Under the pieces are notes generated by a model. It was not told where the DNA came from and did no database searches. It worked only from the letters and a program-made list of their open reading frames with translations. 64,000 nucleotides of DNA. It comes from Proteromonas lacertae. Its lineage: Eukaryota; Sar; Bigyra; Opalinata; Proteromonadidae. Made by a program: the position numbers and the translations under genes. This document shows positions 1-64,000 of the stretch, piece by piece; position 1 is the stretch's first letter; each line of letters begins with the position of its first letter. The stretch covers positions 62,001 to 126,000 of the forward strand of contig NGBS01001164.1 of NCBI GenBank assembly GCA_002245135.1, read 5' to 3'.

Positions 1-508
1 ATTCATTAAAGTATATATCATAATTATTTAATTTGTTGAATAGTTTTTACCAGATACAAGATTCAGGACTAATACTGGTGATAATATACTAAAAGTAATA
101 TTGCATCCACTACAATATGAAACATTTGTAAGGAATATCAATATAATTGATGTTGATACTGGAGATAGGATTGGTAGTTGGAAATTAGTAGCTGCAATTC
201 AACCACCACCTGTAACAAGAGAATATAATATTAGATTAGACTTATATAAACCAGCCAAAAGAATTATCCAGTATCTTAATCCATGGAAACAAAATAGAGC
301 ATATCATTTATTTTCTAGTGATGAATCTTTGTTGAGAGTAGAAGCTAAAGAGTTTAGAGTGGAAGCTGGCCAATCTGGTGAAATTAGGTTATTTTTCCCT
401 GCTCAAGATGTTGCAAGAAGTGCTACTGTTTATATATTTGTGAATGGTGAAGCAGAAAAGACTGACGAATGCTTACAAGTAAACATAGTTGTTGGATCTA
501 TTGTATAA
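1..508 (+). CDS. NPHP4: Nephrocystin-4 (NPHP4) C-terminal end, partial
   Basis: This is the last part of a nephrocystin-4-like protein, a scaffold of the ciliary transition zone; the 5' part lies outside the window. A 33-nt intron (11-43, GTATAT...TAG) precedes the final exon, which reads from FLPDTRFRTNTGD to a TAA. The exon contains the Ig-like tail typical of NPHP4 (ILHPLQYETFVRNI, GDRIGSWKLV, SLLRVEAKEFRVEAGQ). Family assignment is by recognised pattern, not by a search. If correct it implies a ciliated or flagellated cell. The next gene on the same strand starts 160 bp downstream. Confidence 0.7.
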
Positions 509-627
509 CTAATAATAATAATATCATGTTTATTTTTCTTCATTTAATCCAAAAATAAAACAAAATAAATCATTGATACAACTGTTAATTAACAAAAACA
601 CTTTACATTTTAAAACAGCAAGCTTTA

Positions 628-634
628 GGCTTGA
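628..634 (+). promoter_or_regulatory. GGCTTGA promoter motif upstream of the phosphatase gene
   Basis: GGCTTGA lies 40 bp before the phosphatase ATG, followed directly by a second CTTGG. The same heptamer (or AGCTTGA) recurs close upstream of about ten genes in this window, so it is a probable core-promoter element. Function is inferred from position only. Confidence 0.5.
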
Positions 635-667
635 ACTTGGTTTGTTATATCATCTCTCTCATTAAGC

Positions 668-3539
668 ATGTATCGGATTGATGTAAATGAAGATGAAAAG
701 TATTGATTTTTTAATTTATTCGATATAGTGCAAATAAAACTGAGGTAGAAAGAACATCGGGGATAAATACAGAAACTCCGTATTTCTACTTTTCATTATT
801 GCTTTTAGAATAAATACAGAGATAAACCTAAAATTTCCAACGTATATAGCTCAGATTATTTTTTCTTAGAACTTTTCCGACTATTACTTCATCTGGAATA
901 AATAGTTTCTCTGTGACAAGTATAATATAACCATTTAATTTGAACCAATAGGCAGCAATAGAAAAGATTCCATAGTAACTATAGGAAGTGATACTTGCTG
1001 TATATTATCACCTGAAGATCGAGAAATCTGTGAAAACAATAAGAAATATAAAAATGATCCTTTAAATCACTTAGTAAGTGAAGTCTATAAGAATACATTT
1101 GTAATTGTTGAAGACACAATAACGATACAAGATGCAATATGTTTGTTGTATCAAAAGAAGTATAATTATCTATATTAATGCATGATATAGGTGTGATTCA
1201 CTGTTAATTACACATCAAAAGGCATATGTAAAATCATTGTCACGGACAGATATAGCTTGTTCTGTATTATCGAATGGTTTACTTCATGAAAACAAAACAC
1301 TTGAAGAAATAATTAAATTAGAAGAATCTGATAGTTGTAAAACCATCAGTTCATCAGCTACAATATTAGAATGTATGAGAAGGATGAAAAAAGAAGTATA
1401 AATTACATTATCATTATCTCTATTATAATAGGAAACAAATTATTTATTAGTGGAAGAAGGATCAAGTGGTTTAAGTGGAATAATAACTGAACATTCAATA
1501 TTTAATTATATTGGAGAACAGTTGGCTAAAAGTGTAGTATCCAATGGTGAAAATATGAGTCATTATGGATATAAAATAAAGAAATTTTTAGATTCATTAT
1601 GTATATATATATATTTCATTTTAATTATATATTTTCTATAGATTATCAATTTTTTATTCTTTTATTTCTCTTAGTAAATATCGCAATATTTATATCATCA
1701 TTCACATATATGAATTTCGATTTAGCAGTTATTATGAATTTACCATTCTCTGTAATTTTATTTATTGAATTATTAATAAGAATTAAAATCACTGGTGTAA
1801 AACATATGTGTAAAATAGATCTAACTGCAGGAATATTAACTGTACTCGCACTTCTAACAGGTATAGCATCAATAAAAGTAACAGACACATATGAAAGAGC
1901 AAGAATGGGAGTATATATAGTGAATATAGTGGTAACTACGTTGAGAGCTTTTGTATTAGGAATTATAAAAGCAATTCAATATAAAAAGAAAGTAATAAAA
2001 CATTCTAAACATTTAGTTAGTCAAAATAAAAGAAGATATAAGAAAGATGGATTTGATTTGGATTTAACTTATATAACTCCAAGATGTATAGCAATGTCTT
2101 TACCTTCAGAAAGTGTAGAGAGTATCTATAGAAATCCAATCAAAGAAGTTTCTCGATTCTTCAATACAAAACATCCAGATTGTTATAGAATCTATAACTT
2201 ATGTAATGAAAGAGATTATGATAGTAAATATTTCAATAATAAAGTGATGAAATATCCAATTCCTGATCATAATGTTCCAACACTTTGGACAATGCATGAA
2301 TTCGCTAGAGATGTGTTAAATTATTTAAATCAAAGTCCGTATAATGTAATAGCTGTTCATTGTAAAGGTGGAAAAGGAAGAACAGGTTGTATGGTTTGTG
2401 CATATTTGTTAGCAAGTGGTGTGTGTTTATCAGCTGAAGAAGCATTGAAATTGTTTAAAGAGAAAAGAACTTATTGTGAAGATAATGGAGATGAAGAAAA
2501 GAATGAAAATGAAGGGGATGATGATGGTAATGGTAATAATACTGGCAGTAGAAGAGATTTAAAATTAGCAATAACAAAGATGAAGAAGAAACATCAAGGA
2601 GTGAGTGGTCCAAGTCAAATTAGATTTGTAAATTATTATGAAAGATTTCTATTAGAATTAAAAGAACTGTATAATTCAAATCCTGATTTATTTATGTCAA
2701 CATCAACCACTCCAATTATTGAAGAAAGAAAGAATAATAATGGTATTACAACAATACCAGAATCAAGTAGTTCTGGTGAAAATAAGAATAAAGGATCAGG
2801 TGATTCAAATAATGAAGATATTAGGAATATATTAAAAGATCATCCAGAAAGTGTAATATCATTAAGGACAATGGGAGGATTTAGACATTTAAATACATCA
2901 TTAGGAAAAGATCGAACTCTAGAAAATATATTAAATACTCCACAATTAGAGACAGATAAAACAATTCAATCAAAATCAGCACCAAATTCAAGAAGAAAGG
3001 CTGATAGTTCTTCACTTTGTTGCAGTTCTACAAATGATATTCACCAAATATATAAAATGTCTCAATGTAATTTGTCGCAATTATTATATGATAATTTTGT
3101 TAAGAAAGTTGAAGTAAATGAAATTGTTATAAAAAATGTATATATATATATATATTATTATTTGTTTAGTTACCCAAACTATGCCATTGCACTCATATAT
3201 TTTCTATTACAGATTATCAAGGTAATACATTGTGGGAAGAGAATCTTAGTAATAGTGGTAAAGAGAATAAAATGATTGTTTTAAAACCAGGAATAAAAGT
3301 TATTGCTGAGTTTAAATTCTCATTGAAAAATACTTTCTTCATATGGTTTAATTCATAGTATACATTTTCAATTTTTATCGATTTTTTAGTTTTGTGAAGG
3401 AAGAAATGTCGTTAGGTAAGAAAGAAATCGATGAAGCATGTAGAAATCCAAAGTATATTTTGTTTTTTTATTGTTTCTTTATAGATTTAATTCAAATTTT
3501 CAAATCGATTTTCGTTTTACCGAAACTCCTTTAATTTAA
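668..3539 (+). CDS. CBS-domain + voltage-sensor-like + PTEN-family phosphatase (VSP/TPTE-like)
   Basis: Splicing ten introns (700-728, 780-808, 842-869, 920-951, 1160-1190, 1396-1431, 1601-1641, 3138-3169, 3358-3389, 3453-3484) gives an uninterrupted 849-aa protein. Residues about 95-235 resemble a CBS-domain pair (TFVIVEDTITIQDAI, DSLLITHQKAYV, GLSGIITEHSIFNYI). Residues about 250-372 hold four hydrophobic segments like a voltage-sensor domain; the S4-like helix has few charges (TTLRAFVLGIIKAIQYKKK). The phosphatase domain follows, with P-loop HCKGGKGRTG near residue 489, the signature of voltage-sensing phosphatases and TPTE; Cys, Arg and both Lys are present. An acidic Asn/Glu/Gly insert follows the active site. 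The C-terminus is a PTEN-type C2 domain ending in strands FFIWFNSYF and FNSNFQIDFRF. Such enzymes dephosphorylate phosphoinositides at the membrane; whether voltage gates this one is open. The CBS module is the unusual part. Confidence 0.85.
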
Positions 3540-3797
3540 ATTATATTTCATTGTATCTAGCAATTATACTATTTTTTTTTTAATTTTTATGATGATTATT
3601 TGTAAAATATAGAAATTTCATATTCATAGTCATTAGTAATGTCATATATTGCTTTATATGATGTTATTTATCTCTAAAACACACAAATTATGAAACAAAT
3701 ATTGATAATTAATTAATTCATTAAAGAATTGAGAATAAAGTAATAATAATAATATAAAAGCCATATGTGTGTATGTTTAAACTATTTATAATGATAT

Positions 3798-5168
3798 CTA
3801 CACTCTAACTTCAAACACTCCATTCTGAATACCTCTTCTAAAATTGCTAGTCACTTTAGCATCCATCATATTCACAATCTTAAAATTCTTCATTTGTAAT
3901 CCTGATACAGTTCTTCCTGGAGCACTAAACAACAACGAAATAGTTGATTTATCTTTAGGTATAGAAGAACCATGTTTCAGTAATATTTTACCAGTTAATT
4001 GAGGTGTAATTAGTTCTGGAATCTTTCCAATTGCCCATTTTATCATCTTAGTAGATGGGTCAAAGGATGCATAACCAGTATTTACCTCAAATGTTACCAT
4101 ACTAACACATTCAGGGAATGGAATCTTTACATGAATATTATCTAATGGTAAATAAGGTGTATTATTTACTACAGGTGCATATCTTGTACCAACCATAACT
4201 TCTATTCTACCTTGAACTGAATTGTCTTCCATCGTATTGTAAGTTAATATTGGTTTACAGTAGATTGGAACATTTACTTCCACACTTTCAGGTAAGCTAT
4301 ATTCCATTAACTATGTATATAATATATAATAATAATAATTATACAATAAATGATCCATCTGGAGGTATGAATGATAATATACTTGAAGAAGCCCATGTTC
4401 TTAGTCTGACACATGGATGGAATGTTGGATTTAATAATAATGATGGATTATTGAATTCAATTGATATATCTGGTGTACCATTAACATAACATCGACAATA
4501 TAATGTTCCTGCTACACTACAACGAACTGTCTTACCATTTCTATTATATTATATTCATATGTTATATACGAAACAATGCAATTCAATCTTTCTACACAAT
4601 CACAGGTAACTTCATTTGCATTATATTGAACTCCTTTACGTCTCCATGATATAGCAGATAATGCATTACCTGGTAAAAATTCACTTACATTTGATTGACC
4701 AGATAATATTGATGTAAGACGATTTGCTACTGTTGGAACTCGAACCATTGCCATTAAAGAGTTTGGTTCGGTTAATAGTGGATATCCATAATCTACCATA
4801 TCCTCTAATAATTGAAATACTGTTGTAAAATTGGTTTTTATTGTATCGACTGTGATGAGTTGGAAGTAAGCAACTAGAGTTGCATGTATTCTATTAAGTA
4901 AATCGATTACCATTAAAGGAGGAACTTCTCTACTCAATGCTGCAAGGTAAATTACAGAATCTCTTCTAGAGTTAATAAGGTAATAACGTGGTGTTGCTAT
5001 TATTGGTAAAACATTCTAAAAAACATAATAATGATATTATACATCAACTGACTTTACTGCTTGAACTTCATTCCAAAATAATTCACAAACACCTCTACCA
5101 ATGGTCTTCCTCCAATGTTTTTCAAGAACTACTTCTCCTTTTGTTGACATTATAAACAATGACTCCAT
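3798..5168 (-). CDS. AP3M: AP-3 complex subunit mu
   Basis: Medium chain of the AP-3 adaptor, which sorts cargo from endosomes or trans-Golgi to lysosome-related compartments. Three introns (5016-5042, 4541-4569, 4311-4344) yield 426 aa, the normal family length. The N-terminal longin domain starts MESLFIMSTKGEVVLEKHWR; the linker has ISWRRKGVQYNANEV; the mu homology domain has FHPCVRLRTW, LSFIPPDGSF and ends GIQNGVFEVRV. The mu-3 type is favoured over mu-1/2 by the short N-terminal motif and the shape of the C-terminus. The gene is tail-to-tail with the phosphatase gene and divergent from the first glycosyltransferase gene. Confidence 0.85.
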
Positions 5169-5485
5169 ATTTCCTACAAAAATCCTTTTCTAAAAAAAAA
5201 GATTGAGAAAAAACTTGGCTTGATATGAAACGATAATATTAATAAAATTGAAATATCAATACATACAAGATGGTTCTTAGTAAATAATAATTATAAAAGT
5301 AATAAAAACTACAGTAATAGTATTTCTAAAAACATATTATCTTCTGGAGCAAGATTCGGAGTGAAGATTATAAAACAATGTACATATCTCTGGACTTTGA
5401 TCGTTAAGAAATGGAAAGAGTAATATTAAATGAAATAGAATGACATTATTGAAAAGATAACATTTGAAACGGATATATTTTTGAA
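5169..5485. promoter_or_regulatory. Divergent promoter, AP-3 mu / glycosyltransferase 1
   Basis: The 317-bp spacer carries GGCTTGA (5217-5223) and GAAACG (5227-5232) side by side 50-65 bp above the AP-3 mu start. A second GAAACGG (5466-5472) sits 14 bp above the glycosyltransferase ATG. The segment from about 5212 is echoed at 6450 ahead of the second glycosyltransferase gene, so the upstream region was duplicated too. No ORF or RNA gene is apparent. Confidence 0.5.
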
Positions 5486-6322
5486 ATGGTGTATTTTATT
5501 TTTGTTATTTCAGGAGTAATATTAATTGTATCAACTCTATATTATTTAAATAAACAAACGTATCGATCAAAAATTTATAAAGCATTGGTATTAGTAAAGG
5601 TAAGAAACCCAACAAAATCTCAAATACGAAGATACCGTAAATGGAAAAGTATGATGGATGATGAATACAAATTAGAAATTTTAAGTGATAAAGACTTGAA
5701 AATACCAAATATGACAGTAAATGTGATTTACCCTGAAGAACTATTTAAAAAATGGCCAAACATATTAAAAATGGGAGGTATGTGCTATAATCGAGGTACT
5801 TCATATACAATGTGGGTAGCTATTGTTGAACATTACATATTATGTGCTGTAAAGTCAAAATTTAGATTCAAATATTTATGGATGGTTGAGCAAGATTTAG
5901 GCTATTCTGGTAATTTGTATGAATTCATGAAACAATATGAGAATGACAATGTTGATGTAATTTCTATAGACTACTGGAAAAAGAAAACATCTTTTTGGAC
6001 TGAATGTTTTACTCCTGAATACTACAATTGGAGGATTAAATATCATTATAATTACAAATACCAGAGTTATAATTGGATTACTCGTTTGAGTAACAAGGCA
6101 ATAAACTTATTATATAATGAGTTTGAATTAGGAAGACATGTAGCAAATGAGGAAGCATTGCCTGAAAGACTTGAACCTCTAAAAATGACTTATAAAGCAA
6201 TTAATTCGAGTTACAATGGATATAAGCTAAATTGGAATGCACGAGTACATGCAAAAGAATGGGAACAAATATTAAACAACACAGATCATAAAAATAAAAT
6301 ATTCCATGCTTTGAAATTCTAG
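5486..6322 (+). CDS. Type II membrane glycosyltransferase-like protein, tandem copy 1
   Basis: Intronless 278-aa protein with an N-terminal signal anchor (about residues 3-22, FIFVISGVILIVSTLYYL) and a short cytosolic end, the topology of Golgi glycosyltransferases. The core contains YLWMVEQDLGYSGN, resembling the acidic nucleotide-sugar motif (W-x-x-E-x-D) of poorly characterised protist glycosyltransferase-like families, followed by aromatic-rich segments (YKYQSYNWITRLSNKAI). Donor and acceptor are unknown and activity is inferred. A paralogue of equal length lies 420 bp downstream in the same orientation. A 94-bp stretch (5870-5963) is almost identical between them while the rest has diverged, suggesting local conversion or strong constraint. 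Confidence 0.6.
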   Translation: MVYFIFVISGVILIVSTLYYLNKQTYRSKIYKALVLVKVRNPTKSQIRRYRKWKSMMDDEYKLEILSDKDLKIPNMTVNVIYPEELFKKWPNILKMGGMCYNRGTSYTMWVAIVEHYILCAVKSKFRFKYLWMVEQDLGYSGNLYEFMKQYENDNVDVISIDYWKKKTSFWTECFTPEYYNWRIKYHYNYKYQSYNWITRLSNKAINLLYNEFELGRHVANEEALPERLEPLKMTYKAINSSYNGYKLNWNARVHAKEWEQILNNTDHKNKIFHALKF

Positions 6323-6740
6323 TAATTTATTTATTCTCCTTTAATATTTATGATTTATAATTTATATAATGTTTATTAGATTAATTACAAAAATATTATT
6401 TCATTTTAAAACTACAATATTGTTATTTTTGAATTATAAAAATAAAATAAACTTGGCTTGATGAAGAAACGATCATATTTATAAAAATGAAATGCACCAC
6501 AGACTTAAGCATATATGCAATAATAATAATGCTGATTAGGAGTATCATCATGATTAAATACAAAATAAACTAATATTCTTCGGAACAAAAAATGATTTGG
6601 TGTGAAAAATAATCAACAGAGTATATATTTGATATATATAAGTGTTTTTAAAATATATTATAATTTTAAGGGTTTTATCATGCTCATGATTGAAAAGGTA
6701 ATTTTTATGAAACCGTCGAATTTTTGAAACTGAAAAAAGA
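6323..6740 (+). promoter_or_regulatory. Intergenic region with duplicated promoter block upstream of copy 2
   Basis: This 418-bp AT-rich spacer contains GGCTTGA (6455-6461) and GAAACG (6466-6471) in the same order as the block at 5217-5232. It also contains a diverged copy of the segment around 5341-5365. The core motifs are about 280 bp above the ATG in both copies, so these genes may have long 5' leaders. A weaker GAAACCG sits near 6707. No gene is seen here. Confidence 0.4.
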
Positions 6741-7577
6741 ATGTGTGAAAGTGTATGTGTAATAATAAGCTTAATTTTGGCAGTGCTACTGACATGCATC
6801 AAAAATAAACATAAATATCATCCATATATATATAAAGCTATGGTTTTAGTTAAAGTCTCAAATCCTACAAAGTCCCAAATTCAGAGATACTACAAATGGA
6901 AAGAATCTATGAGTAGTGAATATAAATTCGAGATTTTGAGTGATAAAAACTTCACACTGCCGAATATAACTGTTAATGTAGTAAAGCCAGAAGAGCTATT
7001 TAGAAAATGGCCAAACATGTTAAAAATTGGAGGACAATGTTATAATAAGGGTGTTTCATATACAATGTGGATATGTATTGTTGAACATTATGCTTTATTC
7101 GTTAAAAAGTCGAATATCAAATTTAAATATTTATGGATGGTTGAGCAAGATTTAGGCTATTCTGGTAATTTGTATGAATTCATGAAACAATATGATAATG
7201 ACAATGTTGATGTAATTTTGAAAGAATGGTGGAAGCAGAATACTGGTTGGTGGTCTGAATGTTATACGCCAGAGTACTATATCTGGAGAGTAAAGTATCA
7301 TTATGGCTACAAATACCAGAGTTATAACTGGATCAGTAGATTAAGCTATAATGCAATAAACTTGTTATATAAGGAGTTTGAATTAGGAAGACATGTATTT
7401 AATGAGGAAGCACTACCTGAAAGAATAGGTCCTCTTAATATGACTTACAAATTCTTCAGTTCAAGCTCTTATGGATATAAATTAGATTGGAACGCTCGAG
7501 TTAATGAAAAAGAATGGAAGAGTATATTGAAAAATCCTAAACATCAAAACAAGTTATTTCATGCTCTAAAATTCTAA
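6741..7577 (+). CDS. Type II membrane glycosyltransferase-like protein, tandem copy 2
   Basis: Intronless paralogue of the preceding gene, also 278 aa, with a signal anchor at about residues 5-20 (VCVIISLILAVLLTCI). It keeps the WMVEQDLGYSGN core, the YKYQSYNWISRLS segment, the GRHVFNEEALPERIGP motif and the FHALKF C-terminus. The N-terminal anchors share almost no sequence, while the lumenal cores are very similar, as expected of a recent tandem duplication under catalytic constraint. Biochemical role is not assignable from sequence. The next gene is the convergent ABC transporter, 116 bp away. Confidence 0.6.
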   Translation: MCESVCVIISLILAVLLTCIKNKHKYHPYIYKAMVLVKVSNPTKSQIQRYYKWKESMSSEYKFEILSDKNFTLPNITVNVVKPEELFRKWPNMLKIGGQCYNKGVSYTMWICIVEHYALFVKKSNIKFKYLWMVEQDLGYSGNLYEFMKQYDNDNVDVILKEWWKQNTGWWSECYTPEYYIWRVKYHYGYKYQSYNWISRLSYNAINLLYKEFELGRHVFNEEALPERIGPLNMTYKFFSSSSYGYKLDWNARVNEKEWKSILKNPKHQNKLFHALKF

Positions 7578-7693
7578 ATATCTATCAATATTTTGCATTT
7601 ATTTTGTTTTTATTTAGCATTTTTATATTAAAATGAATAATGAAAACATAATTAATGAAAGAATAATAAACCAAATTCACTGATTAATAAATT

Positions 7694-10600
7694 CTATAAC
7701 ATTTGTCTTGTAGCTAATTGATGGTATAAACCACCTTCCATCTTCATCAATTCATCATGTTTACCAGCTTCCACTACTACACCATGATCTAACACAAAGA
7801 TTTTATCAGCATTTTGAATTGTACTTAAACGATGAGCAACTATTATACTTGTTCGATCACTACTTTCTAATAGTTTATCTATCTCTTCTTGAACTATCAA
7901 CTCACTTTCACTATCTAAAGCACTCGTTGCTTCATCTAATAATAGAATCTTTGGATTTCTTAAAATAGCTCTCGCTATAGCTATTCTTTGTTTTTGACCT
8001 CCACTTAAAGATCCACCTTTGTTTCCCACTTCGGTTTTATATCCATCAGGAAATTCCATTATGAAATTATGAGCATTCGCTGCTTTTGCTGCTGCAACTA
8101 CATCTTCATCACTTATTGATTCATTTCCATAATCTCCCATTCGAATATTTTCTTCGATTGTTCCACTGAATAAAACTGGTTCTTGACTTACTAAACCAAA
8201 TTGTTTTCTCAAATGTCTTATATTCATCGATTTTATTTCATTTCCATCTAGTAAGATTTCACCACTTTCAGTATTATAAAATCTTTCTAATAAACTAATT
8301 ATCGTTGATTTACCACATCCACTTGAACCAACTAATGCTACTTTTTCTCCTTTTTCTATCTTCAAATTCAATTTTCTTAATACTGGAACATCTAATCTAG
8401 TAGGATATCGGAATTTCACATCTTTAAACTCAATTTCACCTGATATTTCAGGTGTATCACCATCATTTGATGATATATCAACATCTGGTTTTGAATTAAC
8501 TATTTCAGATACTCTTTCTGTTGCTGTTTTTACTTGAGCAATATCGCTTGCAAAAGATGTTGAATTGCTTAATACTTGGGCTCTATTTAATAAATGAATA
8601 ATAATAATATATACATTGCATTTACTGAGACTAATACAGTTATTAAATTTCCAACAGGACATAAACCATCAATTGCCCATGTCCCTCCAAAACCAAATGC
8701 AATTGCAAATCCAGTCAAATCAAATGTTTCATAATATCCTTGTAAAATACCAGTATATTTGGCATCTAATATTCTTACCTTTAAAGATTCTTCTTCTGTT
8801 GATATAAATTTACCATTTATATATTCTTCTATTGATAGACTTTTTACAGTTTTGATATTATTAACAGATTCTGAGACAATTGAACCAACTTCTTCAGTTG
8901 GTTTCTTTGTTATTTTCATTATCTTTAATGCTGCTTTCATTCTCAAATAACCACCAAGAACAATAAATGGAATAATTGGAGACATTACTAATGCAACTTT
9001 CCAAGATGATATAGTTGCTAAAACTAATCCAATGATAATAGTAAACAATGTTTGAGCATACATACCTGATTTATCTTGAAGTGATGTTTGTAATAAGGAA
9101 ATATTACTTGAGAGTAAAGTTGTTATTCCACCTGTATTATGGTCATTATCATCATAATATTTGATATCTTGTTTCATTAGTGATCTATAACTCACATTTC
9201 TTACCTTTTTGGCAAATTTGGCACTAATACTACCAAACAAAATTGATTGTATTGCCATAAAAGAACACATCACAATATTAAATACAATCAAAGTTAAATA
9301 CCAATTTCTCATTTGAATCATTAATTCATGCATATCAGCTACATAAAATGAACTAACCATTCCTCCAAAGAATACTGAATAAGAAGGAAGTATTGCTCCA
9401 TTGATTATTGATGATATTAATGCAAATAAATTAATACATATATTATCAAATGCATATTTCATTATTGACCATGATGATGATTTTGATTGTTTTTTCTTGT
9501 CACCAATCTTTTCTGAATAAGTAGTATCATTTGGCCTTATTTCACTTGATTTTCTTATTTCATCTGTTGAAACTTTATCTTCTACTTCAACTGATGGACT
9601 TATAGGATTAGTATTATTAATAGCTTCATCTTTTTTTAACATTTGATTTTCTCTTAATTTTGAATATACTCCTCCTTTACTCATTAATTCTTTATGATTT
9701 CCTTGTTCTACAACTCTTCCTCCATCAATTACTATAATTTCATCAGCTGATTCTATTGTGGATAATCTATGAGCAACAATCAAAGTTGTTCTTTGTTTAT
9801 CTTTTAATAATTCATCTAATGCATCTTGGACTACTTTTTCACTTTCACTATCTAATCCACTAGTTGCTTCATCAAGAATTAATATGGATGGATCTCTTAT
9901 TAAAGCTCTAGCTATAGCTATTCTTTGTTTTTGTCCACCACTCAATGAATGACCTCCTTCACCAACTAATGTATCATAGCCATTAGGAAATTGATTAATA
10001 AAACTGTCAGCATTTGCTTGTTTTGCTGCTTTGATTATCTCTTCATCACTACAATCCAACTTTCCAAGTCTGATATTATCTTTCACACTTCCTCTGAATA
10101 GAATTGGTTCTTGACTTACAACACCAATTTTCATTCTATAGGAAGTTACATTATAGTTCTTTATATTTTTATCATCAACTAATATTTCACCTTCATATTC
10201 ATCATATAATCTTTGTAATAATTGTAATAGTGTTGATTTACCACATCCACTTGAACCAACTATACCTATCTTCTTTCCTGCTTCAATTGTAATATTCATA
10301 TCATTCAATGCATTTTGCTCTTTTCTATTTGGATAATGAAATTTTACATGTCTGTATTCAATCTTACCTTTTAATGATTCCACTTTTTCTCCATTTGATT
10401 TTTCTTTTGTATTTTCACTTTCTTCAATTGTTTTATACACTTCATATCCAGAACCACAAGCTTGATTGATAGCTTGAAGTGAAGGACTTAACATAAAAAG
10501 AGCCAATACACCAATACCGATAACAGATAGTGTAGAAAATACACCACCTCCATTTGAACATGTTTCACCTTTTATACACTGAAATGCTTCATCACACTAT

Positions 10601-11820
10601 AATAAATAAAATATTACTATTTATACAATATTTCTACCACCACAATCAGCTGATGAGAAATTATAATGTTCATTATTGCATACTGTCTTTAAATTCAATG
10701 TTGTATCATATCTATTTTCATACTCTGTAATATTTGGACAACTTCCACGAAAACTATTTTAGATAAACATTATTATTATTATATATAATATATACTCATT
10801 CATCATACCAAGTTTTTCTTCTCTGATTGTATGACTACCATACCAAAATCCAAGTCCAGAAGCATTATAAAAAACGAAATTCATAAATCCATTGCTAAAT
10901 CCAGCCATTTTGCATACTTTAATTGAAAATTGCTTGGCTTTTTCTGTTGCTTTTTCGTATAATTCAATAAATCGATTTTCAATTCCAAAGGATGATACTG
11001 TCTTTATTGAACCAATACTTTCTTCAGCAATACTACTGGATTCAGCATTTGCACTTTGTAAACTACTATAATATTTACCAGTTAAGCCTGCTATGTAGAA
11101 TGAAACAATTCCCAAAGGAAATGCTATTGCCATGTATACTAATGTAACTTGCCAACTTTGGGTAAATCCAATAATAAATGATGTGACTATTTGAGCTAAT
11201 GCTTTGAATAATTTACCAAATTCCATTCCCATACCTTGAGTCATCGCATTTGTATCATCAATCACTCTTGAAGCTAGTTTCTTGGAATCATTTTCATCAA
11301 ACCATGCTGCATTTTGATTCAGTAACACATTAAAATATTTGGCTCTTATACGACTGATTTGTCTCTCTAGAATTTAATAGATTTTTAAAAATACCTGATG
11401 ACAAACGAAATGCAGCGATAAATATCATTGCAGCTATACCAGAAGTTATTCCAAATCCTAAAATTCTAAATGCACTGTCTCTAACAGTCTTTTTCGACTA
11501 ATTATTGAATAAACAAATGATAAAAATACTTCATCAGCATCAATAATCTCTTCATCATTGACTGCATTGAATATATCCTTTAGGCAGTACATACAAATCG
11601 AATAGAAAGATCCATTCACTAAAGCAGCGATTATTCCTACAATAATCAAAAAAACATCACGACTATCAGCATATTTCCACAACTGAGTTTTATTAAGTAC
11701 TTTACTTTTAGATTTAACCTCATTCTCGGCCCTTGCTTGTTTTTCTAACTCAGAGTCACTTTTTTTATCGCTAATTAAGTGAACTTTCAACTCAGATGAT
11801 TTTGATTCCTTCTTGTCCAT
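7694..11820 (-). CDS. ABCB-type full ABC transporter (P-glycoprotein-like), copy 1
   Basis: Five introns (11498-11529, 11367-11394, 10754-10795, 10597-10626, 8583-8614) give 1,320 aa arranged TMD1-NBD1-TMD2-NBD2, the size of a P-glycoprotein. NBD1 has Walker A GSSGCGKST, signature LSGGQKQR and Walker B ILILDEATSGLD; NBD2 has GSSGCGKST, LSGGQKQR, ILLLDEATSALD and H-loop AHRLST, so both sites look catalytically complete. Such pumps export lipids or hydrophobic compounds across the plasma or organelle membrane; substrate is unknown. The loop between TM5 and TM6 of TMD1 carries an insertion with at least seven cysteines (CPN, VCNNE, DCGG, CDEAFQC, ETCSN). The last 765 bp of coding sequence are nearly identical to the neighbouring paralogue, unlike the rest. 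Confidence 0.9.
7703..8467 (-). repeat. Converted NBD2 tract, copy in ABC gene 1
   Basis: By eye this tract matches 12241-13005 with three mismatches (7841, 7884, 7904). The 563 bp from 7905 to 8467 are identical. Similarity collapses immediately outside it, which marks gene conversion rather than recent duplication of the whole gene. Confidence 0.85.
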
Positions 11821-12222
11821 CTAAAGAACAATTGATACTTAAATGATTTAATTTAACAAATTTCTCTTTTTTTATTGGTTATTCGTTGAATCTTTGTAAA
11901 CCCATTAACATTTCATGATTTTATTGTATAATATGATGTAAATTATATGCTGAAATACAATATATTTGTAACCTAAGTTTAGTAGCACAAAAATCTAAAA
12001 CTCAAGATAAATTTTCTTGATAAATCATATTGTGTTATATATTTTTCTATTAGATATAACAAATTCTAAGCACTATTATTTGAATTTCTTTTTATTCAAA
12101 TAATTGTTTGATTAAAGCGTAATTATTGGACAAAATACAGAAAGAGCAATGAAAAACAAAAGTAATTACATTTTTAAAAGTATTTTTAACTATTAAAAAA
12201 TAATATACTTCCAAAAACATAT
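11821..12222. other. Intergenic region between the two ABC transporter genes
   Basis: This 402-bp AT-rich spacer separates the 5' end of ABC gene 1 from the 3' end of ABC gene 2 (both minus strand). It contains an inverted pair TCAAGA/TCTTGA (12002-12020) that resembles the CTTGA promoter motif, but it lies about 180 bp above the start, farther than usual. No ORF, RNA gene or repeat is recognised. Confidence 0.4.
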
Positions 12223-15200
12223 TTACTCATTCTTCAAAGTTTGTCTTGTAGCTAATTGATGGTATAAACCACCTTCCATCTTCATCAATTCATCATGTTT
12301 ACCAGCTTCCACTACTACACCATGATCTAACACAAAGATTTTATCAGCATTTTGAATTGTACTTAAACGATGAGCAACGATTATACTTGTTCGATCACTA
12401 CTTTCTAATAGTTTATCTATCGCTTCTTGAACTATCAACTCGCTTTCACTATCTAAAGCACTCGTTGCTTCATCTAATAATAGAATCTTTGGATTTCTTA
12501 AAATAGCTCTCGCTATAGCTATTCTTTGTTTTTGACCTCCACTTAAAGATCCACCTTTGTTTCCCACTTCGGTTTTATATCCATCAGGAAATTCCATTAT
12601 GAAATTATGAGCATTCGCTGCTTTTGCTGCTGCAACTACATCTTCATCACTTATTGATTCATTTCCATAATCTCCCATTCGAATATTTTCTTCGATTGTT
12701 CCACTGAATAAAACTGGTTCTTGACTTACTAAACCAAATTGTTTTCTCAAATGTCTTATATTCATCGATTTTATTTCATTTCCATCTAGTAAGATTTCAC
12801 CACTTTCAGTATTATAAAATCTTTCTAATAAACTAATTATCGTTGATTTACCACATCCACTTGAACCAACTAATGCTACTTTTTCTCCTTTTTCTATCTT
12901 CAAATTCAATTTTCTTAATACTGGAACATCTAATCTAGTAGGATATCGGAATTTCACATCTTTAAACTCAATTTCACCTGATATTTCAGGTGTATCACCA
13001 TCATTCTTAGTTACATCAATTGCAGGTTCTTTATCCAAAAGACTAAATACACTTTTACCTGCTTCTTCTAATTTCAAACTATCAGAACTTCTTCCTATTA
13101 TATTACCAATACTATCTCCTACTACTAGCATTGCCATTATTACTATCATTAAATTCTCAAAATCAAATTTACCATCTAAAGCCCACAAACCACCAACAGA
13201 CATACCTAAAGCTGATGTACCTTGAGAAACAAAATTATAAACAAACTGTAAAACACCACTACAATAAGCATCTTTTCTTCCTGCTTCAAATGGTTTAGCT
13301 AATTTCTCCTTAAATCTTTTCAACAAATGATTTTCTAAACCAAATGACTGGACTGTTTTAATGGAATTCACACATTCAGATGAAATTGATGTTGCATCCT
13401 GTAATTGTGTTTTTGTATCAACTAATAGCTTCTTCATTATAAATCCTTGTAATACTATTGAACCAACTAAAAATGGTATTGCAGCCATCATAACAAAACT
13501 CAATAACCAATATGATACAAATGCAATAATTAAACCAGACACACAAGTAAAAAATATTTGAAAATCTCCCCCTACTTTCTCTCCTAATCCAGCTTTTATG
13601 TATACAGAATCTGTAGATAATTTAGCTGTCATACTTCCTGTACTATTCTCTTCTTTATCATAAAAAGATGAATCTTGTTTCAACATAGCTCTAAAACACA
13701 TCTTCTTTATTCTTAATGTTAATTCTTCACCTATTGTTCCAAATAATACACTTTTTAACACATTAAATATAAATAATGCAACAGCATATATAACAAACAT
13801 CCATGCCCAAAAGCTTGCATTACTCTTCATTTCTTCCAAATCAGTATTGTAATAAATTTTGATTATTTCTCCATACAAAATACCAAATAAAGGCATTGCA
13901 GCACCTAATAATCCACTACTAATTATCCCAAATATAATTAAATATTTATCAGGATATGTCAATTTCCATAATCTCAATCTATTTGAAGAGGATGATGTAT
14001 TTGCTTTAATTTCACTCTTTTCTCTTTTCTCAATTTCAGAATCTTTTTTACTTACTCTTATTTCGTTTGTTGGAGATAGAACCACTTCTCTCTTTTCCTC
14101 TACTTGCTCTTTTTCTTCCTCTTCTTTCTTCTTATTCAACATTTGACGATTTCTTAATTCAGCATATATTCCATTCTTGGCTATTAATTCTGAATGAGTT
14201 CCATGCTCAGCTATCTTACCTTCATTAAACACGACAATTTCATCAGCTGATTCTATTGTGGATAATCTATGAGCAATTATTAAGGTTGTTCTAGCTCTTT
14301 GTTTTACTAATTCATCTAAAGCAGCTTGAACTATCTTTTCACTTTCACTATCTAAAGCACTTGTTGCTTCATCTAATAATAAGATTCCGGGATTTCTAAC
14401 TAAAGCTCTGGCTATAGCTATTCTTTGTTTTTGACCACCACTCAATGAATGACCACCTTCACCTACATAAGTATCATAACCTTTTGGAAATTCCATTATA
14501 AAATTATGAGCATTTGAATCTTTGGCTGCTTTTATTATATCTTCATCAGTGCAATCTAATCTTCCATTTCGAATATTGTCTTTTACAGTTCCATTAAATA
14601 AAACTGGTTCTTGACCTACAAAACCCATTTGATTTCTTAAACTAGCTAGATTCAAATCACGAATATTCATTCCATCAATCAATATTTCACCTTCTTCACT
14701 ATCATAAAATCTTTGTAATAACTGAATTGTTGTTGATTTACCACATCCACTAGCACCAACTAAACCAATTGTTTTACCAGCTTCTATTGCTAAATTCATT
14801 CCATTTAGAATCACTTGATCTGGTCTACTTGGATATCTGAATTTGATATTTTTAAATTCGATTTTACCTTCTAAATGTTCTATTTTCTTACCTTTATCAT
14901 TCATTCCATCAATTGGAGGAATTCTATCAATTATTTCAAATATCTTACATGCAGAACCACATGCTTGTTTCACAGCAACAAGAGATGGACCTAAGAGTGA
15001 CAAACACATTGTTCCAGTAAATACAGCCATGAATACTGTCAAAACATCTCCTCCAATTGTGCAAGTATTTCCATTGAAACAATCAGCACTTTTCATACAC
15101 TAATAAATATAGAATTATTAGATAAAAATACAACATCAACATCATTACATAATTCTTTACTCATATTTCTCACATTATTATTGCACACTGTTAATAAATT

Positions 15201-16343
15201 CATATAAGAATCATCAGCAGGCCAATTTGAACCACAAAGATCTTTTATACTATATATCAATATATCAATATATCAATATATATACTCTGCCATTACATCT
15301 CCTTGATCATCATATACTAGTTTTCCTCCATACCACATTCCTAAGGCATAAGTAAAATAAGTAACAGCGGACATTGTCCCACCAATTAAACCACTTATAC
15401 TTGATAATTTTATTCCAACTTTCTTGCTTTCATTTATTTTATTCTCAAATTTATTGATGAAATGATTTTCTATTCCAAATGATGAAACAGTTTTCACTGA
15501 ACTTATTGCTTCTTCTACAACACCACTCGATTCAGCTGATATTGTTTGAGACTATTATAACAATACATATAAAATGCAATATCATACTTGAACAATATAT
15601 TTTCCTATCAACATACCTACACTACTACCAAATAACATTAATGGAACTCCTAATGCCATTATAACTAAAGTTAATGACCAATCTTTTATCATTCCTACAA
15701 CAAAAGCAGCAATGAATTGAACTGTATTTAGAACTAACTTTCCTATATCCATCCCCATTCCATTTACCATTGAGGAAGTATCTTCAATTACTCTATTTGA
15801 TAATGCTTTTGGATCATTTTCATCATACCATGTTATATCTTGACGAATTATTCCTCGAAAATATAAATATCTAATTCTATTGATTTGTCTTTCAGCTGAT
15901 AATTTGAAACATAACACCCATATCAACCCTGTAATACCATTTATTACGGCTAAGCCAAAGAAGTACCAACTGTTTTTTCTCATTTCACTTTTTGCTTCTT
16001 CAACATTATCTGGATCAATTGCAGTTATCCCCATCGCATTCATCATATCACCAAATACTATAGTTAATAATGGATAAACCAACCCACATCCTGCTGCAAA
16101 TATCAATCCAATTATTTGTAATACTCTATCTTTACAATCAGAGTACTTATATAACTCTAACAAAGATACACTAGTTTTAGGATTATTTTTACCAGTTTTG
16201 GGTCTATTAACTGCATTTTTATCTGCTTCTTTAGGCTCATTTTTTGATTTCTTTTCTAAAACTGTCAGTTCAACATTTGACTGAGAAATACACTCGTTAT
16301 TTTTAGAGTTTTCAGTAGATGAATTATCTTTGTTTGAGCTCAT
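12223..16343 (-). CDS. ABCB-type full ABC transporter (P-glycoprotein-like), copy 2
   Basis: Three introns (15552-15587, 15250-15285, 15100-15131) give 1,338 aa, TMD1-NBD1-TMD2-NBD2. The N-terminal 70 residues are charged and cytosolic. NBD1 has GASGCGKST, LSGGQKQR and ILLLDEATSALD; NBD2 has GSSGCGKST, LSGGQKQR and ILLLDEATSALD. Lines such as AERQINRIRYLYFRGIIRQDITWYD are classic for TMD1 of MDR proteins. As in its neighbour, the TM5-TM6 loop has a Cys-rich insertion (DLCGSN, TVCNNN, ELCNDV, CMKSADC, NTCTIGG). It differs from copy 1 in having fewer introns in the N-terminal half. The tandem arrangement in the same orientation explains the homogenised NBD2. Confidence 0.92.
12241..13005 (-). 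repeat. Converted NBD2 tract, copy in ABC gene 2
   Basis: Partner of 7703-8467, offset 4,538 bp, with three mismatches clustered near the 3' end of the gene. It encodes from the start of NBD2 to near the C-terminus. The direction of conversion cannot be told from two copies. Confidence 0.85.
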
Positions 16344-16829
16344 TATTAAACTATCCTATTTCAGTCAATTAAAAACTTCTTAACAAAATTCATTTTACAA
16401 ATGCAATTAGCCGTTTCAAAATTGTTAAATGATTCTTTTTATCGATGGCCTATATAATTATAGTTGTAATAATAAAGATATTTAAAGATAAAGTACTATA
16501 CAATTCTGTATGATGAATTTAACCATCATTAGAGAATATTCATTAAAATGTGATACGGCGTGTAAATATTAATGTTAAAAAATTAAATATACAAGAAAAA
16601 ATGTTTAAATATTGAATACCACTCTTGTAACAGTGAATGACAAAAATGTTCCAATTATCAAATAATTCATTAGATAATACTATATTATTTAATATAATAA
16701 TAAAAATATTCTTTTATATTTTACATATCATAAGAAATGAATGAATTTTTATAAATTAAATATACCCGTTTCAATCATTCTGTACTTCGGTTTTCTGGTG
16801 ATCGTATTTTTTTTCTTTTTTTCTTGAAA
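16344..16829. promoter_or_regulatory. Divergent promoter region, ABC gene 2 / PDZ-PA gene
   Basis: The 486-bp spacer between divergent starts holds CCGTTTC (GAAACGG on the minus strand) at 16411-16417, about 70 bp above the ABC start. Another CCGTTTC lies at 16766-16772, about 60 bp above the PDZ-PA ATG. The middle is plain AT-rich DNA without a recognisable gene. Confidence 0.45.
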
Positions 16830-18197
16830 ATGAAGTTCATTTTGATAAATTTATTGATAATTATTTCATCATTAGTCATAGCCGAAGAATATAATGAAGA
16901 TGCTGCATATGAAGTGGTTGTAGAACAAAAGGGACCGATGGGTTTTGAAATTGGAACAGGTATAGTAATGTTCATGATTAATTTGCATAGAAAATGGTTG
17001 GTTAGTTGTATCACATATAATTCCTGGCAGTTTTGCGGCTCAAACAGGAATGATTGAATTAAGAGATCGTTTAGTTGCAATAAATGATTATCCATTAGAA
17101 GAAGTTTCACTATCGTATTTTTGTTGTTAATAATAATATATTTATAGTGATTTTCAAACAATATTACAGAGAAGTTCTTTTCCTAGACGTTTATTATTTG
17201 TTCCACTAAACGATTGGGATAGAGATGATGAAGCATTACGACAAGCAATCATAGATAAAGATTCTAGTGTTGCTAAAATTACTAGTTTTGTATAATAATA
17301 ATATAAATATAATTATATTAATAGAAACCAACTCAAGTATATTTAAATCTAATAGAACCAGAAATAATGTCACAAACTTACAGTATGACATTAACTCCAA
17401 TTGGAGAAATCAAACTAAATACAGAATCCGAATATAATATCATCAGTTTTGACAATGATGGTTGTTTAGATTACCCTGAAAATATAACTAATAAAATCAT
17501 AGTTGTATGGAGAGGGACATGTTTATTGCCCGAGAAAGCAAGTAAAGCACAAGAAGCAGGTGCTGCTGCAATAATTGTTGTGAATAATGTACTTGGTGCT
17601 ATTCCTGATACTAGTAAAGTTGATACAGCAAAATTCAGTATCAAAATACCATTTTTATATATTGATTGGATTTATGGAAATAATTTAGTGAAAGTAGGAA
17701 TGAATATTAAAAATAATAAAGCTAAATTCGACAGTAAACCATTACCTATTGATAGTAATATACAATTAATACCAGTAAGTAATATAAAACACAATAATAA
17801 TGATTTTTTCAAACAAGGAGCAATTAATGTTACATTTTTCAATGAAGAATTTAATTACAAAGTTGAAGGGAAGATTGCTATGTATGGCCCACCACCACTT
17901 AGACAAGTATTTCAAATGAATTATGTTGGAACTGGTTGTAGTGGATTTAATAGTGAGAGTCGAGGTTCTGTTATTATGTTTGATAGAGGAGATTGTGCAT
18001 TTGAAGATAAAACAAGATTGTGTGAGAAAATTAAAGGAGTTGCTGCAATTTTTGTGAATGATAAAGATAAGATTAATCAAGCTCCAGCTACTAATTATGA
18101 AGGTATTACTATTGGATCTGTGATGATTGGAAAGTCTGCTGGTGATGTGGTGAAAGCTGAAATTAAAAAGAGGGTTGTTTTTGTTAAATTTTACTAA
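16830..18197 (+). CDS. Secreted/lumenal PDZ + two protease-associated (PA) domain protein
   Basis: Three introns (16960-16990, 17115-17147, 17290-17324) give 422 aa. Residues 1-18 (MKFILINLLIIISSLVIA) form a signal peptide. A PDZ domain follows (GPMGFEIGTGENG, VVSHIIPGSFAAQTG, RDRLVAINDYPLEE), then a short coil. Two PA domains follow: the first with IVVWRGTCLLPEKASKAQEA and GAAAIIVVNN, the second with SVIMFDRGDCAFEDKTRLCE and GVAAIFVND. PA domains cap proteases or sorting receptors; no protease, RING or transmembrane segment follows, so this is probably a soluble secreted or endomembrane-lumen protein. A PDZ domain inside the secretory pathway is uncommon. No ER-retention signal is seen. Confidence 0.7.
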
Positions 18198-18390
18198 TTT
18201 ATTTTTTCTACTTGTTTTATAGTGCATTTTTCATGGGTTAATCAATTCATAATAGAAAATGACAAATATCTTACTAAAATAGCGATATGTTGTGTATATG
18301 GCGAAATATTTGAAAGAAAAGAACAGGGCAAGAATCAAATTTGAGCGATGTGATTGGCTGAAATAGAAATTAAAGTGGTTTAGAAGTGGC

Positions 18391-19399
18391 ATGGACTCAG
18401 ATAAGCAGAATAATCTGGATGTATGGACAGATGATGAAGATGAAATTTTAGTCACTAAACTACTAGAAATCAAGACAAGTCTTGCTTCTGGTGATTCATT
18501 CTCACCTTCTACTTCTGTAAGCCAAGAATCTTGGCGTGATATTGCTAATGAGATAAACAAGATATGCCCAAATTCTAGAGCAGTGGAAGAAGTGAGAAAT
18601 AGATTCTCTTATTTACACTCGAGATTCAATGTATTTATTGATATTTAAATCATTATAGGAACTACAAGGACCTTCTAATTCTGATGACCGAATGATGTGG
18701 GGATTATTTGAAAAAATGAGATCATTATTAGGTGTACCGATAATGGCTCCACCTGTTCCTTCATTAGATCAATCAGAGATAAGTTTGGAAAGAAAGGCAA
18801 GCCGACATTGGACTTATGATGAAGAAAAAGCTTTAATCGAAAATATTTTATCAAAGAAAAGAGAATTAGGTAGTATAAGTGCAAAATTGACATTATCAGC
18901 ATGGTCTCAAGTAACAGATGATCTTAACAAATCATACTCTTGTTCAAGATCAGTAGAAGGAATTAAGAAGCATTATAGGAAATTAAGAACCAAATATTTA
19001 ACAGAGAAATCCTTAGGTGGTGTTAATGGTTGGGCACACTATCAAAAAATGGCAGATATAGTGGAAAATGAAACAGATAATAAAACAAGTTTATCTTCAA
19101 TACCTACACCAAATACACCTTGTTCATCATCTTCTAGATTAAGTAATATGAATAATAGTCCATCTCTAGCACCAATTACATCAATATATGATTCTAACCA
19201 AAATAATAGAATGTTACAAACACAAGTGTTGGGAAATAGTGATAATTTAATTCAGCAAATTACTCAATGTCAAGAAAAACAGAAAAGAACTTATGATCAG
19301 ACAGTGCAGTTGGTAGATATCATTGCCAAGCGAATAAAATATGATATAGAACTTGAGAATGAGTTTTTGGAAGTGTTGAAAAAGATGATTTCAAATTAG
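18391..19399 (+). CDS. Protein with two Myb/SANT-like (trihelix) DNA-binding domains
   Basis: One intron (18631-18658) gives 326 aa. Two trihelix-like modules are visible. Residues about 10-80 contain VWTDDEDEILVTKLLEIK, SWRDIANEINKICPNSR and VRNRFSYLHSRFN; residues about 135-215 contain HWTYDEEKALIENIL, AWSQVTDDLNKSYSCSRSVEG and IKKHYRKLRTKY. A Ser/Thr/Asn-rich linker and a C-terminal helix (TVQLVDIIAKRIKYDIELEN) follow. It is probably a sequence-specific DNA-binding protein or a domesticated-transposase-type Myb/SANT factor; the target is unknown. The ATG follows an in-frame stop-rich leader and no CTTGA or GAAACG motif was found close by. Confidence 0.65.
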
Positions 19400-19493
19400 T
19401 TTATTAATAATAAGAATTAATTATTTATTGTTTTGTTAATATTAATATCATTGGTTATTTGGATAATAAAAATATATATACACAATAAAATAT

Positions 19494-20646
19494 CTACTTT
19501 TTAGTTTTTTCTATTAATTGAGGTAATACTTCAAATAAATCTTTATTCACCACGTAATCAGATAATTCACATATTGGCGCCTTCTTATCATCATTAATAG
19601 ATATTATAGTCTTACTCTCTCTCATTCCAGCAACATGTTGAGCAGCTCCACTAACACCAACAGCTATATATAATTGAGGTGATACTGTTTTACCAGTTTG
19701 ACCGATTTGATATTCATATTCAATTATTCCATTATCTACTACTTTTCTTGTTGCACCTACAGCTGCATTGTCTAGATTATTAACTAAATCTTCAATTAAA
19801 TGCCAATTCTTTTTATCTTTTATACCCATTCCTCCTGTTACAATGATTGAAGCTTTTTCTAAGGCAGGACGATTTAATTTAGAATAATCTTTTGAATATT
19901 CTGATGATTTTTGTAGATTAGTATTCTGTAATTTCGATATTGATTGAATTGGTTCTATTTCTTCTAGAATACATTTATTTTTGCTATTTATTTCAACTGT
20001 ATTAAATGATGATGATGAAATTGTTAAAAATGTTGGTGTTGTGGTTGATTCTACTTCTTCATATACTCTACCTGCATATATATATCTAATATATTTGTTA
20101 GAATCACATATTTTAGTTACATTTGGTATTATACATGATTTTAGTTTAGTTGAGATAAATGGAAGAATTAATAATCCATTTGGTGTATTTGGAGCTGAAA
20201 TGTGTGTGTATTCTATTGAAATAAATGTATAAAATAGCTAATACTATTCTTAAGATAGATATGATTAACCAAAGAATAGTATGGATGTGGAAAAATATGT
20301 GTGAAATCCTATAAAATACAATCACTATTATACTTTTTGATTAGAATACAGAATTTTGTTTATTTCGTCGATATTTTGATATGATTCCGCAATTTGTTTT
20401 GTATTTGTTCCACCAGCAAGTAATAAATCAGTTTTATGTTTTGGATCAATAGAGTTAAGACTAGACATTGCTTTAATGCATCTCAATGTAGGTTCGGTTA
20501 GTTTTTCATTGTGTATTTCCCCGATTACCTAAAACCAAAATGAAATGAGTGTAATACGAGTGAATGAAGTAATCTATTCATATAATTACATTTATTCTAT
20601 AAATGTTAAACAATATATTACATACGAATTGCTTAATTGATAGCAT
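19494..20646 (-). CDS. ETFA: Electron transfer flavoprotein subunit alpha, mitochondrial
   Basis: ETF-alpha carries FAD and hands electrons from mitochondrial acyl-CoA and other dehydrogenases to ETF:ubiquinone oxidoreductase. Four introns (20597-20625, 20529-20557, 20309-20333, 20213-20244) give 345 aa, matching the family. The N-terminus MLSIKQFNKCNYMNRLLHS is basic, Ser/Asn-rich and presequence-like, directly followed by the mature-type start LVIGEI. KYTHISAPNTPNG matches the N-terminal domain core. The FAD domain has VTGGMGIKDKKNWHLIEDL, AAVGATRKVVDNG, YQIGQTGKTVSPQLYIAVG and SGAAQHVAGM. The alpha N-terminal domain is unusually diverged (SILNSI-type segments replaced). It is divergent from the peroxiredoxin gene, another mitochondrial protein. 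Confidence 0.9.
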
Positions 20647-20902
20647 ATCAATAGAAAACAAGCAAATTAAAAAATTCTTGAATGAAACGAATAGAATTTT
20701 AAAAATCAATCAAAAGAAATTTATGGAATTATTTTGATTTATTTATTCCATAAAATGAATCACAGATAGATATAAATATCCATTAAACACTTAACAATCA
20801 TTCATTACAATCTCATTCAATTTGTCAGTTTTAAAGAAAGCTTGAGAATAAAACTTGATATTTGAGAATTTTTAAGAATTTTTTATTATCAAGAATTTCT
20901 TT
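20647..20902. promoter_or_regulatory. Divergent promoter, ETF-alpha / peroxiredoxin-thioredoxin
   Basis: GAAACGAATAG (from 20684) lies 38 bp above the ETF-alpha start and AGCTTGA (20839-20845), followed by a second CTTGA, lies about 60 bp above the peroxiredoxin ATG. The two divergent genes thus use different motif classes within 256 bp. Confidence 0.5.
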
Positions 20903-22006
20903 ATGTTTAAGACATCAATCAAACTTTATTCTTCATTCAGGTATATACTGTTATTTATATTTTATTTTTGTCATTAGATCTGCTGCTTTAGCAAACAATT
21001 TCAGAAGATCTTTTGCTAAAACTATTACTGTATAGTTAATTGATAATATATTCACGTATAGTATGCACATCCTCTTGCAAAAATCCAACAACCAGCACCT
21101 GCTTTCAAATTACCAGCTGTAGTAAACAATGAGATATCAGAAGTAAAGCTTTCTGATTACAAAGGCAAATACGTTGTTTTCTTCTTTTATCCAAAGGATT
21201 TCACCTTTGTTTGTCCAACAGAAATCATTGCTTTTAGTGATAGACATAAAGAATTCGAAGCTCTTAATACCCAAGTGATTGCATGTTCATGCGATAGTGT
21301 AGAAAGTCATCTTGCATGGATTAACAAGAGTAGAAAGAGTGGAGGTTTAGGTGAAATGCATATTCCAGTTGCATCTGATATAACTAAAGAAATAGCTAAC
21401 CAGTATGGTGTATTATTAGAGAATGATGGAGTTGCCTTAAGAGGATTATTCATCATCAATCCAAAGGGAGTTTTAGAACAAATCACAATTAACAACTTAC
21501 CTGTAGGTAGAAGTGTAGATGAAACATTGAGATTGATTCAAGCCTTCCAGTTCGTTGATAAATACGGTGAAGTATGTCCAGCTAACTGGAAACCAGGCGA
21601 AGCAACAATTGATGTTCAACATTCCAATAAATACTTTGGTGCAGGTCATACAGAGTCAGAAGCTGAAAAGAAAATACAAAGATCCAGTAAAAAAGTATTA
21701 TTAATTGATTCAGCTGATGAATTTAAAAATTTGTTAGAAGCATCAGAAAAATTAGTTGTAGACTTCTGGAAGGAAGGATGTCAAAAATGTGCAATGATGA
21801 GCCCATATTTTGAGGAATTGAGTGAAAAATATCCAAATGTTACTTTTGCCTCTATTGAAAACCATATACAAGGTATAATGCAATTATTAGAAAAGCCAGT
21901 AGAAGCTTTACCACAATTTAGATTCTTTGTGAAAGGAAAAGAAGTAAAAGAACCAATTACAGGTTTTAAAAAGAGACCATTAAAAGAAACATTGGATAAG
22001 TTTTAA
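20903..22006 (+). CDS. Mitochondrial 2-Cys peroxiredoxin fused to a thioredoxin domain
   Basis: Two introns (20941-20977, 21030-21061) give 344 aa. The N-terminus [19 protein letters not shown] with following FRRSFAK is Arg/Ser-rich and lacks acids, a strong mitochondrial presequence candidate. Residues about 40-230 are a typical AhpC/2-Cys peroxiredoxin: peroxidatic Cys in [14 protein letters not shown], resolving Cys in [12 protein letters not shown]. Residues about 235-344 are thioredoxin-like, with [22 protein letters not shown] (CxxC as CQKC) and cis-Pro segment [14 protein letters not shown]. The fused domain could re-reduce the peroxiredoxin internally, making one-protein peroxide detoxification. 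Known families usually keep these on separate chains; the fusion is directly visible because both lie in one exon. Confidence 0.9.
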
Positions 22007-22215
22007 GAAAGATATATGATATATATACTAATTATTCTTTTCTTAAAACCTATTTTTAATATATATAGTGTGTATTGTATATTTATAAACCACAAATAAA
22101 AAAACATCTATTAAAATGTATTTGAATATCCTATTTTTAATATTAAATATTTATTAAATTATACTAAACGAATGTTATTTATTATTATTTTTTATATTTT
22201 TTATTAATAAATATA

Positions 22216-22901
22216 TTAATATCCACCTCTGCCTCTATAATAACCTCCCCTCCCTCTGTATCCTCCCCTTCCTCTGTAACCACCTCTGAATCCTCCTCTA
22301 TAGCCTCCTCTTTGAAAATGAGGAACATTTACTCTTTTCATTCTTACTTTCAGAGACCTTCCTTTAAATTCTGTATTGCTTAATGTCAACGCTTTTTTTG
22401 CACCTTCCACATCTTCAAATTCTATATATGCAAATCTAGAAATAAATCGATTTTTAATGTTATATACCCTTTTGGTCTTCCTCCACGATTTGTCATTATT
22501 GTTGCTCGTTTAATTTCTCCACATTGTTTGAAATATTCTTTCAGTTCTTCATTTGTTGCACTATAATCCACATCCCCAACATAAACAGACTTTTCGTCCA
22601 TATTACCTGAAACACCTGGAGTTGAACTCACTAACCCTTCAAATTCTTCAGCTTTCTATAGAAATTATGAATATTTCAATACGCTATTGAATTCTTCAGA
22701 GAAATTTTCTATATCATTTTGATTTGAATTTAACAAATCAAGTAATGATGTTGTAGTTGAAGCAGTGTTTGGAACATCATTTGTTGAAGATGCTTGTTCT
22801 TCTGTAACTTCTTCCTCATTGTCATCAAGATAGTCAATTGCTGCACTTTCATCAGTATTGTCCTTGTTAATCACTTCTTTCTGTTCATTTGATTCTGACA
22901 T
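22216..22901 (-). CDS. PABPN1-like nuclear poly(A)-binding protein (RRM + RGG tail)
   Basis: Two introns (22656-22682, 22436-22467) give 208 aa. The order is an acidic N-terminus (DYLDDNEEEVTEEQ), a short helix, one RRM with RNP2 SVYVGDVDYSA and RNP1 KGFAYIEF, and an Arg/Gly C-terminus of GGYRGR-type repeats. This matches nuclear poly(A)-binding protein 2, which controls poly(A) tail length. The sequence KSVYVGDVDYSATNEELKEY is diagnostic of the PABPN1 subgroup. The RGG tail is a likely arginine-methylation target. The gene is divergent from the ZC2HC gene with only 81 bp between starts, no clear core motif seen. Confidence 0.88.
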
Positions 22902-22982
22902 GTTTTTTTAAGAATGTGACAGAGGTAATGTAAATATCAAACATTTGTCAAACCTACTTTTTTTCAGTTACGCTTTATCACA

Positions 22983-24711
22983 ATGCACAAGCGAGCAGTT
23001 CAGTGTTCGATGTGCGGACAGATGTTCTTTCCCAAATCTTTACCTTTTCATCAGAAAACTTGCGCCAAAAAACATAACATGATCCAATATCCGTGTCCTT
23101 ATTGTGATGCTCCTTTTTTGTATAATATTTAAGTTTAATAGAGTTTTAGAAAAACGGAATTAGATAAGCATATGGCTAAATGCCCTAGTAGACCACCAGG
23201 AGCACCTAAATCCCATGGAGGTGGTGGAGGCGGAGGTGGAGGAGATGCTCCTATAGGTTCATCATCATTTCAACCGTATTATTATTAACATTTATGATAA
23301 ATTCTAATTAAGCATAGACCTTCTGAATTTGCTGATGGAGGAGATTATTCGAGTAATCTAGTACCATGCGCTATATGTGGACGTAAATTTGCTCCAGACC
23401 GTATAGCAAAGCATCAAGGAATCTGTAGAAAGATTAAAAGTCATGAGAAAAAGCATGTAATAAGAAAAGTCGACAAACCAGTCTATGATCCGAAAGAGTC
23501 AATTGCAAGAGAAAGTATTGTTAATAGCAATAACATATATTTAAATAGAAATGGAAAAAAGTCGAGGAGGTGGTGGTTATTCAAAATGGAAACAAGAGAG
23601 TGAAGAATTCAGAGCAGCCATGAGAGCAGCACGTCAGGGAAACAGAGGAGGAGGTGGTGGTGGTGGTATGAGTAGTTATACACCATCTAAACCCGATCCA
23701 AGTTTAATTCCATGTCCTTATTGTGGTAGAAGATTTAATCAAATTGCTGCTGATAGACATATACCAATTTGTAAGAATACTATTAATAGACCTAAGCCTC
23801 CACCAAGTTTAGCTGGTGGTAGATTAAGCAGAGGTGGAGGTGGTGGTGGTGGAGGAGGAGGAGGAGGAGGATTGTCTTCATCATTACCAAAACTAACAAA
23901 TTCTAATAAAAGAGCTGCTTCACAACGTATATATATTATTATTATTATTATCATTATTATTGTCTAGCAAGAAGAACTTCCAATACACCTGCTAGTAGAG
24001 GTTATAGTAGTGGAGGTGGTGGAGGTGGATTCAGTGGAAGTAGACCAGCTAGATCCAAACCAAAGAAACAAGATTTATATTGTTCAGATAGATTTGCATA
24101 TCAAAATGATCCAAATTATGCTAAAATGAGTGGTGGTGGTGTAGCTAATACAAACGCTACTTCTGCTGGTAATCCATTAGCTACTAGTTATTATGAGATT
24201 GCTGATCACGGTGATACTGGTAACAGAGGAAGAGGTGGAAGAGGAGGTGGTGGAGGAGCTGGAGGTTATGGTGCTAATGTTTATTCTGGTCCTCCAGCTG
24301 GTGGTGGTTATGGAGGAGGTTATGGTGGTGGTGGATATGGAGCATCAGCTCCAGTTAGAGGAGGAGGAGGAGGAGGTGCTTATGGTGGTTATTCTGCTCC
24401 ACATGTTGGCGCAACTACCAGTTCAGCTTATGGTGCTCATTATGGTCCAGAAGGTGGAAAGGGGAGGTGGTTATGGAGGAGGAGGTGGTGGTGGTTATCC
24501 TCCAATAGGTGGAGGTGGTGGTTATGGAGGTGCTCCACCAGGAGGTGGGTATGGAGGAGGATATGGTGGTGCACCAGGAGGAGGAGGGTATGGAGGTGGA
24601 TATGGAGGTGCTCCAGTAGGTGGAGGGTATGGAGGTGGTTTTGGAGGAGGAGGTGGTGGTAGAGGAGGATATGAATATGCTGGTGCTAGAGACTCAGGTC
24701 CATTATGGTAA
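22983..24711 (+). CDS. ZC2HC1-type zinc-finger protein with Gly-rich low-complexity tail (apparent frameshift)
   Basis: Four introns (23120-23149, 23276-23317, 23515-23548, 23927-23967). The first part has C2HC fingers: VQCSMCGQMFFPKSLPFHQK with a further CPYCDAPF half, VPCAICGRKFAPDRIAKHQG, and IPCPYCGRRFNQIAADRHIP. These match the ZC2HC1 family. Between and after them are runs of glycine, and the last ~170 residues are GGYGG-type low complexity, like RNA-binding or phase-separating proteins. Near 24455-24475 the frame must shift by one base to keep Gly/Tyr coding and reach the stop after DSGPLW; the exon sum is one base too long. A homopolymer (AAGGGGAGG) indel in the assembly is likely. 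Function is unknown; Zn binding is inferred. Confidence 0.7.
24219..24700 (+). repeat. GGT/GGA-rich coding repeat (GGYGG low complexity)
   Basis: About 480 bp of near-repetitive GGW/TAT codons encode the Gly/Tyr tail of the preceding gene. It is the only GC-rich island in the window and a likely site of assembly or slippage errors. Confidence 0.75.
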
Positions 24712-24827
24712 AATTAAAGTTAAAAAATGTTGTATATTGGATAATTATATTTTTTTTTTAATTTTCATTATTTTTTGAATTTTGTTTTTTACTATGGAAG
24801 GATACAAATATGTCTCAAAATATTTAT

Positions 24828-24834
24828 CCGTTTC
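24828..24834 (+). promoter_or_regulatory. CCGTTTC motif upstream of the Cys-repeat membrane protein
   Basis: CCGTTTC (reverse of GAAACGG) preceded by TTAT lies 21 bp above the ATG, the same arrangement as at 27274. Function inferred from recurrence. Confidence 0.45.
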
Positions 24835-24854
24835 ATGTTATTCATTTTTAAAAA

Positions 24855-25640
24855 ATGAAAATTACTCTTCAAATATTGATCAATACACTATGTATCTATT
24901 TTTTATAATAAATATTAGTATTTGCAAGCGTATGCATTGCAGATACACAAATATGCAAAGCAATTGACAATTATCCGTCAATATTAGTAGGTCAATATGT
25001 CGATTTACCATGTGGCTCAAATATAATTGGAAAGATTACTCGTTCTTGTTTAGAAAATGGTATATGGTCAGAAGTGACAAATAATTGTGGTATACACTTA
25101 ATAATTGTTATATAAATAGAAATTGGTTGTAATTCTAATTCAGGATTTCCAGAAACTTTACCTAGTCATGTCTCTATGAAGTTGTGTGAAGATAAAACTC
25201 ATTATCAATCAAGATTATGTTTAAAAGATGGATCATGGGGTAATATAGATAAATCTAACTGTATAAAAGTTTCTCTTGGTATTAGACCAAAGAAATTGCC
25301 AGAAGAAGCAAGAATACCAATGCTAATTTTAGTTTTAATAATAGGTATTGTTCTGGCTGTATATAACAGTTATGATCATACAAAACCAAAGGTAGTTGAA
25401 TCACCAAAACATTCAAAAATTGTTCATTGTCCAGTTAGAGACAATAATGAGAATAAAGAAGGTGATATTGTTATAGACCCAACAGTAGTAGAGTTAGAAA
25501 TAAGAAGATCACGAATTGAATCAAAAGAAGGAGCTTTACCTTTAATTGACACTGAAATTGCTGGTAATGAGCCAACTATTCCAGAATCCTCATCAGAAAT
25601 GAATACTTCAACTGTAGATGCAGATAAGAATAATAATTAA
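24855..25640 (+). CDS. Type I membrane protein with two short Cys repeats
   Basis: Two introns (24892-24918, 25090-25119) give 242 aa: signal peptide (MKITLQILINTLLFASVCIA), two ~45-residue Cys repeats, one transmembrane helix (PMLILVLIIGIVLAVY, about residue 150) and an acidic cytosolic tail. Each repeat runs C-x-(P-rich)-C-x10-C-x3-G-x-W-x6-C (CLENGIWSEVTNNC; CLKDGSWGNIDKSNC), reminiscent of hormone-receptor (HormR) or sushi-like modules. It could be a small surface receptor or co-receptor. I do not recognise a specific family. The ATG was chosen because it begins a clean signal peptide after the first intron is removed. Confidence 0.6.
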
Positions 25641-25785
25641 GGTTTGTTGCATGTATTAAATGATATATGTGAGAGAATTGTTGTTTTGCTATTATAATAT
25701 TACATAAAAATATAATGAAAATATAACATCAATTAACACTTAATATTATTTATTTAAAAAAATGAAATTTACACAAAAATCTAAA

Positions 25786-26899
25786 TTAATCATAATAATA
25801 TCTATCATCATTTCTATCTGATGGAGAATAACATCGACGATGAGAATAATGATGATAGTGGTGGTGATGGTTGCTGCTACTGCTACTTCTATGTTCATGA
25901 TAATGTTTATGAATTGATTTGGATCTTATCACTTCAGGACGATTAGGAGATCTACACTTCTCAAAAATAGTGTTTCTTTCATTTTCTTCTTCATTTTCTT
26001 CTTCTTCTTTATTATTATTATAACTAATATAATCATCAAGGTTAATATTACTTTTTTTCTCATCATTGTACTTCAATCTTTTTTCTTTTAACTCTTCTAT
26101 TTTCTGTTTCACAAGTATATAAGCGTTATGGATCTTCCCATTAAAATGATCAATTAATCTCCTATATAATATATACATTAGCATATATATATATATACGA
26201 TTTACTATCAGTAATATCTAATATTGCTCCACATACATCACATATTTTCAACTTCTCACTCGCATTTGCAGTATGAGGATTGGGTAATTTCTTGGATAAT
26301 TTAATCAAATATTCAGCTTGCAAAATATACTTCTGGCGTTTCAATTTGTCTAACAAGGAAATGAGATAATCAGTTTCATCTACTTGGCCTTCTTCTGATG
26401 CTTGTTCCACCTTTACTTTTAGTTGTTCAATCTGTTTAATAATCTGTTTTACTTCATCACAATCTTCTACTTTTACCACTTCCAACTGACTTTTATCTGT
26501 CACTTTATGCTGTCCTCTCTATTTAGATATAGATAGAAAGAAAGAGATGATTATACACTCATTTTTATATCACAAGTATTCTTTACACAGTTTAATGTAA
26601 TTTCGAAATCATTGAAATACTGTTGATAATCATGACTTCGTGATGCAACAATGAATCTATTGTGATAATAAGGATGTATATAGGTTATACTGTTGCCTGA
26701 GACTGGGATCGTGTATTAAATCACAATTACCTACATTTAATTTGGTGTTGGCAAATAATTGGAGTGGACAGAATGCGCATAGATAGCTCTTACACACAGA
26801 TTTATCTCTAAAATCCTATACAACATAAGATAATGCAATATATACAGTAACAGTGTGATTTCCTAGCAAGGCATTTAATAATTCCCTTTGGGCTTCCAT
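25786..26899 (-). CDS. LUC7-like U1 snRNP-associated splicing factor
   Basis: LUC7 proteins stabilise 5' splice-site recognition by U1 snRNP. Four introns (26816-26845, 26657-26690, 26519-26556, 26162-26198) give 324 aa. The N-terminus MEAQRELLNALLG, the first zinc finger (SVCKSYLCAFCPLQLFANT...NCDLIHD), a coiled-coil (QIEQLKVKVEQASEEGQ) and the second zinc finger (LKICDVCGAILDITDSKSR...DHFNGKIHNAY) are all in place. The C-terminus is Arg/Ser/His-rich instead of a pure RS domain, with a long HHHHYHHYSHRR stretch. It is notable in a genome whose 5' splice sites are nearly invariant GTAT. Confidence 0.92.
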
Positions 26900-27298
26900 G
26901 TTTATTGTATAATAATATTATAAATAAGTGTATGATAGTAAAACTAGATAAGAAGTAGTATTACTACTGAAGCTTGATGATGGCGGGCTGAAGAAGTCCA
27001 AAAAGGATTTATTTTGATTGGTTGTTTCACAACTACAGATCACTATTTGAAACTGCCGTGACGTCAATGCAGTAATCATCTAGTTTGGCATATAAAACAT
27101 ATTTGCGCTTAATTCTGAAGTGATATTCGAAAAATCATCCTCATAATCAGCGAAGATTAAATGGTTTAATAGTTGCATCGACTTTTTATTTGCACAGAAC
27201 TGCATATTGCACATCTATTTGACCAACTGCCCTTGCATTCAGCCTCATTTCGGAAATGAAAAATTAAATATATCCGTTTCATAATTTCTTTTTTGAAA
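26900..27298. promoter_or_regulatory. Divergent promoter region, LUC7 / chromodomain protein
   Basis: The 399-bp spacer is less AT-rich than others. AGCTTGA (26971-26977) lies about 70 bp above LUC7. A perfect CRE-type palindrome TGACGTCA lies at 27059-27066, with an ATTGG (inverted CCAAT) just before it and a TATAAAA-like stretch near 27093. CCGTTTC (27274-27280) lies 19 bp above the chromodomain ATG. No RNA gene was identified. Confidence 0.5.
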
Positions 27299-28667
27299 AT
27301 GAATAGAGAAAAGTCTGAGAGGAGAGTTATAACAATATCAAATATCAGTAAATCTGCATACCTTAAAGAACGCGATAGTTTTCTAAGACATATGAAGACA
27401 AATCAGTATAATTTCTGCTTGTTTTATATTAGCAATGATATTCCATGCATATTTTATAGATATGACCCAGTATATTCTGAAATGATGTTTATATTTTCCT
27501 CTGAAAAAGATGCGAGATGTATTTTTTCTGTTTTTATCATATTATAGTCATTGGAACAGAAGTTGGTCATCATTTTACTAGAAGCAATATATATTTAACA
27601 TCAGTCTACACTCAATGTGATGGTATTATATAAAATTTTAGTTATATTTTGTATAGAATTAATGCTTGATCAATTGAACGATATAGTATTATTAAATATT
27701 TAATATATACAATAGAGACAAAAGGAAACTGATATATTAAGACAATTACTATTTGCAAGACAAGAAAGTCATTCAAAATATGAAATATTATATAACTGTA
27801 TGCAGCTGAAATCACCAAAACCGGATGTAAGTGTATTACCACCATTAACAAACCCATTACTTTATTTACCTCTCCAATATGGCACACCTGAGGAAAATAA
27901 TGAAAATAATCACATTAACAGCAATATAGAAGAAGATAAGATGTTTAAAAGAGCTGGAGGGATTATAACACCAACAAGAGCAACTCATCAAGATATAGTA
28001 GTAGAAGAAGAAGAAAATGAAAATATAATAAGTAGCGATGGCAATTATAATGAAGATGATAATGTCCAGAAGTTACCAGAAGATGATTTCAATACATCCC
28101 TCGCTTCACATCCATTAATGACGGTTAATCCATTACAATCAACAAATTATAAAGATGATAATAGTAAAACAGGGAGAAAAAGAGGAAGACCTTCTAAGAA
28201 TAGTAAATGCAGTATCTCATCAATAACATCAACACCTCCAAGAAAGTCAATATCATCAGTATCAAATTATGAATCACCTAATTTGAGACATTCTGATAGA
28301 TTATCAACTAGTAATACTACTCCAATAACACCAACAAGAACTATAACTGCAAATAGTAATGCTTTAACAAATACTCCAGTTAGTAGTAATAATGATAAAA
28401 CAATAAAGCGAAAATCAGCTGATTGTATATTATTTATTATTAATTATTATAGACATATCACCAAAGAAAAGAAGTAAAAATAAAGGAGTATATGAGGTTG
28501 AGAAAATACTTGATAAAAGAATTATTAAAGATAAAATTGAGTATAAAGTTCATTGGAAAGGTTATACATCAGAGGATGATACTTGGGAACCTGTTAATAA
28601 CTTTTTGGATGTGACAATTATAACTAATTATGAAGATCAATTGGCAAAGAAAGAAAAAGAATTATAA
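27299..28667 (+). CDS. Chromodomain + AT-hook chromatin protein
   Basis: Four introns (27519-27547, 27623-27656, 27686-27715, 28425-28452) give 415 aa. The C-terminal ~65 residues are a chromodomain: VYEVEKILDKRIIKDKIEYK, VHWKGYTSEDDTWEPVNNF, with the aromatic cage residues Y, W and W/E pattern of HP1-like readers of methyl-lysine. A canonical AT-hook (KTGRKRGRPSKN) lies mid-protein in a Ser/Thr/Asn-rich linker. The N-terminal ~120 residues form a compact region (RRVITISNISKSAYLKERDS, DEVGHHFTRSNIYL-like) that I do not recognise. It probably binds AT-rich chromatin through the hook and H3K9me/H3K27me through the chromodomain. No chromoshadow domain follows, so it is not classical HP1. Confidence 0.75.
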
Positions 28668-28772
28668 ATGTTTTTTTATATACATAAATTTCTCATTTTC
28701 TCTTTTTATGGGGAAAAGAATAAAAAAACATTATTCAATAAATATATTTTACTATTATATAATACAATTTTC

Positions 28773-30463
28773 TTATTTTATTTTATCTAATTGTGATCCA
28801 ATTAATGATCCAATAAATATACCAACTTGAATATCAGTAGACATAATAAATCCACCATATTCATATTCAACTTTCTCCAACTATAACAATAATAATATCA
28901 AATATATACTGGATTTGATGAAAGCATCATTGCACAACTTCCACAATAACCTGTTGAGAATGCTAATAACATATCAAATATAAACAACCACACAGATGGA
29001 ATGATTGCTTTTAATGTCAATATAAAGAATGGAATACAACATATTCTGATTATTATAATTATCTAATTTATTACATTAAATATTATATAATTATGTAATT
29101 ATACACCTATTATCATTGGTTTAATACAATATTTCCCAGATGAATATCTACCAATACAATCCATTGTACAATGTGCCGTAATTAAAAATACAGTAAACCA
29201 TCCATTATTAAACACATCTTTACCCATTGAATCATCATAATCAGTATTGGATAAGATTGCAGGATATACAATTGAATTTTCAGCAAATATTAATGTGATA
29301 CATAATATGTAATACCACTCTTTTACTAACACACGACAAAATGATGGTTCATCTTTCTATTCATAATAATAATTATAATATTCAAATACATAAAAATGAG
29401 ATGTGATTTCTTTGGGACTTGCTTCAGGAATATTGGTTATATTTTCATTAGTTTTATTCTCTAGTTGTTGCTCGTTTACTTCTTCCTTTTCTAATTGAGT
29501 TGGTTGTTTTTCATTCAGAGATATTTTACTCAATGACACAGTAAATTGCATTGGTTGTGATAGAGTTGTAGTGGTTGTTGTTGTTGTTGTAACATTAGTT
29601 GGAGATGGCATTGGAGTATTATGAACAGATTCTTCATCATGAAATGTTAATGGAGTTTTTAAACTGATAGCAGACACATCATTATCCATTAAATTAGGTC
29701 TATTATCTTCATTGATTATTCCACTCTTTCTCAATTGATGATTGGACGGAAATGAGATTGATTGAGGTGGCGGCTCATTTTCTATCTTGAATTTCCAATA
29801 AGGGACAACCAACGGATCCTTACCAAGATAATACATTGCAACGAAACAAAATACATTATAAACAAATGCAGAACCAAAATAGATATAGCCACTAATTACA
29901 TTTCCATCATAGTCTGAAGCTACTGCTGCTTTTGATATTAATCTTAAAGCTGCTGTAATAACTCCTGATACAGCAATACCTAACATAGATGCTTGAGTGA
30001 TAGAAGGATCGAGATGATCGGTTAATGCAAACATTGTACATTGTTGAAATACAGATACAATACCTACAATAAACGATAGACAATATGTTATCCATAAAGT
30101 AGCCGTATCTGATTTAAAAAAGTGAATAAGAGGATAGCAAACATCTAAAATAGCTATTATTACAAATCCAAGATATAAACGTGCAGATACACTTAGACAC
30201 TTGGAAAATCTATTAGTATAAAAACATTTTAAATATAATATAAAAGATACTTTAACATTATCAAACAAACAGGAACAGCTGGAATAGATGCAATAAGCGA
30301 AATATAAAACATCACATCATGGTCTGGCAGAATGGCATTAAAATAATCACCTGCACCAAATATAGCGTATGTAGGGAACATTATCCTTAGATGATAAAAA
30401 AGAAAATATATACCCACATGCTACAGCTAGCATATTCCAGTAGATAACTCGAAGAGAATTCAT
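28773..30463 (-). CDS. Equilibrative nucleoside transporter (ENT/SLC29 family)
   Basis: Five introns (30386-30413, 30210-30250, 29357-29389, 29063-29104, 28881-28909) give 505 aa. ENTs move nucleosides by facilitated diffusion through 11 helices. The N-terminus has the ENT-like WNML...FGAGDYFNAILP segment, helices 2-6 follow (FVIIAILDVCYPLIHFF, LSFIVGIVSVFQQCTMFAL), then a long Ser/Thr-rich cytosolic loop including a (Thr)9 run, then helices 7-11. The C-terminus GYCGSCAMMLSSNP, EYEYGGFIMSTDIQVGIFIGSLIG is close to the ENT consensus. Start chosen at MNSLRVIYWN because it splices in frame; a GGCTTGA motif lies immediately upstream. Confidence 0.85.
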
Positions 30464-30552
30464 AACACAAAAAAGTCAAGCCGAGCTTCATTTTGACAGT
30501 TAACAATTACATAAATTACACAGTTTTTATTTTTATTAATAACTCCATCAAT
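30464..30552. promoter_or_regulatory. Divergent promoter, ENT / STMP1-like
   Basis: An 89-bp spacer. TCAAGCC (30476-30482, GGCTTGA on the minus strand) lies 13 bp above the ENT ATG. No second motif is seen for the plus-strand microprotein, so the two may share it. Confidence 0.45.
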
Positions 30553-30684
30553 ATGATAGGAAAAGTCTTATTTTTTGTTGCAGGTATATATGTAGGTCAA
30601 AATTACAAAGTTCCGCTTGTCAACGATGCTGTGAAGATGGGAGAAGAAAAGATTAAATCTGGACCTTATGTATTCGACTATTAG
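30553..30684 (+). CDS. STMP1-like short transmembrane mitochondrial microprotein
   Basis: A 43-aa ORF with its own ATG after a promoter-like spacer. It begins MIGKVLFFVAGIYVGQNYKV and continues with a charged helix (DAVKMGEEKIKSG). The G-x-Y-x-(A/G)-Q-N-Y-x-(V/I)-P core after a hydrophobic helix matches the pattern of the short transmembrane mitochondrial protein STMP1, an inner-membrane microprotein tied to respiratory-chain function in animals. The length also matches. No intron is needed. It is short, so chance cannot be excluded, but the position between two real genes, the clean start and the QNYxxP motif support it. Confidence 0.65.
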   Translation: MIGKVLFFVAGIYVGQNYKVPLVNDAVKMGEEKIKSGPYVFDY

Positions 30685-30951
30685 TTGTCATATTCTGTTT
30701 ATAGTTGGAAAAATATCAAAAAGTACAGAATTTTATTCAACAAGTATATTGATTATTATAATAATCTGTAATTAGGCGAAGGAAATAGGAGTAACACTCA
30801 TTAAAGAATAGATTTATGTGTGTTTCAATTTTGTTTCATGATAATTATTTAGTTATTTATATTTTTGCTCATACTTTTGTATTTAGCTGTGTGTTATATT
30901 TTATAGACATAACAATTTAGGGAAAAATATAGAGTAAATTACTAAATTAAT

Positions 30952-32566
30952 TTATTTTCCAACCTCTTCTATATTCTTTATAAACATTTTCGCATTTGGA
31001 ACAAGATCAGCGTCTTTAACAGTCATACTATTATCAGTATACGCTTTATTAGGATAAGCAGTTCTTAATTCATAAGGAACTGCATTATCTATTCGATATT
31101 TATCTAATGCGTCTCTAATATCACCAATTGTATTTGAATAATACAATTTCAACATCAAAGTCTGTTTACCATCACCAGATTTTATTCTTAGAGTAGTAAT
31201 CTGTTGATCTTTTTTAACACAATCATTCTGAATATCTAATAATGCTTGTGAAGGTAGAATTATTGTTCCATCTTCAGAACCAGTTGCAATTGGTTTTGGT
31301 GAGTCTGTAGCTGATGATGAATCATTACTACTTCCACCTTTAAGATGTTTAGCAATAGAATCTCTAATGTCAATAATTTGACCATCTTGAATAGCTGTTG
31401 GTGGTAATCGACTGAGAAATTCTTCACGAGTCATCTTCAAATCTTTATCTCCCATATTGGCTAATGATCTAATATTACTATGATTATTATTGCTATTATC
31501 TGATTTATTACCTAATCTTTGACCTTCACTTTCATCATTCAATGCTGCATCTGTTGGTGATTGTTCATATATTTCTGTACTTCTATTATCCACTTCAAAT
31601 GGAACTCCATCTGGATGTGATTTCTTATATTCATATGGGAAGTATCCATCTAATATATCGGTGATAAATCTTTGGGTTGATTTATCGGAATAAGGTCTAA
31701 ATGGTCCTCTTCTAATGAGAATACCATTTTTATAAATTCTAATAGGGATTGCTTCTTCAAAGACAAATTTTGCTTGATTTCCTTCTTTCTTCATCTATTC
31801 AATAGCAAAATATAAAAATATTAAAAAAATACTTTTGGTTTTCCTGCACCAGCTACTAAGTTAAGATCATTAAATCTTTTGAATAACAATTTAAAATCAA
31901 TTGGAAATTCATCTGGATTCGCTTTAGGTTTATCATCATCATCATCTCTTTTTTTATCTCCAACCCAAACTAAGCCATAATCATTTAAGAATTTCTCCAT
32001 ATCGGATACTTGTTTTCTGAGTCTGAAGTTTTCTTTCATCAATGTTTCATAGGATGCGACTTCTTCAGTTGATAGATTATTGGCTTTTAATTGAGCTTCT
32101 AATGCTGCTACTTTTCTTTTATAAGACAGTAACTCTTTTTCTTTGGTAATTACTTCTTCTCTAATAATAATTATTATTATGTATATAATCATACCTCATT
32201 TTTCTATAGGCTGCTTCTAACTGTGATAATCTAGATGCCATTGAAGAAACAAGGCCATTCGTATCTGTTACTGAGGATGGTGGGCCATGTGAATTTGAAC
32301 GAGATGGTGCATTTGGAATTGCTCCACCTGGTGGTAAAACCTATATTCTATTAATATTTCTTACTATACACTACTAACAATTTTCTTTCTGATTGGTTTG
32401 TCAATATCTATTAACTAATAATATTTTTATTAATACCAGGTATCTTCTTCTTAATATCTTCGATTAAATCACTAAAATGTAAATTTCAAATATACTGTTG
32501 AGGATTATATTTAGGTATAACTATCCCAGCACCATTACGAGGCGCATCCCACTTTTTATCTGCCAT
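30952..32566 (-). CDS. UBXN11: UBXN11-like SEP/UBX-domain protein
   Basis: Five introns (32472-32495, 32408-32436, 32341-32369, 32161-32194, 31795-31832) give 486 aa; the first is only 24 nt. Order: short N-terminus (MADKKWDAPRNGAGIVIP), coiled coil (YKRKVAALEAQLKANN, LRKQVSDMEKFLNDYGLVWVG), SEP domain (IRIYKNGILIRRGPFRPYSD, QRFITDILDGYFPYEYKKSH), Ser/Asn-rich linker and a C-terminal UBX-like ubiquitin fold (QITTLRIKSGDGKQTLMLKL). The DYGLVWVG and DGYFP features point to UBXN11 (socius) rather than p47/UBXN2. UBX proteins recruit the p97/Cdc48 ATPase; UBXN11 is widespread in ciliated eukaryotes, in agreement with nephrocystin-4 here. Confidence 0.82.
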
Positions 32567-32665
32567 TAAAAATTGAAAAACTGAAATAAAGGCTTGAAAG
32601 CTTGATTTTTTTCAATTTTCATATCTCTTAAGATAGTCATCAAAATTTATTGCAAATAATTTGTA
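32567..32665. promoter_or_regulatory. Divergent promoter, UBXN11 / GT31-like
   Basis: GGCTTGA (32591-32597) and AGCTTGA (32599-32605) are almost contiguous in a 99-bp spacer, both in plus orientation, 60-75 bp above the glycosyltransferase ATG and 25-40 bp above the UBXN11 ATG. Confidence 0.55.
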
Positions 32666-33712
32666 ATGGCTCTTGCTTTACCAATAATTGTGGTTCTTAT
32701 AATATTGTCAACTGTAGCTCTACTTATTTTTACTTTCCCATATATTATGAATCCATATAGTTCAAACTTAAGAAATTCAGATAAATTAAATGGCATTAAT
32801 CCTTCTAAAGACAATGCATTAACTATTTCTTTTAATGAATTATATTCGAAGAGTTGGTCCAAATTAAAGGAAGTTATACCCAAATGTAAAACATCTATAC
32901 TAGATTGTCCAAAAATAGAGGATATAATCCCTAATCCACCCAGAGTTGATATTGATAAAACTGATGAAATATATAAAGAACCATTCAAAGCAATAATTGA
33001 ACCACCTAAAGAAGATAATATAAATATGTTAGTTGTAATACCAGTAAGTCCATGCCAAGTAATGATGAGAGCTATAGCTAGACATACATATATGAAAACA
33101 AAAACTGTTGGTGATTTAAAGTTCAAGTATATGTTTATAATTGGCAGACCAAATACTCCTGCTTATACAATGGATTTATTAAAACAAGAAAATGATGTGT
33201 TTCATGATTTATTAGTGTTTGATTATTATAATGATTATAGAAACTTAACCATAATGATGTTATCTACATTCAAATACACTCTTGATAATTATCCAAATAT
33301 AAAATATTTAATTAGATGTAATGGAGATGCAATATTCTTCCCAGAGAAATTCACAGATTATTATCAAACTGATTATTTGTTTATAGCTCAGCGTGGATTT
33401 GATCCTGAAAGAAAATTACCATTTCCAGATGCAGCTTTCTTCTTCTTATCAAAGAAATTCATGTCAATTATGCTTGAACAAAGTAAGATTGTTAGGCCTT
33501 TAATATGGAGAGATGATTTTTGGTTTAGTCGTGTATTGGAAAGAATTAAAGCTACTGGTTATAAATGGGATGGTGAAACTCACTTTGAAGTTTATTCTAA
33601 TTCAAGCATACTTACTGGAAGTATAGAATATTATGCTTATCATCCTATAACTGAAGGACAGATTGCAGCTATATACTTAAATAGGAATAAATTAGAGAAA
33701 TTTGATGATTAA
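32666..33712 (+). CDS. GT31-like (beta-1,3-galactosyltransferase family) type II membrane protein
   Basis: Intronless, 348 aa. An N-terminal signal anchor (LPIIVVLIILSTVALLIFTF) is followed by a stem of about 100 residues. The lumenal domain follows the GT31 layout: MLVVIPVSPCQVMMRAIARHT aligns with the first strand and WG-type helix, FKYMFIIGR with the second strand, and VFHDLLVFDYYNDYRNLTI with the D-(F/Y)-x-D-x-Y-x-N-L-T motif. The metal-binding DDD is replaced by RCNGDAIFF, keeping one Asp, so activity may be altered. WRDDFWFSRVLERI corresponds to the E-D-V-(Y/F)-V-G segment. It probably extends glycans in the Golgi; acceptor unknown. Confidence 0.6.
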   Translation: MALALPIIVVLIILSTVALLIFTFPYIMNPYSSNLRNSDKLNGINPSKDNALTISFNELYSKSWSKLKEVIPKCKTSILDCPKIEDIIPNPPRVDIDKTDEIYKEPFKAIIEPPKEDNINMLVVIPVSPCQVMMRAIARHTYMKTKTVGDLKFKYMFIIGRPNTPAYTMDLLKQENDVFHDLLVFDYYNDYRNLTIMMLSTFKYTLDNYPNIKYLIRCNGDAIFFPEKFTDYYQTDYLFIAQRGFDPERKLPFPDAAFFFLSKKFMSIMLEQSKIVRPLIWRDDFWFSRVLERIKATGYKWDGETHFEVYSNSSILTGSIEYYAYHPITEGQIAAIYLNRNKLEKFDD

Positions 33713-34002
33713 TTCAAATTGTGTAATTTAATGAATTCTAAATAGTTATTTATATAATACAACATTCAAGCAGCACATTTATAAATACTAAATATGATAT
33801 AACAATCATAACAAAAATTTAAGATTATAGTTATAAAGACAAATAAATCACTTCTTCTTCAATAATGCTGATAAAATAATGTAATAATAACACTTAAATA
33901 GTTTTAAATGATTAATTAAGTGATGACGTGTCTCATTCCAGCTCAACATAAGTTTCATACTAAATTAATTTGATTGATAAAATCGATTTAAAAAAAAACA
34001 AC

Positions 34003-35145
34003 ATGCTACATGGTACTTTTATAAAAATCATTTCAGTTGATCTGTTACACATTTCACTCTACGAAATTTTTAGTTCACTTTTCATTATTTTTATTAATCA
34101 TTATCCTAAAAAAAATCAAATGTCATTTATGTGGATTATTGGAGTTTCTATTGCCATATTTGATACATTTCTTGGTACTATAGGCAAACAATGGATGAAG
34201 CTTAGTCACACTCAGTTCAGTAAAGGGTTGGTTTATAAGTCAAGAATAACATTATTAGCAGCAGGTTGCTTTGTCATGGTTTTAAATCCACTACTGTCTC
34301 TAGTCTCTTACTATTTCGCATCTCCAGTATATTTTCCCTTATATCGTTAATAGTCTATACTAGCACCATTCAGTGGCTGTACTATACTCTGGAATATGGC
34401 TCTCTGTCCATTTGTAGTAGGTGAACACATCACTTTACACGAATTTTTCGGTTGTCTGTTTATAGTTGCTGGAATAGCTATTGTCTGTGGATCAGCTGAC
34501 CATACAGAAGTAAAATATGATACAAAAATACTGATCGAACTATGTAGAAGAAGAAAATTTGATATATTTATATCAATCTTCGGTGTATTGATTCTAATAC
34601 TGCTTGCCATTATTTGTTTGCCAAAGAGATATAGAACTCGTAATGAAAGAGTAAAATATTTATGTTATGGTATTGCTAGCGGAGGTATTGGAGGTTGTCA
34701 ATTCATAATTAAGATATTTGTATGTATTATGAAAGAATGTATAAGTGATATAAAAGTATTGACCCATTTTTACACATATGCAATATTAGCAGCGACTGTT
34801 TTAGTGAGTGTCGGACAAATATATATTTTACACCGAGGATTGAGATATTTTACAGCAAAACAATTGCTACCATTATATCAAGGAACTTTTATTGTTGTAG
34901 GTTCTATCAGTGGCGTTTTGTTCTTTGAAGAATTTAAGAGAATGAAGACTTTTCAATGGGTTTTGTATCCTATTGGTTTAGTGTTTATAATATCTGGATT
35001 AGCTTACTTAACTGCATTATCCAAACATGACTCGTTAATCTTTACAGGAGAAGCAAAAGATGAAAAGAATAATGAAGTTAATTATCGTCATTTACCATTA
35101 AATAGTCATTTACCAGTAATTAATGAATCTATTATTGTAGCATAA
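34003..35145 (+). CDS. NIPA-like (DUF803) magnesium transporter family protein
   Basis: One intron (34327-34353) gives 371 aa with about nine membrane helices in the drug/metabolite-transporter fold. IIGVSIAIFDTFLGTIGKQWMK, NPLLSLVSYYFASPSILAPF and EHITLHEFFGCLFIVAGIAIV match the NIPA pattern (helix 1, the A-P-x-S-L-V-A-P-like segment, and the helix 4 region). NIPA proteins move Mg2+ across plasma or endosomal membranes; substrate here is inferred. The N-terminal ~30 residues before MSFMWIIG are extra; MSFMWIIG at about 34129 could be the true start. The cytosolic tail is short. Confidence 0.7.
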
Positions 35146-35314
35146 ATAGGATTTCACTCCTTATTTAATTATTTACTACAATTTAATTCAAAATGTGTTT
35201 TTAAGATGTTACATATATTAAAATATATTTATATAACCTTTATATGATATTACATAGTATTTTACACGTGTAAATACTTTCATATTTATGTTAATAATGT
35301 CAAACTAAAAAGAA

Positions 35315-35321
35315 AGCTTGA
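35315..35321 (+). promoter_or_regulatory. AGCTTGA promoter motif upstream of LRR gene
   Basis: AGCTTGA lies 41 bp before the LRR ATG, matching the spacing in the phosphatase and methyltransferase genes. Confidence 0.5.
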
Positions 35322-35361
35322 GATTTTAAATTTCTTAATTCGTTGTTTTATTAGTTGGTAT

Positions 35362-36539
35362 ATGACTGATATTTTGGATGCAAATTTCTATGGTGATACT
35401 ATTTATGTTAAACAGCTTTTAACTATGGATGAAAGGGGTGATCTGCAATTAGACAGTAGAAAATGTAAATCTTTACTGAACTGTGTTGCATTTATCAATA
35501 AAATTGTGTGCAATAATTTGTCATGTTGTGATGCAAAAGCAGTAGGTGAAGTTTTATTACTTCTTTGCACCTATTGTATAGAGGTAATTCATTTCGAATT
35601 CAATGATAATATACTGCCAGATAAATTACCTAATGGAGATATAAATGAAGACGTTAAAGATTTTTTTCAATTGATAGAAGATAGATTAAGCAATAAAATC
35701 ATGCATTTAGATTTTTCAGGATCAACCTTATTTTCTGTAATAAATTTAAATGCCATTCTAAATAAACTTCCCCAACTCATTTCCCTCAATCTATCAAAGA
35801 CAAATATAGTACAATTACTGTCTTTAGTTACAATGAATATGCCCTTAACTAATAAAATACCAATTAATATACCAACTAATATTCAAGAATTAATTATTAG
35901 TGGTAGTTTATTATATTTTATATATATTTATTTAAATAGGTGTAAAACTACAAGATAATTATATGGAATGTTTTTTTCATAATTCTTTTAATTCACTAAT
36001 AAACTTAGATTTATCCAATAATATAATTTCAAAAAGTGTAGAAGTATTGACTAGATATAAATTTTATTCTTTACAAGGAATATCATTAGCAAGTATAATA
36101 TATTATTATATTCTTTCTTTTAGATAATTCTATTGATTCTGAATCAGGTATTTTAATAGGTAAATGGCTTAATACTTGTAAGTTATTGAGAGTTATCGAT
36201 TTATCAGGCAATAAACTATCTGATAAAGGTGTTAATGATGTTACATCAAATATTAAACAACTGAAACAGATACAGGAAATTTATTTTGCTAGTAATGGTA
36301 TTTCAGATGATGGTTTCATCAGTTTAATTACTAATTGTGGTAATTCAAAGAGTCTTGTACATATTAATGTGTCAGATAACAACATTTCTATGAAGATTGA
36401 ATTGAAGAAGAAGAATATTTTTAGGAAACTTAATATTAAAATACTGTCAATATATGGAAATCCTATTAATGATATGAATGATGCGTATGAAAAGTATTTC
36501 AAGAATTTATTGGAATTAGAAGAATTGAGAATAAAATAA
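35362..36539 (+). CDS. Leucine-rich-repeat protein (ribonuclease-inhibitor type)
   Basis: Two introns (35903-35939, with an atypical GTAGTT donor, and 36093-36123) give 369 aa. LRR units are spread along the protein: IMHLDFSGSTLFSVINLNAI, LPQLISLNLSKTNIVQL, LINLDLSNNIISKS, LLRVIDLSGNKLSDKGVNDV, IQEIYFASNGISDDGFISL, LVHINVSDNNISMK. The 27-29-residue period and S/N-N-x-I-S/L-D signature indicate RI-type repeats, a protein-binding horseshoe. No signal peptide, NB-ARC or kinase domain is seen, so it is probably a cytosolic scaffold. Function unknown. Confidence 0.7.
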
Positions 36540-36644
36540 TGTACATATATATATATCTTGTGTAAATATATATTTATGTTTAGTGTTTGAAAGAAAACAA
36601 ATATATTCATAATACATATACATAAAGAACAAAATAACTAATTT

Positions 36645-37188
36645 CTATATATTACTTTGCAGCCTTGCAGCATTCCTATATTCGTATTCTTTCATTTTAC
36701 TATTACCAAATATTTATTATATTTACATACATAACAGTCATATTTTCATCCAATTCTACTTGAACTTCCACATCTTTGACATCACGCATACCATAAGGAC
36801 ATACGTGCCCTTTCTTAGTCTGTCCACATTTACTGCATTTGTATGGTCCTCTATATCGATCTCTATAACATAAACTATTGAATAATACGACATTACAGAA
36901 GATTTACTGTTTTTGTGTTTTCTATTTAACAACATATAATTATAAAAAAATACAAATTAGGTACATCTTCATCTTCTACTTCATTTTCTGAAGAAGCTAA
37001 TGAATGTGGTCTTTTCTCTGAATTTCCTGTGTTTTCATCGGGTGCTGACTTTCGTCTTCTTTTAGTAGGCTAGAATTGATATAAAAGTAAATAAAAACCT
37101 GTGTTGGATTTATATCATTTTTATCGCTAGTATCCGATACATTTAAATCAGGAAGTAGATTTATATTACCCTCCAATGGTTCATTCAT
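36645..37188 (-). CDS. Small nuclear-type protein with a CxxCGxxxKGHxCP zinc knuckle
   Basis: Four introns (37070-37098 with GTTT donor, 36922-36953, 36863-36888, 36700-36730) give 141 aa. The acidic N-terminus is followed by a basic patch (QPTKRRRKSAPDEN) that looks like a nuclear localisation signal. The only domain is RYRGPYKCSKCGQTKKGHVCP, a compact zinc knuckle seen in short stretches of assorted plant and protist nuclear proteins. The tail is a charged helix. Function unknown; Zn binding is inferred from the spaced Cys/His. GAAACGAATAG lies 36 bp above the start. Confidence 0.6.
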
Positions 37189-37223
37189 TAGTAAAATGAA
37201 AAAATAAGTGAAGTAATAGAGAT

Positions 37224-37229
37224 GAAACG
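37224..37229 (-). promoter_or_regulatory. GAAACG motif upstream of the zinc-knuckle gene
   Basis: GAAACGAATAG starts here in plus orientation, 36 bp above a minus-strand gene. The identical 11-mer sits 38 bp above ETF-alpha, also a minus-strand gene. Confidence 0.5.
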
Positions 37230-37350
37230 AATAGATTTTTTATTTCTTATTATGAATGATAAAACTCAGATAAAACAAAAACAAAAGTATTAAAGAAAAT
37301 ACCAAAATAATAAATATTTACTAAAAGTTGTGTAGTTATTAAAAATGTGT

Positions 37351-37851
37351 CTAATGTTGAATTAAACAGTTACTCTATGGAATAATATGTATATAAAGAA
37401 TATATACGAAACATATAATACGTTTTCTCCGTTTATCAGGTATATTGACTACTTTGAATAGTTTATCAATGATTGTTTCGCTAAGAATATTCCTTAGTTG
37501 ATATTCTAAAAAAACTGTTAATGCACAAAGTTCATCTATTTTAGTATTTTCTGCAAATATGTAAATTGATTGTTCGTTCTTCATATTTTCTGCAATTTTA
37601 TTACATATAGCATAATAAGTATTCACAGTGGTAATATTAAACTCTAAAGTTGCTACGTCAAATCTGTATCTTATAATATTTATTGTTTTATCTTCTAAAA
37701 CTTGTCCAATTGAATTAATATCGCTGCGAATATAGCATATATAACAAAGACTGTGATAATTATTCAATATAAAACTGTTTGATTTAGATGAATCTGTTTC
37801 GACTATAATATTATCAGTTATATAATATGCAGAAGGTGACTTAGTTGTCAT
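37351..37851 (-). CDS. Small protein, possibly a degenerate dual-specificity phosphatase fold
   Basis: One intron (37375-37407) gives 155 aa from MTTKSPSAYYITDNII to SNCLIQH. The order SAYYITDNIIVE, a middle with TINIIRYRFDV, TYYAICNKIAENMKNEQSIYIF and TVFLEYQLRN recalls the small DSP fold (S-x-I-x-D-x-(I/L)-Y-(V/L), then the strand before the P-loop, then the helix after it). The HCxxGxSRS loop is missing: the equivalent place reads AENTKIDELC. If related, it is a pseudophosphatase. An extension upstream to 37941 is open but lacks an ATG. Assignment is weak; the gene itself is reasonably supported by the intron and stop. Confidence 0.4.
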
Positions 37852-38134
37852 ATGACTTTTACAATAAATAAGACCATGAAAATATAGATATTGCGTTTGT
37901 ATTTTAATAAAAACTTGATGCACTAACTGGTGCACGCTCAAAATAAAGGCAAGTGACTAAAATATATTACTTTTTTATATTTCTATATGTGTAATTCGTT
38001 ATTCTACATAGAATGCCATAATAAAATCTCAATTTCATACACGATCTACCTAATTCATAATCACCGCTTCAAAAAAACAACAATAATAAAAACATAAAAA
38101 CTATAAAATTAAAGCTGAATATTAGTAATGTTGA

Positions 38135-40354
38135 TTATCCTCTTCCACTTGATGGATTCGAAGATGTTGGAGAGCTTGGCTTGGGTGTTAGATTTGCTGT
38201 CAGTGACTGTTGTGTACCTGATCTGATATAAGATTTTCCATTTCCATCATCATATCCTGCCATTGTGTTCTGCCATTTTGTAACAACTCCAGTAGCCATA
38301 CTTTCATTACGATAACTTGAACTAAACTCTTTATTACCATTGTTATTGTTATTATTAGCTAATTTCTGACCTGGCATATTTACTATAATAAAATTAACAA
38401 TAAATAACAATATATATATATATATATACATCTCAATTTACATCCACATCTTGGACAATATGTTAAATTCTTTGTTTCTGTAGCCTTCTCACTAGTAGCT
38501 CTCAATATTCTCAACAATTTAGGCCAGATGAATTCAAAACATATATAACAGCTCATTAATCCTAATATGGCACTTGTAAAGAATATAATGCTATCTGGTA
38601 ATGTGCTTAGAAGATGGACAATTAACAATATACAACATGCTACCATCATCATAAACTCAGCATGACCTAGTTCACGTGATTCATTGAATGCACTGTATGG
38701 AATTCCTTTGATTTTGTATGTATAATACACATCTAAAAACCATAACAAACCAAATAGAACAAAATAGAATATCTTTCCAAATAATGATAAATCAAGATAA
38801 TAGAAATATCTGGATTCATAATGTGGTGTTGTCCAAGTTGTATAATCACTACTTAATATTGGATGTCTATAAAATATTTGAAATAATCCTCGAGTTATTG
38901 AGTGCTTTGCAATAACAGAATGAATAATAATTACTATCATCATTATGAAGAAATAAACACAAGTGTAAAAACAGACAACTTCAGTTGGTAGTATAATACG
39001 ACGTAAATCTTGTGAGTTAAAGACGAAATGAATTCGAAGTGCTTTTGCTAATACACCACTAATTTAAATATATAAATAATAATATATATATATATATATA
39101 CATTAATATTAATGATACACCAATAAATAGAAATATAAAGAAAAAATAACCTAAAGTGTCACTACCATCTTTTATAGCTAATAAAAATGGTATTGAAATT
39201 GTACAAAATATTGTTCCAATTAATACCAACAGATCTAAAGCAGCACCACATCGTGTTAATACAGGATGCTTTCTGTGTTTCACTACTTTATACACTGTAT
39301 ATATCTCAATTAATAGTGGAATAAAGGTAAATACTCCAATCAATACATAACTGGATGTCTGTATTACTCTATAATCTTCCATTAGTATTGGCATTGGGAT
39401 TTCAGCTATTTATAGAATAATAATTATATATATACGTGCACAAAAGCCTAACTTAGTATTATCGTTTGGAACAACTACTAATCCAACATAATCATTAGTT
39501 AAACAAAAACCAGTTGAGCAATCAGCATCTTTTGTACATGATGTTGGTGTAACAGCTCTATTTTTATAATTAATAATATATATATACAATTGTCTTATTC
39601 TTATATCATCATTTAATCTATCATTATTATCATATCTCCATAAATGTTTATTATTATCCCACTTGTATAGATTATATGTATAACTGTTATCAATATTAAC
39701 AACAGTATCAACGTAAGGATAACTCTCAGTTAAGTCTTCTTTCTTATTATCTCTCCATAATATATATATTTCATTATTATTGTCATTCTCTTCAACAACT
39801 TTATTTATACATTCAATAATTGGATTTAAGATAATTATTATCTTACTAGAAACTGGTGTGTATGATAAAACTTGTTTAATATCATAACATGGTAAATAAA
39901 GTAATAAAATATCATATCTGAATGATTCAGGAAGGGAGGAAGGTGAGATGATTGAGTAAAATCGATCCGTGTATTTATCTGATAAAATCTGTGATAATTT
40001 TTGAGTTTCTTCTGTTTGGATGGAGTATAATATAATGTTCAACACAGTATTATTCTTTAGATAATCTTCAATCATTATAACAGTAGGATCTATTTCATGA
40101 TACTTGAATTTCTCTCCATTCTTTGTGTATTCTAAATTTCCTGATCTACAAAATGAAAAAGACGATTGGGATGTGGTTGATTGCTTTGATTGGAATGTTA
40201 TAAAATAATCCATAGAATTACACGATTTTATTTGATATCTATTATTGCTATTTTTTAGCATCGACGATTGAAGATGGTTTGAATATAAAACTGGCGTTGC
40301 ATGTGAATAATGTGTGAAAATTAGGACGATAAGTAACAGATAAAACCTTTTCAT
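38135..40354 (-). CDS. Seven-transmembrane receptor-like protein with Cys-containing ectodomain
   Basis: Three introns (39406-39435, 39059-39101, 38383-38429) give 699 aa. Signal peptide MKRFYLLLIVLIFTHYSHA, then a ~280-residue extracellular region ending in a Cys cluster (CTKDADCSTGFCLTNDY...GFCAPE). Seven hydrophobic helices span about residues 310-590. After TM3 comes SGVLAKALRIHFVFNSQDLRR, resembling the intracellular loop 2 region of class C-like and protist RGS-type 7TM receptors. The C-tail has CPRCGCKLR and a Ser/Pro-rich end; no RGS domain is present. It is likely a surface receptor signalling to G proteins; ligand unknown. Confidence 0.65.
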
Positions 40355-40416
40355 ACTGTATTATATAATAAATTGATTAATTTACGATTAAAAAACAATA
40401 TAACGACAAATAAAAA

Positions 40417-40423
40417 GGCTTGA
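40417..40423 (+). promoter_or_regulatory. GGCTTGA promoter motif upstream of the methyltransferase gene
   Basis: GGCTTGA lies 46 bp before the presumed ATG. Followed by TTTGGTTTG, as near the phosphatase gene (ACTTGGTTTG). Confidence 0.5.
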
Positions 40424-40462
40424 TTTGGTTTGTTCTTTGAAAATATAATTTTGTTTTTTTTG

Positions 40463-41198
40463 ATGGAACAAAAGGATTGAATTGGTATTATAAATAAATA
40501 TTAATATAGTTTAGGATTATGCACCATCATATCTTGGAACAAAAGAGCATTGGGAAGAAGTCTATAATACAGAATTGAAAAATTTTAAAGAATTTGGTGA
40601 TGAAGGCGATGTATGGTATGGAGAGCAAGTTACAAATATGATAAAAGATTGGTATTAATAGATTATAGTTATTTGAATAATTAGGATAGTAAATGAAGGA
40701 TACATATCACCAGAAGATGATGTACTTGACATTGGTTGTGGCAATGCAGTAATTTTGAATGGTTTAGCAGAAGAAGGCTTTTCAAATTTATGTGGAATGG
40801 ATTATGTAGAGAAAGCAGTAGAATTAGCAAAAGAAATATCCCAAACAAATGGACACAATATAAAGTTCTATCAAGATGATATACTAAATTTGAGAGAAAA
40901 AGAAAAGAAATATAAACTTGTAATTGATAAAGGAACACTCGATGCAATACTTTTAACACCAAATGTATCACGAACAGATCTTTTAGTGCCTTATCTAGAG
41001 TCTTTATCATTCTTAATAAAGACAAATGGATATTTCATCATCACTTCTTGTAATATGACTTTAGAGCAAATAAAGCAATGTTTTCCTAAAGAATATCATT
41101 TTATTGATACTATCAATTATCCTACATATTCCTTTGGAGGTTCACAAGGAAGTACAGCAAGTACAGCAATTTATAAATACCAACCCGAAAGTCAATAA
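40463..41198 (+). CDS. EEF1AKMT2: eEF1A lysine methyltransferase (METTL10/EFM4-like), apparent frameshift in exon 1
   Basis: SAM-dependent methyltransferase that modifies a lysine of elongation factor 1A. Exons 2-3 (introns 40485-40514, 40652-40684) encode DYAPSYLGTKEHWEEVYNTE, GDVWYGEQV, SAM motif DDVLDIGCGNAV, acidic DYVEKAVELAKE, KYKLVIDKGTLDAI and the C-terminal INYPTYSFGGSQGST, all typical of METTL10. The only upstream ATG (40463) is out of frame by one base: exon sum is 673. The frame compatible with exon 2 reads KRIELDYAPSY, so one extra base lies between the ATG and about 40476 (CAAAAGG). This is probably an assembly indel; a non-standard splice is the alternative. The rest is intact. 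Confidence 0.8.
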
Positions 41199-41252
41199 AC
41201 ATTTATAATAGCAATAAACAAATGTAAAATAAAAATATTTAGTATTATTTAC

Positions 41253-41962
41253 TTAATCTGATTCTGTTGGTGCATCTTCGTCAACTTTGACTTTTTCTTT
41301 TTTTGTATGATGTTTTTGTTTCTTCTCAGCTTTTGCATCTCCATCACTCATTGATTCTTTGTGTTTATGATGGTGTTTTTTCTTCTTCTCAGCTTTTGTT
41401 GGGGAAGATTCAACGGGTTTCGATTCAATTGTTACTTTTGGTATTACAGGTGCTGGTTCAACAGCTTTCTTGCTTTTGGATGGAGTTTTTGCTTTAGTAT
41501 CTGGTTTTCTTTCAGCATCTGGATGATCTTGATAAAACTTGTCTTTTGCAAGTTCTTTGAATTTTATATGTTGTGACTCTGGTAATGCTTGCCATTCTTT
41601 AGCAGCATCTTTAAATATTGTTTTATTATCTAGGTGTTTGTTCTGTTCTCTAAATGTCTTCAAAAAGAACTGATCTATTTGCAAATAAGAATATAGTATT
41701 GAATACATCCTGATAATGGTTGTGGTTCTCTGACTATTTTCTGTTTTTTTACTTTTATTTCACCAAATGGAACAGATGCTATAAACTTCTTTATTTTACC
41801 CATGTCTTTGCCAACCTGAGTAAAAGTTGATTCCCATCTGGTTAGTATTTCAACAATTTCTTGAGGGTTGAATTGTTCTCTAGTTCTTTTGACTTTTTTC
41901 GTTTCTTCTTCAGCTTCACTTGAACCGTCAACACTCATTTTCCTTGAAATATCTTTAGACAT
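41253..41962 (-). CDS. HMG-box protein
   Basis: One intron (41675-41706) gives 225 aa. After an N-terminal helix (NPQEIVEILTRWESTFTQVG) comes an HMG box, PQPLSGYQFFLKTFREQNKH followed by IFKDAAKEWQALPESQHIKF, with the aromatic and Lys/Leu pattern of the three-helix L-shaped fold. A Lys/His/Pro-rich tail (KKKKHHHKHKES, KKQKHHTKKEK) ends in an acidic DEDAPTESD. It is probably a nonspecific DNA-bending chromatin protein. The start could be MSKDISRK (used here) or MSVDGSSE eight codons in. It is 55 bp tail-to-tail from the methyltransferase gene. Confidence 0.75.
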
Positions 41963-41994
41963 CACAAAAAACAAACAATCAAAATTTGAAACTG

Positions 41995-42023
41995 TCAAGC
42001 CTAAATGCCATTATCGTCAAGCC
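41995..42023 (-). promoter_or_regulatory. Two GGCTTGA motifs upstream of the HMG-box gene
   Basis: TCAAGCC occurs at 41995-42001 and 42017-42023 (GGCTTGA on the coding strand), 33 and 55 bp above the start. Duplicated motif copies also occur between UBXN11 and the GT31-like gene and between Rab5 and CSN2. Confidence 0.55.
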
Positions 42024-42152
42024 TTGACTTTTTTTATTATACACTGTTTTCTCTTATTTGATTTGTAAGTGTGGTATTTTTGATTATAATTAAGTTATAT
42101 TAACAAACATATTTAACATGAAGGTAATAAAAATAAATAATATTACTATTAT

Positions 42153-43083
42153 TTAACAACATCCTGAATTTTTGTCTGTTTTTGGATTCTTTTCACCATC
42201 TACTAATATAGTGCCCTTAGTATCACTAAGAGCATGTTCTAATTCCTGGTTATTTAATTTAGAAACTTCCCATTTTCTTCCAGTTTTCTGTAACGCGTCT
42301 CTGTCTCTTTCTAATTTAATTTCCAATTGAGATATCTGTTTGGCATTCACATTACTACTTCTGTAGTGTTGAATTTTCTCTTCTAGCTGTCTAATCTCTT
42401 TTTCTAACTTACATGCTTCAGTAAAACTATCTTGTGTTATTCCATCAACAGTCTTAATTTTATCAGCAATACATCTGAATATTTCTTTGATATTTTCACC
42501 TGTTTTAGCTGATACTTCATAAAACTGTAATCCATTCGAATCACAATAAGATCTTGGTTCTGCTGATGCTACAGTACGTTGTTCTTCCAAATCCAATTTA
42601 TTTCCGCACAAAACAACAATTACACTTGATTTTGATTCTTTTTTCATCTCCTCAACCCATTGTTGCGCTCCATTATATGAATCCATACTTGTAATATCAT
42701 AAACAACTATTGCTGCTGCTGTACCTCGATAATACATTGGTGCTAAAGCTCGATATCTTTCTATTTCATAAATATAATGTGTTTATAATACCTTGCCCTG
42801 CTGTATCCCATATCTGGAATTTTACTGTCCTACTGTCAACTGTATATGAGTGTGTTATAAAGCCAGCTAATCAATTTTATTAACAGAATCATACCTCCTA
42901 CTGTTGGTGCAAGGTGCTCTTCAAACTTGTCTTTAACAAACCTATTAACTATTGTAGATTTGCCTACTCCTGAATCTCCTAACAGGACTAGCTTTATCTA
43001 AAATAAATTAGAAAATGTGTTTTGTTATAATATATAAATATATTTAATACTGTATCACTTGCTGCTTCCGGTGCAGAGCTCAT
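42153..43083 (-). CDS. Rab5-like small GTPase with extended coiled-coil C-terminal region
   Basis: Three introns (42998-43050, 42867-42894, 42761-42791) give 272 aa. The G domain is complete: P-loop [15 protein letters not shown], switch [16 protein letters not shown], switch [21 protein letters not shown], then [21 protein letters not shown] and SAKTGEN; switch and YRG regions are Rab5-like. It ends in CC, a geranylgeranylation site. Instead of a ~25-residue hypervariable tail, ~95 residues follow the G domain, rich in heptads ([32 protein letters not shown]). Rab5 controls early endosome fusion. The extra coiled coil may add an effector or oligomerisation surface. It is divergent from CSN2. 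Confidence 0.88.
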
Positions 43084-43186
43084 AAAAATCGAGAAATAGT
43101 AATATTTTTTGATCTTCAAGCTCGATTGTGTCAAGCTTTGATTTTTCTTTTTTACTTAATTAATCTCTATTCCAGTGTGAATAATA
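43084..43186. promoter_or_regulatory. Divergent promoter, Rab5-like / CSN2
   Basis: The 103-bp spacer holds TTCAAGC (43115-43121) and TCAAGCT (43131-43137), both reading as (A/G)GCTTGA on the minus strand. They are 32-55 bp above the Rab start and 50-72 bp above CSN2. Confidence 0.55.
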
Positions 43187-44620
43187 ATGTCAGACTCTGA
43201 TGAATATGAATATGAATACGAAGACGATGAAGAGGAAGACCAAGGTGCAATTAATATAGAGAACCAGTTTTATGAAGCTGAGAAATGTGAAGATCCTACC
43301 GAAGCAATTAAACAATTCCAAGCAGTAGTTGATCAGGAAAAAGATTTACCCCAAAAGAACTGGTATGTTTTTTTACAGCATAATCTACTAGGACGTTCCA
43401 ATGCTTCTATAATATGGTTCAACATTACTTTAAACTAGGAAAAATGAATGAAATGCAGCAAGCTTACAGTCAAATGTTGGATAATATTGATTCAGCAACA
43501 AGAAATGATTCTAACGCTTCTATATTTAAGTATTCAGCATTTAGCATAATATAAATGAAATAGAATTTTGAATATGATAAATTCAAAAGAGCAAATATAT
43601 ATTGACATGTTAAATGAATCAATAAAAGTATGTGAATCTCATGGACATGATAGAACCAAAGTTCAATTATTATTATTAAAAGCAAATAAATATTTCAATG
43701 ACAATGATCAAAAGCAAACACTTGAAACATGTAATATCATATCTGAGATATGTAAAAGTGATAAATCTTTAGATAATGTTTTAATTGAAGTTTATGCAAT
43801 TATGATGCAAGTATAAATAAATTTATTTATTTTATCATAGATTGCATATAAATGTAAGAATAACATAGAAATTGATCGATTATATAATTTAGCATTAGCA
43901 TCTAGTAACTCAAACAACAAAGCTATTGCAACTATAAGAGAAATAGGAGGATTATATCACATGGAAAAACAAGAATATTCTGTAGCTTATAGTGACTTCT
44001 TTGAAGCATTAAAGAGATATCAAGAAGCTGGTTTAGATACAGCTAGAAAATGTTTAATTTATTTACTGATGGCAAATATTTTAGATGAAAATTCAATTGA
44101 TCCATTTACATCAAGAGAAGCACAATTATATTCAAATGATAAAATGATTGTTCCAATGAAAGAATTAAGAGCAAATTATGAAGCTAATGATTTAATATCA
44201 TTTAGAAATACATTGAATAATTCTGCATTAGCAGATGATTCATTTGTACAGAAATATAGTGCTGTATTAATTGAACAAATGAGTAGAACTTGGATTGAAA
44301 AATCATGTCATATATTTAATGTTTTAAAGATTGAATATATCTGTGGTGTTATTAAGAAAACTCAACATGATACTGAATTGATTATTAGAGAATTAATTGT
44401 AAGTGAAAAGATTGATGCTTATATTAATCAACTTGAAAATGTATTGGTTATTAATCACAATGAAGATCAACAAGATGAAATTAGAATTAAGAATAAGAAA
44501 TATATTGAGTTTAAGAATTTCACTAACAAATATATATCTGCAATTAATTCTCTTAGTTCAAAATTATCTAATATTGAAAAGATAAAAGCTCATAGAATTG
44601 AAATTGATAAGAGATATTAA
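43187..44620 (+). CDS. CSN2: COP9 signalosome complex subunit 2
   Basis: CSN2 is a PCI-domain scaffold of the COP9 signalosome, which removes NEDD8 from cullin ubiquitin ligases. Three introns (43363-43391, 43530-43563, 43811-43840) give 446 aa, the family's usual length. The acidic start DEYEYEYEDDEEEDQG, the motif IENQFYEAEKCEDPTEAIKQ, TPR-like helices and YSDFFEALKRYQEAGLDTAR, LIYLLMANILDENSIDPFTS are close to the CSN2 consensus; the C-terminal PCI winged helix is present. Rpn6 is the alternative paralogue, but the acidic N-terminus and the DPF-(S/T)-S-(R/Q)-EA motif favour CSN2. Confidence 0.93.
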
Positions 44621-45331
44621 AATTTGATAAATATAACACTTTTCTTTATTATATGTTGTGTAAGTTTGATTAAAACGATGAGAGAATATCGAATCGATAT
44701 ATATGCCGTACATTTATATAATCTCATCTAACTTCGATATTTATCTCACAGATTCAAGCAAATATTACTTGTATGAGAAATGCATAAATAAATAGATTGT
44801 AGTAATGATCTATGCCATAGAATAAAATTTGTACATTTTTGAACATTATGGAAATATGCTGATAATTAGTCTGAATCAATTGTGAATTATTAAATTTATA
44901 CCTATTCAGTTATAAAAGGGTAAGAGATTAAAGAATGAAATCACTCTAAAGATTCACAAAACATATTACCGTATTTTAATGCACTATATGAGATGAACTT
45001 ATATTAATATAACATTCATCTTGCTTAGTCTCAGTCTGTCCAATAGAAAATTGTTTTTCTAAGAGACACATTTTCTGTTTTCGGAAAGATATAAGCATAC
45101 ACTTTGTATTTCACAAATATTCATTAACATAATAACACTATTTAACATTATAAAAGAGAATAAAAAATTTGATGTGTTATAAAAAATAAAAATTCTTAAA
45201 TAGGATATTTGTATATTACTATTCAAAAATTCAATTACCCCCTTTTTGGTTTGATAGAAGCTTGTGATCACATTTATTTTAAATACTGCTACAGATCATT
45301 TGGCTATAGATATACTTTGAATAATATTTTA
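44621..45331. other. Intergenic region between CSN2 and the CCCH gene
   Basis: The longest gene-free stretch (711 bp). Apart from a nested inverted repeat at 44679-44748 and an AGCTTGT (45256-45262, one base from the promoter motif, 70 bp above the CCCH ATG) it is plain AT-rich DNA. Inverted CCAAT-like TCCAATAG occurs near 45040. No ORF with an intron pattern and no tRNA signature was found. Confidence 0.4.
44679..44748. repeat. Nested inverted repeat (~70 nt hairpin)
   Basis: Outer arms TGAGAGAATATCGAA (44679-44693) and TTCGATATTTATCTCA (44733-44748) pair over about 14 bp with a small bulge. An inner pair ATATATATG / CATTTATAT (44697-44705, 44711-44719) flanks CCGTA. It could be a structured RNA or 3'-end element of CSN2; AT-rich DNA forms such arms by chance, so confidence is low. 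Confidence 0.35.
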
Positions 45332-46817
45332 ATGTCTAATAATCAACCAAAATCTAGCGATTCTAAGACTTCTGAAGTTGTTCTACCTCTAGATGCCAAA
45401 TCTCCACTTTATAAAACTGGTATGACTTTAAATTAAATATCTTACATATAGAACTCTGTAAAAAATTTATGGAATATGGATTTTGTAAATATGGGGATAA
45501 ATGTCAGTTTGCTCACGGTAAAGACCAATTAAGACAAACACAAAAGCATCCTAAATATAAAACTGAAAAGTGCAAATCATTTTGGGCAACAGGAAGCTGT
45601 AGGTATGGTACAAGGTGCAAATTCTTACATGATGAACAATTCGATTCCAATGGACAAATTATTGAAAAAGATCCTTACCAATTCCCATCCCCCTCTCGTC
45701 CAGCACCTGTACAATCGAGAATACCTTATCAAGATCCATATTACCAAGACTATAATAAATACTCACCACCAACTATGTATAATAATCCAAATTCATTCAA
45801 ACAATCTCCATTACAACAAATCTCTCAAGCTCCACTAATAATTCCAGCGTTTTATCCAAATCCTAACAATATTTATGATACTTTATCAAATCAGCCACAA
45901 TCATCCATACAACAACAACAAACACAATCTCCTCCTCTAGGATTGATCACTGAACCATATAATAACTATGAACAATTATATGAGTATATATATATATATA
46001 TATATAATTGTAATATAGAATAAATTATGACATATATCAACAACAACAACAACAACCAGATATTGATCCTACTAAAATGTTATCTCCATCTCCACAACCA
46101 GATATGACATGGGAAGAATTGCAAACCTCTCAAACTTCATTATTAAGTAGTACTTCATGTAAATCACCAGCTTCACCACCATTATCATCTACAAACAGTA
46201 GTAGCAATATAATATCACCTTCACCACCATTGCCAAGCAATAATAATCCAAATACAGCAACTGCTACTAATACTACTGCTTCACAACAACAACATCCACC
46301 ACTGATTCCTGGTAGAAAATATGGAATGACGAAAGATACACTTCATAATTATGGTTATCAAACAGCTGGTTCATATGAAATAAGGAAATCAAGTTGGGGA
46401 CCTGATACAATGCTTACATCTGAAGAAATGATTGGAGTGAATAGGAAAAGGACTTGGCCTATGAGAAGTATAAGAGAAGAGGATCAATTAAATGAAGATA
46501 TGGAGAATATGAGTATAAATAATCCAGCTAGTAGTGGTGATGAAATGATGATGTATATGGATGATGGTAGTAGGTATAATCCTATCACAGGTACTCGATT
46601 ACCAATATTTTTGACATTAGCTGCTGATTCACCCCCTCCACCTCCTTCTATACAGCCACAGCCACAACAATCGTATATACCTGTGATTGTACATTCACCA
46701 CCTACTAATAGTGCAGTATCATCACCAACAAAAAATGGAAATAATAATAGCAATAATAATGGTGGAGATGATACTCAGAATAATAATAGTCAGCAACAAT
46801 CCTATCCACTTTTTTGA
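45332..46817 (+). CDS. TTP/TIS11-type tandem CCCH zinc-finger protein
   Basis: Two introns (45420-45451, 45984-46018) give 472 aa. Two CCCH fingers C-x8-C-x5-C-x3-H ([20 protein letters not shown] and [20 protein letters not shown]) are separated by 18 residues, each preceded by the TTP lead-in (LYKTELC, KYKTEKC). This spacing is specific to tristetraprolin-family proteins, which bind AU-rich 3' UTR elements and recruit deadenylases. The rest is Pro/Gln/Ser/Asn-rich and disordered. The first intron falls inside the first lead-in. mRNA decay regulation fits an AT-rich transcriptome, but targets are unknown. Confidence 0.9.
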
Positions 46818-47002
46818 ATATATATATTTATATATTTATTATCTGAGATTTAGATATGTTTATTATTATGTTATGTTATTATTATTGGTTTAATATCTTT
46901 ATAGTTCTTACTTGTTTGTTTGAGACTTTTAATAATCTACTATAGAAGCACATTTTACTACAAATCAAGTATCAAACTCTTTAACTTAAAATTCTTTGAT
47001 AA

Positions 47003-49088
47003 ATGTCTAAAGATACAAGACGTGCATCACAGAGTGATGAATTTGTAATTACAATGAGCAATAAATTGGAATATGGAGATAAAGGTATTGAAAGATCCTT
47101 GAGTTACAATGATTTGTCTTTTTTATCAGATAATAATATTGATGGTATAAAAATATATTAAAATGATTATAGAAACAGATGAATGTATTTTCTTTAAGAG
47201 TATAAAACATCTTGTGTAATCAATAGGTGGAACAATGGATAATGATTTTAGTCGTAAAGAACAATATACCCTAGATGAAAACATTCTTAAATCATCAGAG
47301 TCTGATATATTTACTCCAATTTCTCTAAGACATCGTTCATTTGGAAAAGAAGAAAAAGAATCTGATGTATAATAATAATATTAATTATGTATAAAACAAA
47401 ATAGAAAGAAAAACAAGATAATGTATTCTTCCATCCACACTCAACCTTTGTAATTCTATTCAATATTTATCTCACAATAGTAATTATAATTCATTCCTAT
47501 ACTGTTCCATTCATTGTCTCATTTACTGATAATCACCTTTCCAAAGCAGAAACAATATGGGAAACAATTACTAAAATAACATATGTTTTAGATATTTTTA
47601 TGTGGTTTAATACTGGAATTCATCATCATGGTGGAAGTATTGAAATGGAGAAAAACAAAGTTAGAATGCATTATATTAAATCATGGTTATTAATTGATGT
47701 ATTAGCTGCGCTTCCTATTAATTTTGTTATTCACTTTTTTTATAGTTTTCCAGTTGATACTGAATCATGGAGAGAACCACATTTTATGTTATTATTTCGA
47801 TGTCTTACCTTGATAAAATTGGTAAAAATAAAAGTCACATGTGAAATATCATATTTGGCATCAAAAATTTCATTCATATCAGACTATAGACATAGTCTAC
47901 AACAATTTATTGTATTGTTTATTCACATATTTTGGATGTTACATGTTGGAAGTTGCTTATTCTTTCAAATAGCTTGTTATTCAAGAGATTTAGGATATTA
48001 TACTGTATTAGATAAAGCAAATATAGCAGAATCAACTCCATTTGATAGTTATGTAGCGTTATTATACTGGGCAATGGAAACTTTAGAAGTTGGTTTTGGT
48101 GATATTACAGGTCAATCAACACCTGAGAGAGTATATAGCGTGTTTTTTATGTTAATTGGAAGTATGATTTATGCATATTTATTATCGAATTTGATTGGTA
48201 TTATGAAAGGAAAAGAAAAGGAACAAGTATGTATATTATGTCATTTTTATTTTTTAGTTTAATAAACAACATGAATATGATAGAATAAACAAATATTTGG
48301 AGTTTAGAAATATTCCACAAAGATTAAAGGCTAAAGTTAGAACAGTATATATAGAAAAGTATAGTAATAAAAACTGGAAAGTGCATTTTGAAAATGAAAG
48401 ATCAATTCTCAAAGAATTACCATATCCTTTAAAGAATAAAATTATATTAGAAGTCAATAAACAAGTTGTAGATTCTGTTAAATTCTTACAATCTACAGAT
48501 CAGTATTTCATTTCCAAATTAGTTAAAAATATTGGAGAGTTTTATTATGCACCAAATGAAATAATTACTCCTTATAGAGCTTGGGAGAATCAAGTTTATA
48601 TAATATCAAAAGGAATTATTTCACTATACACATATGAAGGTAAATTAATTAAAGAATATAGTAATGATTCTTATTTTGGAACAATGTTTCTGTTGTTTCC
48701 TCAAGAATGTCCAATTATAATAGCTAGTCAGACGTATAGTAATATTAGAACAATAGATAGAGACCATCTTGATGAAGTATTAGATTTATATCCAAAATAT
48801 AAAGTCAGTGTGATGAATGAGTTAGAAAAAGAAGCAAGTACTGAAGAAGCAATGATTAGGAGAGTGTCAATATTGAAATCTTCTGAATCTTTTCTAACAA
48901 TGAAAAAGAATTCTAGAAAATATGGTAGTTTTATTAACAATAATAGTAGTAGTAATGCTATAGATAAACAATATTCTTCTCCATTATCTCCTGTTGTTGA
49001 TGAAAATAAAAAAGAAGAAATAGATGATTTAGTTATAAAAATATGTAAAAATTTAGGAATAGATGGTTTTAGATTATTAACAAAATGA
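47003..49088 (+). CDS. CNBD-family potassium-type channel subunit (EAG/HCN/CNG superfamily)
   Basis: Four introns (47145-47172, 47200-47226, 47367-47404, 48227-48257) give 653 aa. A ~120-residue cytosolic N-terminus precedes S1 (VILFNIYLTIVIIIHSYTVP), S2-S3 (WFNTGIHHHGG, YIKSWLLIDVLAALPINF), a weakly charged S4 (FRCLTLIKLVKIK), S5, a pore helix and filter LEVGFGDITG, and S6. GFGD indicates K+ selectivity of EAG/HERG style. The C-linker and cyclic-nucleotide-binding fold follow (FYYAPNEIITPYRAWENQVY), but the phosphate-binding cassette reads FGTMFLLFPQECPIIIAS: the GE and the Arg that contact cAMP/cGMP are absent. It is therefore probably not directly nucleotide-gated. Confidence 0.82.
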
Positions 49089-49104
49089 ATATTTAATTTT
49101 TAGT

Positions 49105-49686
49105 TTATTTGTGTTTTATTAATTTCAGAAATACTTTCTTAAAAGTGTTTATATCTTCATCAGTAATACCTATTGCAGCAGCAACTGTCATATAAACATG
49201 CGGATAATCATCAATATGACTTCCATAACTTTTAAAGTTTATTCCACACACTTCTTTATTACTACTTGGAACAACAACTCTAGATCCTGTTACACATCTT
49301 GTAAAGAGCTGAGATCCAAATTCAGTTGGATTTGACAATGTATCTAGTGTTATACCCATTGATATATCATTATGTGGAACTTTTAACACTTTTTCACCCA
49401 TTTCTGAAGCTAATTCTATTATTGTACTATGAAGCTTCTCATACATTACTTTTCTATTCTTTAACAATTCTAAATATTTGTTTTTCCCCATTGATAATAG
49501 TGTAATTAATACATCAAGTGTAGCATCTCCACTTGCTCTACCAGGATAAGTATTTCCAAATTTATCAACAATCATTTCGTTGGGTGAATAAACAATTGAG
49601 CCACCAACAGGAACCATGAAGTTTTTATCTAAAGAGGAGATGATTAAATCAACTCTACCTACTCTGCAAGACTATTTTATATAATA

Positions 49687-49724
<38 letters not shown>

Positions 49725-50559
49725 TTCATTTACTAAATGACAAGATTTGCTACTTTGAATTCCATATGCATTATTAATAACATGAGGAATATCATATTCT
49801 TTACATATTTTAGATATTTCTATCACATTATCAGGAGTACGAGGAGCAAAACAACTGGTGGTAGATAATACACATAATATATTCTCAGGTTTTAATCTTA
49901 ATATCTCAGATTTGATTAATTCTATATTGGTTGATAATTCATCTTCGTTGATTAGATTTGGTATGATTATTGGTTCATATCCTGATGTTATTATACATTT
50001 TAAACACGTTTTTTGATCTATTCTTGGCCATATAACATATCTTGCTGATGGTCGAGATGATTTCAATGATAACATTGATAATGTCATTGACATTCCAGTC
50101 GCCATTGGAATTACACAACATTTCTTTATTAGATTCATTCCACTAATTCGTAATACATTTAACACTATTGCATTAGTCAATTTATTTAAAAGCGATGATC
50201 CTGCTGCCTTTGGTTGTATTTCTGTCACATCTCCTGAACGACCAATTCCATGAGCAAAATTGTAATGTCTTCTTTTTACCAATGAACTATAGACCCTACC
50301 TTCTCTTTCTCCAACACCACAATTATCTATATAATTATTTGTGTCCATCATTGATAATTGGTCTAAAAAATATCTAATTATTTTATATTAATTTTCATTA
50401 ATACTCAATAGTTGAATCACTCCATCCTTCATCTGGTAATGATCTTTGAGAAAGTAAATTACTTATCAATTTATCTCTTCTTGCTATTGCTTCTTTTCCT
50501 TGGGTAAGATAGGTCTTTGGAACTAATGATTCAGCATAAACTATTGTTTTATCATTCAT
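49105..50559 (-). CDS. SEPSECS: O-phosphoseryl-tRNA(Sec) selenium transferase (SepSecS)
   Basis: PLP enzyme that converts O-phosphoseryl-tRNA(Sec) to selenocysteinyl-tRNA(Sec). Two introns (50374-50404, 49672-49724, the latter a long TA run) give 456 aa. Recognised blocks: [113 protein letters not shown] and the PLP-lysine segment [13 protein letters not shown]. It shows that this eukaryote has a selenocysteine pathway. Its stop is 17 bp from that of the channel gene. GAAACGAAT lies 14 bp above the start. Confidence 0.95.
49691..49723. repeat. (AT)n dinucleotide repeat inside a SepSecS intron
   Basis: About 16 uninterrupted AT units make up the 5' part of intron 49672-49724, which at 53 nt is one of the two longest introns seen. 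Shorter (TA) runs also begin other introns (1601, 3138, 26198, 38429, 39101, 45984). Confidence 0.8.
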
Positions 50560-50601
50560 TTTCACTAATTTTGAAACGAATATATTTTTATATATTTAAA
50601 A
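50560..50601. promoter_or_regulatory. Divergent promoter, SepSecS / coiled-coil gene
   Basis: Only 42 bp separate two divergent ATGs. GAAACGAATATATTTTTA (from 50573) fills the middle, 14 bp above SepSecS and 24 bp above the coiled-coil gene. It closely matches GAAACGGATATATTTTTG above glycosyltransferase 1. Confidence 0.6.
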
Positions 50602-51322
50602 ATGAGTGATTCACAGCAGGCCAATGTAGTATTTAACACAATAGAACAAATAAAGAAGGATCAAGAACAGACACAGAAATATTTAGATGAGATTACAGAG
50701 TATATCCATGATCAATAATATTGTTTTAGTATTGGAACTAATTTAAATCAAAATGTGACTAATATTAGAGTAAAAATAATATATAATATATACTATTAGA
50801 CAAGATTAGATAATTCAGCAACTGCTTTTACTAACAGTGTAGAAAACAAAAAATCAGATTTAATATCTATTTTACAAGATAAAATAATTCAAAAAGAAGC
50901 AGAATTGGTTGAATTACAGGAAACTACCAAAGAATTGAAAGTATGAACCAAATATATTAGTTTATTGAATAGAAAGAATGTACTAATTCTGAATTTCTGT
51001 CAAGATTAATGACTGATAAACTACATGATGCAGTAATAGAAAGTCAAAAATATGAAGCAATGCAGACGCAAGTAAAGACTGTTCAAGTTGAAACTGCCAA
51101 TGCAAGGAAGAGTGCACAACAACTTAATGATTTGAAACAGAAATTAATAAACAAATTAAAACCATATTCTGATAAATTAGTATAAGACAATAAAAACTAT
51201 TATATTTTTATTATTAGAATGATAAAGCATCATTGCTAAAAGTTAGAGATATAATAGCAGAATGGCAAGATGAATTTGAAAAATTGTATATTCTTATTCT
51301 ATTATTTCATAGCGATTTTTAA
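50602..51322 (+). CDS. Small coiled-coil protein, unrecognised
   Basis: Five introns (50700-50729, 50770-50799 with GTAAAA donor, 50941-50972, 51180-51217, 51286-51312) give 187 aa. Nearly all of it is helical heptads: QQANVVFNTIEQIKKDQEQT, SDLISILQDKIIQKEAELVE, NARKSAQQLNDLKQKLINKL. The C-terminus reads KASLLKVRDIIAEWQDEFEK and ends FDF. No family is recognised; short coiled-coil proteins of this sort include intraflagellar-transport, kinetochore and SNARE-adaptor subunits. It shares a 42-bp promoter with SepSecS, which says nothing specific about function. Confidence 0.6.
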
Positions 51323-51394
51323 TTTAATTTAATAAACTATCTTTTATTTATATCCTTTGTTATGTAAAAAATAAAAAATAGCAAAATTAATCAC

Positions 51395-54383
51395 CTATTT
51401 ACTTGATTTTATTAATTGCTTTAGTTTATCTTGAATTGATACTAAAAATTGTATTGATTGAAGCGGTGTTATTGAGTTTATATTAATAGACATAATATAA
51501 TCAAAAAATGATTTGAATTTTGAAGGAATCTTTTCTTCTTCCTTTTTCTTCTTCTCTTCACTATGCTTTTGTTCTTCTTCTAAAGAATTAAATGGATTCT
51601 TTTGATTTGAAGATAAAATTTTATATAATCTATATATAAAAAAAACAGTGAAATAGAAAAAAATACTCTTCTGATCTTTCTAAAACAGATGTTGGAAAAT
51701 TACACAATTTACAGACTGCTATACCATATGAACCTTCAGCAAAACCTCTCATGATTTTATAAGTCAATAAACTTTCATTATTTTCTATTATAACATGAGC
51801 TTTATAACATGCAATTTCTGGATTCTTCTATTAAAATTAAAAATAATATTAATACTTGACAAGACATGACTAATTCATGATAATGTGTTGCGAACAAAGT
51901 TCTACACTTTATCTTATGTATAGTATATTCAATTGTACTTAATGCTATTGATATACCATCATTAGTAGCAGTTCCTCTTCCCAATTCATCAATTATAACT
52001 AAAGATCTATCTGTACTTTGACTTAATATTTCACTTGTTTCTTCCATTTCAACCATAAATGTAGATTTGTTATGATATAAATCATCAGAAGCACCAATTC
52101 TACTGAATATTTTGTCTATTACTCCAATTTTTGCACTTAAAGCTGGTACAAAACTCCCAGATTGTGCTAGTAAACAGATTAATACTGTTTGTCTTAAGAA
52201 CGTGCTTTTTCCACCCATATTTGGTCCTGTTATTAACCACATTGATACATTCTCTATTATTAATAATAGAAATATATTTATATACTATTTGGTGGAGTAT
52301 TTAATGTAAGATCATTCATCTGGAATTGTCTTAGTGAATTCTTTTGATTTAATTTATAATCCAATACAGGATGTCTTCCACCGATTATTTCCAATTCTTT
52401 ACTATCTGTTAATAGAGGTTTTACATAGTTATTTTGTATTGCTAAATATGCCAATCCAACGGTAACATCTAATTCAGCCAATGAATGTGATGATCTGATT
52501 AAAGAGATGTAATATTGTTTTGTTATTTGATTGCAAAACTTTTGATATACAGATATTTCAAATTGTATTATCTTACTTTCTGCTTGATTAATTTTTCTTT
52601 CTAACTCTCTCAATTCTTTAGTTTTGTATCTTGTTTTATCTTTTAAACTCTGATGGAATGTAAATATATTAGACGGAAGTTGAATATTTGATTTCACTTC
52701 AACAAAATATCCATGAATATTATTCTTCAATATTTTCAGCTTATCACATTTTGAATCTCTTTGATATTTCTGTTCTAAATCTGATAATAACTGAGAAGCA
52801 TTATCTCTATATCCAATCCATTCATCTAACTCTTTATTATATCCTTTTCTTATATATCCACCATCATACGCACTAATTGGACATTTCTATTCAAATAACA
52901 AACATGAATAAATACTTCTAGATTAAATGCATTTAAAATATCAGGTAATAATTTGGTATATTGTTCTAATTCAGGTGATAATGATTCAACAATATTTTTA
53001 AGATTTTGAATTTTACACATATCTGTTTCAACTAGAATTCTATATAAATCAGTAGAATGTGAAAGAGTATTTGCTAAAACGGATATATCACGAGGTCCGC
53101 CTCTATTTAATGTAATTCTTTGAACCGATCTTTCAATATCTCCACTATTGTAATTATAAACATATCAACTATACATCTCTTGAAGAGTTTTTCTTATTTC
53201 TTGACAAAGTGGCAATTTATCAACGAAATATTCAACTGCCTAGTATTTAATATAATAAATAAACATCAGTACATTCAATCTTTCATTTATTTCATCTTTA
53301 ACAGTAATTGGAGATGATAATCTATTGGCTATTAATCTTCCTCCAATTGGAGTAACAGTTTTATCAATTACACTTAGTAATGATCCTTCTTTTGTTCCAG
53401 TTGTATTCTTTATTATTTCTAATGAGTTTCTAGTATTTTTAGTCATTTCAACAACATAATTACCGATATATCTTTGAATTGGTTGGAAATTTGACATTGC
53501 TAAACCAGTCTTTGTTAAATATTCAAATAATGTAGAAGTTGCTTGATATTCTGATGTTGATAAGTGAATATCAACTTTCTAATAAATATAATAGATTTAT
53601 AGACTTAATACTTGTGTAATTTGTGATGTTGATGGTTTAACCAACGTGATTGTACTTTGAGAAGGAGATGATGATGATATAATCTTAGATAATTCTTCAT
53701 CTACTAATATCTCTGAAGGATGAATTCTTGATATTTCTGAACTTAATTGAATTAGAGATGAACAAGATGTTATATATATTTGACCTGTTGAAATATCCAT
53801 CCACGAAAGTCCATAATCATTCTGTTTAGTTATACTTAGTATGTAATTATTGTCATTACTTTCTAATAGACTATCTTCTGTTAATGTACCTGGTGTTACA
53901 ACTCTTACTACTTTTCTTTCTAAAACTGGTTGTGGATTGAATTTATCTCTATTCTATATAATAATTTATATATATTATATACATTACGCTGCTCACAAAT
54001 AGCTACTTTTTTACCTGCTTTTACTAGACGAGCTAGATAGCTATCTAAAGTGAAAAATGGAATTCCACACATTGGTATGGCAGTTGCTAAAGTGAATAAT
54101 ATAATACAATTTCAATACATTTGCCTTTATTTCTAGAAGTTAATGCTATCCCTAGTATGTTAGATGCAATTTGAGCATCATCGTAAAACATTTCATAAAA
54201 ATCACCAGATCTAAATAGCAAAATACAATCTAATAATATATATAATATAACTAATTCAATACTTTTATATTGATTCTTAATATCCATATATTGTTGCATC
54301 ATGGGTGATAATTTGGTATAACTTCTTTTATATACTCTTAAAAATATATTTATTTGTCTATAACTCAATGGCAACTTGAACAT
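51395..54383 (-). CDS. MutS homologue of bacterial/mitochondrial type (MSH1-like)
   Basis: Ten introns (54230-54262, 54087-54118, 53954-53982, 53579-53611, 53240-53272, 53145-53174, 52887-52915, 52254-52285, 51828-51855, 51630-51666) give 890 aa. After a short basic N-terminus ([20 protein letters not shown]), domain I has the mismatch-wedge F-x-E motif in [13 protein letters not shown] and [35 protein letters not shown], core and clamp domains follow. The ATPase has [40 protein letters not shown] and ATHYHEL. FxE with the TPMM-Q-Q-Y start marks bacterial-type MutS/MSH1, commonly mitochondrial, not MSH2-6. Start [20 protein letters not shown] could serve as a presequence. The C-terminal coil is short and charged. 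Confidence 0.9.
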
Positions 54384-54550
54384 TTTTGTTTTTTAAATTT
54401 CGCTCCTGTCATAAATTCAATTTGACAAGGTATTTGTCATTTAAAAAAACAAAGATATTGTCGGTTCGAATCATTTATTAGTGTTTATAAAAGTATTTTT
54501 CGTGTCAATAATTTGTTAGATTACATTATATAGATTTTTATTCGAAAATA

Positions 54551-57500
54551 ATGAAATCATTTTTAAGATTAGTGATTAGTGCTTATCTAGTGCTTTCGAT
54601 TGTGCAATCATTTCATGCTGAGTTATTTACTCCAGTAGGTCCTGGTCCAATTACTGAAAATGATGTTCAGATTGTAATGAACTTCGAAAAGTATATTTTT
54701 CTTTATTTTTTTAAAACATAGAGATGTTGATTCAATTGATTTAAGTAAATTTACAGTGAACGGGTTTGTATTATCTGCTCTACAAGGAAATGGAAGTAAT
54801 TGGGAAATGACAGCTACATTTTCAAACATATCTCAATGGGGAGAATCAACTGTTCGAATACCACAAGGTGTAATATCTGATAAACTCCAAACTGATTATA
54901 ATTCAGAATCCAATACTATTGGAGTTACATATAGTCCAAGCAAAAGTAATAATTTTGAAGATTGTTATGATATAAAGAATAGATTCCCTGATTATAAAAG
55001 TGGTTTATATTACATTACATTTAAAGGCAAGATGGATCCTACATTAGTTTATTGTGAACAAAAATTAGCAGGTGGTGGTTGGACTTTATTTTATGCAAAT
55101 TCAGCAAATCCAAAAATGGAAATAAAAAGAAGTTATGTACAATATCAAATGTCTAAATCTATCATTCCGTTTTTAATGAATAATACATATTGGGATTATA
55201 ATTTAGGTGGAATGATTGATTATACATTATTATCAGATTCTGTTTCTTTGATGGGTAAAGACGCTGGTCCATTATGGAAAGAAGATGAATATGCATATAT
55301 TACATTTCCAGATTATAAAATCTTACAACAGTTCATTGAACATAGATTAATCAGTGGTACAAGTTGTACAACCTTATCACCAAGTGGAACTACACTCAGA
55401 TATAGAAATAGTAATGGTGCAAATTATTTAGTTCAACAAATAGAGAATTGGTATGGTGATGGATATGGTTGGAAAGATTGTATGTCTTCTCCTTTACCAG
55501 AACCTTCTGATTCAAAAGTTGAGAATAATCCAAGACATATTATCTATAATATAAATAGTGCTGATGATTCTCAAAGAACAAGAGGTTTATTTGGTTTTAC
55601 TGGTGGTGATTCTTCAGTTATGGCTAGATATTTCTTAAGACCTTCAAAAGAATCAAGTAGACCAGTTGTTGATTTGTTGATTGATAATAATCATAATTTG
55701 CACAGTATTCCAATCAATATTGTTTGTCAATTCAGTGATGATGTTTATGATTTCAATTATAGTGGTATAAAATGCAATGGATGTTCTGTATTGAGTGTGA
55801 CAAAAAGTGTAACATCTGATGCTATTTATTACATCGCTGTTTCACCAGCAAAATTATCTAAAGAAAAAATGACTATTCAAGTATTAGAGAATTCAGCTGA
55901 GAATAAGAATGGTTTGAAGAATCTTCCATCAAACGAAGTTGAATTAATATTAAGTGATGATATTCAACATTACACAATAGAACCAGAAGAATCTTACCAA
56001 ACATGTTCAATGTGGTTTGAATCATGGAAATCAAATGAAAATGGTTATGTAAAAGTTGAATTTGGTGTTGTAGCAAGTGATGTATTTAGAGTTAGTTTTA
56101 GTCCAATATTAGGTAAAATAGAAGAACATTATATCGTTCAATTAGGTGAAAAGGATAATGAGAATAGCATTATATATGCCAAAGGAGATGAAGAAACAGT
56201 GTTAGAGACATTTAAAGGAGATTTTGGTTTAGGAAGTGAAAATACAGCAATAATACATATTGAGTATAAAGAAGGTAATTTTACTTTTGGTACTGGTATT
56301 GATTTTAATCAGAATGTTATACATTCATATAAACATGAAAATCCAATTAGTAATATCCAATATGTTTCATTTTGTGGTGGCTATTCTGCAGTTGTTTATC
56401 ATTATTTATATGTTGGTCCTATTCAATCAGAAAATCCACTTTCAGTACAATTAGAGACTCTATCCCCAAATCCAACAACTAAACCATTTACTGTCATAGC
56501 AACTACATCAGAAAACTTTAAACGTTTTGATGAATCAAAACTATTAGTTAATAATCAACAGCAATTTGTGTCAAACATAGAATTATTAAATCCAAGACAG
56601 ATTAGTTTTTTAGTAAATCCAAAATCAACAGGAAGTACAAAATATGAAGTTTATACAGATGTTACTGCATTTACAAGTCAATCTGAGAAAGATAGTTTGA
56701 AATCCAATGTTTTATCAATCACATATGAAACAACAGAATTACAAGCAGAATTTACAGCTGTTGATATAGAAAAAGCCACAACAATTCCATTAACTGTAAC
56801 TATTACATTTAATCGTGATGTTGAATCATTTACAGAAGATATGATTGAAAATCCAATATATCCATGTAAAATGAACAATTTCAAAAAGATTACTGCTAAT
56901 CAATACACAGTAGATATAATGCCAAAGACTTTTCATGTTAAGTTAGTAGTATCAGAAGGTAAAGTGTTTGATTTGGATGGTAATTCAAATATTGTCTCTG
57001 AAAAAGATATATATTTTGGTTTAGTAAGACATTATGAAATTCCACATATGAATGGAGATTTCTATACATTTTTAGATACATGGAATTCAACACAAGTGGG
57101 TAAAATTTGGTCAGCATTTAATGTAACAACTAGTAGAAGCGTAATAATTGCTTTAACAACAGCAAATTCAATAACTAATCAAAGAATAATGATATATATA
57201 GGATTAAAAGATTCAACTGATAGTTACAACTTACATAGAATTTCATGGATTGATAATAAGGGTAAAGAAACTATTATATCAAATGTAACAAAAGCTATTG
57301 GTATTTCATCAAGTACAATTACACCAGTTTGGTTTAGGTATGATAGTTCTACTGTTACTATAGGAACTGGTACAAAAATTGATGAAAATGTGTTTTTAAA
57401 TGCAACAGATCTGAAATTATCAGTTCAATATTTATCATTTACATCTGGAGAAGCAAAAGTATTTCTGGATGGTATTGATGTAGGAGAAAGACAAAAAGGT

Positions 57501-60500
57501 AATAATCCTTCAGTTGTATTAGTTACTGATTCTAAAAATCCATTAAAATCTTTACCTGTAGTTATAACAGCAACTTTTTCTGAAGATGTATTAGATTTTG
57601 AATATGCATTCGAAAATGCAGAATATCAACATAAAGAGATACAAAGTAATTCAGTTTATATTTATGCTTTTTATCCAAATGCATTGACTAGTTTTACAAC
57701 ATTTTATATTCCTCCAGGTATTACAATTGGATATACAACTAGTTTGCCAAATACAGCATCAAATGAATTAAGTTATTCATTAGATTTTATTGAGAGTTTT
57801 ACAACTTATAAGTATTTAAATAGAAAAGTGATGTGGAATAAATTATGGAAAATCACTATTGCTAATGATATTGTGATTAGATTTACAGCAAGAACAGAAA
57901 CAGGTATTGAAGTATTACTAGGTGATGAAGTAGAATCACCTAGTGTTATTTATAGATTTACATTTGGAGATAAAAATAATGATACATGTAAAATAACATT
58001 CGAAAGAGATGGTAAAATAACAGAAGTACAATCTTTAAAGAAGAATGTAGCTGATGAATATAATGATGTACCATTATGGATTAGTGTAACAGATAATAAA
58101 TACAGTATGGGTATTGGTACTATTCCTGATGAAGAAGTTATAATTACTTATGTAGATACAAATCCAGTTCAGACAAAAACTCCTTATTTTACATTTGTTG
58201 GTGATGATACTTCGTTTAAGAATATTAAAGTTGGAAGGGATAATAACGATTTTAGTGTTGAATGGAAATATAATATTGAGTCACCAATTAAAACACTTCC
58301 AATTCATGTTTTTGCTTCATGGAATTTACCCACTTATGATTTTGGACTTTATTCAATTACAAGTGATAATTGTAAATTGTATAATTTCGAAAGAATAAGT
58401 GATAGTGAAAGAAAATTATATTCATTTGATGTTTCATTTGTTGGGAAAAATGATTGTAGATTTTATGTTAAAAAAGGTGTTGTAATAAGTGTGAATGGTG
58501 ATAAAAATGTAGAATCATCTACAATTGTTTTGTATTACTCTGAAGAAATAACTGAATGTGATTTAACTAGCAAAAACAATATGAAATTCAATATATTTAC
58601 AGAATCATTTAAAACTAACAATGCTTCTCATATTTACTCTAAATTTTCCATCAAATGTACTGATAATATTCTAATTGGTTTTCCTCAAGATGAATTATCA
58701 ACAAGTTTTTATGGGTTTTATATAGGTAAAGATAGAGGAATTTCAATTGCTGTTGGTTATTATACAATAGATGAGAGTAAAAATAATATAACATTTCATG
58801 AAATTAGTAGTAAATATTCTCCTTTATGTGATAAAGATATGTTTGTTAATTTATGGCTAGATGTTTATTATGATGGTGATTTTGAAGTATTAACACTTGG
58901 TTCAGGTGATATAATGAATGAAAATTTAATTATACATGAATTTGATTGGAATAATCAATCAGTGCATAATACATCATATATAGCATTCACCAATGTTGAT
59001 ACATCTGCTTATATAAAGAATATAATAGTTGGACCAGGTAAATCTGATAAAGAAAAGCCAAAAGTTGAAATTAGTACCGAAAATTCAGGTCCATTTGCTG
59101 ATTTACCAGTTGAAATAAAAATTAGATTTAGTGAGGCTGTTAGTGAACTTGATAAAAACAAGATTGAAATAACAAATTGTATTATTTCAAGATTCAGCTA
59201 TATCATAGGTGAATATTTTATTAAAATAATCCCATTAACAAGTGATTATCCTGCTGGTGTTCATATTCCAGCTGGTGTTGTGACAGATTTATCAGGTAAT
59301 CCAAATGAAGAATCAAATACTTTACAAATTGAGCTTGATGATACATCAATATTTTCAATTGATTTTGGAGATATTGAAGAAACATCTTATACATTATGGT
59401 ATGATCAATGGAAAAGTTCAATTCCAGGAAATATCATATTATCAACGAGATCTTATCGTGATTCTAGATGTATTGGTTTTGCCAAAGATGTAAAAGAGCC
59501 ATATCCTATTTATGATGTGTGTTTAGAACATTATACATTGAAAATCAGGAAATTAAATGATGAGACATCAATTGATATATTACTTTCTATGACAGTAGGT
59601 TCAAATATTGACTATATGTGGATTGAATTAGCTTCTACCAAACTATTAAGAATTGGTAAAGGTACAGAAGTATCTGAAAGTTCAGTAGTTGCATCTTTTG
59701 ACTTAAATGATTATGAATATGTTGATAAGTTGCAGTATGTATCATTTATGGGAGAAAGAGCATCATTTCATGATATAATTATTCTACCATGTGGATCTTC
59801 AAGTTCACCAATTCCTACATTTCAAACCAAGAGTACCAATTCCATCAAATGTTGCTCCCAATTCCAATCGATTTGTTTTTTACTGAAGCAGTAACTGGAA
59901 TTAGTAGTTATAGTAGTTTTAAGACTGAAAATGGTGAAATAACCAAATTTGAAGGTACTGGCAGACATTATTATCTAGATTTCTTACCATATGGAACAGG
60001 AGATAGTGAATTGAAACTAGAGAAAGATGTAGTAACATCAAGAGGAGGTTTTACAAATCCTGAAGTATCAATTACTACAACTTATTCAAATGAAATACAG
60101 AATTTTACTTATCAATCTTATGAAAAAGATTTTAAAATCCAAAGTAAAGCATGGAAATCCAGTTCATTTGGAACATTATGGTCAACATTTTCTGTAAGAT
60201 GTGAATATGATTTAATGATAAGATTATCTCCTTGGATTAATGGCGGTTATCCACAATATATCTTCACTTTTTCTGATCATAAAACATTTGACAATTATAT
60301 AGATAAAATAAACAAAAAAAGAGTTATAGAGTCAAATTTGATAAAATATCAATATGTCATAAATACAGCAGTAAAGATTATTGGATTTCGCAGAACAAAT
60401 CATTAATTCAATTTGGTAAAGGAAAAATAATCAATGAAAATGTTTTATTCACATTTAGAGATTCTCAACCAATAGCTACAAACTTTATATCATTTGGAGG

Positions 60501-63500
60501 ATATTATTCTAAAATTGATTATATCAATATTGCTGTAGGTCCAAAAGATGGAAGTGTTTTGAATGGAATAATGTATAGTGAAGTTAGTTTCCCTACAAAT
60601 GAAAAAGAGATTGTTGTTTATGTAGAATGGAATCATGATGTTGATGACTTTACGCTTGAAGATGATGTAAGAACAACCAATGGAATAGTGAAAGATTTTA
60701 GAGTGATAGATAAGAGTTCATATTCATTTACATATGAAGCATCAGGATGTGGATTCGGATATATTAATATTCCATCAGGTGCAGCTCATTATACAGATGA
60801 TTTAGGGAATTTGATTGGTTCTGAAGAATTTGTACCACTTTATATTGATTTTTGTGATGAAAGACCAATTGCCATTTATAAAAGGTCCAAGTGAACTTTT
60901 TGTTAGTAGTATTCCGTTTGTTATTACTGTTTCATTTAAAAGCAGCGTATATGGATTTACATCAGAAGATATAATTGTAAATCGACACAACAAAATATAT
61001 GGGTTTAAAAAGATTAATGAATTGACTTATGAATTTGAAATAGTAATAATTGGAAGTTCAACAGAAGTAGCGTTATTTATTGATGAAAATAGATTAACTG
61101 ATATTTATGGAAATCAGAACACTAGATCTAACTCAATTACATTACCACAATATGGTCCAATGATAAAGTCATATTCAATAACAACAAATATGAAATACAG
61201 TCCGTTATATTTATGGCAGTGGTCAACTGGTGAAGAAATGAATACTGAAATTTCATTTGGTGTTAATTGTAATAATGATGTTCATGTTTCTTATTCAGCA
61301 GAGCTAAATGATGAAAATGGGTTGATTTATGAATTTTTAATTGGAACTGATAATAATAGACAATCTCAATTCTTAGTTAATCGTAATATTGTAAAGACAA
61401 TAGATGGTGCAATATGTAAACCAGGAGAATTTGTTCCAATGTGGTTTAGTTTTCATGGTAGGGTTTCTAAGTTTGGTATTGGTTATATTGAGGAAGGTAA
61501 TACAAAATTGATATATGAAGATAGAGATGTTTATAATTTCAAATACATTGGCTTATCAAACGATAATGATCCTATCATTTTTAGAAATATTACTGTAGGT
61601 CCGGTAGATGCAATTTCTCCAAGAACAGATATTATTACAAGTGCTATTACTTACATAACATCTAGAAATCCAATTGAAGTGAATATATCATTTACAAATG
61701 ATTGTTTAGATATCAACCAAACAATGATCATTAGTACTAGTAGTGATATTTACGAGTTTAAAGAGATTAATAAAAGATTATATACTTTCAAATATGCACC
61801 TTTAGATGGAGTTAATTATATTCAAATACCAAAAGGAATTTGTCATGATTCTAAGAACAGAAATAATGAACAATCGATATTATATTCATTTGAATATACA
61901 AAAGGATCTTTCACATGTAAATTTGAAAGTAATAGTGGTAAATCAGTTACTTTTGCTCCAGTTACAGTTACTTTATCGTTTAGTGAAGCTACAGAAGAAT
62001 TTAAATTAGATGTTGTTACGATTACAGGAGGATATGCATTTTTAAACGATTTAGAACATACAGCTGATAAAACAGTTTATACATTTAAAGTATATTTCCA
62101 AGATGTTGAGCCAACATATTTATCTATAGAAGAAGGAGTAATTCATGATATTCATAACAATAAAATATCTGAATCTGAATTGTTTTTATTACCAAGATAT
62201 GATAATAATAAGTTAATATCATTTATTCCATCAACTGGTTTAAATGGAATTCCATTTTATGCAAATCCTTGGGAAGGAAAAGCTAGATCCAATATCTTTG
62301 TTACATTTTCAGTCAAATGTGAATATAGTTCTGGTATTGGATTTAGTTCAAGTATGTATAACAGTAAAACTGATGACTTATATGAAATAGAATTAGGAGC
62401 TCAACAAAACATGAAAACAACATTAAGGAAAGGTTTGAATCAGAAAGTGGTAGAAACTTCAGAAGGTGCAATTTGTGAGGGTTTTGAAAATGAAGTTAAA
62501 TTGTGGGCTAAATATGAAAAAGGAGTAATACAGATAGGTAAAGGAGAAACAGTAGAAGAGAATACATTCTTAGAATATGTAGATAGATCTCCACTATCAA
62601 TAAAATACATTTACTTTACCACTTATTTATATGAAGCTACTTTTTTAAACATTAATATTGGCCCAAATGATTTAATTGCCCCATCATTAGAAATATTAGA
62701 TATTTGGGGAGTATTTGATTCAATAAGAGGTAGTTACAGATTATCAACAAATGGTAGTTTATGGTGTGCAAGTCTTATATTCCCTTCAAATAGACCAAAT
62801 AGTGAATATATTATAGAAAAAGGAAATCGTACAAATATTGGTATTACACCAGTGGATATGGTATTAACAGGATTAATGACAGGATCAAAATATGATGTTT
62901 GGTGTTATGCTGAAGATGATAAAGGTGTTTCAATAACAGTAGATAATGCAAATGAGGTAAGAAGAATTGTAACAATTCCAGGTGGAACTAAATATCCAAT
63001 AATAACAATATTATACATCAAAGGAAGAAAAGATTCAATTTATATTGATTTTAAATTAGACAGATCAGGATATTTCTACGCATTAGCAGTAAAAAGCGGA
63101 AGTAAAACTCCTACTATCGAACAGATTAAAGAGAAAGGTATAAACGTAATTTGCACGATATATGATGAATTAGCTGTGTCTATTTTGCATTTAGAAACAA
63201 TGACTTATTATGATGTATATTTCTACTCAGAAACAATGTTTGGTGATGGAGCTCCAATTGATTATGTTATTCAGAATATGAGAACTGTTAGAACTGATGG
63301 TAGTTGTCCATCTTATGATGGTAAAGAATGCAATGATCATGGTTTATGTGATGATGGTATATGTATGTGTGAATTTGGCTATCATAAAGCTGATTGTTCA
63401 GGAGTATGTCCAGGTTTGACTGAAGATAATGAATGTAGCGGAAATGGCTTTTGTATAGTAAGTGCAATTGGTTATGCAGAATGTGTTTGTAATCAATTTT

Positions 63501-63787
63501 ATTATGGAATGGACTGTACAATTCATTGTCCAAATGATGGAAAAAGTGAATGTGGAGGTACAACCAGAGGAACTTGTAATACAGAAACAGGTGAATGTAA
63601 ATGCAAAAAAGGATACAAAGGATATAATTGTGCTGATGAGACATTGAGTGTAGGAGCAATAGTAGGAATAGTTATTGGAGTTGTTGCAATTTTAATAATA
63701 GCATTAGTAGTGTTTTATTTATTCAAAACTCCAATTAGCATAAGATTAAAAGAGAAAAAAGAAAATGAATATTCAATGTTTGTTTAA
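54551..63787 (+). CDS. Giant adhesion-like type I membrane protein: fibrinogen-like, Ig-like/FA-type repeats, EGF, TM
   Basis: One intron (54691-54721), then a ~9-kb exon; about 3,070 aa. Signal peptide MKSFLRLVISAYLVLSIVQS, one Ig-like domain, then a fibrinogen-C-like domain (about residues 125-360; FEDCYDIKNRFPDYKSGLYY, EQKLAGGGWTLFYAN). Next is a long array alternating Ig-like units (LPVVITATFSEDVLDFE, LPVEIKIRFSEAVSELD, about a dozen) with about eight beta-sandwich units resembling farnesoic-acid-methyltransferase-like domains (WNSTQVGKIWSAFNV, WKSSSFGTLWSTFSV). A fibronectin-III-like unit, three EGF domains (residues about 2905-3015), one TM helix (VGAIVGIVIGVVAILIIALV) and a 24-residue basic tail close it. 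Frame breaks occur near 59840, 60375 and 60885. It is likely a cell-surface adhesion or prey/substrate-binding protein. Confidence 0.8.
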
Positions 63788-63839
63788 CTAATTATTATTG
63801 TTTTATTATAAATATATAAATATATATATATTATCTATC

Positions 63840-64000
63840 CTAATAGCTCTTGGTGGAAAAAATCAACGAATCTCTAACTAATTTATCTCCTTCTTCATTA
63901 GATATTGGTGTAATCTCATCTAAATAGCTATCGATAATAGCTATATCATGTAATCTAATAATTGGCATAAAATATTTCTGAATTTCTTTATGTTTTTCAT
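63840..64000 (-). CDS. C-terminal end of an unrecognised protein, partial
   Basis: An open frame runs from the window edge to TAG at 63840-63842 and reads EKHKEIQKYFMPIIRLHDIA, a short acidic middle, then VRDSLIFSTKSY. Codon use and amino-acid mix look coding, and it converges on the preceding gene with 52 bp between stops. Too little is present to name a family. Confidence 0.5.
   Translation of the reverse strand, partial: EKHKEIQKYFMPIIRLHDIAIIDSYLDEITPISNEEGDKLVRDSLIFSTKSY

Follow-up and report, generated by a model that had tools for sequence, protein, structure and literature searches.

A predicted gene family of Proteromonas lacertae in which a CBS-domain pair is joined in frame to a VSP/TPTE-type membrane phosphatase

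The window (the whole stretch of DNA that was analysed, 64,000 nucleotides long) covers positions 62001-126000 of contig C352 in the Proteromonas lacertae genome, which comprises 50.2 Mb in 1181 contigs. Near its start lies a gene on the forward strand, the model and domain fusion of which were predicted from the genomic sequence. Its features are as follows.

668-3539, forward strand: whole gene, 11 exons, 849 residues; ATG at 668, stop codon TAA at 3537-3539
668-699, 729-779, 809-841, 870-919, 952-1159, 1191-1395, forward strand: exons 1-6
1432-1600, 1642-3137, 3170-3357, 3390-3452, 3485-3539, forward strand: exons 7-11
1059-1548, forward strand: CBS pair, residues about 92-232, exons 5-7 (Pfam PF00571 and PDB profile matches)
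1601-1641, forward strand: phase-1 intron of 41 bp between the CBS module and the membrane domain, at the same position and in the same phase in 9 of 11 family genes
1644-1997, forward strand: four-helix S1-S4-type membrane domain (4g7v_S match, AlphaFold2 model, residue tables)
1914-1997, forward strand: S4-like helix, R and K being the two basic residues in the span -34 to -17 counted from NKRRY
2016-2471, forward strand: PTEN/VSP-type phosphatase domain, with the NKRRY linker motif before it
2358-2387, forward strand: catalytic P-loop HCKGGKGRTG, VSP form, identical in 11 of 11 models
2478-2588, forward strand: acidic/Asn-rich insertion directly before the gating (TI) loop (sequence, alignment)
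2589-2627, forward strand: gating/TI loop region KKHQGVSGPSQIR, with SG at the place of ET (VSP) or TI (PTEN)
3066-3536, forward strand: C2 domain, exons 8-11; PF10409 below its cut-off; intron 3138-3169 keeps the frame

In order, the predicted protein has two CBS domains followed by a four-helix membrane domain of the S1-S4 type, a phosphatase of the VSP/TPTE type and a C2 domain of the PTEN type, which scores under its Pfam cut-off. The exons, frame and domains put forward in a sequence-only reading of the same DNA were borne out by the spliced model together with the Pfam and PDB profile matches. The gene had been placed at 952-3539; the end of this interval was retained, while the start had to be moved upstream, since the gene gains four short exons with the ATG at 668. 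Of these, exons 3-4 are backed by intron positions in common with the paralogue C139_112986, and exons 1-2 are predicted from splice signals and frame alone. All ten introns have the form GTAT...TAG and are 28-41 bp long. Two of them (1160-1190 and 1396-1431) interrupt the coding region of the CBS pair, and the 32-bp intron at the exon 8/9 junction (3138-3169) preserves the C2 frame.

Other features are found on both sides of the gene. The last exon of an adjoining gene occupies 44-508 on the forward strand; it gave no Pfam match and no PDB match, and its product, read by eye, presumably resembles nephrocystin-4, which would fit a flagellated organism. An adaptor complex medium (mu) subunit (PF00928, 81.8 bits) is encoded at 3798-4310 on the reverse strand. 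At 5468-6322 on the forward strand there is an open frame of 284 amino acids, with an N-terminal hydrophobic stretch and without a Pfam match at E<=0.1.

The identity of the CBS pair was checked with Pfam. In the full protein PF00571 scored 36.4 bits over one stretch, and in the excised CBS region it scored 42.5 bits over two stretches (cut-off 24 in both cases). The CBS-like pair proposed earlier is therefore confirmed by this check, with PF00571 over its cut-off and two stretches recognised in the excised region; two tandem PF00571 domains in the window protein constitute a CBS pair (Bateman module). When a profile made from eight CBS pairs of this genome was compared with solved CBS proteins, the best match was archaeal MJ1225 (3kh5, E=1.7e-15), and CorC, AMPK gamma and others were among the further matches.

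Exon 8, searched against the genome, matched at 30 places, its own among them, and spliced-alignment models were built for fifteen other loci (the matches at C584, C1120 and C1119 were left out). Membrane domain and phosphatase are both covered in 12 of these models; in the other three (C633, C43 and C85) the alignment begins only beyond the membrane domain. Upstream DNA from each locus, and 300 random stretches of the window, were then aligned with the CBS portion of the window protein. It can be seen that, first, CBS-like sequence upstream of all twelve membrane-domain loci beat 300 out of 300 random stretches (603 bp of DNA being used for C139_101603) and, secondly, that none of the three other loci did so. 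Three of the loci, C4, C5 and C1180, are 98.4-99.7% identical, and two of these three stretches have broken frames; they are probably alternative haplotype or assembly copies of one gene. C5 and C1180 were rejected as extra genes on account of this near-identity with each other and with C4. The twelve loci therefore represent ten paralogues, i.e. eleven genes together with the window gene. Eight of the eleven lie within 84-118 kb of contig C139, in an array (C139:82000-121999) of CBS-phosphatase genes on both strands.

In the paralogues, PF00571 exceeded its cut-off in 8 of the 9 models scanned; C139_106556, which shares 97% of its CBS residues with C139_110828, was left out of the scan. The exception was C352_190226 (14.8 bits), for which the second CBS half alone is supported, under the Pfam cut-off. 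A looser alignment suggested a CBS1 for this gene; its score of 108 stood against 102 for the best of 150 random stretches, and it was not accepted. In C352_190226 one exon, 190043-190634, encodes the latter half of CBS2 (identified by alignment), the membrane domain and the beginning of the phosphatase; no stop occurs at 190043-190675. Introns in the ten paralogue models start with GTAT in 46 of 57 cases and end with TAG in 48 of 57, false ones included. As these models were fitted to the window protein, they lean towards it; the random-stretch control is independent of that. In addition, the alignment with 9c49_A begins upstream of the splice between exons 7 and 8 (residue 250) and continues across it, so that the segment leading into S1 shares an exon with the end of CBS2. 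The in-frame joining of the CBS pair to a membrane phosphatase, which had first been noticed in the letters alone, is thus supported by the shared junction intron, by CBS-like sequence upstream at every one of the twelve loci and by an alignment that crosses the splice. With eleven distinct genes of this architecture in the genome, the predicted fusion is real and not an exon-joining artefact.

Several phosphatase families scored over their Pfam cut-offs in the window protein. The best solved relative was 9c49_A (named TPTE2 or zebrafish VSP; E=1.3e-58, residues 233-526), with Ci-VSP chains next. The HCKGGKGRTG P-loop reported earlier as that of VSP/TPTE phosphatases was recovered throughout the family (11/11 models), and the CKGGKGRTG P-loop, the NKRRY-type linker and the homology to VSPs assign the enzyme to the VSP/TPTE phosphatases. 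In the available part of PMC6182344, the P-loop of PTEN has Ala126 where VSPs have Gly, and PTEN chimeras acquired 5-phosphatase activity toward PI(3,4,5)P3 by A126G alone. Because the P-loop Gly of the window protein is the residue carried by these A126G chimeras, the enzyme would by analogy act on PI(3,4,5)P3, probably with 5-phosphatase activity. The C2 domain that had been claimed downstream is in frame and is a weaker assignment than the others, PF10409 scoring 22.6 bits, under its cut-off of 27.1 (residues 799-845, profile positions 83-133). Three of the ten paralogue models reach the C2 part. In the structural model of exon 8 (mean pLDDT 73.9) this part is of low confidence and lacks exons 9-11, and the model was given no weight.

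The membrane domain was modelled by AlphaFold2 as 4 helices with a mean pLDDT of 86.3, and the Ci-VSP sensor chain 4g7v_S matches residues 251-389 at E=2.9e-4. With the membrane domain as sole query, Foldseek found nothing significant (best E 1.7). The position of this four-helix S1-S4 domain, N-terminal to the phosphatase, is that of VSP/TPTE proteins. Ion_trans had 77 matches elsewhere in the genome and none at the CBS-phosphatase loci. These genomic Ion_trans matches are many, and several stand in repeated sets resembling multi-repeat voltage-gated channels.

The residues of the VSP charge-transfer region were then compared. In the window gene the S1 Asp, S2 Phe and S3 Asp are not present, being replaced by N, L and A, respectively (versus D in 37/38, F in 38/38 and D in 38/38 of the sequences compared). 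Across the family, the S1 Asp is found in 1 of 11 genes, the S2 Phe in none, and an acidic S3 residue in six (Asp in 2, Glu in 4); the S2 Arg is retained in all eleven. In S4 of the window gene, positions -28 and -22 from NKRRY are Leu and Gly. By an ungapped count from NKRRY, the positions of Ci-VSP R223 and R229 are both basic in 0/11 of the family genes versus 84/136 database homologues. One gapped alignment places the R and K of the window S4 on two of three conserved Arg columns, and another places them on none; in 27 of 136 database homologues this S4 span holds no more than two basic residues. S4 thus looks thinned rather than bare, with a count that varies with the alignment. The few S4 charges pointed out in the sequence-only reading hold insofar as two basic residues are left; the helix is not empty, and one gapped alignment keeps two Arg columns. 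Loss or change of voltage control, as suggested there, agrees with the lost S1, S2 and S3 residues of the window gene and is weakened by the alignment-dependent S4 count. Judged by these residues, the window gene encodes a degraded voltage sensor. C139_93634 retains the S1 Asp, the S3 Asp and three basic S4 residues; because of these residues, and of the acidic S3 residue in 6/11 genes, some members of the family may still be controlled by voltage.

A second element was considered in the gating/TI loop, which in the available part of PMC6182344 is given as ET in VSPs and TI in PTEN. All nine models that reach this loop have SG, SC or TC in place of ET, which is present in 145 of 163 database loops. 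Such a loss of the gating-loop Glu would fit a loss of voltage gating.

The modules of the protein differ in conservation. For ten genes (45 pairs; C352_190226 was left out, its CBS being incomplete), CBS identity was higher than membrane-domain identity in 44/45 pairs (all but the window gene and C139_93634), and phosphatase identity was higher than CBS identity, again in 44/45. Between the window gene and its closest paralogue C139_112986, the NG86 estimates were dN 0.21 and dS 0.79 for CBS, dN 0.49 and dS 0.90 for the membrane domain, and dN 0.12 and dS 0.62 for the phosphatase; dN/dS is rough here because many pair distances are near saturation. Identity between C139_110828 and C139_106556 is 97% in CBS, 28% in the membrane domain and 76% in the phosphatase, and C139_104056 and C139_106556 are 88% identical in the phosphatase, 40% in CBS and 19% in the membrane domain. 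Because CBS or phosphatase can be near-identical between copies with differing membrane domains, array copies seem to have swapped or converted these modules.

CBS domains that bind nucleotides carry the motif G-h-h-T/S-x-x-D/N, as given in the available part of PMC6429129. CBS2 of the window gene reads GIITEHS at this place, with Ser at the ribose-binding Asp/Asn position, and in CBS1 the Ser and Asp are retained and the Gly is gone. A complete CBS2 motif is present in four of the eleven genes (C139_101603, C139_116969, C139_104056 and C139_93634), the window gene not among them, and the CBS1 Gly is retained in 0/10 readable genes. Because the motifs of the window gene are incomplete, adenine-nucleotide binding by its CBS pair is no more than a possibility. 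The idea of an energy-gated phosphatase is not supported: with CBS2 short of its Asp/Asn and CBS1 of its Gly, adenine nucleotides are not favoured over other ligands or dimerisation.

Our interpretation is built on five observations: the fusion itself, its recurrence in a family of genes, a catalytic motif that is intact, sensor residues that are lost from the window gene, and a CBS pair better conserved than the membrane domain. A small gene family in which a CBS module accompanies lost sensor residues suggests that the control input has been exchanged. We give about an even chance to the reading that the product is a membrane phosphoinositide phosphatase descended from VSP/TPTE proteins and regulated by its CBS pair, under little or no voltage control. 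According to it, the CBS pair joined to S1 would have become the regulatory input of the phosphatase. Presumably cytosolic, it might bind a small ligand (nucleotide or other) or dimerise, and its ligand or dimer state might shift the S1-S4 domain and the linker. The S1-S4 domain, its sensing machinery largely lost, would mainly anchor the enzyme and relay movement or dimer state, and the phosphatase would be repositioned at the membrane or altered in its activity. Coupling between CBS and membrane domain may be assumed by analogy with CNNM, in which, in the available part of PMC6429129, MgATP binding moves the helix between the two.

A more tentative proposal, which we hold somewhat more doubtful than true, concerns the origin of the family. 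An ancestral VSP would have gained the CBS pair while its sensor still worked, as proposed because of the residues kept in C139_93634, and most copies would then have lost the sensor. This would have produced a multigene, ligand-controlled set, each member possibly with its own ligand, the array copies trading CBS and phosphatase modules on either side of a rapidly changing membrane domain.

Alternatively, the CBS pair may be a ligand-free module for dimerisation or localisation, the enzyme being constitutive at the membrane and controlled by expression or partners; we regard this as unlikely, though it is the strongest of the alternatives. CBS pairs commonly dimerise. The complete CBS2 motif, confined to 4/11 genes and absent from the window gene, and the CBS1 Gly, missing from all ten readable genes, would agree with such a role, as would the CNNM dimers described in the available part of PMC6429129. 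However, the CBS pair is well conserved, some paralogues have the full motif, and the motif can vary with the ligand.

VSPs are textbook enzymes driven by membrane potential, and a voltage-sensing phosphatase that still works with fewer charges, merely tuned by CBS, has to be considered as well. The changed S1 Asp, S2 Phe and S3 Asp of the window gene and the absence of the gating-loop Glu from 9/9 models reaching the loop make this improbable, even though one S4 Arg and one Lys fall on conserved Arg columns in one gapped alignment, the S2 Arg is kept in 11/11 genes, an acidic S3 residue in 6/11, and more of these residues in C139_93634. It is very improbable that the CBS pair regulates the active site in cis, in the way that the CBS2 loop of CNNM docks into the active site of PRL: the available part of PMC6429129 offers the CNNM-PRL precedent of a CBS pair bound to a PTP active site, but the long Asp-bearing CBS2 loop of CNNM is not evident in the window gene, whose CBS2 hairpin reads EEGSSGLSG. 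That two neighbouring genes were wrongly joined, or that the assembly is at fault, is scarcely credible, for although the prediction depends on short introns, CBS lies upstream at 12/12 loci, the junction intron is shared, the junction in C352_190226 is intronless and the homologue alignment spans the splice.

If the product is indeed a CBS-regulated phosphatase, a decayed sensor next to a conserved CBS pair would mean that the coupling between S1-S4 and phosphatase can be driven by another input. The eleven genes, with their graded retention of sensor residues, would form a natural set for studying how a membrane domain controls a PTEN-type enzyme, and possibly a template for ligand-controlled phosphoinositide phosphatases.

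Searches for relatives agree with the earlier view that a CBS pair joined to a VSP/TPTE-type protein is an unusual architecture. PF00571 was absent from the best 120 of 659 family-profile matches, in a search that needs shared short words, so that distant relatives can escape it. A search of the same kind and with the same limit, scored on residues 88-368, gave none of 3534 candidates at E<=1. In the open-licence PMC literature, no paper was found that joins 'voltage-sensing phosphatase' and 'CBS domain'. Two fragments from public assemblies, P0121 and P0122, are 59% and 52% identical to the window protein over 26% and 29% of its length, respectively, and do not reach the CBS region; they show that related organisms exist. 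When the CBS profile was run over a set of 167 proteins, it matched P0002 (Cryptomonas curvata, MMETSP1050) alone, and weakly (E=0.0037), in a single CBS-like stretch at residues 26-75, before S1. This stretch scored 13.4 bits in Pfam against the cut-off of 24, an unrelated family scoring higher, and found nothing better than E=1.1 in the PDB. Being one stretch and under the Pfam cut-off, it was set aside as a weak lead and not accepted as a CBS-VSP relative. P0002 has an Ion_trans-type domain followed by phosphatase-C2, an order like that predicted for the window protein; unlike it, P0002 has two phosphatase-C2 units and one CBS-like stretch instead of a pair. Because of this weak stretch before S1, the CBS-before-S1 arrangement may be older than the present genome.

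Compared with Ci-VSP, TPTE2/Hs-VSP1 and zebrafish VSP, the window protein adds an N-terminal CBS pair, and the gene is without the S1-S3 sensor residues, has a thinned S4 and carries SG, not ET, in the loop. By descent it is of the VSP/TPTE type; the name 'voltage-sensing phosphatase' should be avoided, because the S1-S3 sensor residues and the gating-loop ET were not found in it. With PTEN it has the predicted phosphatase-C2 core in common, its C2 part scoring under the Pfam cut-off, and it differs from PTEN in its membrane domain and CBS pair, in the P-loop Gly instead of Ala and in SG instead of TI. In CNNM/CorC and ClC, as in the window protein, a CBS pair is coupled to a membrane domain. 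In CNNM and ClC the CBS domains follow the membrane domain, whereas here they precede it, and the output is a phosphatase and not transport. Finally, PRL (PTP4A)-CNNM likewise associates a CBS pair with a PTP-type phosphatase; there the two are separate proteins acting in trans, whereas the window gene is predicted to unite them in one polypeptide with an enzyme of the PTEN/VSP type.
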